Assembly: GCF_028368975.1 (NCBI RefSeq)
Contig: NZ_JAQNDM010000002.1
Coordinates: forward strand, 8,984,425-9,048,424
Source of the DNA: Stigmatella ashevillena
Lineage (GTDB): Bacteria; Myxococcota; Myxococcia; Myxococcales; Myxococcaceae
DNA: 64,000 bases
Direction of reading: 5' to 3'
The notes beneath the pieces are model-generated. The model made no database searches, was not told where the DNA came from, and was given only the letters and a program-made list of their open reading frames with translations. The position numbers were made by a program, and so were the translations under genes. This document shows positions 1 through 64,000 of this stretch, piece by piece. Position 1 is the stretch's first letter. The number at the start of each line of letters is the position of its first letter.

Positions 1-497
1 TGCCCTTCACCCTGGCGGCGGGGGGGCTGGCGGTGCTGCTCTGGGGCTTTCTCTTCTTCACGCGGCCGGGGCTGGTGCTTCGCTCGGTGGGGGAGAACCC
101 CGCGGCGGCGGACGCGCTGGGCATTCCCGTGTTGGCGGTGCGCTACCTGGCGGTGGCCTTCGGCGGAGCCCTGGCGGGAGTGGCCGGGGCCTTTCTCTCG
201 CTGGCCTATCAGCCCGCGTGGACCGATGGCATGACGGCCGGGCTGGGGTGGATCGCCGTGGCGCTCGTCATCTTCTCGGGCTGGCATCCGCTGCGTGCCG
301 TGCTGGGCGCCGTGTTCTTCGGGCTGCTGTACTATTTGCAGTTCCGGCTCCAGTCACAGAGCCAGGTGCCCACCGAGCTGTTCGCGGCCATGCCGTACTT
401 GCTGGTGGTGGGCGTGTTGGCGCTGGCGGGCGTGCGCCGTTCGCGGGGAGCGGCCCCGGCGGCGCTGGGCAGATCTTACCAACGCGGTGAGCGATGA
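1..497 (+). CDS. BMP-type (nucleoside) ABC transporter permease, 3' part
   Basis: The reading frame is open from base 3, so the 5' end lies outside the window; about 165 C-terminal residues remain. It is a hydrophobic membrane protein with roughly five helices. The segment GENPAAADALGIPV is the cytoplasmic loop typical of RbsC/YufQ-like permeases that work with BMP-family binding proteins. The stop is 16 bases before the start of a BMP-type binding protein, which fits one operon importing nucleosides or a similar small solute. Family membership is clear; the substrate is inferred from the family only. Confidence 0.88.
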   Translation, partial: PFTLAAGGLAVLLWGFLFFTRPGLVLRSVGENPAAADALGIPVLAVRYLAVAFGGALAGVAGAFLSLAYQPAWTDGMTAGLGWIAVALVIFSGWHPLRAVLGAVFFGLLYYLQFRLQSQSQVPTELFAAMPYLLVVGVLALAGVRRSRGAAPAALGRSYQRGER

Positions 498-513
498 GAG
501 AGGAGCGGGGACG

Positions 514-1662
514 ATGAGAGGACACGGGTGGCTGGCGCTGCTGGTGCTGGGGCTGTGTAGCGCGGCACAGGCCGAGGAGCAGAAGTTCAAGGCGTGCTTC
601 ATCTATGTGGGGCCGGTCGGGGACATCGGCTGGAGCTACGCGCACGACGAGGCGCGCAAGCTGACCCTGAAGGAATTTCCCTGGCTGGAGACGCAGTACG
701 TGGAATCCGTTCCCGAAGGGCAGGCGCTGCCGGTGATCGACCGGCTGGTGAAGGGGGGCTGCAAGGCCGTCTTCACCACCAGCTTCGGCTTCATGGACCA
801 GACGCTGGAGGCGGCGAAGAAGTACCCGGAGGTGGTGTTCGCTCACGCCACGGGCTTCAAGCGCGCGCCCAACATGGCGACGTACATGGCGGACTTCTAC
901 CAAGTCTACTACCTCAACGGATTGATGGCGGGCGCGCTGACGAAGACGGGGAAGGTGGGCTACGTGGCGGCCTTCCCCATTCCGGAGCTGAAGCGTCACA
1001 TCTCCGCCTTCGCGCTGGGCGTCCGAGCGGTCAACCCGGAGGCGACGGTGAACGTGAAGTGGATCAACTCCTGGGTCAGCCCCACCAAGGCGCGCGAGGC
1101 AGCCGAGGCGCTGATGGCCGAGGGCAATGACGTGCTCGCCTTCACCGAGGACACGGCCACGGTGGTGCAGGCGGCGGGCCGCAAGAAGGTGCCCGTCTTC
1201 GCGCACTACTCTCCCATGCACCGGTTCTCGCCGGACTTCGTCGTGTCCGGGCAGCTCGTGCACTGGGAGAAGATCTACATCGACTTCCTGAAGAAGGTGC
1301 GGGACGGCACGTACGCACCGGGCAAGTTGCAGGACGTGGACTACTGGTGGTTGCTGCGCGAAGGCGCGGTGGAGCTGGGTGCGCAGCCCGGCATGCCCAT
1401 CAACCCCAAGTGGGTGGACGCGCTGAAGAAGGCGCAGATGACGGTGGAGGGCAAGCCGGTGTCCGTGCACGACCGGGTGATGACGCTGCTCAAGGACATG
1501 TCCTCGAGCAAGCCCGGCTTTGACCCCTTCCAGGGCCCGCTGACGGACCGCCAGGGCAAGGCGCGGGTGCCCGCGGGCAAAGGCATGTCCATCCAGGAGC
1601 TGAACCAGATGCAGTGGGTGGTGCCCGGCGTGGTGGGGCCCGTGGCCGACGAGCCCAAGTAG
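514..1662 (+). CDS. BMP family ABC transporter substrate-binding protein
   Basis: A 382-residue exported protein. The ATG at 514 has AGGAG at 501-505. It starts a signal peptide (MRGHGWLALLVLGLCSAAQA, cut before EE) with an ordinary Ala-X-Ala site and no lipobox. The mature part opens with KACFIYVGPVGDIGWSY, the start of the BMP/Med/PnrA periplasmic-binding fold. Family members bind purine nucleosides and deliver them to an RbsC-like permease, which here is the gene just upstream. In-frame sequence upstream of 514 lies inside the permease gene and is not expected to be translated. The exact ligand cannot be read from the sequence. Confidence 0.9.
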   Translation: MRGHGWLALLVLGLCSAAQAEEQKFKACFIYVGPVGDIGWSYAHDEARKLTLKEFPWLETQYVESVPEGQALPVIDRLVKGGCKAVFTTSFGFMDQTLEAAKKYPEVVFAHATGFKRAPNMATYMADFYQVYYLNGLMAGALTKTGKVGYVAAFPIPELKRHISAFALGVRAVNPEATVNVKWINSWVSPTKAREAAEALMAEGNDVLAFTEDTATVVQAAGRKKVPVFAHYSPMHRFSPDFVVSGQLVHWEKIYIDFLKKVRDGTYAPGKLQDVDYWWLLREGAVELGAQPGMPINPKWVDALKKAQMTVEGKPVSVHDRVMTLLKDMSSSKPGFDPFQGPLTDRQGKARVPAGKGMSIQELNQMQWVVPGVVGPVADEPK

Positions 1663-1786
1663 GACGGGGCCAGGGAGAGCCATTCACTCCAGGACGTATT
1701 GAAGCGCCTGGGCTCTTGTTTCCATGGTCACTCTCCCGGCAAGGGGGGTAGGAGGGGCCGTATTCCCCCTTCGTGGACAGGAAGAC

Positions 1787-3445
1787 ATGACCATCGGGAA
1801 GAAGATCGTGACGGGGTTCGGCCTGTGCTTGCTGGTGCTGCTGGCCGTGGCCCTTGTGGCTTTTCAGGGCGCGGAGCAGCTGGTGCGGACCTCCGATGAT
1901 GTCGTGACGAGCCGTGAGCAGGCGCGCTACCTGCGCGAGGTGCGCACCATGCTCCTGGATGCGGAGACGGCCCAGCGAGGGTTTCTCCTCACGGGACAAG
2001 AGCGCTACCTGGATCCGTATGCGCGCGCCCTTCCGAACATCGAGACGGACCTCGAAGCGCTGAAGCGGGCTTTCAAGAATGAGCCCCAGCAGGAGGTGCG
2101 GCTGGCCCGGTTGGAGCGGCAGATCCGGGAGAAGCTGGTCGAGTTGGCGGACACCATCCGCCTGCGCCGGGAGCAGGGGTTCGAGGTTGCACAGGCGGTG
2201 GTGCTGACGGACAAGGGCAAGCTGCTCATGCAGGACATCCGCCAGAGCATCGACGAGATGTTGGTGGTGGGCGACGAGCGCTGGGTTCAGGCGGCGGACA
2301 ATGCGCAGCGCAACGCCCAGCGGAGCATCCTGTTTCTGAGCGTGGGCACGCTGCTGGGGTTCATCATCGTCGGCCTGGGCAGCTACGTCATCACCCGGGG
2401 CATCACCGTTCCGTTGGGGCGACTGATGTCCGGGGTGGAGTTCTTCACGCGAGGCAACCTGTCCCACCGCATCGAGGTGCACAACGAGGACGAGACGGGG
2501 AGGCTGGCGCGCGCCTTCAACGCCATGGCCGAGCGGCGCCAGGAGTCCGAGGCCCAACTGGGGCGCCAGTCCGAGCAGCGTGAGCAGACGCTCCGCACGG
2601 TGGCTGAGTTCGTCAACCAGCTGGCCGGGGCCAGCTCGGAGATCCTCTCCAGCACCAGCGAGCAGGTGGCCAGTGCCCAGGAGCAGGGCAGCGCCGTGGC
2701 CGAGACGGTGAGCACGGTGGAGGAGATCGCCCAGACGTCCGAAGAGGCCGCCGGGCGCGCCCGGGCGGTGAGCGAGTCGGCGCGCCAGTCCGAGGAGCTG
2801 GGCAAGGGAGGCCGCCGGGCAGTGGACGAGGCGGTGGGCGCCATGGCCACGGTGAGGGAGCAGGTGGAGTCCATCGCCACGCGCATCCTGGCGCTGGCCG
2901 AGCAGGCGCAGGCCATTGGGGACATCATCAACACGGTGAATGACATCTCCGAGCAGACGCACATGCTGGCGCTCAACGCCTCCATCGAGGCCAGCCGCGC
3001 CGGAGAGCACGGGCGGGGCTTCGCGGTGGTGGCCACGGAGGTGAAGGCGCTGGCGGACCAGTCCAAGAAGGCCACCGCCCAGGTGAGGCAGATTCTCGGC
3101 CACATCCAGAAGGCGACGCACTCGGCGGTGATGACGACGGAGGAGGGGACCAAGAGCGTGGCGACGGCGACGCGCGTGGTGGGGCAGGCGGGCAGCTCCA
3201 TCCAGACGCTGGGAGAAATCCTGGCGCAGGCCTCGCTCACGGCGGCGCAGATCGCCGCGTCGGCCAACCAGCAGGCCACGGGCATCGGGCAGATCCGTCA
3301 GGCGATGCGGGATGTGAACCAGTCGGCGCAGCAGACGCTGGCCTCCACCCGGCAGACGGAGCGCGCGGTGCAGGATCTCAACACCATGGGGCTCAAGCTC
3401 AAGGGCCTGCTGAGCGAGTTCGGACGCAACGCGAAGGCCGCGTAA
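1787..3445 (+). CDS. Methyl-accepting chemotaxis protein with CHASE3 sensor
   Basis: A 552-residue transmembrane chemoreceptor. Order: TM1 about 7-29; a periplasmic CHASE3-like helical domain about 40-170 ([19 protein letters not shown] is the CHASE3 signature); TM2 about 179-205; HAMP about 205-255; then a long coiled-coil signalling domain. The conserved hairpin tip is at about 380-428 ([21 protein letters not shown]), where CheW and CheA dock. The ATG at 1787 is preferred over an in-frame codon at 1724 because it has AGGAAG just upstream and begins right at TM1. No C-terminal CheR/CheB-tethering pentapeptide is seen (ends NAKAA). No che genes are nearby, so it is an orphan receptor. Confidence 0.93.
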
Positions 3446-3469
3446 GCCTCTCCTTGAGACTTCCGCGGG

Positions 3470-3507
3470 CTTGAGGCGCTGGGCACGGTGGGCTCCAGCG
3501 CCCCAAG
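3470..3507. terminator. Hairpin between convergent genes
   Basis: The inverted repeat GGCGCTGG (3475-3482) / CCAGCGCC (3495-3502) is extended by CTTG (3470-3473) / CAAG (3504-3507) across one mismatch. It lies between the stop codons of the chemoreceptor (+) and the lipoprotein (-), where a bidirectional terminator is expected. There is no clear U-tract, so termination is inferred from the hairpin and its position. Confidence 0.5.
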
Positions 3508-3514
3508 TCGAGGG

Positions 3515-4165
3515 TTATTCGAGGGACGGCGGACGCTTGGCGGGGACGCAGCGCATCTGGGTGGGATCGCAGGTGACGGCGAAGTCGGGGTTGATGACCG
3601 TCGCACTCTGGCAAAGCGAGTCATCAGGCCCGCCCGTCACCCCCTGGCAGTCCACGTCTCCGGGCCACATGGCCCAGACTTCGTACTGCGCGGTGCACCC
3701 GTTCTCGGTGTACTCCAGGTCCGCCACGAGCTGGGTGCCCGGTGCCTGCGGCAGGGCCAGCACCCGGACGTTGTCCCACCGGTAGATGATGTCCTGGGCG
3801 GCAACCCCATCCGAGGCTGGCGTGTGCTTCTCCGCCACCGCCACGTTCGTGGCGGAGCAGAAGCCTTCGGCATCCGACTCCTTGGCCAGCGCCCCGAGCG
3901 AGTAGGACAGGCGCTCCGGGTCCAGTGCATCGAGCGCGGCGAGCGTCGCGGGCTTCAGCGAGAGGCGCTCGTCCCCCGAGGGGGTGGAGAACTTCAGGAT
4001 GCCGATCTGTTCGCCCGCTTTGATGGGACAGGCACTCGTGCCTTTGGGCTTGTAGGTGGCCGCCCATTCGAGGCTCTGCACGGGACAGCCGATGGGGGGC
4101 TGCTCCGAGTCACAGGAGGTGGCGAAGGCGGCGAGCGTGAGCAGTCCGAGGATTCGTTGATTCAT
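3515..4165 (-). CDS. Small lipoprotein encoded after a TonB receptor
   Basis: A 216-residue predicted lipoprotein: MNQRILGLLTLAAFATSC with the lipobox Cys at about 18, followed directly by Asp. The mature protein is acidic and rich in Cys (for example GFCSATN, NGCTAQYEVW, VDCQG, CDPTQMRC), suggesting disulfides in the periplasm or at the surface. I do not recognise a named family. It starts 28 bases after the stop of the TonB-dependent receptor on the same strand, so the two are probably cotranscribed. By analogy with SusC/SusD-like and other receptor-lipoprotein pairs it may help capture the receptor's ligand; that role is inference. The start codon has only a weak upstream ribosome site. 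Confidence 0.82.
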   Translation of the reverse strand: MNQRILGLLTLAAFATSCDSEQPPIGCPVQSLEWAATYKPKGTSACPIKAGEQIGILKFSTPSGDERLSLKPATLAALDALDPERLSYSLGALAKESDAEGFCSATNVAVAEKHTPASDGVAAQDIIYRWDNVRVLALPQAPGTQLVADLEYTENGCTAQYEVWAMWPGDVDCQGVTGGPDDSLCQSATVINPDFAVTCDPTQMRCVPAKRPPSLE

Positions 4166-4193
4166 GGGAGTGTTCTTTCCGGACGGCAGTGGC

Positions 4194-7100
4194 TTAGAAG
4201 GAGACCCGGGCGCCCAAGCGGACAGAGCGCGGTGCCTGGTAAGCGGTGGGCTTGCCGAAGTTCTTATTGACGGAGGCCGGATCGAGCGGATTGCCATCCG
4301 TGTCCACCACCTTCGAGGGCAGATCCCCAGGGGTTCCATCCTCGATGGGGAGCACCGCCGAGTACGTGTAGTTCTGGTCGTACGCGGTGGCCGCCTGGAA
4401 GTTGAAGAGGTTGAAGACATCCACGCTGAACGAGGCGGTGAGGTCCCTCGTCATCTTGTAGGTGACGGCCAGTCGGCTGTCGAAGCGGTGCACCCAGGGC
4501 AGTCGGCCCGCGGAGCCACGCTCGAGGATATAGGCCTGGCCTGCGCCGTAGTCCTCGTGCGCGCCCAGGTAGCTGTAGGGAGTTCCCGAGGCGCCCCGGT
4601 ACGACATGCCGAGGTTCAGGCTCAGGTCCGGTCGCAAGACAAACTCCCGCGCGCCGAACACCTTGAACTGGTGCGTGCGGTCCGCGGGCAGCGAGCCCGA
4701 GCGGTTGGGCAGCAGGGACACCAGGTCGAAGTCAGAGTTGATGTTTGGGTCGAGCTGGCCCGTGTCGCTGCGGAACAGGCCCTCGTAGTTGCCGCGCAGG
4801 TAGGACAGCGTGTAGCTGGCCTGGGCCAGCCAGAGGTCCGCGAAGTTCCTCTGGAGGAACACCGTGCCCGCATCGTAGGTGCGCTTGGGCTCCACGAAGT
4901 CCGTGGCGAAGCCTCGTCCCGGGTTGCCGATGAAGTAGGTATTTCCGTCATCCCGGCTCATGTCCTCGATGGCCATGTTGAGCGAGCGCCGGGTGTAGGA
5001 AAGGCCCGCGCGGGTGTTGAAGGGCAGCTCGTACTCGCCGCCCACCACGAACTCGTCCGAGGACTGGGGCTCGATGCTCGGATCGACGATGGTGGCGCCC
5101 GCGCCCACCGTCTCCCAGCGCCGGCTGGGATCCAACAGGGGCCGGTAGGGCTGGCGCGCGGCGTCGGTGTTGCAGACGCCCTGCTGCTGGTTGGGATCCA
5201 GCGGATTGCACACCCCCGAGTCCTTGTGCGAGCGGATGCCGGGCTCGCCCGGGAACGAGCGGTCCACCATGTCCAGGGGGACGCTCTCGTAGTAGCGGGC
5301 GTAGCTGGCGAAGAGCTTGGCGCGGCCCGTGCGGGTGGGGTCGACGATGACGCCCAGGCGCGGGGACCACTGATTGGCCAGCACCAGGGCGAGCTTGTCG
5401 CCCCCGATGAGCCGCTGGGTGTCATAGCGGAAGCCCACGTTGAGCGTGGCGATGTCGAACACGCTCCAGCTGTCCTGGAGGAAGGCGCCGATGGCGTTGG
5501 ACTTGGAGATCCGCTTCTGGGCCTGTTCGATCTCCACCTGATCCGGCCCCACCAGGTAGCCGTACTGGCGGTAGTCCAGGAAGTAGTCGCCCTCATCCGA
5601 CTCGATGAGGATGTTCCTGCCGCTCAGCGAGCGCGTGTGGTCGTAGCGCATCTGCTCGGCATCCACGCCCGCCTTGAAGACGTGCTGCCCTGCGGCCTTG
5701 AGCAGAAACGTGCCGATGACCTTGCCCTGGAGCCGGTCCAGCGTCGCCTCGTCCAGGCGGCCGGGACCGCCCGTCACGTAGTTGAGGACGGGACAGAGGG
5801 TGGGCACCGCGGGATGGGTGGAGCGGCAGGCGGACAGCTCGGCGAAGGGCTCGAACTCGTCGACGGAGTGCTGGCTGGGGGTGGTGCGCTGCCAGGTGGT
5901 GTTGGACAGGCCCGCCAACCCCTCCATGCTCCCGCCGAGGGTGCCGTCCGAGGCACGGACCGCCATGGTCTGGTGGTGCCAGCCCGCGGTGGCGTTGAAG
6001 AGCAGGCGCTTGTCGAGCCACGCAGAGGACCACTTGACGCTGGCATCCCGCCCATTGGAGATGCGCTGGGTGGCCAGGGCGGAGGGCAGCCCGGAGATGC
6101 GCTCGACCTCCGGGGCGCCCGTGCGCTCGTTGATGGAGAAGCGGCCATCGCCTCCCGCGGAGGTGGGGGTGCCCGTCAGCGACACCGTCACGTTGTGGTC
6201 CTCATTGATGAGGTACGTGAGCTTGCCGATGTATTGGAAGGACTGTTGATCCGCGAAGTAGCTGCTGCTCGTGCCCTCGATGGCCCGGGTCTGGGTGAAG
6301 CCTCGCTCGTCCTGGAACGGCTGGCCGTCGTCTCCCAGCACCAGGGCGTTCAGGTTGCGCTCGAGCTCGTAGCGGGTGAACGAGGGGGCGATGCCGCCGT
6401 AGAACCACAGCTTGTCCTTGAGGATGGGCCCGCCCAGCTCGGCGCCGAAGTCTCCCAGGTTCCACAGCGAGGACTGGCCAGAGATGGTGCCCGCCTCCTG
6501 GCGGATCTCCGTGCCCCGCGCGGAGAATGAGCCTGGGGTGATGTTGCCAAACACCGAGCCATGGAACTCGTTGGAGCCGGACTTGGTCACCGCGTTGACG
6601 ACGCCGCCCGTGGAGCGGCCGTACTCCGGCAGGTAGCCGCCGCTGATGACGTTCACCTCGCCGATGAACTCGATGCTCAGCGGGGAACCGTTGACGCCGA
6701 AGCCGGGATCATTCACCGAGACCCCATCGACGATGTACTGGTTCTCGGGGGAGGTGGCCCCGCTGATGGAGGTGCCGTAGGTGTCCGAGTTGGCCCCGGG
6801 CGCCAGCTCCGCCAGCGACTCGAAGGAGCGCGACGCGGCGCCCTTGCCGCTGGGGGAGACGACGGCGATGTTGCGCAAGAAGGACGAGTTGACGTTCACC
6901 CCCGTGGAGGTGGAGCCGATGTCCACCGTGGGCGCCTGGCCCACGACGATCATCTCCTCGCCGGCGAGGGACTCGGGCAGCAACTCCACGTTGACGCGCA
7001 CCGAGTAGTCCAACCGGACCGTGATGCCCTCGCGCGTGTACGGCTTGAAGGACTCTTTCTCGAAGCGAAGCGTGTACACGCCCGGCGGCAACTGGGGGAT

Positions 7101-7316
7101 GCGGTACTCCCCTGCGGAGCCCGTCACCACCGTTTGCTCACCTTGGAGATTGGGAGAGGTGGCAACCACCACCACGTCCGCGGCGGGTTGCTTGTTCGAG
7201 GCATCGACCACGGTGCCCAGGAGGACCGAGGTGCCTTGGGCCAGGGCATTGCTGCCTAAAAGCCCGATGAACAGCACCAAAAGGCGACAACAACGGCGGT
7301 TGCTTCTATCTGTCAT
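4194..7316 (-). CDS. TonB-dependent outer-membrane receptor, Oar-like
   Basis: A 1040-residue outer-membrane protein. Order: signal peptide (residues 1-26, ending SNALA); a carboxypeptidase regulatory-like beta-sandwich about 28-105 (GTVVDASNKQPAADVVVVA, GEYRIPQLPPGVYTLRFEK); a plug domain about 120-270 (ENQYIVDGVSVNDPGFG, GRSTGGVVNAVTKSGSNEF); then a long beta-barrel ending in Phe (GARVSF), as outer-membrane barrels do. This architecture matches the Oar family, abundant in myxobacteria and used for uptake of large ligands or for protein secretion. ATG at 7316 is chosen because it starts the signal peptide; 52 more codons are open upstream. A lipoprotein gene follows on the same strand. Confidence 0.93.
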   Translation of the reverse strand: MTDRSNRRCCRLLVLFIGLLGSNALAQGTSVLLGTVVDASNKQPAADVVVVATSPNLQGEQTVVTGSAGEYRIPQLPPGVYTLRFEKESFKPYTREGITVRLDYSVRVNVELLPESLAGEEMIVVGQAPTVDIGSTSTGVNVNSSFLRNIAVVSPSGKGAASRSFESLAELAPGANSDTYGTSISGATSPENQYIVDGVSVNDPGFGVNGSPLSIEFIGEVNVISGGYLPEYGRSTGGVVNAVTKSGSNEFHGSVFGNITPGSFSARGTEIRQEAGTISGQSSLWNLGDFGAELGGPILKDKLWFYGGIAPSFTRYELERNLNALVLGDDGQPFQDERGFTQTRAIEGTSSSYFADQQSFQYIGKLTYLINEDHNVTVSLTGTPTSAGGDGRFSINERTGAPEVERISGLPSALATQRISNGRDASVKWSSAWLDKRLLFNATAGWHHQTMAVRASDGTLGGSMEGLAGLSNTTWQRTTPSQHSVDEFEPFAELSACRSTHPAVPTLCPVLNYVTGGPGRLDEATLDRLQGKVIGTFLLKAAGQHVFKAGVDAEQMRYDHTRSLSGRNILIESDEGDYFLDYRQYGYLVGPDQVEIEQAQKRISKSNAIGAFLQDSWSVFDIATLNVGFRYDTQRLIGGDKLALVLANQWSPRLGVIVDPTRTGRAKLFASYARYYESVPLDMVDRSFPGEPGIRSHKDSGVCNPLDPNQQQGVCNTDAARQPYRPLLDPSRRWETVGAGATIVDPSIEPQSSDEFVVGGEYELPFNTRAGLSYTRRSLNMAIEDMSRDDGNTYFIGNPGRGFATDFVEPKRTYDAGTVFLQRNFADLWLAQASYTLSYLRGNYEGLFRSDTGQLDPNINSDFDLVSLLPNRSGSLPADRTHQFKVFGAREFVLRPDLSLNLGMSYRGASGTPYSYLGAHEDYGAGQAYILERGSAGRLPWVHRFDSRLAVTYKMTRDLTASFSVDVFNLFNFQAATAYDQNYTYSAVLPIEDGTPGDLPSKVVDTDGNPLDPASVNKNFGKPTAYQAPRSVRLGARVSF

Positions 7317-7390
7317 GGAACGCGATGCCCGGTGGAGGGGAGCTGGGTTCGCACCGGGTCTCCTCGGGGTGCGCAGCAGAAGCTCAGAGG

Positions 7391-7430
7391 CTGAGAAAAG
7401 CAAGCCTTCTTGTATACGATTCTGAGAAAA
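7391..7430 (-). promoter_or_regulatory. Paired 9-base direct repeats upstream of the TonB receptor
   Basis: CTGAGAAAA occurs at 7391-7399 and again at 7422-7430, start-to-start 31 bases (about three helical turns), in the 115-base leader of the minus-strand receptor gene. Repeats on one helix face suggest two protomers of a DNA-binding regulator. This is a pattern observation only; the regulator is unknown. Confidence 0.35.
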
Positions 7431-7431
7431 A

Positions 7432-8307
7432 TCAGATCGCGAGGGAGGACGTCTCGCGTGGCTGTCTTTCATGGGCCGCGAGCACCGCCGCGAACGCGTA
7501 CCAGCCCAGCACGGGGCCTGCTCCCGCGCCCATCCATGGAACCGGGAAGTTCCCGAAGAACGTGACCGCCAAGGTGAGGGCTGTGTAGAGCCCGAAGCCG
7601 ATGGCGGCCCGTGCGTGCGCGGGATGGGGGTTCCGGGCGGCGTGCAGGAACACGAGCAGCACCAGCGCGCCGACCGCCAGGGTGGCGCCGATCCATTCGG
7701 GGCCCCGCGCGGCCGCGAGAAAGAGGATCCGCTCGACGTGGTCCACGGCGGGCAGCGGATCGACCCGGGTCCAGGTGAATCCCGCGAGCACCGCCATCAG
7801 GCCTCCCAGGGCCATTCGCGGGGCGACTCCGAACAGGTGGTTTCCCACGAGCAGGGCCAGGGCTCCTCCCGCGAGCGCGCTGGCCTGAGCGGCGTCCGGC
7901 TGGGCCAGGTGAATCAGCTGTGCCCCCAGCGCGAGCACGGCGGAGGTCTTCCTCACCGCGGGATGTGAGGCGCTCATTCCCGCAAGAATCCAAGGCAGGA
8001 AGGCCGCGGAGGCGTTCAGGCGCACAGGCCCTATTGAGAGCCAACGGTGCACCCCTTCGATTCCGGGGGACACGAGGGTTGCGACCAGGGCGATGAACGT
8101 GGCGATGGCCATTCCATGAAGGGCCCGGTCTCTTCCTGCACGGGAGAGGCGAAGGAATCCAAGCGCGCAGGCTCCGCCGAGCAGGCACGCCAGCACGTTT
8201 GGCAGGAATGCCCTGGCGCTGCTGGCGCCCGCGTTGGCCACGGCGGCGCCGAGAAGGATGGCCGGGAGGGGCGCCAGGAGAAACAGTGTGAGATGAAGAG
8301 GTCGCAT
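7432..8307 (-). CDS. Divergent SEDS-like (FtsW/RodA-related) membrane protein
   Basis: A 291-residue integral membrane protein with about nine to ten hydrophobic segments. Several SEDS landmarks appear in the usual order: GVHRWLSIGP (85-94) resembles the GxRRWLxLGP loop; QPD (136-138) matches the conserved QPDLGT; LPAVDHVE (185-192) aligns with the LPExHTD loop that carries the catalytic Asp, here Glu192; GNFPVPWMGAGAG (252-264) resembles the PLPFVSYGGSS segment. It is shorter than true SEDS glycosyltransferases (about 370-420 residues) and lacks QPSE (NASA here). The start could also be 8337. Function is unproven: a degenerate or specialised relative of the peptidoglycan polymerases. Confidence 0.6.
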   Translation of the reverse strand: MRPLHLTLFLLAPLPAILLGAAVANAGASSARAFLPNVLACLLGGACALGFLRLSRAGRDRALHGMAIATFIALVATLVSPGIEGVHRWLSIGPVRLNASAAFLPWILAGMSASHPAVRKTSAVLALGAQLIHLAQPDAAQASALAGGALALLVGNHLFGVAPRMALGGLMAVLAGFTWTRVDPLPAVDHVERILFLAAARGPEWIGATLAVGALVLLVFLHAARNPHPAHARAAIGFGLYTALTLAVTFFGNFPVPWMGAGAGPVLGWYAFAAVLAAHERQPRETSSLAI

Positions 8308-8348
8308 GGCTTGCTGCACGGACGGTGCCCAAACCATAGACTGGCGCC

Positions 8349-9089
8349 ATGCCCGACGCGTACCGGTTCCTGGTGGATGAGCACATTCCCGTGCTCAAAC
8401 TGCATTTCGAACCCCGGCCTGGCCCGGCTGTCCTCGTCCTGCACGGTTTGGGAGCGAACGCCGACACCCAATACGGGGAATTGAACGCACTCGCCCACTG
8501 GGGGTTGAGCGCCGTGGGGGTGGACGCTCCGCACCATGGGGCCCGGCGCGATGCGTGGCTCGATGAGATGGCGAGGCTCGGCCCGCCCGAGTCCCATGCC
8601 CGCCTGCTGCATGCCATTCGTGCGTCCACCCGGGATGTGTCACGCGTCATCGACCACGTGGTGCGTGAGGGCCATGGACCCATCGGGCTCGTGGGCATCT
8701 CGTTCGGTGCGTACACGGCACTGGCGGTGGCCGCGGAGGACTCGCGGGTCCAGGCGACCGTGTCGCTGCTGGGCTCGCCGGACTGGTCACCCCGCGAGGG
8801 GCCCATCACCGAGGAGATTCGCGAATTGATGTGCCATGCCCCCGTCCACCGCCCGTGGGACTGCGCGCGCCACCCCTTGCTGCTGGTGAACGCAGGCCGA
8901 GACACGGTCGTCCCTCCGCACTGGGCCCGCGACTTCGCCCAGACCTGCTGGGAGCGGTTTTCCGGGTGGGACTCGCACGTCGAATACGTCGAGTACCCGG
9001 AGTCGGAGCACATGATGCGGCAGCAGGATTGGGAGGCGTGCTGGGACCGGTCGCTGCGCTTTCTCCGCCGCCACCTCTACAAGGAGTGA
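8349..9089 (+). CDS. Alpha/beta hydrolase
   Basis: A 246-residue cytoplasmic alpha/beta hydrolase without signal peptide. Visible parts: the oxyanion region LHGLGAN (31-37), the nucleophile elbow GISFG with Ser118, a probable catalytic acid Asp185 in NAGRDTVVP, and a C-terminal His221 in SEHMMRQ. The size and HGLGAN...DAPHHG pattern resemble small esterase/dienelactone-hydrolase-like enzymes. Substrate unknown. It is transcribed divergently from the SEDS-like membrane gene (starts 41 bases apart) and converges with the GlxA-type regulator, so it is probably monocistronic. Confidence 0.85.
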   Translation: MPDAYRFLVDEHIPVLKLHFEPRPGPAVLVLHGLGANADTQYGELNALAHWGLSAVGVDAPHHGARRDAWLDEMARLGPPESHARLLHAIRASTRDVSRVIDHVVREGHGPIGLVGISFGAYTALAVAAEDSRVQATVSLLGSPDWSPREGPITEEIRELMCHAPVHRPWDCARHPLLLVNAGRDTVVPPHWARDFAQTCWERFSGWDSHVEYVEYPESEHMMRQQDWEACWDRSLRFLRRHLYKE

Positions 9090-9094
9090 CGGAC

Positions 9095-10084
9095 TCAGGA
9101 CACCGCCGGTGGGTGCCCTGTCCGCGCGTTCGCGCGCAGCTCGCGCACGCCTCGCCCCAGCTTTCGCCGGAGCAGCGTCCGCAGCGTCACCCCGTCGGAG
9201 TAGCCCACCTGTGCTGCAATCTCATCGACGCTCGCACTGCTCGTCTGGAGCAGGTGGACCGCGCGCTCGATGCGCAGGTCTTGGAAGTACGAGAGCGGGG
9301 ACCTGCCGAGCACGCTCCGCAGTCGGCGCGCGAGTGTCCGCTCACTGGCTCCGACCGCGCGGGCCGCTGCGCCCAGTGAGAAGCCCTCCGCGAGTTGGCG
9401 CCGAGCCCAGCGCTCGAAGCTCTCGACGATGGGGTCCTCGTGCGCGAGGTGGTCGGAGATGGCGTAGGTTGCTTGCGAGGGGCGCGGATCGATGACGAGG
9501 TACCGGGCCGTCAATGCCGCCAGGGCCGGGCTGTGCTGCCGCACCAGCCACAACGCCAGGTCCAGATGGGCCAGCGCTGCTCCCGCCGTCACGCAGAGCG
9601 AGCTCGCGACCACCATGCGCGACTCATCGAGTTCCACGCGCGGATATCGCTCCCGGAACAGAGGTGCGAGCCACCACGTCGTTGTCGCGGCTTGCCCATC
9701 GAGAAGGGAAGCTCCGGCGAGAACGAAGGTCGCCGTGCAGGCCGCGGCCACCCGCGTTCCGGCCGCGACCTGTGCTCGCAGAAGGCCGGTTGCATCCGCC
9801 ACGTCACGCCGTTCCAGCGCCAGCCGGAGCGTCTCGGGCGTCTTGGTACTCAACGCCGGCATGACGATGACGTCGGGACGCGGGAGACCCTTCGCCAGGA
9901 CGGCCGGTACCCCGAGACCTTGGCCGGTGCGCACGCGGCGACGAACTCCCACGATGCGGACCTCGAAGCGCATGGAGGGTGTCCCGGCTGCTGCGGCCAG
10001 ATCGTTCGCTGTTCCGAACGTGTCGAGGATCGTCGCCAGCCCAGTGTCAAAGACTCCGTCGAGTGCGAGGACATGGATTCTCAT
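9095..10084 (-). CDS. GlxA-type AraC family transcriptional regulator
   Basis: A 329-residue regulator. Residues about 1-165 form a DJ-1/PfpI-like domain (MRIHVLALDGVFDTGLATIL; the nucleophile-elbow region reads AACTATFVLAGASLLDG). Residues about 215-320 form a double HTH AraC domain (LGAAARAVGASERTLARRL, LSYFQDLRIERAVHLLQ, VDEIAAQVGYSD). ATG at 10084 matches the start of the DJ-1 fold; the open frame upstream is a shadow of other genes. It is divergent from the ABM-domain gene with 105 bases between the starts, the usual layout for a regulator and its target. Confidence 0.9.
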   Translation of the reverse strand: MRIHVLALDGVFDTGLATILDTFGTANDLAAAAGTPSMRFEVRIVGVRRRVRTGQGLGVPAVLAKGLPRPDVIVMPALSTKTPETLRLALERRDVADATGLLRAQVAAGTRVAAACTATFVLAGASLLDGQAATTTWWLAPLFRERYPRVELDESRMVVASSLCVTAGAALAHLDLALWLVRQHSPALAALTARYLVIDPRPSQATYAISDHLAHEDPIVESFERWARRQLAEGFSLGAAARAVGASERTLARRLRSVLGRSPLSYFQDLRIERAVHLLQTSSASVDEIAAQVGYSDGVTLRTLLRRKLGRGVRELRANARTGHPPAVS

Positions 10085-10189
10085 GGCGAGAATCGTACCG
10101 TTATTGTCATTTCCGCCAACTGGTCGTGGCCGCCCGCCCTCTCTATCTTCTTCTCCGTCCTCGAACCGAGGCTCGAAAGGAGTCCCGAC

Positions 10190-10492
10190 ATGGTGCGCGT
10201 GGGTTTGCTCGTACGGTTGCAGGCGAAGCCGGGGAAAGAAGAAGAGGTCGCGCGGTTCCTCCAGGGCGCGTTGCCCCTGGCGAATGAGGAGGTCGCCACG
10301 ACGGTCTGGTTCGCCCTCCGCCTGGGGCCGTCCACGTTCGGAATCTTCGATGCCTTCCCCGACGACTCGGGGCGCCATGCGCACCTGGCGGGGCGGATCG
10401 CTGCCGCGCTGATGGCGAAGGCACCGGACCTGCTCTCGGAGCCTCCGAGCATCGAGAAAGTGGACGTGCTCGCCAGCAAGTTCCCTGGCTGA
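10190..10492 (+). CDS. ABM-domain (antibiotic biosynthesis monooxygenase-like) protein
   Basis: A 100-residue ferredoxin-like alpha/beta protein (MVRVGLLVRLQAKPGKEEEV, then TTVWFALRLGPSTFGIFDAF), the pattern of ABM/quinol-monooxygenase-like proteins. These usually dimerise and act on quinones or aromatic compounds without cofactor. A strong Shine-Dalgarno AAAGGAGT at about 10177-10184 sets the ATG at 10190. It is divergent from a GlxA-type AraC regulator, which probably controls it. Substrate unknown. Confidence 0.87.
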   Translation: MVRVGLLVRLQAKPGKEEEVARFLQGALPLANEEVATTVWFALRLGPSTFGIFDAFPDDSGRHAHLAGRIAAALMAKAPDLLSEPPSIEKVDVLASKFPG

Positions 10493-10515
10493 CGGCGGTC
10501 CATGTCCATCGGCGG

Positions 10516-11898
10516 TCAGCCGATCTTGAGCACCTGCGGTGCGCCGCCGCTCATATAGACCGCCGAGAAACGGCCCGTTCCGGAGATCCCCGTGGGTTGA
10601 ACGTGCCAGCCGGACGTATTCGCCCAGACGCGATAGATCGCTCCTCCCTGATCGAGCATGACGGTGGGCCAGGTCGTCCCGGTGGCCACCGCGGAGATCT
10701 GGCCAATCAAGTTCAAGCCGGTCGACGCCTTGTGCCAGCCCGAGGCGTCGCCCCAGATCTGGTAGAGATACCCGTTCTCGATCGCCATCACCTGAGGCAC
10801 GGTGCCGCCCATGTTGACGGCGGAGATCTGACCGTTGATCGGAATCCCCGTGGACGCGACGTTCCATCCGGAGGTCGATCCGTAGACGTGGTAGAGCACG
10901 CCGCCTTGGGCCAACATGACCGTCGGCCAGCTCCCTCCCATGTTGACGGCGGAGATCTGACCGGTGAGCATCATGCCGGTGGACAGCTTCTTCCAACCCG
11001 AGCTCGTTCCCACGGTTTGGAAGAGGGTGCTGTTCTCGATGCTCATCACGTTTGGCCAAGAGCCGCCCATGTTCACCGCGCTCATCGATGTCGGGTTGCT
11101 CGCGATGCCGGTATTGCCGAACGTCCATCCACTGCTGGTTCCATAGACCTGATAGAGGACGCCTGCCTGCGTCATCATGAGCTGCGGCCAGGACCCGCCC
11201 ATGTTGACGGCGGAGAGCTGCGAGGGATTGAACAGCAACCCCGTGTCGCCGCTCTGCCAACTGGCACCCGCGTTGGTGGAGTAGACCTGCCGGAGCGGTC
11301 CCGGCGCGCCTGAGCCTCCCTCTCCGACGTACGCCTCGAAGTCTACGGAGCCGCCGCGGGTTGCGTGCTGCGCACCGGCGCCGACGTGAAGACTGAGGTG
11401 CAGATGTGCCCCGTAGCCGGTTTCCGAACCGTTTCCGGAGCCACCCGAGAGCGCAATCTGTTGTCCCTGGGCGACCTGCGCGCCCAGGGCGACTTGGATG
11501 GAAGAGAGATGCAGGTAGTCGGTTTTCGAGCCGTCAGGATGGTCGATGAAAACCATGCGACCACCGGAGCCTCCGATGGTATTCGTGACGCCCACGACGG
11601 TTCCTTCCTTCACGGCGACGACGCGCGTTCCCGTGGGGCACACGTAGTCGGTTCCCGGATTCACGGAGCCCCGGGCCACGTGGTCTGCGAAGGAGTCGGA
11701 AACCCTGCGCGACGAGGTCGGGTAGATGTAGCCACCCGCTGCGAGCGCGGCCCGCGGAGCAGCCAAAGCGCCGCCGAATGCGAGCGCGGCGAGCGCACCT
11801 CCTCCGCCCAGGAGGGCTCTTCTGCTCAACCCGACGCTCTCCGTCTGTTCCATGGGTGAGGGTCGAATCTGGCCATTGGCTGTTTCTGGATTGCTCAC
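10516..11898 (-). CDS. Tat-exported M23-like protein with propeller-like repeat tail
   Basis: A 460-residue exported protein. GTG at 11898 has AGAAGG seven bases upstream. The N-terminus carries a twin-arginine signal (SRRALLGGGGALAAL, about 25-40). Residues about 55-190 are a LytM/M23 domain: GTDY with Asp84, YLHLS with His130 and GAHLHLSLH with His165/His167. The first zinc-ligand His of the family HxxxD motif is Asn80 here (NPGTD). The rest (about 200-460) is six repeats of about 41 residues built on ISAVNMGGSWPxVM...GxLYQVYGxxSGW, like a six-bladed propeller or lectin. It may bind or cleave peptidoglycan or glycans; activity is uncertain because of the Asn. Confidence 0.85.
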   Translation of the reverse strand: MSNPETANGQIRPSPMEQTESVGLSRRALLGGGGALAALAFGGALAAPRAALAAGGYIYPTSSRRVSDSFADHVARGSVNPGTDYVCPTGTRVVAVKEGTVVGVTNTIGGSGGRMVFIDHPDGSKTDYLHLSSIQVALGAQVAQGQQIALSGGSGNGSETGYGAHLHLSLHVGAGAQHATRGGSVDFEAYVGEGGSGAPGPLRQVYSTNAGASWQSGDTGLLFNPSQLSAVNMGGSWPQLMMTQAGVLYQVYGTSSGWTFGNTGIASNPTSMSAVNMGGSWPNVMSIENSTLFQTVGTSSGWKKLSTGMMLTGQISAVNMGGSWPTVMLAQGGVLYHVYGSTSGWNVASTGIPINGQISAVNMGGTVPQVMAIENGYLYQIWGDASGWHKASTGLNLIGQISAVATGTTWPTVMLDQGGAIYRVWANTSGWHVQPTGISGTGRFSAVYMSGGAPQVLKIG

Positions 11899-11969
11899 GG
11901 CAGCACCTTCTGGGCAAAAATCGTCGATTGAGGGATAAACACATTAATACTGTCTTGCTTACTCCTGGA

Positions 11970-13295
11970 ATGGAAGTGGGCCACTGGCGCGTGCTGGAAG
12001 CGCATGGCCAGGGCTCCTATGGCGCCGTCTATCGCGTCGAAAAGGTGGGGCATCCGGAGGAAGGCCCCTTCGCGTTGAAGTTGGCCCTCTACCAGAAGGA
12101 TCCCCGGTTCGAGCGGGAGGGAGAGTTGCTCTCACGTCTCCAGCACCCGCATGTTCCTCGGCTCTTGGAGCGGGGCTCATGGGAAATGCCGGGCGGAGGC
12201 GCCTTTCCATTCATTGTCATGGAGTGGGTGGAGGGCGTGCCCTTGTACGCGTGGGCCGCTCAGCACGCGCTCACGTCTCGCCAGGCCTCGACGTTCCTGG
12301 CGCAAGTGGCCTCCGCCTTGGTGGCCACCCACGAAGCAGAGGGCGTGCACCGGGACGTGAAGGGGGACAATATTCTCGTGCGGACAGGGGACGCACACGC
12401 GGTGCTGATGGATTTCGGCTCGGCGTACTATCGAAGGGCCCAGGTGCTCACGCACCAGTTTCCGCCGCCAGGAACCCCTCAGTACCAGAGCCCCGAATCC
12501 CAGCGCTTTCAATGGGAGCACCGGCATCAGTCTCTGGCCCGCTACGAGGCGCAGCCCGCCGATGACCTGTATGCTCTGGGCGTGACGGCCTATCGCCTCG
12601 TCACCGGCCAGTATCCTCCGGCTGCCCTGGACGTGAAGGTGACCGAAGGGGGATTCGAGTTCTTTCAGCCGCCCTGGGTGCCACCCGAGAGTTGGGTCTC
12701 CGTGTGCCCGGAGTTGTCGGAGCTCATCCGGCAGATGCTCTGCGACGAGCCCTCTTCTCGGGGGCGCACCGAAGAGATCGCCGAGGCGCTGGGGCGCCTT
12801 GCAAGGACTGCGGGGCCTCGGGCGGATCGACCCATCGCCCCGTTGCCCGCGCAAGCGGACATGGCCCGGACCCCCCAGTCGCGGGCAGAGGTGCCGTGGC
12901 TGGCGATGGTGGCCCTGGTGTACCTGGTGCTTGGAGCATGGTGGATGAAGGGCGAGCAAGACATTCGCCCAGAGGAGAGCCAAGACGCGCGGCGCAGCGA
13001 TCAGCCGGACGCTGGGACGGTAGGACTGGGGGAGTCGGCGCTCTCCAGTCCTGCGGGGATGGGCCCGAATGAGCCGGGAGGGAGAGGCGTCGGCCTCGAC
13101 ATGCCCAAGAAGCCTCTGCCCGGTCAGCGGCAGCCTCCCTGCGAAAAGCCCTTGGTTGAGATCAACGAAGGCTGCTGGGGGCGCTTGGGCGATGCCGTGC
13201 CGCCCTGCGGTGCCAACTCCTATGAGTGGAAGAAGGGCTGCTATTTGCCCCTTGTCGACTTGCGGAGACCTTCGACCTCAGACGCGCCTCGGTGA
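11970..13295 (+). CDS. Hanks-type Ser/Thr protein kinase with exported Cys-containing tail
   Basis: A 441-residue receptor-like kinase. Gly-rich loop GQGSYGAVY (13-21), Lys37, HRD with Asp129, DFG 148-150 and SPE 174-176 are intact, so the kinase should be active. Kinase domain about 5-280, one TM helix about 309-325, then a tail of about 115 residues carrying four Cys (PPCEKPL, GCWGRL, PPCGANS, KKGCYLP). This tail is a recurrent form in myxobacterial kinases and is presumably a periplasmic sensor or structural cap. No good ribosome site precedes ATG 11970; an upstream TTG in the same frame (LLTPGMEV) is possible. Divergent from the M23-like gene. Confidence 0.9.
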   Translation: MEVGHWRVLEAHGQGSYGAVYRVEKVGHPEEGPFALKLALYQKDPRFEREGELLSRLQHPHVPRLLERGSWEMPGGGAFPFIVMEWVEGVPLYAWAAQHALTSRQASTFLAQVASALVATHEAEGVHRDVKGDNILVRTGDAHAVLMDFGSAYYRRAQVLTHQFPPPGTPQYQSPESQRFQWEHRHQSLARYEAQPADDLYALGVTAYRLVTGQYPPAALDVKVTEGGFEFFQPPWVPPESWVSVCPELSELIRQMLCDEPSSRGRTEEIAEALGRLARTAGPRADRPIAPLPAQADMARTPQSRAEVPWLAMVALVYLVLGAWWMKGEQDIRPEESQDARRSDQPDAGTVGLGESALSSPAGMGPNEPGGRGVGLDMPKKPLPGQRQPPCEKPLVEINEGCWGRLGDAVPPCGANSYEWKKGCYLPLVDLRRPSTSDAPR

Positions 13296-13317
13296 GGCTC
13301 GGCGGGAGGTTCCGCTT

Positions 13318-13431
13318 TCAGAGACTGAGGCTGGTGAGGATGGCATTCCATCCGCGGAAGGTCTGGAAGAGGACTGCTCTTCCATCGGCATTGAAGTCTC
13401 CTAAAGGCGGGCTGCAAGGATGCGATTTCAT
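13318..13431 (-). pseudogene. Short remnant resembling the end of an FG-GAP/VCBS-type protein
   Basis: Antisense to the gap after the kinase, a frame from 13431 to a TGA at 13318-13320 encodes 37 residues containing GDFNADGRAVLFQTFRGW. The DFNxDGRxxxxF pattern is that of the calcium-binding FG-GAP/VCBS repeat. No longer frame leads into it, so it looks like the surviving 3' tail of a decayed gene rather than a working one. Chance resemblance cannot be excluded from the sequence alone. Confidence 0.3.
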
Positions 13432-13467
13432 TCTCCTGTCTTGTAAGGGATGAAATCCCACTCATCC
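13418..13467. terminator. Hairpin between kinase and di-haem protein genes
   Basis: GATTTCAT (13424-13431) pairs exactly with ATGAAATC (13450-13457). An outer GGATG (13418-13422) / CATCC (13463-13467) continues the stem across a small internal loop. It lies between convergent genes, so a bidirectional terminator is likely; there is no long U-run. Confidence 0.4.
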
Positions 13468-13499
13468 CGTGGCCGTGAGTACTTGGAAAGGGGGGCGGC

Positions 13500-15629
13500 T
13501 CAGAGAGACTCGAGGAACGCGAGCACCGCGGTCCGGTCTGCCTTGCTCAGCGCCTCGAATCGGATGCGGCTGTTGTTCGCCTCGCCGCCGTGCCAGGCGA
13601 TGGCCTCCATCAGCGTGCGCGCACGCCCATCATGCAGGTAGCGCACGTTCTGTGCCCCTCCCTGCACGTACTTGAGAGAGCCAATCCCCCACAGCGGCGC
13701 GGTGCGCCACAGGCTGGGTCCGGCTTGCCCTTGGGTCAGCGTATCGGCCAGCCCTGACCCCATGTCGTGGAGCATCAGGTTGGTATACGGATGAATGGTC
13801 TGGTTTCGCAGCTCGGCGAACGGGTGCGTCGTGCCGGTCTTCATCTGGGGGGTGTGGCAGGCGACACACTGAGCCTGGGCAAACAGTGTACTGCCGCGAT
13901 TGATCTGGGTGGGGTTCACGTCATGCTCGGGTGAGACGCGGATCCCCTCCAGGAAGCCGCTGCGCAGGCTGCGCTGTGCGGGGACTCCCAGCAGCGCAAG
14001 ATAGGAGGCGACCCGCTCGATCTCCGTCTCGGAGATGGATGTGGCCGTCCCCGATGCGTTGCAATTGGCGACGCCGCGCTGGCAATTGAGCGATTTGTAG
14101 ACAGGCGAGGTGACTCCCATGTCTTTGAGCAACGCGTCACCGGACTGCTGGCGCAGGGAGGCCTTGCTCGCCTTCCAGCCAAAGCGGCCGAGATGCCGGC
14201 TGCCGGTCTCCGGGTTGGTGGCCCAGTTCGGCACCCCCCGCACGCCATCGCCGTTTTGATCATTCGGATCGGCCAGGTTCAGGAGCGTCGCTTCGTCCAC
14301 GGCCTCCAGAAGGCCCACACCCATGACCTGGGGGGCTTGCCGGACAGAGAACTGCGCTGGCACCGGCCCCTTGAAGGCATAGACGGGTTTTTGCAATTCG
14401 ACCGTCTCACCATCGGGCAAGGTGCGCACGGTCTTGACGTACGACTGCACGGAGACCGCGTAATCAGGCGCTCCCGCATTCAAGGCCCGTTGCTGCACGT
14501 TCAATCCGTAGGTGGGATCTGGAGTGACTTGCGTGGCGGAGCTGGACGCGGCGGTTTCGATGGCCATCGTGTCCAGTCGGCCGCCCAACGTGGGAACGGC
14601 GCTGCGCCCATTGAGCGCATGGCACCCGATGCAACTGACGTTGTTGAAGCGTGGCCCCAGTTGATTGGCGTGCTGGGTGAACACGGGGTTGATGTCCGGG
14701 CTTTCGGAGTGTTTCCCGTCGACGAACGAGATGTGGAACAGCCTTCGCCCTTCAACGAAGCGCTTGGAGTTGGCGATCCCGATGTTGTTGACCATCTGCT
14801 GGAACCCCCGGTGCGGCTCCTCGGAATAGTTGTAGGAGACGCTGGCCTCTCCTCCCAGCAGCGTGCTCGCCGGCAGTGGAACGGAGTCGAGGGTGGGGGC
14901 AACACCATACCAAGGGCGCATGCCCACGCCAACCTGGTACAGCTGCTCGAACGAGTAGTAACGGATGCCCCCGCCATCAATGACGGCTTTGTTGTCGGGC
15001 GTATGCAAGAGGTACGGAGCGGGGGTCAGTTCAATCACATCGCCCACTTTGAACGGCGTATTGGGCTGAGGGGCACGCCAGTTGGAAGTGATGACGGCCA
15101 TGCAGTCTTCCCGCGCCGACGTCGCGTGACAGATGTTCTTGCCTCCCTCCTTGGGATTCTCGAAGCCGATGTTCATCATCCAGCCGTAATCCCGGATGTT
15201 GGAATCCACGCGTCGGAATGCGCTGATGCCCGTCTCGACGAAAGTTCCGTCGTTCACGCGCAGAGAGACCTCGATGCGCGAACGCCCGGCGGGGACTCCG
15301 TCACGGATCAAAAGGCCGAAGGAGCGGTTCTGGAAGTACCACGTCGGAAAGGTGAAGTAGTTGCCTGGGCCGACGTCGGGTGACTCCCACGGCTCACCGC
15401 GCTCGCGGGCATGTCGGTTGGTCGGACGGAAGCCCGCCAGGGTGACCAGGGTTCCGTCCGCCTCGGTGTATTGGATTTGCTCCATCACCTGCGTGCCAAG
15501 GGCGAAGAGCGGGACGTAGTCCGTCGCTCCCAGCTCGGACGTTCCCAGGGGCTCTGGAGTGGCTTCCGAGCAGGCGGTGAGGGCCAGAATGGCAGCAAAC
15601 ACCGCGGGTAGGGGGGGGCGGATGTTCAT
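13500..15629 (-). CDS. Di-haem oxidoreductase-like (DUF1111/DHOR) lipoprotein
   Basis: A 709-residue lipoprotein: MNIRPPLPAVFAAILALTAC with lipobox LTAC. ATG 15629 has GAGGAG about eight bases upstream. Two c-type haem sites are present, CIGCH (about residue 332) and CVACH (about 587). The C-terminal half has the DHOR/DUF1111 pattern (LADPNDQNGDGVRGVPN, GRFGWKA, HDMGSGLAD, WRTAPLWGIG, HDGRART). Family members are periplasmic di-haem electron carriers or putative peroxidases. Most family proteins are about 450 residues; the extra 300 N-terminal residues form a separate beta-rich module. No redox partner is adjacent. It is divergent from the gene at 15776 across 146 bases of AT-rich DNA. Confidence 0.88.
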   Translation of the reverse strand: MNIRPPLPAVFAAILALTACSEATPEPLGTSELGATDYVPLFALGTQVMEQIQYTEADGTLVTLAGFRPTNRHARERGEPWESPDVGPGNYFTFPTWYFQNRSFGLLIRDGVPAGRSRIEVSLRVNDGTFVETGISAFRRVDSNIRDYGWMMNIGFENPKEGGKNICHATSAREDCMAVITSNWRAPQPNTPFKVGDVIELTPAPYLLHTPDNKAVIDGGGIRYYSFEQLYQVGVGMRPWYGVAPTLDSVPLPASTLLGGEASVSYNYSEEPHRGFQQMVNNIGIANSKRFVEGRRLFHISFVDGKHSESPDINPVFTQHANQLGPRFNNVSCIGCHALNGRSAVPTLGGRLDTMAIETAASSSATQVTPDPTYGLNVQQRALNAGAPDYAVSVQSYVKTVRTLPDGETVELQKPVYAFKGPVPAQFSVRQAPQVMGVGLLEAVDEATLLNLADPNDQNGDGVRGVPNWATNPETGSRHLGRFGWKASKASLRQQSGDALLKDMGVTSPVYKSLNCQRGVANCNASGTATSISETEIERVASYLALLGVPAQRSLRSGFLEGIRVSPEHDVNPTQINRGSTLFAQAQCVACHTPQMKTGTTHPFAELRNQTIHPYTNLMLHDMGSGLADTLTQGQAGPSLWRTAPLWGIGSLKYVQGGAQNVRYLHDGRARTLMEAIAWHGGEANNSRIRFEALSKADRTAVLAFLESL

Positions 15630-15775
15630 GGCCAGGGCTCCTCGGGTGGAAGGCGCCGACATGGCGCATGTCTCTATTTACCAATAGTCAAACGATAAAA
15701 ACAAGGAATTCACGTGCCTTGAAAGAGGCGAAGAGGTGAAACCAGCGACTTGTTAAAAATCGGATTTCTATGTAA

Positions 15776-17110
15776 TTGAAAATCTACATACGAAGGCGAA
15801 GCCACACCGTCTATTACAAAGATTTGAACGGGGTGATCCGCTCCAATGTGGTTCAAATCCCCTTCTATACGGGGGGACACACACTCAACACGCTGGAGAA
15901 GGACATGTATCCGGCGGATGGCTGGGTTCTGGCGTTCCGGGACTTCGGGTCACCCTCGGCCGCACCGGACGTGCCCTTCTTCGCGCTGTACAACAGGTAC
16001 CGCGGCATTCTGCGGATCATGCTCTACAACTCCCGGGAGCTGACCTACAGCCGCTTCAATCTGGACCTGAGCTTCAAGGATCCGTTGGCCACCGGAGCCG
16101 TCCTCACGTACTCGGACAAGACGCGCGCCTTCCGCAACGACTTCGATCCGGCGAAGGTGGAGAGCTTCATGGTGGAGGCCAACTCCATCGGAGGGTGGAT
16201 CTACGGCGACTTCATGCTGACGGGCTACGACCCAACGATGAACGATGCCACGCAGTTGCGGTTGCAGCTGCGGGGCATGGACACGTCGACCCTCACGCTG
16301 GAGTCCACCGAGTTCACCTTGTCGGAGATTCTCTCTGACGCCAACCCGGGCACGTCGCGCAGCTCGGGCGGGGACCTGGTGTCAGCGGCGAAGCAGGGGC
16401 ACAAGTTCTACAAGTCGGCGTCGGATGCCGCCAAGTCGCTGCGCAAGGTGGGCGCCGATAACTCGAGCAAGTGGTGGGGCGGCATCCTGAAGACGGTGGT
16501 GGGCACGCCCACGCAGCCCTCGGTGCTCTCCACGGTGGCGCCCATCGTGGGAGGGCTGGTGGGCTTCATCTCCAGCTTCTTCGGCGGTGAGGCCGATCCG
16601 GCTCCGCGCGAGCCGCTGAACTTCGAGGGCTCGCTGAAGATGAGCGGCACCCTCACGCTGTCGCAGCCGCTCTATGCGATGGACCTGGGGCTCAAGTACA
16701 CCGTGGGCGGCAACCCACCGGACTACTACCGGGCGCTCAACAACATCACCTGGGGCGTCTTCAACCTGAACACCCGGCCCACCGTCTACGCCGCCATCAA
16801 GCAGGAGTGCCCCACCGGAAACAGGCCGGACTGCTTCAGGTACGCGGAAGCCTACCTGAAGGACGAGCCGAGCTACGTGTTCAATCCCTCGGCAGGGTTG
16901 CAACTGGTGTCGGTCAACTACGCTTTCACCTTTCTCAACCGGCCGCCGACCGGATTCAGTTCGTCTCCAGACCATTATGAGGTGGGCGGAGAGATGCCCA
17001 ATGGGCTTGCGGTGCGGGTGAAGATGCGGACGGCCAGTCCCACGCTCTACTTCGACGACGACCTCGTCTTCTACAAGGTCTATCCGTTCACCAAGTCGCT
17101 GACCCCGTAG
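15776..17110 (+). CDS. Uncharacterised protein with doubtful 5' end
   Basis: A 444-codon frame that opens right after an in-frame TAA (15773-15775) with TTG at 15776 and no plausible ribosome site. No ATG or GTG at this end gives a signal peptide. The interior looks fully coding: DGWVLAFRDFG, VPFFALYNRYRGILRIMLYN, NFEGSLKMSGTLTLSQPLY. A glycine-rich hydrophobic stretch lies about 260-275 (VAPIVGGLVGFISSFFGG). I do not recognise the family; the DGWVLxxRDFGxP...FxLYNxYRG pattern suggests a secreted beta-rich protein. The missing signal peptide suggests that the 5' part was lost or that a frameshift lies in the AT-rich leader. Confidence 0.6.
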   Translation: MKIYIRRRSHTVYYKDLNGVIRSNVVQIPFYTGGHTLNTLEKDMYPADGWVLAFRDFGSPSAAPDVPFFALYNRYRGILRIMLYNSRELTYSRFNLDLSFKDPLATGAVLTYSDKTRAFRNDFDPAKVESFMVEANSIGGWIYGDFMLTGYDPTMNDATQLRLQLRGMDTSTLTLESTEFTLSEILSDANPGTSRSSGGDLVSAAKQGHKFYKSASDAAKSLRKVGADNSSKWWGGILKTVVGTPTQPSVLSTVAPIVGGLVGFISSFFGGEADPAPREPLNFEGSLKMSGTLTLSQPLYAMDLGLKYTVGGNPPDYYRALNNITWGVFNLNTRPTVYAAIKQECPTGNRPDCFRYAEAYLKDEPSYVFNPSAGLQLVSVNYAFTFLNRPPTGFSSSPDHYEVGGEMPNGLAVRVKMRTASPTLYFDDDLVFYKVYPFTKSLTP

Positions 17111-17176
17111 AGCGCCCCCCGGTGGGAGCGGCTCCGTCTGCTCCCCCTCCCCGCAAAGCAGGGAGAGGGCCCAAAG

Positions 17177-17205
17177 TTGACAGAACAGCTTAACTTGAAT
17201 AATTT
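17177..17205 (+). promoter_or_regulatory. Sigma70-like promoter for the six-cysteine lipoprotein pair
   Basis: A perfect -35 TTGACA (17177-17182) is followed after 17 bases by TAATTT (17200-17205), with AT-rich flanks rare in this window. Transcription would start about 35 bases before the GTG at 17244. It is the best vegetative-type promoter I noticed. Confidence 0.55.
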
Positions 17206-17243
17206 GTTATTGCTGTTTCTCAACTTCCCGAAGGAACTCTTCC

Positions 17244-17531
17244 GTGAACGTAAAGAGCCTCATCCTCAGCCTGGCGTTGGGCGGCCTTCTTGCTGCTTGT
17301 GGCGGACCTCTCGAGGACCTGCCGGACGACACGTCGCCTTCGCTCGGTGAGACGGAGCAAGGCATCTGTGAGGGGTGGGAGAACGGGGCACGCCACTGTA
17401 CCTTCAAGTGCACCGCCAACGACTATCGGCACTGGGCGGGTTACGGCGATGTGGCTTACGGCCAGTGCCATCCACTCGCGGTCAGTTACTGTGGCCGCGA
17501 GCCGTACAGCGCCTGCTGGAGCATTCCGTGA
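17244..17531 (+). CDS. Small six-cysteine lipoprotein A
   Basis: A 95-residue lipoprotein. GTG at 17244 has AAGGA eight bases upstream. Signal MNVKSLILSLALGGLLAAC, lipobox LAAC, then a short acidic linker. The last 55 residues carry six Cys with spacing C-x9-C-x3-C-x18-C-x7-C-x7-C-W. Shared words with the next gene are GWENG, FKC, YGQC and ACWS. The spacing implies three disulfides in a compact exported domain. No named family recognised. A good promoter lies just upstream, and the paralogue starts 38 bases downstream. Confidence 0.85.
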   Translation: MNVKSLILSLALGGLLAACGGPLEDLPDDTSPSLGETEQGICEGWENGARHCTFKCTANDYRHWAGYGDVAYGQCHPLAVSYCGREPYSACWSIP

Positions 17532-17569
17532 CACCCACAGTGTTGGCCCCTTCATCCAGGAAAGCGCTC

Positions 17570-17917
17570 ATGCACATGAAGATCTTGCTCAGTGGTCTGG
17601 TCTCCGGCGTCCTTTTGGCAGCCTGTGGAGGCGCCCCCGAGGAACTCGACAACGCCGCGGCGCCTGTGGCGACTCCCTCCTGGGTGGCCGTCTCGGGGCC
17701 CAGCGAGGGCTCGGGGGACATCAGTGCTCAGTGGACCGCCAACTGTGTGGGCTGGGAGTCCGGCGGGCGCACCTGCTCGTGGAAGTGCCGCAGCAGCAGC
17801 GAATGGCTGTGGGCGACGCAGTCGGTCTCCTATGGGCAATGCGGCGCCTACGCGGACAACTTCTGTGGGTATGCGGCCTATAAAGCCTGCTGGAGTTCAA
17901 ACAAGCCCAGCTATTGA
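17570..17917 (+). CDS. Small six-cysteine lipoprotein B (tandem paralogue)
   Basis: A 115-residue lipoprotein starting MHMKILLSGLVSGVLLAAC (lipobox LAAC). ATG 17570 has AGGAAAG about six bases upstream; ATG 17576 is an alternative. After a linker of about 40 residues the C-terminus repeats the neighbour's pattern C-x9-C-x3-C-x17-C-x7-C-x7-C-W, with GWESG, WKC, YGQC and ACWS conserved. This is tandem duplication with retained Cys positions and diverged loops. Probably cotranscribed with copy A. Function unknown; such domains can be small adhesins, inhibitors or toxins, but nothing here decides. Confidence 0.85.
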   Translation: MHMKILLSGLVSGVLLAACGGAPEELDNAAAPVATPSWVAVSGPSEGSGDISAQWTANCVGWESGGRTCSWKCRSSSEWLWATQSVSYGQCGAYADNFCGYAAYKACWSSNKPSY

Positions 17918-18092
17918 CTGTCCAGGCAGGCAGGTACGTGGCTGCCCTGGCTGTCGCAATGGCCGAGCGAGATGAATAGGGTGGCATCCAGGATGTTCTC
18001 TGCCCAGCGAGAAGCAGCCTGCTGAGCTGAAGGCGTGGACTCCCGGGGAGAGGTTGCGTGCCGTTGCCGCTCGCTGACAGGAGGGGGGGGGC

Positions 18093-20030
18093 GTGAGTGC
18101 GCTCGCGGAGCTGATCGAGTCGGAGCTGATTCCGCTCGAGATGCGCTGGACCGAGCGGGTCCAGGAAGCGCTTGCTTTGGAGGCGCACACGGGGCCCGAA
18201 CTGCACGGCCGGATTCCAAGCGTGCTGCGCGAGCTGGTGTCCTGTCTGCGCCGTGGCGCCGTCCCCAAGACAGGGCTCCCGCGCCAGCGCCTCGGGTTCA
18301 ATCTGGAGGCGCTCGTCCGTGAGTACGACCTTTTGCGCGGCCTCATCTTGGAGCTCATGGAGGTGCGCCTCCTGCCGGTGACGCTCTCCGAGGTGCGTGT
18401 CCTCTCCGACTTCTTCGCCACCGCGGTCCGCGAGGGTGTCTCGGCGCATCACCAGCGCAGCGAGGCGCTGGTGGCAAAGCTCGCCGAGAGCGAGGCGCGC
18501 CGGTGCCTTGCCGTGGAAGAACTGGGTGAGCGTGAGAAGGTGCTGGCAGAGGTGGACGCGGCGCGCAACCGGCTGCTCCGCTTCTTCGAAAACGCGCCCG
18601 CCTTCCTCGCGCTGCTGGACGGGCCCGAGCACGTGTTCGAAGTGGTCAACACGCCCTACCAGCGACTCGTCGGCACCGGGCGCGAGTTGCTCGGCCTCTC
18701 CGTCGCTGAAGCGCTGCCAGAGGTGGTGTCTCAGGGGTTCGTGGCGCTCCTGGACGGCGTCTACCGCACGGGCACTCCGTACATCGGGCGCGAAACCTTC
18801 GTGCGCTTTGACCGTCAAGGCCGCGGTGAACTGGAGGATGCATACGTCAACTTCGTCTACCAGCCGAGGCGGGACGCCGGGGGCCAGGTGGACGGCATCG
18901 TCGTCATTGGCTTCGACACCACCGAGCAGGTGCGAGCCCGTCAGCGCACGGAGACCATGGCCAGAAAGACCCAGGCGAGTGAACTCCAGTTGCGTCAGGT
19001 GACGGACGCGATTCCGGTTCTCGTCTCCCTCGTGACGGCGGATGAGCGCTACGGCTACGCCAACAAGGCCTATGAGGAATGGTTCGGCCAACCCCGTGAA
19101 ACGTTGCTCGGGCGTTCTGTCCGGGAGGTCATCGGGGAGGCAGCCTACGCGGTGCTGGGGCCTTACGTGCGGCGAGGCCTCGCTGGGGAGAGCTTCTCCT
19201 TCGAACAGCATGGAGTGCCCTATCGGTTCGGGGGGGCGCGGGATGTGAAGGTGACGTTCAATCCCTACCGGGACGTGGAGGGCAATGCGGGCGGCTACGT
19301 CGCGCTTCTCCAAGACATTACAGTGCAGCGTCGCATGGAGGCCGCGCTCAAGCGCCAGGCCGAGTTCGAGCAGCACCTCATCGGCATCGTGAGTCACGAT
19401 TTGAGGAACCCGCTGGGGGCCATTCTTCTTGGCGCCAGCGCCATGGCCCGGCGCGAGGAGTTGGACGAGCGCAGTTACAAGAGCGTGATGCGCATCCAGA
19501 ACGCAGCCGAGCGGGCCATTCGCATGGTGAAGGACCTCCTGGATTTCACGCAGGCGCGCCTGGGAGGGGGCATCCGCATCGAACGGCGGTCAGCGAACCT
19601 CCACGAGCTGGCGCGAGGCGTGGTGGAGGAGGTCGAAGCGGCCTACCCGACCCGTGAACTGCGGGTGCGCCGGTTGGGGGACGGCCAGGGGAACTGGGAT
19701 CCGGACCGGCTCTCGCAGGTGGTGCAGAACCTTGTCATCAACGCGCTCAAGTACAGCCCCGAGGACACGCCGATCCAGATCGAGACGCTCGGAGCGGATG
19801 GCGAGGTGATACTGTCCGTGCACAATCAGGGGGCGCCCATTCCACCCGAATTGCTCGCGTCGCTCTTCCAGCCCTTGACACGGGGCACGGCGGAGCTCGA
19901 CACGGCGGGCCGCAGCGTGGGCTTGGGGCTCTACATCGTGCAGTCCATCGTGGAGGCTCACGGGGGGCAGATCGAGGTCCAGTCCACTGCCGAGGTGGGC
20001 ACCACGTTCACCGTGCGCCTGTCACGGTGA
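18093..20030 (+). CDS. PAS-domain sensor histidine kinase (cytoplasmic)
   Basis: A 645-residue soluble histidine kinase. GTG 18093 has a strong AGGAGG upstream. Order: N-terminal helical region about 1-125 resembling RsbRD-type domains; coiled coil about 125-160; PAS about 160-290 (FFENAPAFLALLDG); PAS about 300-425; HisKA with phospho-acceptor His435 in GIVSHDLRNPLG; HATPase about 525-645 (N-box VVQNLVINALKYS, GLGLYIVQSIVEAHGG). No TM segment, so it senses a cytoplasmic cue. No response regulator is adjacent, so it is an orphan kinase, common in myxobacteria. Confidence 0.93.
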   Translation: MSALAELIESELIPLEMRWTERVQEALALEAHTGPELHGRIPSVLRELVSCLRRGAVPKTGLPRQRLGFNLEALVREYDLLRGLILELMEVRLLPVTLSEVRVLSDFFATAVREGVSAHHQRSEALVAKLAESEARRCLAVEELGEREKVLAEVDAARNRLLRFFENAPAFLALLDGPEHVFEVVNTPYQRLVGTGRELLGLSVAEALPEVVSQGFVALLDGVYRTGTPYIGRETFVRFDRQGRGELEDAYVNFVYQPRRDAGGQVDGIVVIGFDTTEQVRARQRTETMARKTQASELQLRQVTDAIPVLVSLVTADERYGYANKAYEEWFGQPRETLLGRSVREVIGEAAYAVLGPYVRRGLAGESFSFEQHGVPYRFGGARDVKVTFNPYRDVEGNAGGYVALLQDITVQRRMEAALKRQAEFEQHLIGIVSHDLRNPLGAILLGASAMARREELDERSYKSVMRIQNAAERAIRMVKDLLDFTQARLGGGIRIERRSANLHELARGVVEEVEAAYPTRELRVRRLGDGQGNWDPDRLSQVVQNLVINALKYSPEDTPIQIETLGADGEVILSVHNQGAPIPPELLASLFQPLTRGTAELDTAGRSVGLGLYIVQSIVEAHGGQIEVQSTAEVGTTFTVRLSR

Positions 20031-20041
20031 GCCGCGCCTGG

Positions 20042-21259
20042 CTACGGAGGGGCGAGCCGCGTGAGCTTCTCGAGGAGGCCCGAGCGCTCGAGCCACAGCA
20101 TGAGGGCGAAGTTGACGGTGTTGAAGGCGGCGTGGGCGAGCATGACCGAGGGAAGGCGAGCGCGGTAGACGAAGACGAAGCCGAACCAGGCCCCGAGCAG
20201 GGCTGTCTGAACGACGGCGAGGGTGCCCTCGTAGACATGTCCCAGTCCGAAGAGGGCGGCGGCCAGGAGCACGGCCGCGTGCCAGTTCCCCCGGAGCATG
20301 CCCCGCAGCCTTGGCACCAGGAAGCCCCGGAAGGTGAGCTCCTCGAAGCCGGTGACGAGCACCATCATCAGGGCGAAGGCGGGCACTCCCAGTCCCGTCT
20401 CCACGAGCGATGAGGCCACCTCCTTGCGGGCCGCCATCTCCTGGCCTGAGAGCTTGAGGAGCGCACCCAGGGCGGCCAGGGGCAGGGATGCGGCGATGTG
20501 GACGGCGTACGTGCCGACGAACACGGGGATTCCCCAGAGCAGCTCGCGTCCGAGTCCTGCGCGCACGAGCCCCACCTGGGCGGGCCCCTGCCCGTTGCGC
20601 CACAGCAGCAGGGCGACGAGCAGGCTCATCCCGAGCGCCCGGATGCACAGCCAGGTCATCGCCTCGCCCTGGAAGGGCTTTGCCTTGCGCGAGGGCCCTA
20701 CGGGCACGGACACCTCGCGCACCTCGCCCGCGCGCTCCAGGGTGAAGCGCAGCGTGGTGTCCTGGCCCCCTCCGGCCTCGCGCACGCGTGTCTGGAAATC
20801 CAGCTCAGGCTCGGATTCGGGCAGGGGCGTGCCATCCACGGCGAGGATGCGGTCGCCCACTTCGAGCCGTCCCTCCGCGGGCAGTCCCGGCTTCACGGAG
20901 GTGAGCTCGATGCCCGCCCCGGGAGGTTGGGTGTGGGTGACTCCCAGGCGGGGAGGTGGGGTGGGCAGGTCCATGAACCAGGCGCTCCCTATGGAGGCCC
21001 CCAGCGCCAGGGGCCACAGGAGCACGGTGGCCACGGCCCTGCCCCGCTGGCCCGAGCGCCACGGCGTCCAGGGGTGCAGCAAGACGATCCCACCGAGGGC
21101 CAGCACGCCCGTGACAGCGATCAGGGGGCCGCGTCCGAGGGCGCTGAGATTCGCGGGGAGGAACACCGTCGCGAGCACGAGTGCCACTTCGGCCAGGGCC
21201 CGTCCCCGAGAAGGGGCGTTGTCACACAGGGAAGTGGCCAGGGGAGCGGCGTCGCGCAC
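20042..21259 (-). CDS. CPBP-family intramembrane protease with inserted PDZ domain
   Basis: A 405-residue membrane protein. Two N-terminal TM segments are followed by a PDZ-like domain about 105-190 (GIELTSVKPGLPAEGRLEVGDRI). The C-terminal TM bundle carries the CPBP/Abi (type II CAAX prenyl protease) motifs EELTFRGFLVPRL, FGLGHVYEG and HAAFNTVN, the Glu/Arg/His residues needed for metal-dependent intramembrane proteolysis. The PDZ-CPBP fusion suggests C-terminus-guided substrate choice, as in site-2 proteases. Convergent with the histidine kinase; no regulated substrate is evident nearby. Confidence 0.88.
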   Translation of the reverse strand: MRDAAPLATSLCDNAPSRGRALAEVALVLATVFLPANLSALGRGPLIAVTGVLALGGIVLLHPWTPWRSGQRGRAVATVLLWPLALGASIGSAWFMDLPTPPPRLGVTHTQPPGAGIELTSVKPGLPAEGRLEVGDRILAVDGTPLPESEPELDFQTRVREAGGGQDTTLRFTLERAGEVREVSVPVGPSRKAKPFQGEAMTWLCIRALGMSLLVALLLWRNGQGPAQVGLVRAGLGRELLWGIPVFVGTYAVHIAASLPLAALGALLKLSGQEMAARKEVASSLVETGLGVPAFALMMVLVTGFEELTFRGFLVPRLRGMLRGNWHAAVLLAAALFGLGHVYEGTLAVVQTALLGAWFGFVFVYRARLPSVMLAHAAFNTVNFALMLWLERSGLLEKLTRLAPP

Positions 21260-21402
21260 GGTCCATCCACGGGTAAGGGGGGAAGCTCCACGCTTCCGAG
21301 CCGCGGCCGTTGGGAGGGCCGCGGGAGGCGGATTTCATGCCCTGCGAAGGGTACCATGGCTTGCAGGTGCCGCATTCGCCATCCTACGGTTGGGAAATCC
21401 GC

Positions 21403-22266
21403 ATGACCTTGTTCCGGCACTCCCAAGACCGCATCCCCGTCCTGCTGTTTGCGTGTGTGTTCGCGCTCGACCTGACCGTGTACTTCACGGCGCACACCTG
21501 GTGGTTCCCCATCCTCTGGCTCGCCGTGTGCGCGATCCCCAAGGGGTGGATCAGCGCGTGGAACCACCATCATCAGCACGTGCCGATGTTCCGCCACGCG
21601 CTCCCCAACCGCCTGCTCGAGGTGGTCTTCGGGTTCCAGACCGGGGTGACCTCGCACGCGTGGTTTCTGCATCACGTGCTCGGTCATCACCGCAATTACC
21701 TGGATCAGGAGAAAGACGAGTCGCGCTGGAAGCGCCGGGATGGAACGGCCATGGGCGAGATGGAGTACTCGGCCCTCACCGCGCTCGTGGCCTATCCGAG
21801 GGCATTCCGCGTGGGGCGGGAGCACCCACGGGCCCTGCGCATCTTCTTGGGCATGGGAGCGCTGCAACTGGTGCTGCTCGGCGTGCTGTTCTGGCACGAC
21901 TGGTACAACGCGCTCTGGGTGTTTCTCCTCCCGATGGGCCTGTCCCTCTTCTTGACCGTCTGGGCCACCTATTTTCACCACGTGGGACTTGACGCGGCGG
22001 AGCACAGCAAGGCCTCGTACAACATCCTGCACCGGGGCTACAATCTGATGACGGGCAATCTCGGTTACCACACCGCCCACCATGCGCGTCATGGCTTGCA
22101 CTGGTCCCAGTTGCCAGCGTTGCATGCGCAGCTGGCGAAGGAGATTCCCGCCACGCTCTACCGCCAACCGGGCATTCCCTTTGTCTGGTTTGGCTCTGAA
22201 GCCAAGGTGGAGTTGAGCCCCGCGGAGATCGAGGCGGTCGCCCAGTTCCGTGCGAATTCCGGCTGA
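21403..22266 (+). CDS. Fatty acid desaturase-like membrane di-iron enzyme
   Basis: A 287-residue membrane protein with His clusters HHHQH, HHVLGHH and HTAHHARH plus about four TM segments, the layout of the membrane fatty-acid desaturase/hydroxylase family (di-iron, oxygen-dependent). ATG 21403 starts before the first TM (MTLFRHSQDRIPVLLFACVF); earlier in-frame starts at 21310 and 21337 are open but add an unlikely N-terminus. An SDR gene follows 18 bases after the stop, so the pair probably acts together, the desaturase/hydroxylase first and the dehydrogenase on its product (inference). Confidence 0.85.
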   Translation: MTLFRHSQDRIPVLLFACVFALDLTVYFTAHTWWFPILWLAVCAIPKGWISAWNHHHQHVPMFRHALPNRLLEVVFGFQTGVTSHAWFLHHVLGHHRNYLDQEKDESRWKRRDGTAMGEMEYSALTALVAYPRAFRVGREHPRALRIFLGMGALQLVLLGVLFWHDWYNALWVFLLPMGLSLFLTVWATYFHHVGLDAAEHSKASYNILHRGYNLMTGNLGYHTAHHARHGLHWSQLPALHAQLAKEIPATLYRQPGIPFVWFGSEAKVELSPAEIEAVAQFRANSG

Positions 22267-22284
22267 CCCCTGCAGGAGCCCACG

Positions 22285-23007
22285 ATGACCTCACGTACTT
22301 TTCTCATCACCGGCGCCAGCAAGGGCATTGGCCGCGCGCTTTCCGAGCGTCTCGCGAAGGCCGGCCACACCGTGGTCGGTATCGCCCGTAACGCCAGTGA
22401 TGCCAGTTTTCCGGGTACGCTCGTCTCCGTGGATCTCTCTCAGCGCGCCGAGACGGAAGGCGCCATCGCCGCGCTCGTCCGGCGCTATGCCTTCGATGGT
22501 GTGGTGAACAATGCCGGGCTCATCCGGCCCCAGCGGTTGGGCGAGATCGGCCTGGATGATCTCGAAGCAGTGCTTCGGTTCAACCTGAACCCCGCCGTGC
22601 AGACCGTTCAAGCGCTCTTGCCGAACATGCGCGCGAAGGGGTGGGGCCGCATCATCAACATCTCCAGCCTGACCCTGCTCGGGGTGATTGAGCGCACGTC
22701 CTATGCCGCCGCCAAGGCCGCGCTGGTGAGCTTCGTACGGTCCTGGGCACTGGAGTTGGCTCAGACCGGCATCACGGTGAATTCGGTCGCCCCCGGTCCT
22801 ACCGAGACCGAGATGTTCCGCGCCAACAACCCACCGGGAAGCAGTGGCGAGCGCCGCTACCTCGCCTCCATTCCCATGGGACGCCTGGGAAAACCCGACG
22901 AGATCTCCGCCGCCATCGCCTTCCTCCTGTCGGAGGAGGCCAGCTTCATCACGGGACAGACGCTCTTTGTCGACGGGGGCGCCTCGATCGGCAAGGCGAT
23001 GATCTGA
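22285..23007 (+). CDS. SDR family oxidoreductase (FabG-like)
   Basis: A 240-residue classical short-chain dehydrogenase. Cofactor motif TGASKGIG (10-16 region), NNAG (75-78), catalytic Ser near 127-128 (INISS), Tyr140 and Lys144 (YAAAK), and C-terminal TGQTLFVDGGAS. AGGAG lies seven bases before the ATG. Cotranscription with the upstream desaturase is likely. The substrate is not deducible; a lipid or fatty-acyl alcohol/ketone is the contextual guess. Confidence 0.92.
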   Translation: MTSRTFLITGASKGIGRALSERLAKAGHTVVGIARNASDASFPGTLVSVDLSQRAETEGAIAALVRRYAFDGVVNNAGLIRPQRLGEIGLDDLEAVLRFNLNPAVQTVQALLPNMRAKGWGRIINISSLTLLGVIERTSYAAAKAALVSFVRSWALELAQTGITVNSVAPGPTETEMFRANNPPGSSGERRYLASIPMGRLGKPDEISAAIAFLLSEEASFITGQTLFVDGGASIGKAMI

Positions 23008-23027
23008 GTGCTTCCTGGGCAGTGCCC

Positions 23028-24059
23028 TCAGAACGTGCCCATGCTGATCAATCCGAAGGTGTTTTTCACGTGATCCTGGCTCCCGAGGAACAGGCCTGAC
23101 AACACCGGGCCCGTGCGCAGCGTGGCCGTGGCCAGGAGACGGGACCGTGCGGTGGCCCACTGGCGGCTCACCACGGCGCGCACGCTGTAGTGCTCCTTCT
23201 GAATGCCTGTCTCGAAGTCCATCCAAAGGCTCGGCTCGGCCTGGCTGGAGTGGACACCCACAGACAGTTCGAGCCAGGACACCCGGCCCCTCAGGTTTGT
23301 CCATCGCGTGTCGAGCAGAAGACCTTCGGGGGTGCGTGTAGCGATACCGCCCACCTCGAACTGTTCAAGGCGAAGCACGGGCAGGGGCAACTCCGGCAGT
23401 TGGATGCGCGCCGCGATGTCCGCGCGGGCGTTTTGAAACCGGGGCTCGGATTGCAGTTTGAGAGACGTGCTCAGGCGCCGCTTGAGAAAAGTGCCGCTCA
23501 CCGACGGCGTCATTCCGAGGCGGGTGGCCTGTGCGGTGCCGAACTGGTGGAGGAGACCGAGCGCGACCACGCTCGCGGAGATCACCGCCACCGGTTTGGG
23601 GATGTGGAGGGTGTCGAGGGCCGAGTTGAGCCCTCGCTGGAGCGCGCCGTCGGACCTGCTGAGCCGCGGGCCCAGGTCGCGCACCCTCAGTTGTCCGCCG
23701 TCGGGACCGAGGGACAGAAAGGAGACGATGTGCCTGCCTGCTGGAAGCTCGGAGAGGGTCACGTCCCGTGCCGGCTGCGAGAGCGCCTTCAGCGCGTCCC
23801 GCTGCCCGTGGGTGCCCGAGGGGACGAACGACCAGGCCCGGGAGCGCACGGCGAGCGACAGGGAAGGAGCGATAAATCCGCCTTCCAAGGCCCGCTCCGG
23901 ATCCGCGAATGAGAAGAGAAGTTCCTCGAAAGAGGAACGGTCGGGCATGCTGGGTGGGGGACCAAGCGACCGATGGAGCTCAAGGACCTCGGCCCTGGAC
24001 GGGATTGTCCAGAGTGTCACGGTGATCAGCACCGCCCAGACTGAGGCGCGTTGGCTCAT
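23028..24059 (-). CDS. Exported protein of unknown function, probably outer-membrane
   Basis: A 343-residue protein. ATG 24059 begins a signal peptide (MSQRASVWAVLITVTLWTIPSRAEV); the frame is open for 64 more codons upstream and no clear ribosome site is seen. The mature protein alternates polar and hydrophobic residues in many short strands (VSWLELSVGVHS, PSLWMDFETGIQ, HYSVRAVVSRQW, SRLLATATLR) and ends LISMGTF. A terminal Phe is typical of outer-membrane beta-barrels. No named family recognised. Convergent with the SDR gene. Confidence 0.75.
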   Translation of the reverse strand: MSQRASVWAVLITVTLWTIPSRAEVLELHRSLGPPPSMPDRSSFEELLFSFADPERALEGGFIAPSLSLAVRSRAWSFVPSGTHGQRDALKALSQPARDVTLSELPAGRHIVSFLSLGPDGGQLRVRDLGPRLSRSDGALQRGLNSALDTLHIPKPVAVISASVVALGLLHQFGTAQATRLGMTPSVSGTFLKRRLSTSLKLQSEPRFQNARADIAARIQLPELPLPVLRLEQFEVGGIATRTPEGLLLDTRWTNLRGRVSWLELSVGVHSSQAEPSLWMDFETGIQKEHYSVRAVVSRQWATARSRLLATATLRTGPVLSGLFLGSQDHVKNTFGLISMGTF

Positions 24060-24672
24060 TGGAACAAAGGTGGTCAGACCCCCGCTTGCCAGCAAGGTGC
24101 AGGGAATAAAGGGGGGGATCTCCGTCTCCGGGAGCCTCCCGAGGAACGCCTTCAAGTCCCCCCGCCCGGCAGGCAAGCAGGCACCTGTGCGGCCGCGGCC
24201 GTTGTCGGCCAGACCAGACGCTCTCCGCGGCTGAAGACAGACGGAAAGCACCGAGGAGGTCTGCCCCAGTCACTGTGTGGCGTTGGGCTTGCGCGGCTGT
24301 TCAGACACGGCACAGGGTTCTGACGCATCGCGTCAGTGTGCTCCGTTTCATCGCTGTATTCGCCTGTCTTCCGCTCAACACAGGTCATCCTCTCTTGTGC
24401 CGATAGGCTGGTGCGCTGCGTCAATTCCAGAAGATAATTTTTTCCCAGCTTCCCCTGGAAAAAGAGAGAAGAGCGCCTGTATCATGGCGAGCCTCATCCC
24501 CCCGAACCAGTCGTAGACGCAGAGGAGTTGCTTCAAGCGGAGCGCCGGCGAAACACGATTTCACCGGAACGGCGCTTCGAGCTGTGGTGGCACGCTGGCC
24601 CCCACCCAAGACCCCCGCCTTTCGCCGTCATCCCAACTCGATTCATCCCATGCAGTCGTGGGAGGAAATGCA
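24060..24672. other. 613-base non-coding interval between divergent genes
   Basis: No convincing gene: open frames here are short and lack coding character. It holds a perfect operator-like dyad (24320-24336) and an AT-rich patch around 24426-24465. In that patch TTTTT(C)CCAG and CTGGAAAAA can form a hairpin with one bulge. It should carry the promoter and leader of the large beta-helix protein downstream and the promoter of the minus-strand outer-membrane protein gene. Confidence 0.6.
24320..24336. promoter_or_regulatory. Perfect 7-base dyad, candidate operator
   Basis: CTGACGC-ATC-GCGTCAG is exactly palindromic with a three-base spacer, located in the long divergent interval about 340 bases before the secreted beta-helix gene. 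Size and symmetry fit a dimeric helix-turn-helix repressor site. No regulator gene is adjacent. Confidence 0.35.
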
Positions 24673-27147
24673 ATGCTCAGAAGAGTCTCATCGAAGCTCC
24701 CCGTATTGGCCACTGTCGCCGGTCTGTGCACGCTCTTTCCGCATGTCTCCGAGGCGGTACCGATTGGGGAGGCGAACACGACTATTTTTGGTCCCAAGGT
24801 GTATGTGTTCGACCCGACCATGCCGGCGGCCGACATCACCAACGTGGCCAACACCGTGTACTCCTCGCTGGAGTCCGCTGAATTCAGCAACCAGCGGTAT
24901 GCGCTGCTCTTCAAGCCGGGCAATTACAACGTTACGTTCAACGTGGGTTTCTATACCCACGTGGCCGGTCTGGGACAAAACCCTGACAACGTTAATATCA
25001 ACGGCGGCGTGAACGTGAACGCCGACTGGGATAACGGCAACGCCACCCGGAACTTCTGGCGCGCCCTCGAGAATTTCGCGGTCACCCCCACCACGGGCCA
25101 GACGCAGATCGCCGTCTCCCAGGCCGCCCCGTTGCGACGTTTGCATATCAAGGGGGAGTTGCACCTGTTCGACTTCGACGCCAACTGGAATGCCGGTTGG
25201 GCGAGCGGTGGATTCCTCGCGGACTCTGTCGTGGATGGTCTGGTCGTTCCCGCCTCGCAGCAGCAGTGGTTCTCCCGCAACAGCCGGTGGGGAGGCTGGA
25301 ACAACGCGGTGTGGAACATGGTGTTCGTGGGCAGCGTCAACACGCCGGCGGCAACGTTCCCGGAGCCGCCCTACACGGTGATCGACCGGACGCCCGTCAT
25401 CCGCGAGAAGCCTTACCTCTACATCAGCAACGCGGGGCAGTACAACGTGTTCGTCCCGGACTTGCAGACGAACACCCAGGGCGTGAGCTGGGCCAATGGC
25501 TCCACGCCGGGAACGTCCATCTCCATCGATCAGTTCTACATTGCCCGGCCGGAGACGACCACGGCCGCCGCCCTCAACACGGCGCTGGGTCAGGGCAAGA
25601 ACCTGCTGTTCACCCCTGGCATCTACCAGCTGAATGAGACGGTTCGCATTACCCGGGCCAACACCGTGGTGCTGGGAATTGGCCTTGCCACGCTGATACC
25701 GAGCAACGGGAATGTGGCCATGTCGGTTGCCGATGTGGACGGCGTGAAGCTCGCGGGTCTGACGTTCGATGGCGGCCCGATCAACTCGCCTTCCGTTCTG
25801 GAAGTCGGCCCCACGGGCAGCTCGGCGAACCACTCTGCCAACCCCACCTCGCTGCATGACATCACGGTCAGAACCGGTGGCGCATCCGTGGGCCGGTATG
25901 ACGTGGGCATCAAGATCAACAGCAACCACGTCATCGGCGACCACTTCTGGCTGTGGCGCGCAGACCACGGGGCGGGCGCTGCCTGGAATACAAACGTTTC
26001 GAAGAACGGTCTGGTCGTCAATGGCTCCAACGTGACGCTGTACGGCCTGTTCAACGAGCACCACAATGAGTACCAGACGCTGTGGAACGGCAACGGCGGC
26101 CGCGTCTACTTCTACCAGTCCGAGATTCCCTACGACGTTCCCAACCAGCCCTCGTGGATGAGCAAGAACGGCACGGTGAATGGGTACGCCTCGTACAAGG
26201 TCGCCGACTCGGTGAGCACCCACGAGGCCTGGGGTCTGGGCGTGTACTCCTACTTCCGGGATGCGGCCGTGAAGCTGGAGAACGCGATCGAGGTTCCCAA
26301 CGTCGCGGGCGTCAAGCTGCACAGCATGACGACCATCTGGTTGAACGGAACGGCCGGCAGCGAAATCACCCATGTCATCAACGGCCTGGGTGGCCGCGTC
26401 TATGGGAGCACGCCCGCGGGGGCCATGCGGCAGACCTACACCAACTTCGCGGGCTCTGGTGCCGCCGACACCGTGGCGCCGAGCGCGCCCACGGGGCTGA
26501 CGGCGACGGCCGTGTCGAGCAGCCAGATCAACCTGAGCTGGGCCGCCTCGACGGACAACGTGGGGGTCACCGGCTATGACATCTACCGTGGCGGCGCGCT
26601 CGTGGCGTCCTCTGCCACGAATTCGTTCAGCAACACGGGCCTGACGGCCTCGACGGTCTACAGCTACACGGTGCGGGCGAAGGATGCGGCCGGGAACGTT
26701 TCGGCCGCCAGCAACACCGCCAGCGCCACCACGCAGTCGGGTGGCAGCACGGGCGCGCCGCTGGCGCGCACCGGGTGGACCGCCACCTCGACGCCGACGA
26801 GCGGTGAGCCCGCGTCGGCCCTGCTGGATGGCAACATGGCCACGCGCTGGACCACGGGCACGCCGATGGTGGCGGGTCAGTCGATCACCGTGGACATGCA
26901 GGCGGCGAGGACCTTCAACAAGGTCGTCCTGGATTCCACGGGCAGCGACTTGGATTACGCCCGCGGCTACGAAGTGCACGTTTCGAACGACGGAGCGAAC
27001 TGGGGCAGCGCCATCGCCACGGGAACGGGCACCGGGCCGGTGCTCACGGTCACCTTCACGGCGAGGACGGCCCGCTACGTCCGGGTGACGCAGACCGGCA
27101 CGAATTCGAGCTGGTGGTCCGCTCGCGAATTCAACGTGTACTACTAA
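24673..27147 (+). CDS. Secreted beta-helix protein with FN3 and F5/8 (CBM32-like) domains
   Basis: An 824-residue secreted protein. GGAGG at 24661-24665 sets ATG 24673; a GTG at 24658 overlaps that site. Signal peptide about 1-28. Residues about 30-590 look like a right-handed pectin-lyase-type beta-helix (LLFKPGNYNV, VAGLGQNP, LLFTPGIYQLNETVRI, GVKLAGLTFDGG). An FN3 domain follows about 600-690 (APTGLTATAVSSSQINLSW) and an F5/8-type/CBM32 domain about 694-824 (PASALLDGNMATRWTTG, FNKVVLDS, ARYVRVTQTG). It is likely a polysaccharide-active enzyme or binder. The glycoside hydrolase family cannot be fixed by eye. Confidence 0.85.
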   Translation: MLRRVSSKLPVLATVAGLCTLFPHVSEAVPIGEANTTIFGPKVYVFDPTMPAADITNVANTVYSSLESAEFSNQRYALLFKPGNYNVTFNVGFYTHVAGLGQNPDNVNINGGVNVNADWDNGNATRNFWRALENFAVTPTTGQTQIAVSQAAPLRRLHIKGELHLFDFDANWNAGWASGGFLADSVVDGLVVPASQQQWFSRNSRWGGWNNAVWNMVFVGSVNTPAATFPEPPYTVIDRTPVIREKPYLYISNAGQYNVFVPDLQTNTQGVSWANGSTPGTSISIDQFYIARPETTTAAALNTALGQGKNLLFTPGIYQLNETVRITRANTVVLGIGLATLIPSNGNVAMSVADVDGVKLAGLTFDGGPINSPSVLEVGPTGSSANHSANPTSLHDITVRTGGASVGRYDVGIKINSNHVIGDHFWLWRADHGAGAAWNTNVSKNGLVVNGSNVTLYGLFNEHHNEYQTLWNGNGGRVYFYQSEIPYDVPNQPSWMSKNGTVNGYASYKVADSVSTHEAWGLGVYSYFRDAAVKLENAIEVPNVAGVKLHSMTTIWLNGTAGSEITHVINGLGGRVYGSTPAGAMRQTYTNFAGSGAADTVAPSAPTGLTATAVSSSQINLSWAASTDNVGVTGYDIYRGGALVASSATNSFSNTGLTASTVYSYTVRAKDAAGNVSAASNTASATTQSGGSTGAPLARTGWTATSTPTSGEPASALLDGNMATRWTTGTPMVAGQSITVDMQAARTFNKVVLDSTGSDLDYARGYEVHVSNDGANWGSAIATGTGTGPVLTVTFTARTARYVRVTQTGTNSSWWSAREFNVYY

Positions 27148-27176
27148 CGCATCAGTTCTGGATGCTTGCAGCGCAG

Positions 27177-27211
27177 CGGCCTTGCTTCGGGAGTTCTCTG
27201 AAGCAAGGCCG
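27177..27211. terminator. Perfect 12-bp hairpin between convergent genes
   Basis: CGGCCTTGCTTC (27177-27188) and GAAGCAAGGCCG (27200-27211) are exact complements around an 11-base loop. The hairpin sits between the stops of the beta-helix gene (+) and the HEAT-like lipoprotein gene (-). The right arm is followed by TTGTG rather than a long U-run. A bidirectional terminator is the natural reading. Confidence 0.7.
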
Positions 27212-27231
27212 TTGTGCGTCTCGGGAGGGGC

Positions 27232-28347
27232 TCAGTGCTTCCGGGGAGCGGCCTTCGGTTTCGCGTCCTCGGCGGCCCGCGTCTCCTTCACCCACGCGCG
27301 CCAGGCTTCGACGTCGCTGCCGAAGTCTTTCCCAGAGAGGGCCTGGAGCGCCTTGAGCGCGACCTCACGATCGATGATCTGCCGCTGGCCAGCCATCTCC
27401 AGGAGCACGTCGCCCGCGTCGCGCAGGGCGCGCCCCCGGATGGACGGATCCTTCTCCGCGAGCGCCTGGAGCATGGCGCCGGCCTTGTTCCGGTCGCTGA
27501 TGAGCGGCCCATGGAGGGCGCGCAGCACCGGCTCCAGGGGCAGCAGCGCCCGGTCCGCGCCCTGCTGCGCCTGCCAGAGCACCCGCATCGCGGCGTTGCG
27601 CGGCGCCTCGCCCGCGTCATTCATGGAGGGCACGAGCGCCTGGATGAGCTCCTCGCGCGAGCGCCCATACGCCAGCAGGTAGGCGGCCGTGGCGCGCTTC
27701 TCCGGGTCTTTGTCGGTGCGCAGGACCTGCACCAGCTCCGCGAGGTGGTGAGGAACTCCTTCCACGAGGGGCTCCTCCAGTGGGAGGAGCCTGGGGTCCG
27801 TGGCGCCATAGAAGCAGTGAAAGGCCCGAGGGCAGGCGGTATCCTTCGAGGAGATTTCGCCCGCGTTGACGAGCTTCCACATCCGCGAGTGGTACGCATT
27901 CCACGCGGCCAGCAAGCCGGCGGGATCCACTGCGGAACCGGTGGGCTCCGGGGCATAGGCGAGCCGCCACTCGTCGCCCTTGTCCACGAGGTCCACCGTG
28001 ACGGCCACGGTCTTGTTCGCTTCGTAGTTCGTGACCGAGGTGCGCACGAAGGCGGGGGAGAAGCGCTCCTGGAGCCGTGCCTTGCCTTCTTGGAGGGCCT
28101 TGATGAAATCACCCGCCGCCATGTCCACGTCCGTGCCCGGGGCGGGCAGCCCCATGAAGCACTCCAGGACTTGCTCCTTGGGCAGGTGTGTGCCGAAGAC
28201 CTCGATGCCCTCGTAGCGGTAGACGTAGGAGGGGGTCGGCTCGGTGGGGCGCTCCTGGGCCACCGGGGTGAGGCCCGGGGCCGTGGACGGTGAGGTGGCA
28301 CAGGCGGAGGAGAGCGCCACCCAGGCGGCGCAGAGTGTGCGGTTCAT
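27232..28347 (-). CDS. Predicted lipoprotein with HEAT-like helical repeats
   Basis: A 371-residue lipoprotein: MNRTLCAAWVALSSAC, lipobox SSAC, followed by a Thr/Pro-rich linker. The N-terminal half is mixed; the C-terminal half (about 185-345) is a run of helix pairs such as LAELVQVLRTDKDPEKRATAAYLLAYG and REVALKALQALSG, typical of HEAT-like armadillo repeats. The C-terminus is Lys/Arg-rich (KPKAAPRKH). Function unknown; HEAT lipoproteins usually scaffold protein complexes at the envelope. A GTG at 28356 is an alternative start. Confidence 0.78.
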   Translation of the reverse strand: MNRTLCAAWVALSSACATSPSTAPGLTPVAQERPTEPTPSYVYRYEGIEVFGTHLPKEQVLECFMGLPAPGTDVDMAAGDFIKALQEGKARLQERFSPAFVRTSVTNYEANKTVAVTVDLVDKGDEWRLAYAPEPTGSAVDPAGLLAAWNAYHSRMWKLVNAGEISSKDTACPRAFHCFYGATDPRLLPLEEPLVEGVPHHLAELVQVLRTDKDPEKRATAAYLLAYGRSREELIQALVPSMNDAGEAPRNAAMRVLWQAQQGADRALLPLEPVLRALHGPLISDRNKAGAMLQALAEKDPSIRGRALRDAGDVLLEMAGQRQIIDREVALKALQALSGKDFGSDVEAWRAWVKETRAAEDAKPKAAPRKH

Positions 28348-28388
28348 GGGGGGCACGTCACCACGCCCACGTCATTCGGAACAATCCC

Positions 28389-29198
28389 TTAGGTCCCAAA
28401 GGAGCGGATGGCCTCCACCACCTGCTCCCATTCCGGAGCCAGTGGGTTGATGACCTCGAAGTGCGCGGCGTTGGGCAGGGTGACGAGCTGGACGTCATCC
28501 CCCAGCGCGGCGGCACGGGCCTGGTAGGCCACACTCAGCGACAGCGGGATGATGTTGTCCTGGGTGCCGTGGAGGAGCACCTGGCGGACGCCCAGCGGCA
28601 CCAACGCCATCGGCGAGCCCAGCCGGTAGGGTTCGGGGCACTGGGAGGGCGGGCCTCCGGCGAACGTCTCGACGATGCCGTCCCCCAGACCCAACTCCTG
28701 CGCGCGCACAAGGTCCGACACCGCCGCGAGCGAGACGACGCCGCGCATGGGAAGCGGGGCGGGGTGGTGGTGAGGTTGTCCGGGGAGGAAGCGATGGCGC
28801 GCGGCGAGCCACAGGCCGAGGTGGCCTCCCGCCGAGTGTCCCAACACCACCACCCGGTCCAGGTCCAGCGGCCAGGAGTTCGCGAGGGTCCGCAGGTGGT
28901 CCGCTCCCCGCGCGACATCCTCCAGCGTTCCGGGCCAGCCGCCTCCGGGGTGGCCCACGCGCCGGTACTCCAGGCTCCAGGTCGCAAAGCCCCTCTTCGC
29001 GAGGTCCGCGCACAGGTGGCCCACATGCTCCAGGCCATATCGGGCGCGCCAGAAGCCGCCATGCACCACCAGCACGACGGGATGGGGGCCCGCCCCTGGG
29101 GGCAGGCGCAGCTCTCCGAAGTGGTGCTCTCCGTCTCCATACGGCAGCCGGGCGTCCGCCGCTGGGGGCGGCGCGTCGAGCATCCAGAGGGGATTCAT
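28389..29198 (-). CDS. Alpha/beta hydrolase, esterase / kynurenine formamidase-like
   Basis: A 269-residue alpha/beta hydrolase. HGGFW (46-50) supplies the oxyanion hole of the HSL/BD-FAE type. GHSAGG has nucleophile Ser122; HGTQDNIIPLS carries the probable acid; AAHFEVINP carries the His. The HGGxW-GHSAGG combination resembles kynurenine formamidases and feruloyl/acetyl esterases. No signal peptide. It precedes the HEAT-like lipoprotein on the same strand with a 41-base gap and follows the cNMP-binding gene by nine bases, so the three may share a transcript. Confidence 0.85.
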   Translation of the reverse strand: MNPLWMLDAPPPAADARLPYGDGEHHFGELRLPPGAGPHPVVLVVHGGFWRARYGLEHVGHLCADLAKRGFATWSLEYRRVGHPGGGWPGTLEDVARGADHLRTLANSWPLDLDRVVVLGHSAGGHLGLWLAARHRFLPGQPHHHPAPLPMRGVVSLAAVSDLVRAQELGLGDGIVETFAGGPPSQCPEPYRLGSPMALVPLGVRQVLLHGTQDNIIPLSLSVAYQARAAALGDDVQLVTLPNAAHFEVINPLAPEWEQVVEAIRSFGT

Positions 29199-29207
29199 GT
29201 CCGCGTC

Positions 29208-29666
29208 CTAGAAGCGGGAGGTGGCGAAGAAGAGCTTGAGCCGATCATTGCTCTCGCGGAGCCGGTCGGAAAGGGTGCGGACGAAGGTCCAGAGCAGCAC
29301 GTAGGCCAGCTCTTTGTCGGTGAACATCAACTGGTCCAGCAAATCCCTCTGGATGACCCACACCGTGCACTCCGTGTGGGCGATGGCGTCCGCCGAGCGC
29401 GGGTTATCCGTGATGACGGTCATTTCCCCGAAATACTGGCCTTCTTCCAGGATGCCGAGGGCTTCTTCGCCAATTCCCGGCACGTTCTTGGAGATGCGCA
29501 CCTTGCCCTTGGCGACGATGAACATTTCCTGGCCGGTTTCACCCTCCCGGAACAGGAAAGTTCCCCGGGGGTATGAGCGGGGATGGGCGATGGAGGCCAC
29601 CTTGGCGAGCTGGCCCTGGGTCAAGCCCTCGAAGAGCGCAACCTTTTTAAGGGCTGTGGCATCCAT
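29208..29666 (-). CDS. Stand-alone cyclic nucleotide-binding protein
   Basis: A 152-residue protein made of one CRP-like cNMP-binding fold (FREGETGQEMFIVAKGKVRIS, LGILEEGQYFGEMTVI, NPRSADAIAHTEC) plus a C-terminal helix. The phosphate-binding cassette FGEMTVITDNPRSADA keeps Glu and Arg, so ligand binding is plausible. There is no HTH output domain, so it is not a classical CRP regulator and probably acts by protein contact. GAAGG upstream supports ATG 29666. It is divergent from trxB with 71 bases between. Confidence 0.87.
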   Translation of the reverse strand: MDATALKKVALFEGLTQGQLAKVASIAHPRSYPRGTFLFREGETGQEMFIVAKGKVRISKNVPGIGEEALGILEEGQYFGEMTVITDNPRSADAIAHTECTVWVIQRDLLDQLMFTDKELAYVLLWTFVRTLSDRLRESNDRLKLFFATSRF

Positions 29667-29737
29667 GGAGACACCTTCGTACCACGCGTCCGAGACGCTC
29701 TGGTACTTTCCGGCCCCTTTCTGAAGGAGCAATCACC

Positions 29738-30700
29738 GTGGCGGACGAGAAGATCAACAAGGTCACCATCATTGGCTCGGGGCCCGCGGGCTACACCGCG
29801 GCCGTCTATGCGGCACGCGCCAACCTGGAGCCGGTGATGTTCGCGGGCGGCCCCACCATGGACGACCCCCAGCGGGTTCCGGGCGGGCAGCTCATGGTCA
29901 CCACGGATGTGGAGAACTACCCCGGCTTCCCCGAGGGCATCACCGGTCCGGAGTTGATGGAGCGCTTCCAGAAGCAGGCCGAGCGCTTTGGCACCCAGAT
30001 CCACATGGAGAACGTCGTCAAGGTGGACCTCTCCTCGCGCCCCTTCCTCATCCAGGGCGAGAGTGCCAGCTACCGCTCGGAGTCGATCATCATCGCCACG
30101 GGCGCCTCCGCCAAGTGGCTGAACGTCAAGGGAGAGGACCGCTACAAGAACCGCGGCGTGTCTGCGTGTGCCACGTGCGACGGGGCCTTCTTCAAGAAGC
30201 AGGACGTGCTGGTGGTGGGCGGCGGCGACACGGCCATGGAAGAGGCCACCTACCTGGCGAAGATCGTCAACCATGTCACGTTGCTGCACCGGCGGGACAC
30301 GCTGCGCGCCTCGAAGATCATGCAGGAGCGCGTGCTGAAGAACCCGAAGATCACCGTCATGTGGAACAGCGCGGTGGATGAGGTGGTGGGCAACGAGAAG
30401 GGGATGACGGGCGCGGTGGTGCGCAATCTGAAGACGAACGACACCCAGTTGCTCAACGCCCATGGCCTGTTCGTCGCCATCGGCCACACGCCCAACACGC
30501 AGCTCTTCCAGGGCGTGCTGGAGATGCACCCGAGCGGCTACCTCAAGACGGAGCCGGGCTCTACCCGCACCAACGTCGAGGGCGTCTTTGCCTGTGGCGA
30601 TGTGCAGGACAGCACCTACCGGCAGGCCATCACCGCGGCGGGCACCGGGTGTATGGCGGCCATCGAAGTGGAGCGCTGGCTCATCGAACAGGGCAAGTGA
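29738..30700 (+). CDS. trxB: Thioredoxin reductase
   Basis: A 320-residue NADPH-dependent flavoenzyme reducing thioredoxin. FAD motif GSGPAG (13-18), redox pair C144-A-T-C147, NADPH motif GGGDTA (161-166) and C-terminal FAD motif GVFACGDVQD are all intact. GTG start at 29738 has AAGGAG upstream. Length matches low-molecular-weight bacterial TrxB. It is the first gene of a plus-strand run with the PLP enzyme and moaC; no thioredoxin gene is nearby. Confidence 0.97.
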   Translation: MADEKINKVTIIGSGPAGYTAAVYAARANLEPVMFAGGPTMDDPQRVPGGQLMVTTDVENYPGFPEGITGPELMERFQKQAERFGTQIHMENVVKVDLSSRPFLIQGESASYRSESIIIATGASAKWLNVKGEDRYKNRGVSACATCDGAFFKKQDVLVVGGGDTAMEEATYLAKIVNHVTLLHRRDTLRASKIMQERVLKNPKITVMWNSAVDEVVGNEKGMTGAVVRNLKTNDTQLLNAHGLFVAIGHTPNTQLFQGVLEMHPSGYLKTEPGSTRTNVEGVFACGDVQDSTYRQAITAAGTGCMAAIEVERWLIEQGK

Positions 30701-30728
30701 CGGCGGCGCTGCACCGGGACGACAGCCT

Positions 30729-31919
30729 ATGAGTTCGACGCGATTGAAGACGGTGGCGGTGCACGCGGGCAGCCGGCTGGCGGACAGCAAGTCCCAGCCG
30801 TTGGTGCCCGCCATCCACATGTCCACCGTGGGGTGGTTCGACAGCAGCGAGGACCTGGACGGGGCGCTGGACGGCAAGGACTACGTCTACTCGCGCATCA
30901 GCGCCCAGAACACCGCGCTGCTGGAGGAGGCGGTGGCGGCGCTGGAGGGGGCCGAAGCTTGCGTCTCCTATGCCAGTGGCATGGCGGCGCTCCGGGCCGT
31001 CTTCGAGGCGCAGAACCTCCAGCGGGGAGACCGGGTGGTGATGCCCGGGGATGGGTACGGCGTCACGCGCGCGCTCTACAAGGCCCTGTGTGCCCGCCTG
31101 GGCGTGGAGCTTCACGCCCTGTCCCTGTCCGAGGCCCAGGCCCCCGGGCGCATCGTCGAATTGCGGCCGAAGTTCGTGCTCGCCGAGAGCATCACCAACC
31201 CGCTGCTGTCCGTGCCGGACATCCGGGCCCTGGCGCAGGCCTGCGAGAAGGTGGGCGCGGCGCTCGCGGTGGATGCCACCTTCCCCTCTCCTTATGGGCA
31301 GCGGGCCCTGTCGCTCGGGGCCCACTATGCCGTTCAGTCCGCGACGAAGTGGCTCAATGGACACAGCGATGCCCTGGCGGGCACGGTCAGCGCCTCGCGC
31401 GAGAGGCTGGCCCCGCTGCGCTCCATGCGCCTGCTGGCCGGGGATGTGCTGGGGCCTTTCGAGGCTTGGCTCACCCTCCGAGGGCTGCGCACGTTGCCGG
31501 TGCGCATGAAGGCCCACTGCGAGCATGCAGCGCACGTGGCCCGGCGCCTGGCGGAGTCTCCCGTGTTGGAGCGGGTCTATTACCCGGGCCTGCCATCCCA
31601 TCCAGACCATGCCGTGGCCAAGGCGGTGCTGGAGGGAGGGTTCGGCCCCATGGTGGCCTTTGAAATCAAGGGCGCGGACCGGGCGGAGTCCTTCCGCGTG
31701 CTGGAGTCGCTGCGGCTGGCGCGCCCGGGGCCTTCGCTCGGGGACGTGTGCACGCTGGTGATGCATGCGGCCAGCGCCAGCGCGCGCCGGATGACGCCCG
31801 AGGAGCGCGCGGCGGCGGGGATCCGCGAGAGCCTCATCCGGGTGTCGGTGGGGTTGGAGGATCCGGACGACATCGTGGAGGATCTGCTCGGCGCGGTAGA
31901 GCGGAGGCGGACGCCGTGA
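30729..31919 (+). CDS. Cys/Met-metabolism PLP-dependent enzyme (cystathionine gamma-synthase/lyase type)
   Basis: A 396-residue fold-type I PLP enzyme of the Cys/Met metabolism family. The PLP lysine is Lys207 in SATKWLNGHSD, with Asp182 (VDATFPSP) holding the pyridine nitrogen. N-terminal VHAG (10-13) and C-terminal IRVSVGLEDPDDIVEDL are family marks. Whether it is a synthase, gamma-lyase or O-acyl-homoserine sulfhydrylase cannot be told by eye. It sits 28 bases after trxB, and its stop overlaps the moaC start by four bases (GTGA), so translation is probably coupled. Confidence 0.9.
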   Translation: MSSTRLKTVAVHAGSRLADSKSQPLVPAIHMSTVGWFDSSEDLDGALDGKDYVYSRISAQNTALLEEAVAALEGAEACVSYASGMAALRAVFEAQNLQRGDRVVMPGDGYGVTRALYKALCARLGVELHALSLSEAQAPGRIVELRPKFVLAESITNPLLSVPDIRALAQACEKVGAALAVDATFPSPYGQRALSLGAHYAVQSATKWLNGHSDALAGTVSASRERLAPLRSMRLLAGDVLGPFEAWLTLRGLRTLPVRMKAHCEHAAHVARRLAESPVLERVYYPGLPSHPDHAVAKAVLEGGFGPMVAFEIKGADRAESFRVLESLRLARPGPSLGDVCTLVMHAASASARRMTPEERAAAGIRESLIRVSVGLEDPDDIVEDLLGAVERRRTP

Positions 31920-32362
31920 AGATGGTGGATGTGGGTGGCAAGAAGAAGACCGGACGGGTGGCGGTGGCCGTCGCGCGTCTGCGGATGCTCGCCGCGACAC
32001 TCGAGCGCATCCAGCAGGGCAAGGTGGAGAAGGGGGATGTGCTGGCCGCGGCGCGGCTGGCCGGCATCATGGCCGCCAAGCGGACCCCGGATGTGGTGCC
32101 GTTGTGCCACCCCATCGCGCTCTCGGGTGTGGAGGTGACGCTGGCCCCGTTCGAGGCAGGGCTGGAGGTGCGTGTCGAGGTCCGCACGGTGGACCGCACG
32201 GGCGTGGAGATGGAGGCCCTGACCGCTGCGTGCGCGGCGGCCCTCACCGTCTACGACATGTGCAAGAGCGTGGACCGGGGCATGGTCATCGAGAACGTGC
32301 AGCTCGAGCACAAGTCCGGGGGCCGCTCGGGCACCTGGAACCGGAAGCCCTCGAAGCGGTAG
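31916..32362 (+). CDS. moaC: Cyclic pyranopterin monophosphate synthase
   Basis: A 148-residue MoaC, catalysing conversion of 3',8-cyclo-7,8-dihydro-GTP to cPMP in molybdenum cofactor synthesis. Signatures: MVDVGGKKKTGRVA at the start, LCHPI (active-site Cys/His), VEMEALTA and YDMCKSVDRGM with the catalytic Asp/Lys. It is slightly shorter than the E. coli enzyme at the N-terminus. GTG at 31916 with GGAGG upstream overlaps the previous stop; ATG 31922 is an alternative. No other moa/moe gene is in the window. Confidence 0.95.
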   Translation: MKMVDVGGKKKTGRVAVAVARLRMLAATLERIQQGKVEKGDVLAAARLAGIMAAKRTPDVVPLCHPIALSGVEVTLAPFEAGLEVRVEVRTVDRTGVEMEALTAACAAALTVYDMCKSVDRGMVIENVQLEHKSGGRSGTWNRKPSKR

Positions 32363-32390
32363 AGCCCCTGCTCCCGGAGGTTGGGGGGGG

Positions 32391-32948
32391 TTACCGCGCG
32401 GCCTCCGCGCGGAGCCGTTCCAGGAAGAAGGCGACCACCACCATGGCGTGGGTGATGTGGCCCTCGAGGATGAGGCGCGGCACGTCCGCGTGGGGGTGGA
32501 GCTCCACGAGGAGGTCTTCTCCCTCGTCCGGGCGGCCCCCGTGGTGCTTCACGCAGTCGAGCGCGAGAAAGGAGTAGCACCGGTTGCCTTGCAAGGCGGG
32601 GTTGGGGTTCACGTCGCCCAGCGCCACCACCCGGGAGGCCACGTAGCCCGTCTCCTCTTCCAGCTCCCGCGCGGCCGCCACCGCGGGGTCCTCCCCTGCG
32701 TCCACGAGCCCACCGGGGATCTCCAGGGTGCTCTGGCAGGTGCCGAAGCGGAACTGCCGCACCAGGACCAGCTGGTCTTCGGGCGTCAGGGCGATGACGT
32801 TCACCCAATCCGGGGTGTCGATGAGCAGGCGCGGATGCTCGTGGCCCGTGCGGGGATCGGCGAAGATGTCGTTGCGGACCTTCGCGATGCGGTAGTCATG
32901 CTCGAGGCCGCGGCGCAGGCGCAGCCAGGGACGGGGATTCTGGGACAC
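32391..32948 (-). CDS. Nudix hydrolase (ADP-sugar pyrophosphatase-like)
   Basis: A 185-residue Nudix enzyme. The Nudix box runs from GGLVDAGED to ARELEEETGY and fits GX5EX7REUXEEXGU exactly. Upstream RLLIDTPDWVNVIALTP and the EIPGG lead-in resemble ADP-ribose/ADP-sugar pyrophosphatases. It would hydrolyse a nucleoside-diphosphate derivative in the cytoplasm. It follows the SirB1-like gene on the same strand by 15 bases and converges with moaC. Confidence 0.92.
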   Translation of the reverse strand: MSQNPRPWLRLRRGLEHDYRIAKVRNDIFADPRTGHEHPRLLIDTPDWVNVIALTPEDQLVLVRQFRFGTCQSTLEIPGGLVDAGEDPAVAAARELEEETGYVASRVVALGDVNPNPALQGNRCYSFLALDCVKHHGGRPDEGEDLLVELHPHADVPRLILEGHITHAMVVVAFFLERLRAEAAR

Positions 32949-32963
32949 GGGCGCCTCCAGGCG

Positions 32964-33818
32964 TCAGTTGAGGTGATCCAACCGCTCGCGCAGCTCCTTG
33001 GCCAGCAGCTCCAGGCGATCGCGGTCCGGCGCGTCGGGCGACAGCTCCAGGCAGCGGTCCACGTCCTTGAGGGAGGAGCGGAACGCCCCCACCTTCATCA
33101 GCAGCAGGGCGCGTGTGCGCAGCTCTCCCGGGTGGTCCGGCGCCAGCAGCAGGAGCAGGTCCACCACGGTGAGTCCCCGCTCGGCGTCGTCGCGCTCCAG
33201 GTACACGCGCTTGAGGTTGGACAGCATCCGGTAGGTGATGAGCTCCACCGGCGCGGGGGTCAATTTGGAGCTGTCGAAGCGCAACTGGGGCGCCACTCGC
33301 TTGAGCAGCTCCTCGCACCCGTGCTCGGTGAGGATGTCCCCGTTGTGGAACGGATCAATGACCAGCTTGTGGTCCCCGGCGTTGCACGCCACCAGGAAGT
33401 GCCCGGGGAAGGCCACCCCATACAGGGGGATGCCGGCCCGCCGGGCCACCTCCAGGTACACCACCGAGAGCGTGATGGGCAGGCCCACCTTGTGCTCCAG
33501 CACGTGGTCCAGGAAGCTGTTGCTGGGCGAGAAATAGTCCTTCTCGTTGCCGCGGAAGCCTTCGATGTCCGCCAGGACATGGCGCAAGGCCCGCAGCCGA
33601 GGCAGGGACTCTCCTTGCTCGAACTGGCGCTCGATTTCCACCAGCACCCGGGTGGCCAGCACGTCCAGCGTGTGCAGGCACGCGGAGGTATCCAACGCCG
33701 GGTTGGCCAGGGTTGCGATGGCCAGCGCCGCCAGGTCCAACCGGGGCGGATCCGCGGCCAATGCGGAAACCAATCGCTCCCGGGCGAGCGGAGAACCGAA
33801 TCCGGAGGAGAAGTTCAC
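32964..33818 (-). CDS. SirB1-like protein (transglutaminase-like fold plus TPR)
   Basis: About 284 residues from a GTG at 33818 (MNFSSGFGSPLARERL); an ATG at 33854 is also open and neither has a good ribosome site. The core FRGNEKDYFSPSNSFLDHVLE, then GLPITLSVVYLEVARR and GVAFPGHFLV is the conserved SirB1 region, related to transglutaminase-like proteins. The C-terminal third is a TPR-like helical pair set (AERGLTVVDLLLLLAPDHPGELRTRA). The biochemical role of this family is not established. Probably in one transcript with the 92-residue gene upstream and the Nudix gene downstream. Confidence 0.88.
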   Translation of the reverse strand: MNFSSGFGSPLARERLVSALAADPPRLDLAALAIATLANPALDTSACLHTLDVLATRVLVEIERQFEQGESLPRLRALRHVLADIEGFRGNEKDYFSPSNSFLDHVLEHKVGLPITLSVVYLEVARRAGIPLYGVAFPGHFLVACNAGDHKLVIDPFHNGDILTEHGCEELLKRVAPQLRFDSSKLTPAPVELITYRMLSNLKRVYLERDDAERGLTVVDLLLLLAPDHPGELRTRALLLMKVGAFRSSLKDVDRCLELSPDAPDRDRLELLAKELRERLDHLN

Positions 33819-33871
33819 GGAGCAAGGACTAACCCACCTGAGGCCGAACGGCAAAGGCAGGTCAGCGGTTG

Positions 33872-34150
33872 CTAGAAGGTGGGAGGTGGGCGGGCGGGCA
33901 AACGTCCCTTTACTTCCGCCCGCAGAGCGATCTGCGCCGAGATGAGCCCCGCCAGGAGACCATCCTCGTACTCGAACGTCGGATGTTCCTTGAGTTCCGG
34001 GAAGTCGTGCGCGTTGCGCAGGTCCTCCGGACCGATGTTGGGCACCGCCTCCCGGGCCAACCGGAGCACCTTGGCCTGTTGCTGGGAGATCATCCGCTCG
34101 AAGAGCGAACCGGACAGCTCCAGCATCTCGTGCGCCACCTCTTCCGTCAT
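33872..34150 (-). CDS. Small conserved-looking protein of unknown function
   Basis: A 92-residue soluble, mostly helical acidic protein (MTEEVAHEMLELSGSLFERMISQQQAKVLRLAREA...), ending in a Pro-rich tail. ATG 34150 sits 23 bases after the stop of the YiiX-like gene, with AGGCAGGACG just before it, and 53 bases before the SirB1-like start. The frame extends far upstream only as a shadow of the neighbour. No family recognised; gene status rests on spacing and amino-acid composition. Confidence 0.7.
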   Translation of the reverse strand: MTEEVAHEMLELSGSLFERMISQQQAKVLRLAREAVPNIGPEDLRNAHDFPELKEHPTFEYEDGLLAGLISAQIALRAEVKGRLPARPPPTF

Positions 34151-34173
34151 CGTCCTGCCTCGCTGTCCATGGA

Positions 34174-35799
34174 TTACTTCTGGGCGATGTCCCACTTCAT
34201 TCGCCGGTAGCTCTGGCGGAAGGAGAGGACAGAGCCCTCGATAGCGGCCTGCCCCTCCTCGCGTCCATCCAGAAAGGCGACGAAGTCGAGCTGGCGCTCC
34301 GGCAGGCCGTACTCCTGGTCGAACAGCTTGACGAGCTCGTTGGCGGGCAGGGTCTTCCGGCCGGCCACGTCCACCAGGCCGATGCGCAGGCCCTTCATGT
34401 CCTGGGCGGGGGCATAGGCCTTGTAGACGAGCTCCGTGCACACCAGCGTCGAGTCCGAGAAGAAGTCGAAGTTGAAGTCGTACGGACGGCCTTGGTAGGT
34501 GAAGGCCCGCACGATGGCCTGGGCTTTCTCCCGGAGCGAGAGCCGGGGCCTCAGGACGCCCAGGTAGTCCACGCGCATGCCGTGCTCGGGGCCGGTGAAG
34601 GAGACGCCTTCGCTGATGGACTCGATGATGCGGAAGGGGTCCCCGTGCTCGTCCTGGCCGCGGTAGTGCGCCCACTTCTCCGGAAAGAGCCGGGCCAGGT
34701 GCTCGCCGAGCGTCTGGGGTTGGCCGGGCAGGGTGGCCAGCCACGCCTTCACGTCCGCATCGCCGTCGAAGTGGGCGGAGAGCTGCGCCGGGGTGCCCAC
34801 GTACAGCTCCGCATGGGGCCAGAAGCCCGGCAGGCCGATGTTGGAAAGGTACCAGTTCTGCCGGGCGACGAGGATGTCTCCTGGCTGGGTCTTCTCCAGC
34901 ACGGCCAGGACCTGCTCGCGGGAGATGAGCGGTTTGCCCACGCGCAGCACGCGCGTGTCCCCCATCCATTCGGCCACGGAGCGCTGCACGGGAAAGAGGG
35001 CTTGCGTGGCGCTGTCCTGGACGAGGTCCTTGGCTGCCACGGTGAAGAAGGAGGGCCCTCGTTTGAGGAACTTGCCGCGGGCCACCTGGGAGGCCGCCGT
35101 CATCTCCTGGAAGGCCCAGGCCGTCAGGGGAGCGTTGTGTGCCCCCGCCTTCTTCAAGAGGGGGCGGACCTGCTCCCGGTAGCTGTCGCCGGTGTAGAGC
35201 TGGGCCGCGGTGGCGATGTGGATGGCCTTCTCCTTGAACTGGGTGAAGGCGCGGGCGGGGACACCGTACTCGGGCGCGGGCTCATCCAGGAGCACCTCGA
35301 GCTGCTTGCGGCCATTCGTCAGCTCCGCGTAGGTGAGCCCGTGGGCCAGCTCCGTGGTGAGCGCCACGTGCGTCAGGAGGAAACCCCAGCCGTGCTTCCC
35401 CGGCTGGGTGAGCGAGGGCACCTTCACGAAGTTCCAGTAGCGCTGGCGGATGACCTCCGTGGAGACGAAGTAGTCGAAGAAGGACGCCCAGGTGGTGAGC
35501 AGGGTGCGCTTCTGCTCGGGGGTATAGGGGATGTCCTGATCCTGCTGGTAGAGGGCGAGCTGCTCGCGGAGCTGTTCCTGAAGGGCCCGGAGTCCGGCGG
35601 TGTGGCGCTGGAGGGCCTGGAGGTCCTGTTGGGCCAGGAACTCGAAGGAACCCGGGTCCAGGTCATAGACGTTGAGGGACCTGGGCACGGCCGAGGCGGG
35701 GGGTGGGGCAGGGGGAGAAGGAGGGGCCGTTGGGCCGGCCGGTGTCGCGGGGGCACCCCCGAGCACGAGCAGGGCCAGCAGGAGGGACGGGGAGGGCAT
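34174..35799 (-). CDS. Exported YiiX-like (NlpC/P60 permuted papain-fold) hydrolase
   Basis: A 541-residue exported protein: signal peptide MPSPSLLLALLVLGGAPATPAG, then a Pro-rich linker, a long helical domain about 45-290, and a C-terminal YiiX/NlpC-like permuted papain fold. Key residues are His329 in FWPHAELYVG after QPGDILVARQ, and Cys454 in LVCTELVYKAY. Circularly permuted NlpC/P60 enzymes of this type act on amide, ester or thioester bonds in lipids or peptides. The helical domain may bring it to membranes or a partner. ATG 35799 is chosen for the signal peptide; ribosome site weak. Confidence 0.85.
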   Translation of the reverse strand: MPSPSLLLALLVLGGAPATPAGPTAPPSPPAPPPASAVPRSLNVYDLDPGSFEFLAQQDLQALQRHTAGLRALQEQLREQLALYQQDQDIPYTPEQKRTLLTTWASFFDYFVSTEVIRQRYWNFVKVPSLTQPGKHGWGFLLTHVALTTELAHGLTYAELTNGRKQLEVLLDEPAPEYGVPARAFTQFKEKAIHIATAAQLYTGDSYREQVRPLLKKAGAHNAPLTAWAFQEMTAASQVARGKFLKRGPSFFTVAAKDLVQDSATQALFPVQRSVAEWMGDTRVLRVGKPLISREQVLAVLEKTQPGDILVARQNWYLSNIGLPGFWPHAELYVGTPAQLSAHFDGDADVKAWLATLPGQPQTLGEHLARLFPEKWAHYRGQDEHGDPFRIIESISEGVSFTGPEHGMRVDYLGVLRPRLSLREKAQAIVRAFTYQGRPYDFNFDFFSDSTLVCTELVYKAYAPAQDMKGLRIGLVDVAGRKTLPANELVKLFDQEYGLPERQLDFVAFLDGREEGQAAIEGSVLSFRQSYRRMKWDIAQK

Positions 35800-35979
35800 G
35801 GATCGAGGCCGGGAAAGCGGGACAAGCCCCAATCTACCTCGAAGGCGCTCGGGATGGCTGCCTGCTCGGCCTGTGGGCTGCGGAGGCGATGCCCCTTCCA
35901 GGTGGCTCAATGGCGGGAGCATCCCCACGTTCTGGGTAAGCACCCGGACTATTGGAGCCGGGCAGAAAGGCAGTTTTCG

Positions 35980-36297
35980 ATGGCTTACGGACAGGCGGAG
36001 AACCCTGCGCTCTCGATCCCCCCTCACCTGGATGCGGTGGAGTATCCGGTGTGGCGTGAGCAACTCGCCAAGGCGGCTGCGGACAACGGCGCCCCCATAG
36101 ACGTCATCAACGTCTTCAAGTGCTTGCCGCGCTCGCAGTACGAATCGAAGGAGCAAGTGCTCCGCGATCTGGCCGAGGCGGCACGGCGGTTCGCCATGGG
36201 GAATCTCCCGGACGATGACGGGGTGTCTCGGGACCGGCGCAACATCGGCAGGGATCTGGTGGAGAACGCTCCGCCAGGGCATTCGCGCCATCCCTGA
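35980..36297 (+). CDS. Small DUF2795-like protein
   Basis: A 105-residue soluble protein (MAYGQAENPALSIPPHLDAV...), helical in the middle (DVINVFKCLPRSQYESKEQVLRDLAEAARRF), matching the short DUF2795-type pattern in which a helix is followed by LPxxxYxSxxxV. AAAGG precedes ATG 35980 by about nine bases. The frame is open far upstream as a shadow of the minus-strand gene, so the start is not certain. Divergent from the YiiX-like gene. Function unknown. Confidence 0.7.
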   Translation: MAYGQAENPALSIPPHLDAVEYPVWREQLAKAAADNGAPIDVINVFKCLPRSQYESKEQVLRDLAEAARRFAMGNLPDDDGVSRDRRNIGRDLVENAPPGHSRHP

Positions 36298-36355
36298 CCG
36301 GCACGGTTGAAGAGGCTCGCGGGCGCTGGCGGTTTCTGCCAGCGTCCACGGGTCC

Positions 36356-37249
36356 ATGTGCCTTCGACGACTCCCGTGGCTCTGCTGTGCCCTGCTGATG
36401 GCTTCCTGCACGAAGCCTCCTCCTTCGCGCCTGCCCGAAGCGGGGCTTCCCCCCGTGCGGCTCGATTTCCGGCCGCCTGCGGACCGTTCGATCACGGAGA
36501 GAGCGCAGACGGTACGGACGGTGGAGCGGGGTGGAGAGCGGAAGACGGAAACGGTGGAGATGACCACCGTGACGCGCTTTGCCCCGGTGGAGAGCGGCTG
36601 GCAGCTCACCCAGACGGTTTCCCGGGCGGGAATGTCCCAGGAGGGCGCGCCGGTCCGCACGCAGGTGGATGAAGTGTTCACGCGGGTCGCCTTGCAGGTG
36701 CAACTGGCCGCGGATGGGGCTTTCGTGAAGGTGAGCAATCCCGGCGAGGCGTTGAAGGTGCTGCGGACCGCTGCCCCCGCAGGGCAGGGCCTGGGAGCCC
36801 TGGAGGCGTTTTTGTCCCCGGAGGCCGTCGAGGAGCGTACGCGCCGAGAATGGGAGGCGAAGTTCGGGGGGTTGTTTCAGCGAAACCTGACGGTGGGGCA
36901 GCACACCTGGGCCGTGGATCGCTTCCCCACCCCCGAGGGAGAGATCGTGTACCTGTTGGAGCGGACGGTGACTGGCACGCGGTTGACGGACCAGGGCGAC
37001 GCGCTGGTGCTGAGCCTGCGCTGTCTGGAGGCGTTGCCCGAGGAGGCGTCCGCGGAGCTTCAAGAGGTGTATCAGGGCGCGGGAGCGCCGCCGCTGACGC
37101 CGGGAGTCACCTGTGAAGGGGAGCAGGTGGTGGCGCGCGGGCACTTCGTACCGGTGAGCCGCACGTTGACGGTGCGCGCTCAGGTGGCCGGGGCGGCCTG
37201 GACGCTGGCGGCGCAAACGAAGTTGGAGATGCTGGAGGAGGCACGATGA
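36356..37249 (+). CDS. Predicted lipoprotein of unknown function
   Basis: A 297-residue lipoprotein: MCLRRLPWLCCALLMASC, lipobox MASC, then a Pro-rich linker. The body is a regular series of beta-strands (ETVEMTTVTRFAPVESGWQLTQTV, RTLTVRAQVAGAAWTLAAQTKLEM). No named family recognised. Its stop overlaps the next start by four bases (ATGA at 37246), so it is coupled to the CoA-binding protein gene, although one product is exported and the other cytoplasmic. Confidence 0.8.
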   Translation: MCLRRLPWLCCALLMASCTKPPPSRLPEAGLPPVRLDFRPPADRSITERAQTVRTVERGGERKTETVEMTTVTRFAPVESGWQLTQTVSRAGMSQEGAPVRTQVDEVFTRVALQVQLAADGAFVKVSNPGEALKVLRTAAPAGQGLGALEAFLSPEAVEERTRREWEAKFGGLFQRNLTVGQHTWAVDRFPTPEGEIVYLLERTVTGTRLTDQGDALVLSLRCLEALPEEASAELQEVYQGAGAPPLTPGVTCEGEQVVARGHFVPVSRTLTVRAQVAGAAWTLAAQTKLEMLEEAR

Positions 37250-37689
37250 ACTTCACGGACAACCTCATCGAGAGTGATGCAGGCATCGAGCGCGTGGTGA
37301 AGGGCTCGAAGCGCGTGGCGGTGCTGGGCATCAAGACAGAGCAGCAGGCGGGGCAGCCCGCCCTCTACGTGCCGGAGTACCTGGTCAAGGCCGGGGTGGA
37401 GGTGGTGCCGGTGCCCGTCTATTACCCGGATGTGACGCACATCCTGGGCAAGCCGGTGTTCCGGCGGCTCGTGGACATTCCAGGCGAGGTGGACCTGGTG
37501 GATGTGTTCCGGCGCCCTCAGGACATCAACGCCCATGTGGACGACATCATCGCCAAGAAGCCGAAGGCGGTGTGGTTCCAGTCGGGGATCCGCAACGACG
37601 AAGCGGCCGAGAAGCTGGCCCGGGCGGGCATTCAAGTGGTTCAGGACCGGTGCCTGATGGTGGAGCACCGGCGCTTCAGCTTCCGCTGA
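37246..37689 (+). CDS. CoA-binding domain protein (YccU-like)
   Basis: A 147-residue Rossmann-like single-domain protein (KRVAVLGIK, LVKAGVEVVPVPVYYPDV, GEVDLVDVFRRPQDI, AVWFQSGIRNDEAAEKLARAGIQVVQDRC). This is the stand-alone CoA-binding domain of the YccU/succinyl-CoA-synthetase-alpha N-terminal type. Such proteins bind CoA or acyl-CoA; a specific function is not established. GGAGGAGG upstream supports ATG 37246, which overlaps the previous stop. Confidence 0.92.
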   Translation: MNFTDNLIESDAGIERVVKGSKRVAVLGIKTEQQAGQPALYVPEYLVKAGVEVVPVPVYYPDVTHILGKPVFRRLVDIPGEVDLVDVFRRPQDINAHVDDIIAKKPKAVWFQSGIRNDEAAEKLARAGIQVVQDRCLMVEHRRFSFR

Positions 37690-37755
37690 CGCCCAAGCTC
37701 AGCCTTGAAACGGATCGATGCCACGTCTCCTCGGCTAAGGCGTGCGCGATAGCCT

Positions 37756-38181
37756 CTACTCGCCCTGAATCGCCAAGATCCGCCATGCGCGGATGTCGAT
37801 CGCATAGGTGGCCCCTAAATCGATAATAGGGGCGGACCCGATGTCGCATTCATGCGCGTTGGGGAAGATGCTGACAAACATGATCCCCTCAGGGCCCGGC
37901 GCCGCGGTGACATCGTAGGCTTCACGCCGGTAAAGGCATTGTTCCAGCGGAGTGGCTTCTTTATGGGGCTTGCGGTCCCAAGGGAGGAAGTCGTCCATCG
38001 CGAGCTGGGCGGCTCTAAGCATGTTTCCGCGAATGGTCTGTCTCCCTTCTTCAGCGAATCCAACGGGAAACTGAACTTGCGCTGCTTCTTCGCGTGATGC
38101 ATGAGCAGGGCGCGGAGGACCCTGTAAGAGAAAGCAGGCAGGAAAGGAGACGGACCACAAGAGCAAGGAGAAGCGCTTCAT
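37756..38181 (-). CDS. Small exported protein in the JAMM/patatin operon
   Basis: A 141-residue exported protein: signal MKRFSLLLWSVSFPACFLLQGPPRPAHA, then an acidic mixed domain (QFPVGFAEEGRQTIRGNMLRAAQLAMDDFLPW, GIMFVSIFPNAHECDIG). It starts five bases after the stop of the JAMM-motif lipoprotein gene, so the two are tightly coupled. The encoding DNA is visibly less G+C-rich than its surroundings. No family recognised. Position and export suggest a partner, chaperone or inhibitor of the JAMM protein (inference). Confidence 0.78.
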   Translation of the reverse strand: MKRFSLLLWSVSFPACFLLQGPPRPAHASREEAAQVQFPVGFAEEGRQTIRGNMLRAAQLAMDDFLPWDRKPHKEATPLEQCLYRREAYDVTAAPGPEGIMFVSIFPNAHECDIGSAPIIDLGATYAIDIRAWRILAIQGE

Positions 38182-38185
38182 CAGG

Positions 38186-38827
38186 CTAATCTGGGCCTTG
38201 CACGGGGGTGATGATTCCATCCTGCTTGTCTTCGGGCTTGATGAGTCCGATGAGCTTCCATCTCTTGTCTCGACGTTCGTACACTTCACCTGGACGGCTC
38301 TCGTTCGTGTAGGGAATGAGCTTCTGGATGTGACAGGACGAGTCGAACTGGATGCGGATGGTCCATAACTGGGTGACGGCCATTGCATCTTGCTGGGATA
38401 GCGCGGATGGAGACCATGGGTGGCTGTGAAAGTCGGCAATCGCGACGGTGCGTCCGCGCTCATCATCGACATAGCTGGGAGGAGTACAGCGCTTTCGTTT
38501 TGAGGCACCCACCAGCACCGTTGGCCCCAAAGGGGAGGCGATGCTTGCGTAATAAACACCATTGCCAAGCGAGTAGATGGCGCCACAGTACTCTTGGCCG
38601 TAATCGCGGAGTGTGGCGCCAGGCAGGCGCATGACGGCTGGGCAGAGTTGATCAATCACTTCGTCCACGTGCTCTGACGGCGAGAGGGCTTGCCAGGGAC
38701 CGCGAACCCATACCCTGGCGCCATTTCTAAAACCGTAGTTCGTGGTTTCAGCGTGTCTCGTGGGACTGCTGGCGCATCCCCATGCTCCGCACACCAGAAA
38801 GGAGAGCCCGGCAGCGGCGGCTCTCAT
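38186..38827 (-). CDS. Lipoprotein with JAMM/DUF4329-like metallopeptidase motif
   Basis: A 213-residue lipoprotein: MRAAAAGLSFLVCGAWGC, lipobox AWGC. The C-terminal domain carries a textbook JAMM zinc motif HxHx7SxxD: His134-Ser-His136 (ADFHSHPW), Ser144, Asp147. A candidate catalytic Glu79 lies in GQEYCGAIY. The lead-in EYCGAIY...VYYASIASP resembles DUF4329, a JAB-related domain found in polymorphic-toxin-like proteins. JAB enzymes cleave isopeptide or peptide bonds; export of one as a lipoprotein is unusual. Its start overlaps the patatin stop (ATGA, 38824-38827). The coding DNA is low in G+C (32 of 60 bases at 38521-38580). Confidence 0.82.
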   Translation of the reverse strand: MRAAAAGLSFLVCGAWGCASSPTRHAETTNYGFRNGARVWVRGPWQALSPSEHVDEVIDQLCPAVMRLPGATLRDYGQEYCGAIYSLGNGVYYASIASPLGPTVLVGASKRKRCTPPSYVDDERGRTVAIADFHSHPWSPSALSQQDAMAVTQLWTIRIQFDSSCHIQKLIPYTNESRPGEVYERRDKRWKLIGLIKPEDKQDGIITPVQGPD

Positions 38828-39693
38828 GACGCTTCGAACTTCTGGGGAGGCCGCGCCAGGGCGCGCTCCGCGGACAGCCGGGCCTGGTCCATGGCGCCGA
38901 AGCCTCGCTCCAGGGTGGTCGCCGTCACAGGGGGCAGGTTGGAGGTGACGACGTACACGGGCACCTTCCGCGTCTCCAGCAGGCTCAGTTGAAGCCGGAA
39001 GTGGTCGTGCCGCAGGGCCGAGGAGGCCGTGGCCAATCCCTGGGCGTACACCAGGGGGCCTCCGACCACCTTGCGCGTCTTGCTGGGCAGGTAGTGCACG
39101 AGCAGGACATCCAGGTCCTTTCCGATCGCGTTCTCACTCAGCGCCAGGGCGGGTGCCTTGTCCACCAGGCCTCCGTCCCAGTACTGCGACTGGCCGATGG
39201 GCACCGAGCGGAACAGCCCCGGGTAGGCACAGGTGGCGTGGATGGCCGGGGCCAGCTCTCCCGAGGTGAACACATCGTGCGTGCCCTGGGTGAGGTTCGC
39301 GGCCACCAGCAGCAGCGGGTGCGGCAGCTCTTCGAACGTACGCACCGGCAGGTTGTCCTCCAGCAGTGTCCGGAAGCGCCGGCCCTTGAGCAGGCCCGTG
39401 AAGCCGTGCCCCTTGCGCACGTCCCTCACCGCCCCCAGAGGGTCTGGATCCCAGAAGTTCTCCCGCGTTTGCTTCAGCAGCAGCTCCTCCATCTCGGGAA
39501 TCGGCATGCCCGCAGCGCCGAGCGCCGCCACCATGCCTCCCGCCGAAGTGCCCGCGTAGGCCGTGGGTTGGATCCCCGCTCCCGCCAGCCCCTTGAGGAA
39601 GCCGGCGTGACCGTAGAAACCGAAATAGCCCGCGGAGAGGACGAGCCCGATGCGTTTGCCTTCGAGGAGCTGATGCAAGGTGGGGGAGGCCAT
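38824..39693 (-). CDS. Patatin-like phospholipase
   Basis: A 289-residue patatin-fold acyl hydrolase. Nucleophile Ser50 in GTSAGG and catalytic Asp173 in YWDGGLVDKAP form the Ser-Asp dyad. The oxyanion loop before it reads LSAGYFGFYGHAGFL instead of the usual GGGxRG, so it is a divergent member. No signal peptide. ATG 39693 (MASPTLHQLL) is chosen because the frame's first start, 39786, would leave only four bases to the divergent ArsR gene. It is the first gene of a minus-strand trio with the JAMM lipoprotein (four-base overlap) and the small exported protein. Local G+C is high (45 of 60 at 39001-39060). Confidence 0.88.
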   Translation of the reverse strand: MASPTLHQLLEGKRIGLVLSAGYFGFYGHAGFLKGLAGAGIQPTAYAGTSAGGMVAALGAAGMPIPEMEELLLKQTRENFWDPDPLGAVRDVRKGHGFTGLLKGRRFRTLLEDNLPVRTFEELPHPLLLVAANLTQGTHDVFTSGELAPAIHATCAYPGLFRSVPIGQSQYWDGGLVDKAPALALSENAIGKDLDVLLVHYLPSKTRKVVGGPLVYAQGLATASSALRHDHFRLQLSLLETRKVPVYVVTSNLPPVTATTLERGFGAMDQARLSAERALARPPQKFEAS

Positions 39694-39790
39694 GGCGCCC
39701 ACATAGACGAGTGTCTCCCGGGGAGCAACGCGCCGCGTCGCGCATCCGAGTGGTGTCTTCCCAGGAATCGATGTATGTTGATTCACCGAT

Positions 39791-40687
39791 ATGGATGTCC
39801 TCTCCCAGTCCTTTCGCGTCCTTGGGGATGCGACACGGCTGCGGATTCTGCGCCTCGTGGCGCAGACTCCGCTGAACGTGACGGAGCTGGTGTCCCTGGT
39901 GGGGGTGGCCCAGTCCTCCGTGTCTCACCACCTGGGCAAGCTCAAGGGGTTGGGCCTCATCGGCGAGGAGCGGCAGGCCGGCTTCAGCTACTACTCCCTC
40001 GCCTTGGAGCCGGCCGACAGCCGCTGGCCGCTCATCCGCCTGGCGCAGGAGGCCGAGGACGACACCGGAGACTCCGCCCGGCTGAAGGATCTGCTCCGCG
40101 CGCGGGAGGATCGGCAGGCGCTCAATGAGCGGCTCCTCGAGCCGGGCCAGTCCTGGTACCTGTGGGCGGGCGCGCTCGCGTCCTTGCTGCCGCCGCTGGA
40201 TGTGGCGGACTTTGGCTGCGGTTCGGGGACCCTCTCCGTGGCCATTGCCCGCTGGGCCCACCGGGTCTGGGCCATTGATCAGAACCCGGAGGCGCTCTCT
40301 CAGGCGAAGGAGCGGGCCACGCGCGAGGGCCGCTCCAACATCCAGTTCCTGTGCGAGAACCTGCACCGGCTGTCGCTGCCGGCGGGGGAGAGGGATCTCG
40401 TCGTCATCTCCCAGAGCCTCCACCACGTGGAATCCCCGGCCGCGGTGCTGGCCGAGGCCTGGCGGTTGCTCAAGCCCGGGGGCAAGTTGGTGGTGCTGGA
40501 GCTCATGCCGCACGAAGAGCGCTGGGTGCTCGACCGGCTGGGCCACAAGCACCTGGGCTTCCCGCCCGAATTTCTCGAAACCGCGTTGCGTGAGACCGGT
40601 TTCCAATCCCTCAACCGAGAGGTTCATGCGCGAGACGGGACCAGCTCGTTTCGCGTGTTCCTCCTGACCGGAGTCAAGCCCGCATGA
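39791..40687 (+). CDS. ArsR-family regulator fused to a SAM-dependent methyltransferase
   Basis: A 298-residue fusion. Residues about 1-90 are an ArsR winged helix (LRILRLVAQTPLNVTELVSLVGVAQSSVSHHLGKLKGLGLI); about 125-290 are a class I methyltransferase (ADFGCGSGTLSVAIA, VWAIDQNPEAL, SQSLHHVESPAAVLAEAWRLLKPGGKLVVLEL). Its stop overlaps metH by four bases. ArsR-family SahR-type regulators are known to control methionine/SAM recycling genes, and a methyltransferase-like domain could sense SAM or SAH directly. A role as SAM/SAH-responsive regulator of metH is inference from the fusion and position. Confidence 0.92.
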   Translation: MDVLSQSFRVLGDATRLRILRLVAQTPLNVTELVSLVGVAQSSVSHHLGKLKGLGLIGEERQAGFSYYSLALEPADSRWPLIRLAQEAEDDTGDSARLKDLLRAREDRQALNERLLEPGQSWYLWAGALASLLPPLDVADFGCGSGTLSVAIARWAHRVWAIDQNPEALSQAKERATREGRSNIQFLCENLHRLSLPAGERDLVVISQSLHHVESPAAVLAEAWRLLKPGGKLVVLELMPHEERWVLDRLGHKHLGFPPEFLETALRETGFQSLNREVHARDGTSSFRVFLLTGVKPA

Positions 40688-43600
40688 GTCACCTGCCCGC
40701 CCCCCTGCCGCCGCCCCCTGGTGAGAATGGCCGCCGCGTCGAGGCTCTGCGCGCCGCGATGCGCGAGCGCGTCCTGGTGCTCGATGGTGCCATGGGCACG
40801 CTCATCCAGGCCCAGAACCTCAAGATGGCCGACTTCGGTGGGGCCGAGTACGAGGGCTGCAACGAGCACCTCGTGCTCACCCGGCCGGATGTCATCCAGG
40901 GCATCCATGCGGAGTACTTCGCCGCGGGCGCCGATGTGACGGAGACGGACACCTTTGGCGCTACGCCGCTGGTGCTCGCCGAGTTCGGTCTGGGGCACAA
41001 GGCGCTGGAGATCAACATCCAGGCTTCACGGCTGGCCCGCCAGGCGGCCGCTGATGCCGAGGCCCGGGATGGCCAGATGCGCTGGGTGGCCGGTTCCATC
41101 GGGCCCACCACCAAGGCCATCTCGGTGACGGGCGGCATCACCTTCGATGAGCTGGTGAACCAGTTCGAGGCGCAGACCGAGGGGCTCGCCATCGGGGGCT
41201 CGGACTACCTGCTGGTGGAGACGTGCCAGGACACCCGCAACGTGAAGGCGGCGCTCCTGGGCATCGAGCGGGCCTTCCGCAAGCTGGGCTATGCGCTGCC
41301 CGTGGCGGTGTCCGGCACCATCGAGCCCATGGGGACGATGCTGGCGGGCCAGTCGGTGGAGAGCCTCGCCGCGTCGCTGGAGCATGTGGAGCTGCTCTAC
41401 CTGGGCCTCAACTGTGCCACCGGTCCAGAGTTCATGACGGACCACCTGCGCTCCCTGTCCGGCATGAGCACCTTCGCCGTCTCGTGCGTGCCCAACGCAG
41501 GCCTGCCGGACGAGAACGGGAACTACCTGGAGTCGCCGGAGATGCTCGCCCGCTCGCTGCGGCGCTTCTGTGAGCACGGCTGGCTCAACGTGGTGGGAGG
41601 CTGTTGTGGCACGCGCCCAAGCCACATCCGCGCCATCGCCGATGCGGTGAAGGGGCTCCGGCCCCGGAGCGCCGCGGTCCAACCGCGCTCCACGCTGTCC
41701 GGCGTGGACTTCCTGGAGGTGACGGACGATCTGCGCCCCATCATCGTGGGAGAGCGCACCAACGTCATCGGCAGCAAGAAGTTCAAGGAGCTCATCGTCG
41801 CCGAGCAGTACGAGGATGCCTCGGAGGTGGCCCGCGCCCAGGTGAAGCGGGGCGCCCAGGTCATCGATATCTGCTTGGCGAACCCGGACCGCGATGAGCT
41901 GGAGGACATGAACCGCTTCCTGGACGTGGTCGTCAAGAAGGTGCGTGTGCCCTTGATGATCGACTCCACGGACGAGAAGGTCATCGAGCGGGCGCTGACC
42001 TACTGTCAGGGCAAGGCCATCATCAACTCGGTCAACCTGGAGGATGGCGAGGAGCGCTTCGAGAAGGTGGTGCCCCTGGCGCGCCAGTACGGCGCGGCGC
42101 TGGTGGTGGGCTGCATCGACGAGGTGGGCATGGCCGTCACCCGCCAGCGCAAGCTGGAGGTGGCTCAGCGCTCCGTGGAGCTGCTCACGGGGAAGTACGG
42201 CATGAAGGCGGAGGATCTGTACTTCGATCCGCTGGTGTTCCCGTGCGCCTCGGGTGACGCGCAGTACACGGGCAGCGCCGTGGAGACCATCGAGGGCGTG
42301 CGCCTCATCAAGCAGCGCTTCCCTCAATGCAAGACGGTGCTGGGCATCTCCAACGTGTCCTTCGGTCTGCCCACCGCGGGCCGCGAGGTGCTCAACTCCG
42401 TGTTCCTCTACCACTGTGTCCAGTCCGGGTTGGACATGGCGCTGGTGAACTCGGAGAAGCTGGAGCGCTACCCGTCGCTGCCCCAGGAGGAGCGCACGCT
42501 GGCGGAGGACTTGCTCTACAACCGGGGAACGGACCCGGTGACGCCCTTCGCCGCGCACTTCCGCGAGCGCAAGCCCCAGAAGGCGGCCACCAGCTCGTTG
42601 CCGCTGGAAGAGCGGTTGCAGCGCTACATCATCGAGGGCTCGCGCGATGGCCTCTTCGCGGACCTGGACCTGGCGATGGAGAAGTACGGGCCGCTGGAGA
42701 TCATCAACGGCCCCCTGATGAAGGGCATGGACGAGGTGGGCCGGCTCTTCGGGGCCAATGAGCTCATCGTCGCCGAGGTGCTCCAGAGCGCCGAGTCCAT
42801 GAAGGCCGCGGTGGGCCATCTGGAGCCGCGGATGAGCCAGACGCAGACCGCCACGCGCGGCAAGATCGTCCTCGCCACGGTGAAGGGAGATGTGCACGAC
42901 ATCGGCAAGAACCTGGTGGAGATCATCCTCGCCAACAACGGTTTCCAGGTGGTGAACCTGGGCATCAAGGTTCCGCCCGAGCAGCTCGTGCAGGCTGTGC
43001 GCGAGCACCGGCCGGACATGCTGGGCCTGTCGGGCCTGCTGGTGAAGAGCGCGCACCAGATGGTGGCCACCGCGGAGGACCTCAAGCGCGCGGGCGTGGA
43101 AGTGCCCATCCTCGTGGGCGGCGCCGCGCTCAGTCGCAACTTCGTCGACAAGAACATCGCCCCCGCCTACTCGGGCACGGTGGCCTACGCGCAGGACGCC
43201 ATGAGCGGCCTGGACTTGGCCAAGCAGATCGTCGATCCGCAAGGGCATGACAAGCTCCGGCAGGAGCTCGCCGAGCGCCGGGCGAAGCTGGCCCAGGAAG
43301 TCAAGGATCGGCCCAAGGTGAGCGCCCCCGTGGCGCCGGCCACGCGCAGCAAGTCCGTCCGGGTGCTGGAGAAAGTCCCCGCTGTGCCGGACTACGAGCG
43401 GCACGTGCTGACGAACACGCCGCTGGACCACATCTGGAAGTTCATCAACCCGGTGATGCTCTATGGACGGCACCTGGGCCTGCGCGGCTCTTCGCGCGCG
43501 CTGGGAACACCGGCCGAGGCGGAGCTGGGCAAGACGGAAGAGGGGCGCAAGGCGCTGGCGTTGAAGGAGGCGGTGGAGGAGCTCAAGGCCTTCCTGCGCG

Positions 43601-44196
43601 GCGGGGTGATGCATGCGCGCGCCGTCTTCCAATTCTTCAAGGCGGGGAGCGAGGGCAACCGCGTGCTGCTCTTCGACGGGCTCACCGGCGAGCAGAAGGC
43701 GGCCTTCGACTTCCCCCGTCAGGAAAAGGAGGACGGGCTGTGTCTGGCGGACTACGTGCTGCCGCTGGAAGGCGGGAAGCCGCGAGACAACCTGGGGATG
43801 TTCGTCACCACGGCGGGCGGAGGCATTCGGGAGATCTCCGAGGAGTTCAAGGCCCGGGGTGAGTTCCTCAAGATGCACGCCGTGCAGGCGCTGGCGCTGG
43901 AGACGGCCGAAGGCTACGCGGAGCTGCTCCACACCCAGTTGCGCAGCATGTGGGGGTTCCCGGACCGGCCCGAGACGACCATGCTGGAGCGTTTCCGGGC
44001 GGAGTATGAGGGCAAGCGCTACTCGTTCGGTTATCCGGCGTGTCCCCGTTTGGAGGACCAAGCCCTGCTGTTCGCCGCACTGCGTCCAGAGGAGATCGGT
44101 GTGCAGCTGACAGATGGCTTCATGATGGAGCCGGAAGCCTCCGTGTCCGCGGTCGTCTTCCACCATCCTCAGGCGCACTACTTCTCGGTGACATAG
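40684..44196 (+). CDS. metH: Cobalamin-dependent methionine synthase
   Basis: A complete 1170-residue MetH (E. coli MetH is 1227), transferring methyl from methyltetrahydrofolate to homocysteine. Order: homocysteine domain about 25-330 with zinc Cys in NCATGP (about 243) and GGCCGT (about 307-308); pterin domain about 345-620 (VGERTNVIGSKKFKELI); cap and B12 domain about 640-890 with cobalt ligand His738 in DVHDIGKNLV; SAM-activation domain about 900-1170 (FGYPACPRLEDQ). All key motifs are present. ATG overlaps the regulator's stop (ATGA) and a MetE-like gene follows by 10 bases, giving a three-gene methionine operon. Confidence 0.98.
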   Translation: MSHLPAPLPPPPGENGRRVEALRAAMRERVLVLDGAMGTLIQAQNLKMADFGGAEYEGCNEHLVLTRPDVIQGIHAEYFAAGADVTETDTFGATPLVLAEFGLGHKALEINIQASRLARQAAADAEARDGQMRWVAGSIGPTTKAISVTGGITFDELVNQFEAQTEGLAIGGSDYLLVETCQDTRNVKAALLGIERAFRKLGYALPVAVSGTIEPMGTMLAGQSVESLAASLEHVELLYLGLNCATGPEFMTDHLRSLSGMSTFAVSCVPNAGLPDENGNYLESPEMLARSLRRFCEHGWLNVVGGCCGTRPSHIRAIADAVKGLRPRSAAVQPRSTLSGVDFLEVTDDLRPIIVGERTNVIGSKKFKELIVAEQYEDASEVARAQVKRGAQVIDICLANPDRDELEDMNRFLDVVVKKVRVPLMIDSTDEKVIERALTYCQGKAIINSVNLEDGEERFEKVVPLARQYGAALVVGCIDEVGMAVTRQRKLEVAQRSVELLTGKYGMKAEDLYFDPLVFPCASGDAQYTGSAVETIEGVRLIKQRFPQCKTVLGISNVSFGLPTAGREVLNSVFLYHCVQSGLDMALVNSEKLERYPSLPQEERTLAEDLLYNRGTDPVTPFAAHFRERKPQKAATSSLPLEERLQRYIIEGSRDGLFADLDLAMEKYGPLEIINGPLMKGMDEVGRLFGANELIVAEVLQSAESMKAAVGHLEPRMSQTQTATRGKIVLATVKGDVHDIGKNLVEIILANNGFQVVNLGIKVPPEQLVQAVREHRPDMLGLSGLLVKSAHQMVATAEDLKRAGVEVPILVGGAALSRNFVDKNIAPAYSGTVAYAQDAMSGLDLAKQIVDPQGHDKLRQELAERRAKLAQEVKDRPKVSAPVAPATRSKSVRVLEKVPAVPDYERHVLTNTPLDHIWKFINPVMLYGRHLGLRGSSRALGTPAEAELGKTEEGRKALALKEAVEELKAFLRGGVMHARAVFQFFKAGSEGNRVLLFDGLTGEQKAAFDFPRQEKEDGLCLADYVLPLEGGKPRDNLGMFVTTAGGGIREISEEFKARGEFLKMHAVQALALETAEGYAELLHTQLRSMWGFPDRPETTMLERFRAEYEGKRYSFGYPACPRLEDQALLFAALRPEEIGVQLTDGFMMEPEASVSAVVFHHPQAHYFSVT

Positions 44197-44206
44197 ACTG
44201 ATTGCC

Positions 44207-45292
44207 ATGAGCGCGCCCGACATCCGCCGTGCCGTCCAGCTCCTCCCCACGTGTGCCACCACCGGCATCGGCAGCCTGCCCCACACGCAGGTGGAGCTGG
44301 GGCTCCAGGCCGCGTTGGCGCTGGAGATTCCCTTTCTTCCCCAGCTGCCGCTGCGAGACGCCGCCGAGTTCATGATTCCCTCGGCCCTCGAGGGGTTGCC
44401 GGGCCTGCGCTACGACGAGGAGGGCATGTGCACCGTGGACCTCGCCGCGTGGGAGGCGGGGCGCACGGCGTTCGAGGCGCGGCTGGATGAGGCGTTGACC
44501 TCGGGGCAGCTCGAGGCCTTCGAGCCCTCCGTGCAGGGCTGTCATGCGTGGCGGCCCTTTCTCTGGGAGATCGAACACCGCCGGCTGGCGCTCGTGAAGG
44601 CGCAAATCGCAGGCCCCTTCACGGTGCGCTCGGTGGCCCTCACGAGCGAGGGCGGCCCTGCGTTGGATGTGCCGGGGTTGGACATCGCCATGTACCGGCT
44701 GGTGATGGCGCGGGCGCTGGCGATGGTGAAGGCGCTGCGGCGCGCGAACACCACGCCCCTCTTCTTCCTGGACGAGCCCGGTCTGTTTGCCTTCCAGCGC
44801 TCGCAGCCCCGTCACCTGCTGGCGATGCAGGAGTTGCGGCTGATGGTGCTGGCGCTCCGCCGGGAAGGCGCCCTGGTGGGCATCCACTGCTGTGGCAACA
44901 CGGACTGGGCATCCCTGCTGAGCATCCAGCCGGATGTGCTCTCGTTGGATGTGCGCCTGTCGTTGGATGCGGTCCTGGAAGAGTCCGAGGCGCTGCTCCG
45001 CTTTCTCGACTCCGGGGCCACGCTGAGCCTGGGCATCATCCCCACGGATCTCGCCTCGACCTACAGCGTTTCGGAGTTGGCGGAGTCGGTGGAGGCTTCC
45101 TTGAAGGCCTCGCTGCCGAAGGGGCGGCGCTTTACCCAGGTGCTCTCGCACATGCTGCTCACGCCCGCTTGCGGGCTGGCGATGCGCTCGGTGCCGGACA
45201 TGGAGCGCATCATGGGAGAACTGAGGGCCGCTCAGCGAATCTTGCACGAGACGCTGGACGCCGAACGCGGCCCGGAGTTCTACGTCATCTGA
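44207..45292 (+). CDS. MetE C-terminal-like (core-MetE / UROD-fold) protein
   Basis: A 361-residue single-domain protein of the UROD/MetE-like superfamily, about half of a full MetE (about 750). It starts with TTGIGSLPHT (18-27), the MetE/core-MetE opening. Zinc-site residues are preserved: His227-Cys-Cys229 (IHCCGN, MetE HxC) and Cys322 in LTPACGLAMR, matching NPDCGLKTR of MetE. The MetE zinc Glu region reads LSLDVRLS, so Asp may replace Glu. It lies 10 bases after metH. It may be a minimal methionine synthase using another methyl donor, or a methyl-transfer partner; which is unknown. Confidence 0.85.
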   Translation: MSAPDIRRAVQLLPTCATTGIGSLPHTQVELGLQAALALEIPFLPQLPLRDAAEFMIPSALEGLPGLRYDEEGMCTVDLAAWEAGRTAFEARLDEALTSGQLEAFEPSVQGCHAWRPFLWEIEHRRLALVKAQIAGPFTVRSVALTSEGGPALDVPGLDIAMYRLVMARALAMVKALRRANTTPLFFLDEPGLFAFQRSQPRHLLAMQELRLMVLALRREGALVGIHCCGNTDWASLLSIQPDVLSLDVRLSLDAVLEESEALLRFLDSGATLSLGIIPTDLASTYSVSELAESVEASLKASLPKGRRFTQVLSHMLLTPACGLAMRSVPDMERIMGELRAAQRILHETLDAERGPEFYVI

Positions 45293-45298
45293 AAAGGG

Positions 45299-45550
45299 TT
45301 ACTGGCGCCCGAGCTTCAGCTCGCGCTCGGCCTGGTACCAGTCCTGCTCGTTGCTGCCGTGCTCTCCGCCCCGGGCCAGGTAGATTTCGTAGGCGCGGCG
45401 GGCGATCTGCTCGTTCGTGGGCGAGCTGCGGGAGGGCTCGGAAGCCTGAGAGGCTGCGGCCTTCGGCACTTCCTTGAAAGGCTCCTTGGGGGCCTCCTTC
45501 TGAATCTCTTTATTGGGCGGATTGGACGCTTTTGCGCTTTGGCGGGCCAC
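45299..45550 (-). CDS. Small DUF2934-like protein
   Basis: An 83-residue soluble protein. GTG 45550 with AGGAG six bases upstream is the best start. A Lys/Pro/Glu-rich disordered half (KEIQKEAPKEPFKEVPKAA) precedes the short DUF2934-type domain IARRAYEIYLARGGEHGSNEQD followed by WYQAEREL. DUF2934 proteins are small, common in myxobacteria and of unknown function. Convergent with the MetE-like gene (stops seven bases apart). Confidence 0.83.
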   Translation of the reverse strand: MARQSAKASNPPNKEIQKEAPKEPFKEVPKAAASQASEPSRSSPTNEQIARRAYEIYLARGGEHGSNEQDWYQAERELKLGRQ

Positions 45551-45666
45551 GGAACGCTCCTGGGAAGAGGGGCAAACGGGGGCGCACCATACGCTCCTGA
45601 TTTCCGGGTGGGAGATGCCCTTGGGAGTGGGGGTCACGGGGTGAACAGGACACTTCGGAAGGTTGT

Positions 45667-46794
45667 TCACCCAGCCACATTCAGGAGGACGCCCCGCGCG
45701 AGCGCGGCGTCGAGGGCCCGCTGCATGGCGGTGCTCATCCCCAGCTCCGCGGCTTGCGCGGGCGTGCACCAGCGCAGCTCGTGGAAGGCCTTGGCCCGAG
45801 AAGGACGGTGCGGCCCGGTGACGCGCAGCAGGTACAGCGTGAGCGCGCGGTGGGTGAGCTGGCGCTTCACCGTGCCGATCGCGTCCAGCGCCGTGACGGG
45901 GACCTCCAGGGCCTCCGAGAGGCGCAGGGCGGCCTCCTCGTCTGGCGTGCTGGGCTCCACCTCCACCGCGGGCAGCTCCCACAGCCCTCCGAAGAGTCCC
46001 TTCTCCGCTCGGCGGGCGAAGAGGAGGGTGCCCTCATGGGGCCAGACGGCGAGCGCGAGCGTCAGCCGCTTGGGGGGGGCGCGCACCTTGGCGGGGGGCA
46101 ACTCGCTGACGCGCCCTGCTTGATGGGCAAGGCACGCCCCGCGCACGGGGCACAGCAGACAGAGCGGGCGCTCCGGGCGGCACACGGTCGCGCCGTGCTC
46201 CATGAGGGCCTGATTGAAGTCTCCGGGCCGTTCACCCTTCACGAGGGCGCTGGCCAGGGTCCACAGCCGGGCCTCCCGCGCCTTGTCGCCGGGCAGTCCC
46301 TCCACCACGAAGAGGCGGGAGAGCACGCGCGCCACGTTGCCATCCACCAGGGGGGCCTCTTCGCCGAAGGCGATGGAGGCCACGGCCCCCGCCGTGTAGC
46401 GGCCGAAGCCGGGCAGGGTGAGCAGGGCTTTCGCGGTGGAGGGGAACCTTCCACCGAAGTGGGCAACCACTTCTTGGGCGGCGCGGTGGAGGTTGCGCGC
46501 GCGCGAGTAGTAGCCGAGGCCCCGCCACGCGGCGAGCACGTCATCCAGCGGTGCCGCCGCCAGCGCCTGCACCGAGGGAAAGCGCGCCAGGAACCGCTCC
46601 CAGTAGGGAATGACGGTGGACACCTGGGTCTGCTGGAGCATGACCTCGCTGAGCCAGATGGCGTACGGATCGCTCGTGCGGCGCCAGGGCAGATCCCTCT
46701 TCTCCCGGCCGTACCAGGCCAGCAGGGGGGCCCGAATGGCGGCCAACCGTCCAGCCTCCAGCGCGAAGACTTCCAGGGTCATTTCGGCGCGCAC
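45667..46794 (-). CDS. mutY: A/G-specific adenine DNA glycosylase
   Basis: A 375-residue MutY, which removes adenine mispaired with 8-oxoguanine. HhH-GPD domain with catalytic Glu50 (LSEVMLQQT) and Asp151 (LVDGNVARVLSR). The hairpin reads LPGFGRYTAGA where LPGVG is usual. The [4Fe-4S] ligands are Cys205-x6-Cys212-x2-Cys215-x5-Cys221. The C-terminal Nudix-like 8-oxoG recognition domain is about 235-365 (LFARRAEKGLFGGLWELPAVE). Start is GTG 46794 or ATG 46782; AAGG just upstream does not decide. Confidence 0.96.
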   Translation of the reverse strand: MRAEMTLEVFALEAGRLAAIRAPLLAWYGREKRDLPWRRTSDPYAIWLSEVMLQQTQVSTVIPYWERFLARFPSVQALAAAPLDDVLAAWRGLGYYSRARNLHRAAQEVVAHFGGRFPSTAKALLTLPGFGRYTAGAVASIAFGEEAPLVDGNVARVLSRLFVVEGLPGDKAREARLWTLASALVKGERPGDFNQALMEHGATVCRPERPLCLLCPVRGACLAHQAGRVSELPPAKVRAPPKRLTLALAVWPHEGTLLFARRAEKGLFGGLWELPAVEVEPSTPDEEAALRLSEALEVPVTALDAIGTVKRQLTHRALTLYLLRVTGPHRPSRAKAFHELRWCTPAQAAELGMSTAMQRALDAALARGVLLNVAG

Positions 46795-46871
46795 CTTACC
46801 TGGTTGGTAGCCCGTGGCGAAGGTTTCTCACCATGTCGGGTGGCAACCTGGCGGCGGCAGCGCCCCCACGT

Positions 46872-48122
46872 TCACCACATCCCGTGCTCCCGGAGCAGCT
46901 CTCCCACGGGGCGTGTGCCCTGCTGAGACGCGGCGAAGAGCCGCTCGGCCAGCTCCTGGGAAGGGTTCTGCCAGCGCAATCCCGCCTTGCAGAGCACCAG
47001 CGATGCGCGGAGCTCCGCGGCGGAACGGAGGGGCACATGCTCCGCCAGCAGCGGGCTCTGACTGGTCAGGAAGCACTGCCGTGTGCCCAGTGCGCGCATG
47101 CACGCCTCCACCCAGCGGGGATGCAGGCCATTGGAGAGCTCGTCGGCGATGACGAAGTCCTCGTGCACGTCCAGGTAATAGAGGAAGGACAGCAGCCGCT
47201 TCTGCCCGTAGCCGAGCAGCTCCTGGGAGAGGGACGAGCCGTCGGGCCGGGTGAAGAGAAAGGTGAACTCACCGAAGCCCACCCTCCCTCCGTTCTCGTA
47301 CGTGCGCTTGTCCAGCACCTCGACCCGGAGCTGCCCCGTGGTGAAGCCCGCCAGGGCCACGAACCTCGCCAGGAAGCTCTGCTCGAGCGCGTCATGGCGG
47401 AACTCGAGTGCCTGGGCCAGGGGCCCTCGCTCCACGTGGTGGCGCAGCCAGCCGGGCATCCAGGTGGGCAAGGCCATCAGCCCCAGGGGAAAGACTTCGT
47501 CGTCCCTCATCTCCAGGGCGAACCGGCTGTCGCCAATCCGGTTGAAGGTTCCCAGGGACTCATCGAACCGCCAGGGGGCCAACAGGAAGGTGCGGCGGAG
47601 GAACTCCTTGAGCCGGTCCTTCAGCTCGCGATCGAGGTACTGGGCCGTCATGAAGAGCAACGTCCAGACGGAGCGGTCCAGGGGGGACCAGTCCATGGTC
47701 CGCGCGTAGGCGGATTGCCCATCCACCTCGCAGAAGAGCCCCGAGGCCGTGGCGCGCATCCGCAGCCAGCACGAGGGCGCTTCGAGCCGCAGGGTCGCTT
47801 CGATGAGGGGTTCCAGGGCCCGGGAGGCCACGGGCGCGTGGCGGGGGACCAGGGCCTGCGGGACGGCGGGCGGGCCGCTCTGCTCGTTCCGGGCGAGGAT
47901 GTGCAACTCCAATCCCGGCATCGTCAGGCTGTATTCCAGGGAAAACGCTTCGCGGAGGAGCCCCGAGAAGTCCGAGATGAGGGCAGTCGAAAGCAGCTCC
48001 AGCAACGTGGTTCGGCCCGTGCCGTTCTCGCCCAGGAGCAGGTTGAGCGAGGGGCCGAAGACGAGCTCGGTGCCCGGGGGCACGGCCCGGTACTGGTGGA
48101 CCTTGAGGCGCGTGAGCTTCAT
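46872..48122 (-). CDS. RecF/OLD-like P-loop ATPase with Arg in Walker A
   Basis: A 416-residue AAA/ABC-type ATPase (AAA_21/RecF-like), cytoplasmic. N-terminal LTRLKVHQYRAV precedes the P-loop GENGTGRTT (31-39), in which the invariant Lys is Arg37. A long middle insertion (about 90-260) is followed by LLGYGQKRLLSFLYYL (signature-like), Walker B FVIADELSNGLHP and a switch region FLTSQSPLLAEHV. No TOPRIM nuclease domain as in OLD proteins. ATG 48122 (MKLTRLKV) is preferred; the frame is open to 48191 with no ribosome site at either. Divergent from the Fe-S nuclease (134 bases between starts). Confidence 0.85.
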   Translation of the reverse strand: MKLTRLKVHQYRAVPPGTELVFGPSLNLLLGENGTGRTTLLELLSTALISDFSGLLREAFSLEYSLTMPGLELHILARNEQSGPPAVPQALVPRHAPVASRALEPLIEATLRLEAPSCWLRMRATASGLFCEVDGQSAYARTMDWSPLDRSVWTLLFMTAQYLDRELKDRLKEFLRRTFLLAPWRFDESLGTFNRIGDSRFALEMRDDEVFPLGLMALPTWMPGWLRHHVERGPLAQALEFRHDALEQSFLARFVALAGFTTGQLRVEVLDKRTYENGGRVGFGEFTFLFTRPDGSSLSQELLGYGQKRLLSFLYYLDVHEDFVIADELSNGLHPRWVEACMRALGTRQCFLTSQSPLLAEHVPLRSAAELRASLVLCKAGLRWQNPSQELAERLFAASQQGTRPVGELLREHGMW

Positions 48123-48256
48123 GGAGGACGGGCCGCCGTTGCCCTGGCTGCCAGGGCGTGTCACGGACAGTACCGGTTTCCCTGACCACATTCGCTTGAT
48201 TCCTCGCCCGTCCCGTTTCTTGCCGGCCGGGCGAGCGCTTAGGATGCGCCCCGCGA

Positions 48257-49225
48257 ATGCCGCGCTCTCCGTTCACCAATGCCTTCTCCTGGTCCAAGAG
48301 CCGCCATGAGAAGTTCAACGAATGCCTGAGGTCCTACTACCTCTACTACTACCGCTCCTGGGGTGGGTGGGAGGCAGATGCGCCCCAGGAGGTCCGTGAG
48401 CTGTACGTGCTCAAGAAGCTGAGCAACCGCTACACCTGGGCGGGCAGCGTGGTGCACGAGTCCCTCAAGGACGTGCTGCTGGACTGGCGCGCGGGGCGGA
48501 CGGTGGATCCGCAGGCGGTGGAAGCGCGAACGCACAGGCTGATGCAGGACGACTTCCGCCACTCGAGCAAGAAGTCCTACTGGACGGCGAAGTACCGCAA
48601 GCCGTTCACCGGGCTCGTGGAGCACGAGTACGCGGAGGCCGTCCCGGGTGAGGCGTGGAAGCAGAACTGGGAGACGGTGCGCGCGGCGCTGGCGTGGTTC
48701 TTCAACTCCCGGTGGCCCGCCCTGGCGCGCTCGCTCAAGTCCGCGCAGTGGCTGGAAGTGGACGCGGGCGCCGAGCATTCCAGCTTCACCCTGGAGGGGG
48801 TGAAGGTGTTCGCCATCCCGGATTTCGCCTACGTGGACGAGGCGGGCCATCCCGTGGTGGTGGACTGGAAGACGGGCCGGGTGCGCGAGGGGTATGACGA
48901 CCAAGTGCTCGGGTACGCGCTCTACCTGTCTCAGCGCTACAAGTTCCCCATGGAGAAGGTGCGCGCCGCGCTGGTGTACCTGAACGAGGGGCTGGAGCAG
49001 GAAGTCCACGTGGATCCCGCGGCGGTCGAAGCCTTCAAGGAGCGCTTCACGCAGAGCGTCGCGGGGATGCGCGGGCTGCTGAAGGATCCGGCCACGAACA
49101 CGCCCCGGGAGGCTGAGGCGTTCCCGCTGACGGAGAACCTGGCCTCGTGTGTGCGCTGTGTCTTCCGGCGCTCCTGCCAGCGCGAGGACGCGGCGGCGCG
49201 GTTTCAGCCGCCCCAGGTGGCCTGA
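48257..49225 (+). CDS. PD-(D/E)XK nuclease with a Cas4/AddB-like Fe-S cluster motif
   Basis: A 322-residue RecB-family nuclease-like protein. Active-site core: His67 (WAGSVVHESL), Asp189 (AIPDFAYVD), Asp203-Trp-Lys205 (VVDWKTG) and Gln216/Tyr220 (DDQVLGYALYL). One N-terminal Cys23 (FNECLRSYYLYYY) and three C-terminal Cys298-x2-Cys301-x5-Cys307 (CVRCVFRRSC) match the split four-Cys [4Fe-4S] site of Cas4 and AddB. No CRISPR array or cas genes are nearby. It is divergent from the P-loop ATPase and may act in DNA end processing or defence; the partner relation is inference. Confidence 0.88.
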   Translation: MPRSPFTNAFSWSKSRHEKFNECLRSYYLYYYRSWGGWEADAPQEVRELYVLKKLSNRYTWAGSVVHESLKDVLLDWRAGRTVDPQAVEARTHRLMQDDFRHSSKKSYWTAKYRKPFTGLVEHEYAEAVPGEAWKQNWETVRAALAWFFNSRWPALARSLKSAQWLEVDAGAEHSSFTLEGVKVFAIPDFAYVDEAGHPVVVDWKTGRVREGYDDQVLGYALYLSQRYKFPMEKVRAALVYLNEGLEQEVHVDPAAVEAFKERFTQSVAGMRGLLKDPATNTPREAEAFPLTENLASCVRCVFRRSCQREDAAARFQPPQVA

Positions 49226-49227
49226 GC

Positions 49228-50118
49228 TCAGCGGGCAGAGGCCAGCCGCCGCACCACCACGCCCGCGGCGTTCATGCCGAAGGCGGAGGTGACGAAGACG
49301 GCGCTGCCATCAATCTGGGTCCGGTGGTCACAGGTGTGGAACTCGTTGTCCTGAGGACAGACGCAGAGAAAGCCATCGGTGGCGTCGTCATACCGCAGGG
49401 CCACCGGCTGGCGACGCACCTCGATGGAGTAGACGGCGGTGATGCCCGTGTGCCGGTCCGTCTCCACCCCGTGCTTGCGCTTGAGGAGCTTGCGGATGTC
49501 CTTGGCGAACGGGTCCATGTGCGTCTCGGACAGGTCCTCCACGCGGATGGCCGTGGGGTCCAACCGGCCGGCGGCGCCCATGGAGCTGACCACGGGAATG
49601 CCCATCGTGATGCAGCGGTGGAGCAGGTGCAGCTTGGCCTTCACGTTGTCGATGGCGTCCACCACGAAGTCATAGCGGCCGGCGGGCAAGAGCTGCTCGG
49701 CGCTCTCCGCCCGGTAGAACTCACGCACCGCTTCCACCTGGACGTCCGGGTTGATGTCCCGGCAGCGCTGCACCATCAGCTCCGCCTTGGACTTGCCCAC
49801 GCCCTTCACCGTCGCGTGGAGCTGGCGGTTGGTGTTGGTGACGCACACATCGTCATGGTCCACCAGCGTGAGGTGGCCAACGCCGCTGCGCACCAGCCCC
49901 TCCACCGCGTAGCTGCCGACGCCTCCCACCCCGAAGACCACCACGCGCGCCGCGGCCAGCCGCTCCATCGCCGGGTCTCCCAACAGGCGTCCCGTCCGGT
50001 CGAACCGGCGTGACAACTTGAAAGGGCGGGCGAGGGGGGAAGGACCCGCTTCGGGGGGCGAGGGCACGGCGGGCGAAGGGGTGGAGGTGGGGAGGGTGGG
50101 GGTGGGCTGCGTGCTCAT
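49228..50118 (-). CDS. tcdA: tRNA threonylcarbamoyladenosine dehydratase
   Basis: A 296-residue E1/ThiF-fold enzyme that cyclises t6A37 of tRNA to ct6A using ATP. After a Pro/Ser/Thr-rich N-terminus of about 35 residues come FDRTGRLLGDPAMERL, the nucleotide motif VVVFGVGGVGSYAVEGL, DHDDVCVTNTNRQ and VVDAIDNVKAKL, all typical of TcdA (YgdL). GAGGATC supports ATG 50118. The Pro-rich N-terminus is unusual in length for the family. It follows the TatD-like gene by 28 bases on the same strand. Confidence 0.94.
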   Translation of the reverse strand: MSTQPTPTLPTSTPSPAVPSPPEAGPSPLARPFKLSRRFDRTGRLLGDPAMERLAAARVVVFGVGGVGSYAVEGLVRSGVGHLTLVDHDDVCVTNTNRQLHATVKGVGKSKAELMVQRCRDINPDVQVEAVREFYRAESAEQLLPAGRYDFVVDAIDNVKAKLHLLHRCITMGIPVVSSMGAAGRLDPTAIRVEDLSETHMDPFAKDIRKLLKRKHGVETDRHTGITAVYSIEVRRQPVALRYDDATDGFLCVCPQDNEFHTCDHRTQIDGSAVFVTSAFGMNAAGVVVRRLASAR

Positions 50119-50146
50119 GGCGATCCTCTATAGCGCGACCGCCTGC

Positions 50147-50944
50147 CTACCGCGAAGCAGGGGGAAACGCTTCCCGGAAGAGCCGCCGGGCATTGCCGGT
50201 TGTCCGCTGGGCAAGCGCCTCGGCGGGCTCTCCCAGGACCCGGGCCATCCCCTCGATGATGTGGGGCAGGTAGCCGGGCTCCGAGCGCGTTCCCCGGTGC
50301 GGCGCGGGGGCCTGGTCCGGGGAGTCCGTCTCCGCGACCAGCCGCTCCGGGGGGATGACCCGCAGGGCATCCAGGGGCTTTCGCGCTTCGGCCCAGGTGA
50401 CGGGGCCCGCGAAGGAGAAGTGGCAGCCTTTCTGGATGTAGAAGCGCGCCAGCTCCGCGCCCCCACTGTAGCTGTGCATGAGCACCCCGGCCTCGGGGAA
50501 GGGCTCCTCCTGGAGGAACGCGATGAGGGCGGGGTGCGCCCGGTGGCAGTGCATCAGCACGGGCAACCCGTGCTTGCGTGCCAGGGCCATGTGCCCGCGA
50601 AGCACCGCGAGCTGCCGTTCCAGCGGCGCGCCTGGAAGCGAGGGCCCATCGAGTCCGCACTCGCCCACGGCCACGGCGCCTCCCCGGGTGAGCAAGGCAT
50701 CGAGGCGCTCGAGGTGCTCCGCGTCCTGCGCGGGAGGCAACTCCGGGAGGAACTGGGGGTGGATGCCCAGCCCCACCTGGATGCGTGGATCGCGGCGGGG
50801 CAACTCCAGCAAGGGCTCCCACGTCTCGGGGCCGACGGCGGGAATCACGATGCCCTGGAGCCCCGCGGCCCAGGCGCGGGTGAGGACATCGGAGCGGTCG
50901 GGATCGAACCGCGAGGCGTCGAGGTGGCAGTGGGTGTCGATCAT
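50147..50944 (-). CDS. TatD family metal-dependent hydrolase
   Basis: A 265-residue TIM-barrel hydrolase. MIDTHCHLD (metal His pair), GLGIHPQFL, VGECGLDG (metal Glu), LPVLMHCHRA, VLMHSYSGG and AETDSPDQAP (metal Asp) appear in TatD order. Family members are DNases/exonucleases or deacylases on DNA and tRNA. Probably cotranscribed with tcdA downstream. The exact substrate within the family is not deducible. Confidence 0.93.
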   Translation of the reverse strand: MIDTHCHLDASRFDPDRSDVLTRAWAAGLQGIVIPAVGPETWEPLLELPRRDPRIQVGLGIHPQFLPELPPAQDAEHLERLDALLTRGGAVAVGECGLDGPSLPGAPLERQLAVLRGHMALARKHGLPVLMHCHRAHPALIAFLQEEPFPEAGVLMHSYSGGAELARFYIQKGCHFSFAGPVTWAEARKPLDALRVIPPERLVAETDSPDQAPAPHRGTRSEPGYLPHIIEGMARVLGEPAEALAQRTTGNARRLFREAFPPASR

Positions 50945-51073
50945 CGGAAACGAGGAGAGGCGCGCCGTTCAGTCAGGAACAGCTCAGACGTTGGGAACGC
51001 ATCAGCGCACGGTCAATGGCCGCGCGCGCGAAAAGCTCCACGCTATACGCACGCACGGGTCAGTGGAGGGGTT

Positions 51074-52546
51074 ATGAGCAAACGCGCGGGAATGACTTTG
51101 CTGTGCAGTGCACTTCTGGTGGTGATGTCGGGGTGTGGGGATGAGTGCAAGGACCCCTCCGACTGTACCGATGACAAGGGAAGCCCTTCGGAGGGCAAGG
51201 TCTGGGCATGTGAGAGCAACAAGTGCGTCGAGCGGGACTCGACGAACCCAGGGCCCGCGGACGGTGGCACGGGAGACGGCGGCCCGGCGGATGGAGGTGA
51301 CGGCGGCCCGGCGGATGGTGGCCCCACAGATGGCGGGGATGGCTCGGATGGCGGTCCATCGGACGCAGGCATGTCGGTGGGCAAGGGCGGTGCCTGTACC
51401 TCGTCCGTGGAGTGCATGGCGGGCTTGCGCTGCGAGGATTCGACGGGCGGCCGGACGTGCCAGTCCCTGCACGTGGCGGTGACCAGCGCGGGCACGGCAG
51501 GCACCCAGGCGACCGCCGTGCGCCATGACGAGACCACCACGGCGCCCGCCGCCTTGAGTGAGTCCACGGAGACGAACCGGTTCCCCCGGTGGAGCGCGGA
51601 CGGCTCGGCCGTCGCGTTCGTGGAGGGGGCCGAAGGCGTGGGCTCCTCGCGCCTCGTGTCCCGGACCCTTCCGCTCACCGTGGGACAGTCCACGGCCCTG
51701 ACGACTGGGACGGCGGCGGAGACCGAGGACTTCCCCCAGTTGGAGTGGTGGCCTTCCACCCGCCTCGTGTGGACGAAGAAGAGCGGGGCGAGCACCTCGG
51801 GGCTCTGGTCGGTTCCGGGGGCGGGCGGCACCGCCGTGGCCCTGACGGCCAGCGGCGTCTTCCCGTCGTGGGCAATGAATGGCACGAGCCTCGCGTACAG
51901 CACCAACGCGGAGGGGTTGCGGACGCTGACGCCGGGGCAACCCGCCGCCACGGTCGCGGGAGGCACGGGCGGCGAGCAGCCGTACCACAACCAGGCCAAT
52001 GACTGGCTGCTCTACGCCAAGGCCAACGGCTCGGACGCGGTCATCGGCCCCCTCTATGAAATCTTCACCATCCCCCCCACGGGAGGGACGGGCAACCTCA
52101 TTGCCGCCACGGCCTCGGAGCCGACCAGCGGCGGCTCCGTCGACTCGTTCATCGCCAACCAGACCTGGGCGCCGGATGGCACCTGGGTGGCGTACGTGCG
52201 CACGTATTTCTCCAATCCCTCGGATGCCAGCCCCTCGGCGCTGTGCGGGGCCGCGGGCGCCTCGCAGTGCCCGGGTCGGGATGCGAACGTCATCTTCCTG
52301 AGGAAGATCAACCCGCAGACGGGCGCCGGGGACGGTGCGGAGGTGCAACTCGTGTCGGGCGGCACGCTCCCCTCGTTCTCTCCGGATGGACGGTTCGTCG
52401 CCTACGTCCGGGCGAAGCGCCTGCAGATCCAGCAGATCAACCCGGCGGATGGCACCCCGGTAGGTGCCGCCGTCCAGCATTCGCTGGGCACGGACGTCCA
52501 GACGAACCGCGGAGACGATCACCGCCCGCGCTGGCAGCCGCGTTAA
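51074..52546 (+). CDS. Lipoprotein with Asp/Gly-rich linker and PD40-type beta-propeller
   Basis: A 490-residue lipoprotein: MSKRAGMTLLCSALLVVMSGC, lipobox MSGC. GGAGG lies just before ATG 51074. A Cys-containing segment (CKDPSDCTDD, CESNKC) is followed by an Asp/Gly/Pro linker encoded by DNA repeats, a second Cys segment (GACTSSVECMAGLRC), then a TolB/PD40-like propeller of about 350 residues (RFPRWSADGSAVAFV, TWAPDGTWVAYV, SFSPDGRFVAYV). This layout is typical of myxobacterial surface lipoproteins. Function unknown. A strong terminator follows. Confidence 0.88.
   Translation: MSKRAGMTLLCSALLVVMSGCGDECKDPSDCTDDKGSPSEGKVWACESNKCVERDSTNPGPADGGTGDGGPADGGDGGPADGGPTDGGDGSDGGPSDAGMSVGKGGACTSSVECMAGLRCEDSTGGRTCQSLHVAVTSAGTAGTQATAVRHDETTTAPAALSESTETNRFPRWSADGSAVAFVEGAEGVGSSRLVSRTLPLTVGQSTALTTGTAAETEDFPQLEWWPSTRLVWTKKSGASTSGLWSVPGAGGTAVALTASGVFPSWAMNGTSLAYSTNAEGLRTLTPGQPAATVAGGTGGEQPYHNQANDWLLYAKANGSDAVIGPLYEIFTIPPTGGTGNLIAATASEPTSGGSVDSFIANQTWAPDGTWVAYVRTYFSNPSDASPSALCGAAGASQCPGRDANVIFLRKINPQTGAGDGAEVQLVSGGTLPSFSPDGRFVAYVRAKRLQIQQINPADGTPVGAAVQHSLGTDVQTNRGDDHRPRWQPR
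51275..51318 (+). repeat. 20-base direct repeat coding the Asp/Gly linker
   Basis: GACGGCGGCCCGGCGGATGG occurs at 51275-51294 and 51299-51318, a 24-base period, with degenerate copies on both sides. It encodes DGGPADG-type linker units, so the linker can lengthen or shorten by slippage in steps of eight residues without a frameshift. Confidence 0.8.
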
Positions 52547-52577
52547 GCCTGCGTCCCGGCGCGGAGTGAAGGCTCCC

Positions 52578-52617
52578 AGGCCCGCGTTCCCTTCATCCGG
52601 GGACGCGGGCCTTCTTG
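52578..52617 (+). terminator. Strong intrinsic terminator
   Basis: A 14-bp stem, 52578-52591 with 52599-52612, has a single T-G wobble, a seven-base loop (TTCATCC) and a following TTCTTGC. It lies 31 bases after the propeller lipoprotein stop. Confidence 0.8.
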
Positions 52618-52720
52618 CACCTACCTCCCAAAGGGCCGGGGACTTGTCAGGCGCGGAGGATCCACGTAGTGAGAGCGCCGCGCTCCGGCTTGGGGCGCCT
52701 CACCTCAGGGGATGACTCGG

Positions 52721-52969
52721 ATGAAGCGGCTCACCGCGCTCTGCTGCCTGATGTTCGTGGGATGTGCCACCGCCCCGGCGCCGCGGACCCTGCGGCTCTC
52801 GGACAACAGCAGCGTGCGCACGGACAGCCCGGTGGATGTGGCCGAGCCGGTGCGCGTGGAGACGCGTGCGGGGACCTTTCTGGTCAGCCCAGGGCACGCG
52901 GAAGACTTCTTGAAGCTCCTGGCCGGGGAGCCGACTGCGACCCACTTCTACGCGGGCGCCGAGCCGTAA
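52721..52969 (+). CDS. Small lipoprotein
   Basis: An 82-residue lipoprotein: MKRLTALCCLMFVGC, lipobox FVGC. AGGGG lies nine bases before ATG 52721, whereas it abuts the other candidate ATG at 52712, so 52721 is preferred. The mature part is short and beta-rich (PVRVETRAGTFLVSPGHAEDFLKLLAG). No family recognised. It stands alone after a terminator. Confidence 0.78.
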   Translation: MKRLTALCCLMFVGCATAPAPRTLRLSDNSSVRTDSPVDVAEPVRVETRAGTFLVSPGHAEDFLKLLAGEPTATHFYAGAEP

Positions 52970-53003
52970 CGCTGAATCAGGGCACTCCTCAGGACACCCC
53001 CCC

Positions 53004-53252
53004 TCAGGACACGACGACGATGCGCAGGCCCAGCGCCTTGGAGAGCTGGGGCGAGGTGACGACCTTCAGCACCTCGGCGATTTCACCCCCGGCCGTATCG
53101 AAGGCCGCCGCGATGAGCTCTCCCACGGTGAGAGGGCCCGTCTTCTTCTTGGACGGCTTCATCCGCTGGGTGGAGCGTCTCAGTGCTGGCATCACCCGCC
53201 GTCCCTGACGCCTCACCGAACCACCCATCTTTGCTTTCGTCGCCTTGGCCAT
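53004..53252 (-). CDS. Small basic protein of unknown function
   Basis: An 82-residue protein with a very basic first half (MAKATKAKMGGSVRRQGRR..., about 15 Lys/Arg in the first 48) and a neutral helical second half (LTVGELIAAAFDTAGGEIAEVL). GGGAG about seven bases upstream supports ATG 53252. The basic tail plus small domain suggests nucleic-acid binding or a histone-like role, by composition only. Convergent with the small lipoprotein gene. Confidence 0.72.
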   Translation of the reverse strand: MAKATKAKMGGSVRRQGRRVMPALRRSTQRMKPSKKKTGPLTVGELIAAAFDTAGGEIAEVLKVVTSPQLSKALGLRIVVVS

Positions 53253-53546
53253 GGTGCTTCTCCCACCCGAGGGTTGTGGGTTGCTCACCGAGTGATGGCA
53301 TTTCTATAAGCAAGCAGCAGGCCAAGCGCTCGTCGGATGTGCTCTCACGGGGTTTCGCGCACTTACGCACACGCAAGGGGGCTGCCACCGTGGAAATTTT
53401 GCCTCGGTGCCATCCCACCGCGTCAGGAGTGCCTCGTTTTGGTTCCACTTTTCGTCCATGCCCCACCCTGCGGTTCAACGTTCCGTTCAATGCTGCCCAG
53501 GGCAAAAGAGACCGAGGGGAGGCGCTTGAGGTAAAGGCGGACCGCC

Positions 53547-54503
53547 ATGAATGTTCAGGTTCTCTTTCACGACAACTGCTTCGACGGGGCCGCGAGCGCG
53601 GCCGTGTTCACCCGCTTCTACCGGGAGCGTGTCCGCGCGGATGCCACCTTTACCTACCAAGGGTTGGCGCACAAGCCGGGGGCCGAGGGCATCGACCCGG
53701 CGGTCTTCACGGGGGCCGAGAACGCCATCGTCGACTTCCGCTACAGCCAGGATGCGCGGCTGACGTGGTGGTTCGATCACCACGTTTCCGCCTTTCAGCA
53801 GCCCGGGGACGAGGCGCACTTCCAGGCCGACACGAGTGGCCGCAAGTTTCACGATGCGCACCGCAAGAGCTGCACGAAGTACCTGGCGGATGTGGCCCGT
53901 GAGCGCTTTGGCTGGGATGGCGCTCCGCTGGCGGACCTCATCCACTGGGCGGAGATCATCGACGGCGCGCAGTTTCCGAGCCCGCAGATGGCGGTGGCCC
54001 TGGAGGAGCCCGCGCTGCGCATCATGACGGTGCTGGAGGCGGCCAAGTCTCCGGAGCTGATTCCGGAGGTCATCCGGCGCATGCAGACCGAGTCCCTGGC
54101 GGAGATCGCCGCCTCGCCGCTCATCGCGGAGCCGCTGGCGCCGCTGCTCGAGCGCCACATGCTCCACATCGAGCAGGTGCGGGCCAAGGCGCGCTACGAG
54201 AAGGGCGTGGTGTTCTTTGATCTCGCCGACGAGGGCGTGGACAGTCTGAACAAGTTCATCGCCTATGCGCTCTACCCGGAGGCGAGCTACACCCTGTGGG
54301 TGGGGCAGGGGCCCAAGCGGGCCAAGGTGTCGCTGGGCTCCAATCCGTGGAAGCCCGAGCTGCGGCGCCACGATCTGGCGGGCATCGCCTCGCGCTACGG
54401 CGGGGGTGGCCACCCGGTGGTCGCCGCGGTGAGCTTCAAGCCGGGCGAGCTGGAGAAGGCGCGCACCGCCTACCGGGAAATCCTCGCCGAGCTTTCCGCC
54501 TGA
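53547..54503 (+). CDS. DHH-family phosphoesterase
   Basis: A 318-residue DHH/DHHA1 phosphoesterase. VLFHDNCFDGAASAAV supplies the first metal Asp residues; ENAIVDFRYS and WWFDHHVSAF give the DHH motif; the C-terminal DHHA1 part ends with SRYGGGGHPVVAAVSF. Family members are nanoRNases or cyclic-dinucleotide/polyphosphate phosphodiesterases acting in the cytoplasm with Mn. No CBS or GGDEF domain is fused. The 294-base interval upstream holds no visible gene and presumably its promoter. Confidence 0.9.
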   Translation: MNVQVLFHDNCFDGAASAAVFTRFYRERVRADATFTYQGLAHKPGAEGIDPAVFTGAENAIVDFRYSQDARLTWWFDHHVSAFQQPGDEAHFQADTSGRKFHDAHRKSCTKYLADVARERFGWDGAPLADLIHWAEIIDGAQFPSPQMAVALEEPALRIMTVLEAAKSPELIPEVIRRMQTESLAEIAASPLIAEPLAPLLERHMLHIEQVRAKARYEKGVVFFDLADEGVDSLNKFIAYALYPEASYTLWVGQGPKRAKVSLGSNPWKPELRRHDLAGIASRYGGGGHPVVAAVSFKPGELEKARTAYREILAELSA

Positions 54504-54509
54504 AGGGGC

Positions 54510-55094
54510 TCAGCGGGCCGTCTCGAAGAAGGAGAAGCCCGCGGTGCGCAGCATCCGCACCACGGTGAGCATGGGCAGCCCCTGCACGTTGGTCCGGTCG
54601 CCGTCGATGTGGGACAGCAGGGCCTGTCCCGCCCCTTCGATGCGGTAGCTGCCCGCACAGCCCTGCCACTCGCCGAGGCCCAGGTAGCGCTCCAACTCCT
54701 CGGAGGAGGCGGGATAGAAGGTCATCCGGGACACCTCCAGGCTCTCGGCGAGGTGGCCTCCGGGACCGGCCAGACAGACCCCGGTGCAGATGTCGTGGGT
54801 TCGTCCGAGCAGCTTTCCCAGTTGCTTGCGTGCCGCCGCGAGGTCCGGCGGCTTGGAGAGAATCTCCCCCTCCACCTCGACGAGCTGGTCGGCACCCAGG
54901 ACCCAGGCGTCTGGATGGCGTGCCAGGACGGCCCGGGCCTTGCGCGCGGCGAGTTCCTGGACGGCCTGGCGGGCCGAGAGGGCAGGAGATACCTCCTCGC
55001 CCACGCCCGGAGCCTCGGCGGTGTAGGGCAGACCCAGCCCATCCATCAGGGCCCGGCGCGCGCTGGAGGTCGAGGCAAGAATCAAAGGTTTCAT
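54510..55094 (-). CDS. maf: Maf-family nucleotide pyrophosphatase
   Basis: A 194-residue Maf protein. [13 protein letters not shown], a [19 protein letters not shown] region (catalytic Asp), HDICTGVCL and [13 protein letters not shown] are the family motifs in order. Maf proteins hydrolyse non-canonical or modified NTPs to NMPs; the subfamily (dTTP/UTP or m7GTP) is not settled by eye. Convergent with the DHH gene. Confidence 0.94.
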
Positions 55095-55205
55095 GGGCGC
55101 ACCCTAGAACAGACAGGAGGTGCTTGGCCGCTCCGCCCAGCAGCCGGGCAGGCAGGCGGGAGGTTTCTTTCCGAGGAGCGGGGGGATGCCGTAGCCTGAG
55201 GGTCC

Positions 55206-56459
55206 ATGTCGCGGCGTGGTCTGCTCGCCTTCTTCCTTCTGCTGGGTGCCTGTCAGCGCAGCTCTTCGGAGCCTGCCCCGGCGGCGCCTGTTCCGTGTAC
55301 CGCTCAGGCCAGTGCCCCCGAGGGTGCGTCTAATGAGGCCGCGCCGCCCGAGCCAGTGGCTGCGCCGCCGCTCGACGAGGGGCCCGCGAGGGGCGGCATG
55401 CCTCCGGTGGCCCCGCTCGCGATCTGCCGCGCCGAAGGCATCTCTCCCCTGGAAGCGGCGCGCCGCTACTACGACGAGGGCCACTTCGAGGCGGCGCTGT
55501 CCTGTGCGGCCCAGTCGGCCGCGTTGGATCCGGACCTTGCCGAGGCCCATGCCGAACGGGGAATGGCGTTGTCCGAGCTGGGCCGCATCCCCGAGGCCCA
55601 GATGGCGTTCTCCCGCGCCCTGGCGCTCGATCCGGGTTCACGCGAGGCCCTGCTGGGGGCCGCGCACCTGTACGCGGTGCAGCTGCCCTCCACCCGGGAG
55701 CGGGACGAGCTGGGGCTGCTCTACTCCGAGCGAGGGCTGTCCCAGCCTGGAACGCCTCCGGATGCGGTGGTCCAGTTCGCGCTCCTCTCGGCCATGGCGT
55801 TCAACGACCTGGGACAAGCGGGGGATGCCCTGGAGCGCGCGGCCATCGTGCTCGCGCGGGAGCCCGGCAACCACGAGGCCTCCTTCGAGCGGGCGCTGGC
55901 CCTCTTCGAGCTGTGCCGCTTCGCCGAGGCGAAGACCGCGTTCACCGCGCTGTTGAAGTTCCCCGACCGGGAGGCGCACGCGCACCAGCGCCTCGGACTG
56001 TTGCTCGAACGCGAGGGAAAGTGGACCCAGGCGCAGCGCCACTTCGACAAGGCCCGCGCGCTGGCGCCCCAGGATTTCCCCCTCCCGCCCTTGCCCTCCC
56101 AGGAGGAGTTTCGTGCGGCGGTGGCGCGCGCCGTGGAGGCGCTTCCCGAGGACATGCGCAAGGACCTGGAAGGAATCCCCGTCACGGCGGAGGAGATTCC
56201 CGCGGACGCGGACTTGATGTCCGGAGAGCCGCCCTTGTCCCCCGCGATTCTGGGGCTCTTCCGGGGGCCCCCGCTGGGCGAGCCGTGCGATGGCTCGGAG
56301 ACGCCGTGCCGGTCGGTGGCGCTCTACCGCCGCAACCTCGCGCGCGTGGTGTCCAGCAATGCTGAGTTGCTGGAGCAGATCCAGGTGACGCTGCTGCACG
56401 AGGTAGGGCATCTTCGCGGCGAGGATGACGAAGAGCTGGCCGCCCGCGGCCTGGAGTGA
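55206..56459 (+). CDS. Lipoprotein with TPR repeats and a zincin-like metallopeptidase domain
   Basis: A 417-residue lipoprotein: MSRRGLLAFFLLLGAC, lipobox LGAC, Pro/Ala-rich linker. TPR-like repeats run about 80-290 (DLAEAHAERGMALSELGRIPEAQMAFSRAL is cut here to its core AHAERGMALSELGRIPEA). A C-terminal zincin domain ends with LLHEVGHLRGEDDEEL; HEVGH (398-402) plus G/D-D-E fit the HExxHxxGxDDE motif of small PF06262-type metallopeptidases. Those are usually cytoplasmic stand-alone proteins, so fusion to a TPR lipoprotein is unusual. The stop abuts the methyltransferase start. Confidence 0.86.
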   Translation: MSRRGLLAFFLLLGACQRSSSEPAPAAPVPCTAQASAPEGASNEAAPPEPVAAPPLDEGPARGGMPPVAPLAICRAEGISPLEAARRYYDEGHFEAALSCAAQSAALDPDLAEAHAERGMALSELGRIPEAQMAFSRALALDPGSREALLGAAHLYAVQLPSTRERDELGLLYSERGLSQPGTPPDAVVQFALLSAMAFNDLGQAGDALERAAIVLAREPGNHEASFERALALFELCRFAEAKTAFTALLKFPDREAHAHQRLGLLLEREGKWTQAQRHFDKARALAPQDFPLPPLPSQEEFRAAVARAVEALPEDMRKDLEGIPVTAEEIPADADLMSGEPPLSPAILGLFRGPPLGEPCDGSETPCRSVALYRRNLARVVSSNAELLEQIQVTLLHEVGHLRGEDDEELAARGLE

Positions 56460-56462
56460 GTG

Positions 56463-57647
56463 ATGGCCGCGCGAAGTCTCCCCGTTGTACGAGTGAGCCT
56501 CAAGGGCGCCAAGAGCCTGCGCCGGGGCAGTCCGTGGCTCTACCGCACCGAGCTGCTCGAGCCGCCGGAGGGGGAAGCCCGGGGGCGGGTGGTGTCCGTG
56601 GTGGACCCCCAGGGCAACCCCATTGGCCAGGCGTTCTACGCGCAGCGCTCTCCGCTGGCGTTGCGGCTGCTCACGCGCCGTCCCTCCACCGAGGAGCCCG
56701 CGGACGAGGCCTTCTTCCGCCGTCGGCTGGAGGCGTCCCTGGCCCGCCGCGCGCCCTTGAAGCACCGGGATGGCGTCCGGCTGGTGCATGGCGAGGCGGA
56801 CCTGCTGCCGGGCCTCTTCGTGGACCGCTATGGCGCGGGACTGACCTTGCAGACGCTCTCCGAGGGCATGGACACCCGCAAGGAGTGGATCGCCCGGGTC
56901 CTGGTGGAGCTGACTGGGGCCACCCACGTGGTCTGCCGGGACGATGCCTCAGGCCGTGACTTCGAGGGACTGGCCCGCCAGGTGGTCTTGTTGCACGGCG
57001 CAGGCGACGCGCGCTTTGTCTACCACGAGGGGGAGAACCGCTTCGAAGTGGACCTCCTCGGGGACATGAAGACCGGGGCCTTCCTGGATCAATTGGACAA
57101 CCACCTGCGCGCGGGGGAACTCGCCCGGGGCGAGGCGCTGGACCTCTTCAGCTACCACGGGGGGTTCGCGCTCGCGCTGAGCCGCACGTGTGACTCGGTG
57201 CTCGCGGTGGAGCAGGACCCGAAGGCCTCCGGGCGCATCCAGGCCAACGCCGAGCGCAATGGCCGCACGAACGTCACGGTGGAGAACGCCAACGCCTTCG
57301 ACGTGCTGCGGCGCTTCGCGGACACCGGCCGCCGCTTCGACACGGTGGTCTTGGATCCGCCAGGGCTGGCCAAGCGCCGCGAGGGGCTGGCCACCGCGCT
57401 GCGCGCCTACCACGAGCTCAACCTGCGTGCCCTCAAGTGCCTGAAGCCCGAGGGGCTGCTCGTCACCTGCTCGTGCTCCGGGAAGCTGGACCGCGAGGGC
57501 TTCGAGCAGATGGTCATCTCGGCGGCCGAGGACGCGCGGCGGCCGGTGCAGATCCTCGAGCGGCGAGGGGCGGGGTTGGACCACCCGGTGCTCGCCAACC
57601 TGCCGGAGACCGAGTACCTCAAGGCGCTCTACATCCGAGCCCTGTGA
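56463..57647 (+). CDS. RlmI-like class I SAM-dependent rRNA methyltransferase
   Basis: A 394-residue enzyme of the RlmI/COG1092 family. N-terminal PUA domain about 8-80 (SLKGAKSLRRGSPWLYRTEL), a central EEHEE-like part, then a Rossmann methyltransferase (GEALDLFSYHGGFALALS, VLAVEQDPKASGRIQANAERN, VVLDPPGLAKRREG with the NPPF-like DPPG, LVTCSCSG). Family members make m5C in 23S rRNA. ATG 56463 or GTG 56460 starts immediately after the previous stop, so it is probably cotranscribed with the TPR-zincin gene. Confidence 0.93.
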   Translation: MAARSLPVVRVSLKGAKSLRRGSPWLYRTELLEPPEGEARGRVVSVVDPQGNPIGQAFYAQRSPLALRLLTRRPSTEEPADEAFFRRRLEASLARRAPLKHRDGVRLVHGEADLLPGLFVDRYGAGLTLQTLSEGMDTRKEWIARVLVELTGATHVVCRDDASGRDFEGLARQVVLLHGAGDARFVYHEGENRFEVDLLGDMKTGAFLDQLDNHLRAGELARGEALDLFSYHGGFALALSRTCDSVLAVEQDPKASGRIQANAERNGRTNVTVENANAFDVLRRFADTGRRFDTVVLDPPGLAKRREGLATALRAYHELNLRALKCLKPEGLLVTCSCSGKLDREGFEQMVISAAEDARRPVQILERRGAGLDHPVLANLPETEYLKALYIRAL

Positions 57648-57651
57648 GGCC

Positions 57652-58830
57652 TCAGCCCGCCTGACCCCTGAGCACGCGGGAGCCACTGGCGGCCACGAGG
57701 GCCAGGAAGGCCACCAGGATCCCCAGCGAGGCGGGCAGTCCCACCGGCCCCGCCATGAGTCCGATCAGGGGCGGACCCACAAGGAAGCCGCCATAGCCCG
57801 TCGTGGACACCGCCGCGATGCCCACGCCGGAAGGAACCCCCGGGGTGCGGCCGGCGGCGCTGAACAGCACGGGGATGAGGTTGGACAGCCCGAGCCCGAC
57901 ACACCCGAAGCCGATCAGCGCCGCTACGGGATGGTGAAGCAGCAGCGCTCCGCCCAGGCCACCGCAGGCCAGCAGCGCGCCCAATCGAAGCAGCTTCTCC
58001 GGACCGAAGCCGCTGACCAGCCGGTCTCCGGTCAGTCGGCCCGCGGTCATGGCCAGGGAGAACACCGCATAGCCCGCGCCGGCCAGACCCACCTCGGTCC
58101 CCAGGGACTGGCGCAGGTAGACGGCGCTCCAGTCCGCCACGGCCCCTTCCACCATCAGCACCAGGAAGGTGATCAACCCCATCAGCAGCAAGGGGCCGCG
58201 AGGCAACGCGAAGGAATGGGCACTGCCTCCCTCGTCGGCCGAGGCCGGCAGCAGAAAGCGCGAGGCCCCCAGAACCACCCCCAGGCCCAGCAACGCCGCG
58301 CCCATCATGTGCGCCGCGGGCGTGAGTCCCCAGGAGAGCAGCAGGATGGAGCTCCCCGCCCCCATCAAACCGCCCAGGCTGAACAAGGCGTGAAACGAGG
58401 ACATGACCGTCTTGCCCAACTGCCGTTCCACGGCCACCGCGTGGGCATTCATCGCCACGTCCATGGCGCCATTGGCGGCGCCGAAGCTCACCAGCGCCAC
58501 CCCGAGCAGCGGGAGACTGGGCGCCTGCACAGGCAGCGCCACCAGCGGACAGAAGAGCAGGGAGCTGGCGAAGGTCACCGCCCGGCTGCCCCAGCGGGCC
58601 ACCAACATGCCCGTGAGGGGCATGGCCACCAGGGCGCCCAGGGCCACCCCCAGCAGCGCCAGCCCGAGCACGGCCGTGCTCAGCCCCAGCCGGGCCTGGA
58701 CCGTGGGGATGTGGGGCACCCAGCTCGCGAAGGCGAAGCCGTTGATGAAGAAGATGGCGGAGATGGCGATCCGGGCGCTGCGGGGTTCGAGCGCCACGGG
58801 GGTCGGGAGGGCAGGGGAGGACAGGGTCAT
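57652..58830 (-). CDS. MFS transporter (YbjJ-like)
   Basis: A 392-residue 12-TM major facilitator protein. GFAFASWVPHIPTVQARLGLS, AMDVAMNAHAVAVE and SSFHALFSLGGLMGAG resemble the YbjJ/FucP-like branch. Its ATG overlaps the stop of the DeoR-type regulator by four bases (58827-58830), so the two form one transcript and the regulator probably controls the transporter. Substrate likely a sugar or related small molecule, inferred from the DeoR partner. Confidence 0.92.
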   Translation of the reverse strand: MTLSSPALPTPVALEPRSARIAISAIFFINGFAFASWVPHIPTVQARLGLSTAVLGLALLGVALGALVAMPLTGMLVARWGSRAVTFASSLLFCPLVALPVQAPSLPLLGVALVSFGAANGAMDVAMNAHAVAVERQLGKTVMSSFHALFSLGGLMGAGSSILLLSWGLTPAAHMMGAALLGLGVVLGASRFLLPASADEGGSAHSFALPRGPLLLMGLITFLVLMVEGAVADWSAVYLRQSLGTEVGLAGAGYAVFSLAMTAGRLTGDRLVSGFGPEKLLRLGALLACGGLGGALLLHHPVAALIGFGCVGLGLSNLIPVLFSAAGRTPGVPSGVGIAAVSTTGYGGFLVGPPLIGLMAGPVGLPASLGILVAFLALVAASGSRVLRGQAG

Positions 58831-59606
58831 GCGGTCACCACACGGAGTTTGAGTTTGCGAAAGGGGGCCAGCGCGGTTTCGGGGGCCGCGGCCTCGGTTA
58901 CCAGGGTGGCCAGCCGCTCCGCGGGGGCCACCACGAAGGGTGAGAGCGTCCCGAGCTTGTCGGCGGTCACCACCGCCACGGTCTCGGCGGAGCTCTGGAT
59001 CATCGCGCGCTTGATGGGGGCTTCCTCGGCGTGAGGGGTGGTGATGCCAGCCTCGTTGTGCAGGCTGCACACGCCCAACAGGCACAGGTCCGCGCGCACC
59101 TGGCGAACCGCCTCCACGGTCTCGGCGCCCACCGTCGTCATCGCCTCTCGGTGAAGGCGCCCCCCCAGCAGATAGACCTCGATGCCGGTGTGCTCGCCCA
59201 GGGCCATGGCCACCGGGGCACTGACGGTGATGACGGTGGCCCTCAAATCCCGAGGCAGGTGGCGGGCGATCTCCAACGTGGTGGTGCCCCCATCGATGAA
59301 GAGCACCTGGCCCGGCCGCACCATGTCGGCGGCGACCTTGGCCAGCGCCTGCTTGGCCGGTTGCTGCACCTGGGTGCGCTCCGCGTAGGCCAGCGTCGTT
59401 TGGGTCCTCGGAAGGGCCCCGCCATGCACTCTTCTCAACAGTCCGGCCTCATCCAGGTCGCGCAGGTCTCTGCGGATGGTGTCCTCCGAAACCCGCAGAT
59501 TCCGGCATAAGTCGGCGGCGAAGACGCGGCCTTCCGTGGAGAGATGCTCCAAGATGGCTCGCTTGCGCTCCTCGGGGAGCAGGGCAGAGGGGAGGGATTC
59601 GGACAT
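58827..59606 (-). CDS. DeoR/GlpR-family transcriptional regulator
   Basis: A 259-residue repressor. DeoR winged helix about 8-65 (ERKRAILEHLSTEGRVFAADLCRNLRVSEDTIRRDLRDLDEAGLLRRVHGG) is present, abbreviated here to its hallmark VSEDTIRRDLRDLDEAGL. A DeoRC sugar-phosphate-binding domain follows about 75-245 (VLFIDGGTTTLEIARHL, VYLLGGRLHREAMTTVG). ATG 59606 (MSESLPSAL) fits the family N-terminus; the frame is open to 59729. It overlaps the MFS gene downstream and faces the S9 peptidase gene divergently, with a candidate operator in between. Confidence 0.93.
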   Translation of the reverse strand: MSESLPSALLPEERKRAILEHLSTEGRVFAADLCRNLRVSEDTIRRDLRDLDEAGLLRRVHGGALPRTQTTLAYAERTQVQQPAKQALAKVAADMVRPGQVLFIDGGTTTLEIARHLPRDLRATVITVSAPVAMALGEHTGIEVYLLGGRLHREAMTTVGAETVEAVRQVRADLCLLGVCSLHNEAGITTPHAEEAPIKRAMIQSSAETVAVVTADKLGTLSPFVVAPAERLATLVTEAAAPETALAPFRKLKLRVVTA

Positions 59607-59651
59607 GTTCGGGAGAATGCGGTGGGGTGCGTTTTTATGCATGATATTGCG

Positions 59652-59668
59652 TGATTCTGCCGGAATCA
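59652..59668. promoter_or_regulatory. Candidate DeoR operator dyad
   Basis: TGATTC-N5-GAATCA is a perfect dyad 46 bases before the deoR-like start and 54 bases before the divergent S9 peptidase start. A partial tandem copy (TGCATGATAT next to TGCGTGATTC) precedes it at about 59638-59657. DeoR-family proteins often bind repeated TGATT-type half sites, so autoregulation is plausible. Confidence 0.4.
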
Positions 59669-59721
59669 AGAGGCGGGTGCGGCATGGAGAAGCTCCCGAC
59701 AGGGCGCTAGGGTCGCCCGCC

Positions 59722-61746
59722 ATGCGCACCTTCCCTTACGTGGTTGTCTCGGCAGGCTTGCTCGCCGCGTGTGCGAGCTCTCGTCCTTCGTCCCCTGACG
59801 CGCCGGCGGTCGTATCGCCCGCGCCGCTTCCCGCGGAAGGGACTCCTCCGGCGGAGAGCAGCCCGGCCCGGGTGGCCCCCGACACGGCCACCGGTGCGGA
59901 GGCCGCGCGCATCGCGGAGTTCTCGCGTCAGGTGACGCCGTACGTGGACGCGTTCGTCAACTCCGAGGCGATCTTCACGCGGGATGGGAAGCAGGTGCTC
60001 TTCGTCTCCTCCCGGGACGGCCTCCCTCAAGTTTATCGCGCGGATGCGGCGAGCCCCGTCTCTCCGGCCACCCGGCTCCTGGCGTCGAAAGAGCGGGTGA
60101 CGCTGCTGGACACCACGCCCGATGGCCAGTCGCTGCTCCTCTTTTCGGACAAGGGGGCCGACGAGAACTGGTCGATCTGGAAGGTGGGCCTCGATGGGTC
60201 GGCGCCCGTGGAGCTTACGCCCGGGGAGACGATGAACCGGGATACCGCCTTCCAGCCGGATCTGGCGCCGGACACGATCTACTTCAGCGGTCGGCGCATG
60301 AACGAGGCTGCCTCCGCCGTGTACGCCATCCCCGCCACCGGAGGGCCCTCGCGCGTCATCTACCGAGACGACAAGCCGGGCTTCCTCACCCACGTGAGCC
60401 GCGATGGCCAGCAGGCGCTGTTCTTGAGGTACCCCTCGGCCTCCGAGAACTACCTGCTGCACCTCGACCTGGCGTCGGGAAAGACGCGGCCCCTGTTCCC
60501 GGCGAGTGGCAAGGTCAGCATCTTCGGTGCGCAGTTCTCGCCGGATGGTCGGACCGTCTATGTCTCGACCGACGGGGGAGGGGAGCAGTCGTGGTTGCTC
60601 GCGCTGGAGAGCGCGACGGGCAAGGAGCGCGCCCGCTATGTCGAGAAGGCCCCCGCCACGGCCATCATCCAGTCCATCAAGGCCGCCAAGACAGGGGACG
60701 TGCTCGCGCTGTCGCTCGTCGCAGGCAATCGCAGCGAGATCCGGCTGCTCGATGCACGGACCTTGAAGCCCCGGGCCCGGGTGGAGATGCCGCTCGGACA
60801 AGGCGGCATCCAGGAGTTCTCGGAGGATGGCCGACGGCTCACGGCCATCTGGTCGACTCCTGCCTCGGTCACGGATGCGTGGGTCATCGACGTGAAGACG
60901 GGCAAGGTCTCGCCGCTACGGCAGGAGCCGCGTCCGGCCCTGAAGGAGCTGCCGGCCATCGAGACGAGCATCGCGGAGATCCGTGCGCATGACGGGTTGG
61001 CCCTGCCCACCAACGTGTACCTGCCGAAGAAGCGTGCCGGAAAGCTGCCCGTCATCGTCAGCTACCATGGAGGCCCCTCGGGCAACTCGAAGATCAAATG
61101 GTCCGCGACGACCGCGTTCTTCGTGTCCCAGGGCTACGCGTGGGTGGAGCCCAACGTGCGTGGCTCCGGGGGCTTTGGCCGTGCTTTCGAGGAGGCGGAC
61201 AACGGGGCTGGGCGGCTCGAGGCCTTCAAGGACATCGAGACCGTGGGCCGCTGGGCGGCGTCCCAGCCCTGGGCGGACCCAGACCGGGTCATCATCTATG
61301 GAGGGAGCTACGGCGGGTACACCGTGCTCATCGGGGTGACCCGGATGCCGGACCTGTGGCGCGCGGGGGTGGATGTGTTTGGCGTGGCCAACATGAAGAC
61401 CTTCATGGCCACGACCAGCGGCTTCATCCGGGAGATCTTCCTGCTGGAGTTCGGGGATCCGGACAAGGACGCGGCCTTCCTGGAGTCCATCTCTCCGCTC
61501 AAGGACGTGGGACAGATTGTCGATCCGCTGCTGGTCTATGCGGGCGCCAATGATCCGCGGGTTCCGCGCGGTGAGTCGGATCAGATCGTCCGCGCGCTGC
61601 GAGAGCGGAAGGTGCCCGTCGAATACATGGTGGCGGAGAACGAAGGCCACTCCCTGTCCCGCCGGGAGAATCAGATCGAATTCATGGCGCGCATGGCCCG
61701 CTTCCTCGAAGCCCACGCGGCACCACGCCAAGCCACCACCCCCTGA
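59722..61746 (+). CDS. S9-family prolyl oligopeptidase-like lipoprotein
   Basis: A 674-residue lipoprotein: MRTFPYVVVSAGLLAAC, lipobox LAAC, Pro/Ala-rich linker to about 60. Residues about 65-410 form a beta-propeller (FVSSRDGLPQVYR, LFSDKGADENWSIWKV, AQFSPDGRTVYVSTDG). The C-terminal alpha/beta hydrolase has catalytic Ser529 (GGSYGG), Asp611 (AGANDPRVP) and His643 (NEGHS). This is the acylaminoacyl/dipeptidyl peptidase layout; it would trim short peptides at the cell surface or periplasm, suiting a predatory myxobacterium. Start ATG 59722 sets the signal; earlier in-frame starts lie inside the regulator. Confidence 0.93.
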   Translation: MRTFPYVVVSAGLLAACASSRPSSPDAPAVVSPAPLPAEGTPPAESSPARVAPDTATGAEAARIAEFSRQVTPYVDAFVNSEAIFTRDGKQVLFVSSRDGLPQVYRADAASPVSPATRLLASKERVTLLDTTPDGQSLLLFSDKGADENWSIWKVGLDGSAPVELTPGETMNRDTAFQPDLAPDTIYFSGRRMNEAASAVYAIPATGGPSRVIYRDDKPGFLTHVSRDGQQALFLRYPSASENYLLHLDLASGKTRPLFPASGKVSIFGAQFSPDGRTVYVSTDGGGEQSWLLALESATGKERARYVEKAPATAIIQSIKAAKTGDVLALSLVAGNRSEIRLLDARTLKPRARVEMPLGQGGIQEFSEDGRRLTAIWSTPASVTDAWVIDVKTGKVSPLRQEPRPALKELPAIETSIAEIRAHDGLALPTNVYLPKKRAGKLPVIVSYHGGPSGNSKIKWSATTAFFVSQGYAWVEPNVRGSGGFGRAFEEADNGAGRLEAFKDIETVGRWAASQPWADPDRVIIYGGSYGGYTVLIGVTRMPDLWRAGVDVFGVANMKTFMATTSGFIREIFLLEFGDPDKDAAFLESISPLKDVGQIVDPLLVYAGANDPRVPRGESDQIVRALRERKVPVEYMVAENEGHSLSRRENQIEFMARMARFLEAHAAPRQATTP

Positions 61747-61820
61747 GAAATCGAGACGGAGCCGGAGGCGGGCGTCGGCCTCTGGTGCCCGGATCCGGTC
61801 TTCGGTAAACAGCGCTCACA

Positions 61821-63734
61821 ATGGGCATCCGGGGATGTGTCTGGGCTTGTGGGTGGATTGTTGCCGTGGTGGCACTGGGGTGTGGGGCAGACGAAGTGCT
61901 GCCACCGCCCGTCGAGCCCGAGCGGCTGGTCCGGGTCGAGAGCGAGCCGCGCGGGACGAACTGCGTCTTGGGTGGGACGGTCATCCTGACCGGCCACGAC
62001 GCGAATGGGGATGGCCTCCTGGGAAATGAGGAGGTCGCTGAGACGCGTTACGCGTGCCAGGAGCCCGGACAACAGTCCCGGCTCGTTCCCGAGCCTGCGG
62101 GGACGCACTGTGCGCATGGCGGAACGGCGCTGCTGACCGGGCCGGACACCAATGGCAACGGCGTCCTGGACGCGGCCGAGGTCTCCGCCACCGAGTACCT
62201 CTGCCACGATGCCGCGCCTGCCACGTTGCTGCGCATGGAAGTGGAGGCGCCAGGCACCCATTGCCCAGGAGGGGGACGGCGCATCCTCAGCGGGAGGGAT
62301 CAGGATGGAGATGGCGTGCTCGGCGACGGGGAAGTCGAGCAGACCGAGTACGTGTGCGAAGCGCGAGAGCTCATGCGCGTGGATGCAGGGCAGGCAGGCA
62401 CCCACTGTCCCGGCGAGGGGGTGGCGGTGCGCCGGGGGCCCGATACCAATGGCGATGGCGTCTTGCAGGACTCCGAGGTGACCGCGACGGAATACGTTTG
62501 CGAGCGGGTCATCCTGGGCGATGTGGTCCTCGATACTCCGGACCAACTGCCGGCGCTGAAGGACGTGGCGGTCATCACGGGCGCTCTGCGGGTGGGTTAT
62601 GCGCACGCGTTCACCCAGGTGGAACTGCCCGCATTGGAGTACGTCGGAGGTGACCTCTCACTGACCGTTCTGACAGGTGTCCGCACGATTTCGCTCCCGG
62701 CGCTGCGGCATGTGGGGGGGAACCTCCGCATCACGGACAATCCCCAGTTGGAGCGGTTGGAGTTGGGGAGTCTGCAAGAGGTTCACCAGAGCCTTCACAT
62801 CAGAGACAACGACACGCTGGCGCGTCTTCGTCTTCCGGTGCTCGTGAGGGTGGGCGGAGAGCTCCATGTGATGGATAACCCGCAGCTTGCGGTCCTTGAG
62901 CTTCCCCAACTGATGTGGGCAGGGAACGTCTTTCTGCGCGGGGGGATGGCAGACAAGATCGAACTGCCTCAGTTGCTCGATGTGGAGGAACTTTACATCT
63001 TCGATGCCGCTGCCAAGACAGTGCGCTTCCCGGGCCTGGAGCGAGTGAGGAGGACTCTGGCCATTGCTGGGATGGGCTCGCTCGAGCAGTTGGAGCTTCC
63101 CAGGCTGCAGGCGGTGGGCGAAAACTTCGTTGTCCGGGGGACCGTGGCCTTGACGTCCTTTTCCCTGCCCACGCTCGCCAGCTTGCCGGGACAGTTCAGT
63201 CTTTGGGACAACGCAGGCCTGGTCACCTTCGATGCTCCCCTGCTGACCCAGATTGGCGAATGGGTGAACATCGCCGACAACACCGCGCTGACCACGCTCT
63301 CGGGGCTGAAGAACCTCACCTCCGTGGGCATGCTCGTGCTCAACGGGAATGCCCAGCTCACCAGCGCCACGGGGTTGGCCGCACTCTCCAGCGTGCCCTA
63401 CTACCTCGAGGTCTCCAACAGCGGTTTCACCCACTTCGAGCTGCCCGCGCTGCGCAAGGCCTGGGTCCTGCTCATCGGCCAAGCCGGTCCCAATATGCAC
63501 TTGGCGTCCATCCATCTGCCCAAGCTGGAGTCGGCCGTGGCGCTGACCCTCATCGAAAACCCTGTCCTCCAGGAACTCGAGCTTCGGCCGGGCAGTATCC
63601 TCTCGGACAGCCTGCTCATCTACGCCAGCCCCAGGCTGTTGCGCTGTGAGGTGGAGCGCCTCCTCGGCCAGCTTCGGCTTGCCCCGCTCACCGTGGAGAT
63701 GGTCGACGTGGATGAGCGGCCCCTCTGCGATTAG
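61821..63734 (+). CDS. Lipoprotein with four calcium-loop/Cys repeats and an L-domain-like array
   Basis: A 637-residue lipoprotein: MGIRGCVWACGWIVAVVALGC, lipobox ALGC. Residues about 38-228 are four repeats of about 45 residues, each with GTxC...GG...GxDxNGDGxL...EV..TxYxC (for example GPDTNGDGVLQDSEV): an EF-hand-like DxNGDG loop bracketed by two Cys. This is the repeat found in many myxobacterial lipoproteins (DUF7151-type). The rest is a receptor-L-domain-like leucine-rich array with a period of about 24 (LPALEYVGGDLSLTVL, LPALRHVGGNLRITDNPQL). Both parts suggest a surface adhesin or ligand-binding protein. Promoter not evident; starts 74 bases after the S9 peptidase. Confidence 0.88.
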   Translation: MGIRGCVWACGWIVAVVALGCGADEVLPPPVEPERLVRVESEPRGTNCVLGGTVILTGHDANGDGLLGNEEVAETRYACQEPGQQSRLVPEPAGTHCAHGGTALLTGPDTNGNGVLDAAEVSATEYLCHDAAPATLLRMEVEAPGTHCPGGGRRILSGRDQDGDGVLGDGEVEQTEYVCEARELMRVDAGQAGTHCPGEGVAVRRGPDTNGDGVLQDSEVTATEYVCERVILGDVVLDTPDQLPALKDVAVITGALRVGYAHAFTQVELPALEYVGGDLSLTVLTGVRTISLPALRHVGGNLRITDNPQLERLELGSLQEVHQSLHIRDNDTLARLRLPVLVRVGGELHVMDNPQLAVLELPQLMWAGNVFLRGGMADKIELPQLLDVEELYIFDAAAKTVRFPGLERVRRTLAIAGMGSLEQLELPRLQAVGENFVVRGTVALTSFSLPTLASLPGQFSLWDNAGLVTFDAPLLTQIGEWVNIADNTALTTLSGLKNLTSVGMLVLNGNAQLTSATGLAALSSVPYYLEVSNSGFTHFELPALRKAWVLLIGQAGPNMHLASIHLPKLESAVALTLIENPVLQELELRPGSILSDSLLIYASPRLLRCEVERLLGQLRLAPLTVEMVDVDERPLCD

Positions 63735-63741
63735 GCCGGGC

Positions 63742-64000
63742 TCAGGGAATGCCCAGCTCCTTGCGCAGCCGGTTCACCATCTTGAAGTACTCGGTGCGGG
63801 GGAAGGGCACGTTGAGGATGTGGAAGTCCTTCTTGGAGAGGCCCACGCAGCCGAAGCAGTAGTTGCAGTCCGAGAGGTTGCGGCACAGCACCAAGTAGGC
63901 GCTGCCGGTGCAGTTCTCGCACTGCACGCAGTAGGCGCACGCGTGGCAGCTCTTCGAGTCCACGCAGTGCGAGCAGTTGTTGCACAGCTCGCACCGCACG
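63742..64000 (-). CDS. Cys-rich protein, C-terminal part
   Basis: The frame is open to the window edge, so the N-terminus is outside. The visible 85 residues hold many Cys at regular short spacing (CELCNNCSHC, SCHACAYCVQCENC, CRNLSDCNYCFGC), then end HILNVPFPRTEYFKMVNRLRKELGIP. Similar Cys-x2-Cys-x2-Cys ladders occur in myxobacterial proteins sometimes mislabelled CaiB/BaiF. They may form a metal-loaded or solenoid structure. The GTG at 63999 could be internal. Function unknown. Confidence 0.75.
   Translation of the reverse strand, partial: VRCELCNNCSHCVDSKSCHACAYCVQCENCTGSAYLVLCRNLSDCNYCFGCVGLSKKDFHILNVPFPRTEYFKMVNRLRKELGIP

Follow-up and report, generated by a model that had tools for sequence, protein, structure and literature searches.

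The catalytic Asp is regarded as a hallmark of the SEDS polymerases. Mutational work has shown which residues of these proteins matter: in RodA-PBP2, activity is abolished by D262A and P257A and lowered by R101A, W102A, Q111A, and D159V, while E114A and K117N have a modest effect in vitro and the matching changes in SpoVE are severe in vivo (PMC10449877). The function of E. coli FtsW is likewise abolished by W138A, Q147E, P196T, and D297A, and its activation residues lie largely at the interface of ECL4 with FtsI (PMC8765783). RodA, FtsW, and SpoVE (PF01098; CAZy GT119) belong to the GT-CB fold class, as do WaaL and the GT-C1 Wzy families (GT121, GT125-GT129). GT119 is described as one of the least diverse of them, using a single donor and a single acceptor; at the position that aligns with the catalytic residue, several of the WaaL and GT-C1 Wzy families have Glu or Asp, and for GT-C1 sister families a Glu aligned with the SEDS Asp is proposed to activate the acceptor (PMC10920833).

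A divergent member has been described in Listeria. Lmo0421 (416 aa; Firmicutes) is a HAAS-FtsW/RodA fusion encoded in the sigC operon with the PadR regulator LstR, and it lies outside the FtsW and RodA groups. The protein analyzed here, from Stigmatella ashevillena, is likewise divergent. It has in common with RodA, FtsW, and SpoVE the ten-helix fold, the Arg-Trp pair of loop 2, the QPD of loop 3, an acid before helix 8, and a P..G.G motif before helix 10, but it differs from them in its loops, in part of its motifs, and in the acid itself.

A compact relative of FtsW and RodA

The window, a 64,000-nucleotide stretch of a 10.95-Mb genome assembled in two contigs, contains an open reading frame that runs from 8307 down to 7432 on the minus strand, starts with ATG, and encodes 291 residues; a second in-frame ATG is found at 8337. 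The features discussed below are the following:

7432..8307, minus strand: coding sequence (291 aa) for the compact membrane protein with the SEDS fold and ten predicted helices
8026..8055, minus strand: GVHRWLSIGP, residues 85-94, periplasmic loop 2; R88/W89 align with E. coli RodA R101/W102
8005..8016, minus strand: NASA, residues 98-101, in the position where SEDS proteins have QPSE
7894..7902, minus strand: QPD, residues 136-138, periplasmic loop 3; D138 aligns with RodA D159
7732..7767, minus strand: periplasmic loop 4 in its shortened form, RVDPLPAVDHVE, residues 181-192; the RodA loop is longer by about 40 residues
7732..7734, minus strand: codon of Glu192, directly before helix 8
7516..7554, minus strand: GNFPVPWMGAGAG, residues 252-264, corresponding to PLxSYGGS of SEDS proteins; alignment posterior >0.95 for residues 257-267

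The window protein is a distant relative of the SEDS polymerases FtsW and RodA. It scores 20.3 bits (E 3e-4) against Pfam PF01098, below the gathering cut-off of 26.4, and 27 bits (E 1.7e-6) against TIGR02614 ftsW. Single-sequence searches of genome contigs and the PDB returned no matches, and distant relatives were reached by profiles only. When a profile of 39 members, built from relatives in genomes of the source order, was compared with PDB sequences, E. coli RodA was found at E = 6.6e-10 and T. thermophilus RodA at 2e-6, and the only non-SEDS match up to E 10 was TniQ at 0.8. Profile-profile alignment of the family with a canonical SEDS set of 33 proteins, E. coli RodA and FtsW included, gave a probability of 97.6 and an E-value of 3e-12. 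No match to the window protein was found in PHROGs or PADLOC, nor in a viral structure library at E 1e-3, and a search with P0001 found no plasmid-borne copies. We set aside an extra PF01098 match in a congener (L060), which is a spurious match to a metallophosphatase-like frame, and a weak match in another family of the order (L047), which is an unrelated protein.

The predicted structure points the same way. An AlphaFold model made with the family alignment as input (pLDDT 88, pTM 0.89; 74-77 in the loop segments 81-90, 181-190, and 191-200) has ten membrane helices and the loop-2 hairpin, and it aligns with FtsW 8p1u at Z 21.2 over 281 residues and with RodA 6bar at Z 21.1 over 268. The best seven entries among solved structures are FtsW and RodA, followed by WaaL at Z 11.3 and by unrelated chains at 8.4 or less. 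We therefore rejected an identity as WaaL or O-antigen ligase, for which the fold match is clearly weaker; the protein also has no Pfam match to the WaaL and GT-C1 Wzy families. The model of an Asp-bearing relative, predicted with lower confidence (pLDDT 75), again has RodA as its best match (Z 18.7). Chance hydrophobic similarity was also rejected, since the profile E-values, the fold match, and the motif conservation described below all argue against it.

The first-pass annotation had proposed a SEDS-like protein from four FtsW/RodA landmarks aligned by eye, and these do occur in the expected order: GVHRWLSIGP, QPD, LPAVDHVE (residues 185-192, ending in Glu192), and GNFPVPWMGAGAG. Both the profile search, with SEDS proteins as its sole significant PDB matches, and the predicted fold bear this assignment out. 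A deficit of about 100 residues was a fair estimate, because E. coli RodA (370 residues) is longer by 79 residues and E. coli FtsW (414) by 123. The model matches the FtsW/RodA fold with ten helices, so no helix was lost; instead, loop 4, which connects helices 7 and 8, is shortened relative to RodA and further loops are reduced too.

Residues kept and lost around the putative catalytic site

Conservation was counted in 110 family members in a full-length profile alignment to canonical SEDS proteins. R88, W89, P137, and D138 are invariant (110/110) and Q136 is present in 109. The annotation had also noted the absence of QPSE, and indeed the QPSExxK motif is not found: the window protein reads NASA...L, with N98, A101, and L104 falling on RodA Q111, E114, and K117. 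Across the family this motif is mostly lost, K117 in every member (0/110), while E114 is kept in 9/110 and a Gln stands at the Q111 site in 19. RodA R210, a proposed diphosphate contact, is without a certain counterpart, R181 (Arg in 85/105) being a candidate.

LPExHTD, the motif that closes loop 4 with the catalytic Asp, is absent from the window protein, which has Glu192 before helix 8. The annotation had placed this Glu where the polymerase Asp is expected. The full-length alignment of the whole-family profile pairs E192 with RodA D262 and H190 with H260, and extending HMMER's second, weak stretch of alignment with E. coli RodA without gaps gives the same E192/D262 pairing. The posterior of the E192/D262 column is 0.25, however, and the profile of the Asp-bearing subfamily alone instead places VDQ on the GYHIIQS stretch (GYxxxQS motif) of RodA loop 4. 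Topology favors the pairing, because both residues directly precede helix 8, and so does conservation, because position 192 is the only site in loop 4 that is acidic in every intact member. We infer that Glu192 is equivalent to RodA Asp262, as in the best full-length alignment, although the pairing is not secure.

The Glu is not a peculiarity of the window protein but the rule of a large family: among 108 members with a letter at position 192, 90 have Glu and 18 have Asp. In a later, larger set, the sole other residue was a Gly in a broken copy. Such an exchange of Glu for Asp only is as expected of a catalytic acid or base, and position 192 is, judged from these alignments, the probable catalytic site of the compact branch. 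D183 was considered as the catalytic acid and rejected, as it is less conserved than 192 (an acid in 93 percent of members, with Gly in six). All 33 canonical SEDS proteins carry Asp. Within the compact family, Asp192 is confined to one clade that is nested among Glu-bearing branches (local supports 0.96-1.0), so the simplest reading is that the family began with Glu and that Asp arose by reversal. In the set of papers searched, no test of D262E in RodA or of D297E in FtsW was found.

Taken together, the parts that have been kept surround the reaction center between the two lipid cavities of RodA, and those that have been lost are the PBP-docking loop and the residues of the substrate path.

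Distribution, evolution, and gene neighborhood

In a FastTree tree of the merged alignment, the compact proteins form a single clade outside FtsW and RodA, on a stem of 1.46-1.63 substitutions per site; both the stem length and the monophyly are somewhat favored by construction, because the merged alignment rests on one pairwise profile alignment, and some inner supports are low (0.24-0.56). With the profile search and the predicted fold, this tree backs the earlier suggestion of a new SEDS branch, and supports the view that the compact proteins are a new, sizeable, and widespread branch of the SEDS fold. Relatives were found in Myxococcota, Caulobacterales, Sphingomonadales, Acidobacteria, Bdellovibrionota, Gemmatimonadota, and Solirubrobacter, several of them in metagenome bins. 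They are present in 41/145 genomes of the source order; in samples from the family that includes a Brevundimonas and from the one that includes a Novosphingobium, 33/149 and 31/150 genomes have them. Each of the eight genomes that were checked outside the Myxococcota family encodes at least two canonical SEDS proteins as well. The source genome itself has two intact canonical genes, an ftsW within the dcw cluster and a rodA that immediately follows a PBP2 gene, and the window protein is therefore a third, divergent relative.

Compared with the closest congener, the window gene has a dN/dS of 0.40, versus 0.03 for FtsW and 0.10 for RodA in the same genomes. It is thus conserved as a protein and under selection, yet evolving fast. 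Broken copies (split frames or fragments) occur in several myxobacterial genomes (L028, L030, L036, L130). Fast evolution, patchiness, and broken copies fit a conditional, non-essential role.

The neighbors in the window are a gene for a TonB-dependent outer-membrane protein and, at 8349-9089 on the opposite strand, one for an alpha/beta hydrolase; no sign of glycan-synthesis genes was seen among them. By eye, no class B PBP gene was recognised beside the SEDS-like gene in the window or at the displayed loci, where neighboring genes were called with a simple composition script. One association seen elsewhere in the family concerns a PadR-type regulator (PF03551), which adjoins 21/24 Asp-bearing members versus 1/97 Glu-bearing ones. 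The PadR genes beside Asp-bearing members often show a 4-base overlap (loci noted for the Asp-bearing subfamily: L040-L046, L133, L136, L138, L149, L207, L209, L222, L223, L225). The sole Glu-bearing exception, with a PadR-like gene nearby, came from the search in the Brevundimonas family (L192). Most Asp-bearing members also have an extra N-terminal part of about 65-75 residues with three predicted helices, as a HAAS domain might, but with no Pfam match. Compared by description, Lmo0421 resembles this subfamily in its preceding PadR gene and its N-terminal three-helix part; the window protein has neither.

A second neighbor is a serine hydrolase of PF00144, which adjoins the gene directly and in the same orientation in Phenylobacterium, Pyxidicoccus (where such hydrolases flank it on both sides), and a third group from the sphingomonad-family search (L109, L113, L114, L117, L128, L145, L035, L178, L179, L186, L229). 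Such genes occupy 13/221 adjacent positions versus 7/1009 others, and the nominal p of 3.5e-6 overstates the association, because only three lineages contribute and the counts are not independent. The hydrolases are 22-30 percent identical between lineages and therefore look recruited separately.

Other arrangements recur within single groups. In seven loci from the sphingomonad-family search (L181-L185, L188, L189), the gene directly follows that for dihydrolipoyl dehydrogenase in the oxoglutarate dehydrogenase operon, and by eye a small glyoxalase-like gene is often next. Three Myxococcus species (L092:7404-8834, L093, L094) have the gene 36-69 bases after a KdsC-looking HAD phosphatase gene on the same strand. 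In Corallococcus (L149:1945-2841), a PF00756 esterase gene lies immediately downstream of the SEDS-like gene.

Possible roles of the compact branch

The compact branch probably does a different job from that of FtsW and RodA, and a role of the window protein as a PBP-coupled peptidoglycan polymerase is unlikely. The retention of the reaction center, together with the Glu of the GT-C1 sister families, makes a stand-alone transferase the best-supported reading. The loss of most of ECL4 (loop 4), the loop of the FtsI interface, and the PF00144 hydrolase genes that adjoin the gene in three lineages also speak for it. We give about an even chance to the window protein being a glycosyltransferase-like enzyme that would act on a lipid-linked sugar without a PBP partner. 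In this scenario, Glu192 would stand in for RodA Asp262 as the general base, activating a sugar hydroxyl, which would then attack an undecaprenyl-diphosphate-linked sugar. A class B PBP would not be needed, because most of the docking loop is gone and no PBP gene stands beside, and the substrate would be used otherwise than in ordinary lipid II polymerization, because RodA Gln111, Glu114, and Lys117 are not kept. The protein may then be an envelope glycosyltransferase that is used under particular conditions. Against such an enzyme speak the low posterior of the E192/D262 pairing, the different placement of the Asp subfamily, and the lack of a sure counterpart of RodA R210, as do the fast evolution, the patchiness, the broken copies, and the absence of a glycan pathway among the neighbors in the window. 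Moreover, Lmo0421, the closest PadR-linked SEDS protein to have been described, failed to substitute for FtsW or RodA (PMC6624303).

The same lack of FtsW/RodA function in Lmo0421 (PMC6624303) fits the main rival, which we consider possible but clearly less probable: a catalytically silent SEDS-fold sensor of the state of the envelope, with lipid II or a different lipid-linked sugar as its ligand, as proposed for PadR-linked membrane domains. Together with PadR, HAAS-FtsW/RodA fusions are described as forming signalling dyads (PMC11237479). The PadR genes beside the Asp-bearing members, mostly with the 4-base overlap and the three-helix N-terminal part, agree with this, as does the loss of the substrate residues, E114 mostly and K117 wholly. 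The case for a sensor is best in the PadR-linked subfamily and poorest in the window protein, which lacks the N-terminal part and is not the one Glu-bearing member with PadR nearby. A mere binder, furthermore, need not keep the acid at 192, the Arg-Trp pair, and QPD invariant in a fast-evolving protein. The adjacent PF00144 genes raise another scenario, wherein a different transferase or phosphodiester enzyme is paired with a secreted beta-lactamase-fold serine hydrolase and both modify one envelope polymer. While seemingly separate recruitment in three lineages would be consistent with it, the counts are not independent, PF00144 is a common gene family, and at most loci, the window among them, no such gene adjoins; the alpha/beta hydrolase of the window is unrelated and on the other strand. 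We consider this pairing doubtful.

An ordinary third peptidoglycan polymerase, that is, a spare RodA or FtsW polymerizing lipid II with a class B PBP, would account for a fold identical in kind and for the motifs partly held in common. It appears quite improbable given the loss of about 40 residues from the PBP-docking loop 4, the absence of a recognised class B PBP gene beside the displayed loci, the replacement of RodA Q111, E114, and K117, and the intact ftsW and rodA elsewhere in the source genome. The dN/dS, the patchy occurrence, and the broken copies might even suggest a decaying remnant without function, but motifs are kept across several phyla, the frame is intact in most members, and the dN/dS is well below 1, which leaves this explanation hardly credible.

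Building on the stand-alone transferase, we also put forward a more tentative model, to which we assign well below an even chance. The compact proteins could form a third functional class of SEDS proteins, partner-free and found in several phyla, with an ancestral Glu base and a use of lipid-linked sugar other than lipid II polymerization, working in some lineages with a beta-lactamase-fold serine hydrolase and including an Asp-reverted subfamily under PadR control.

If Glu does occupy the probable catalytic site while most of the docking loop is gone, this would show that evolution has put the SEDS fold to a new use, in a different reaction or in sensing. The compact branch offers a natural comparison for working out which residues turn a SEDS protein into a peptidoglycan polymerase, and it advises caution, as a protein annotated as FtsW/RodA/SpoVE is not always a cell-wall polymerase.
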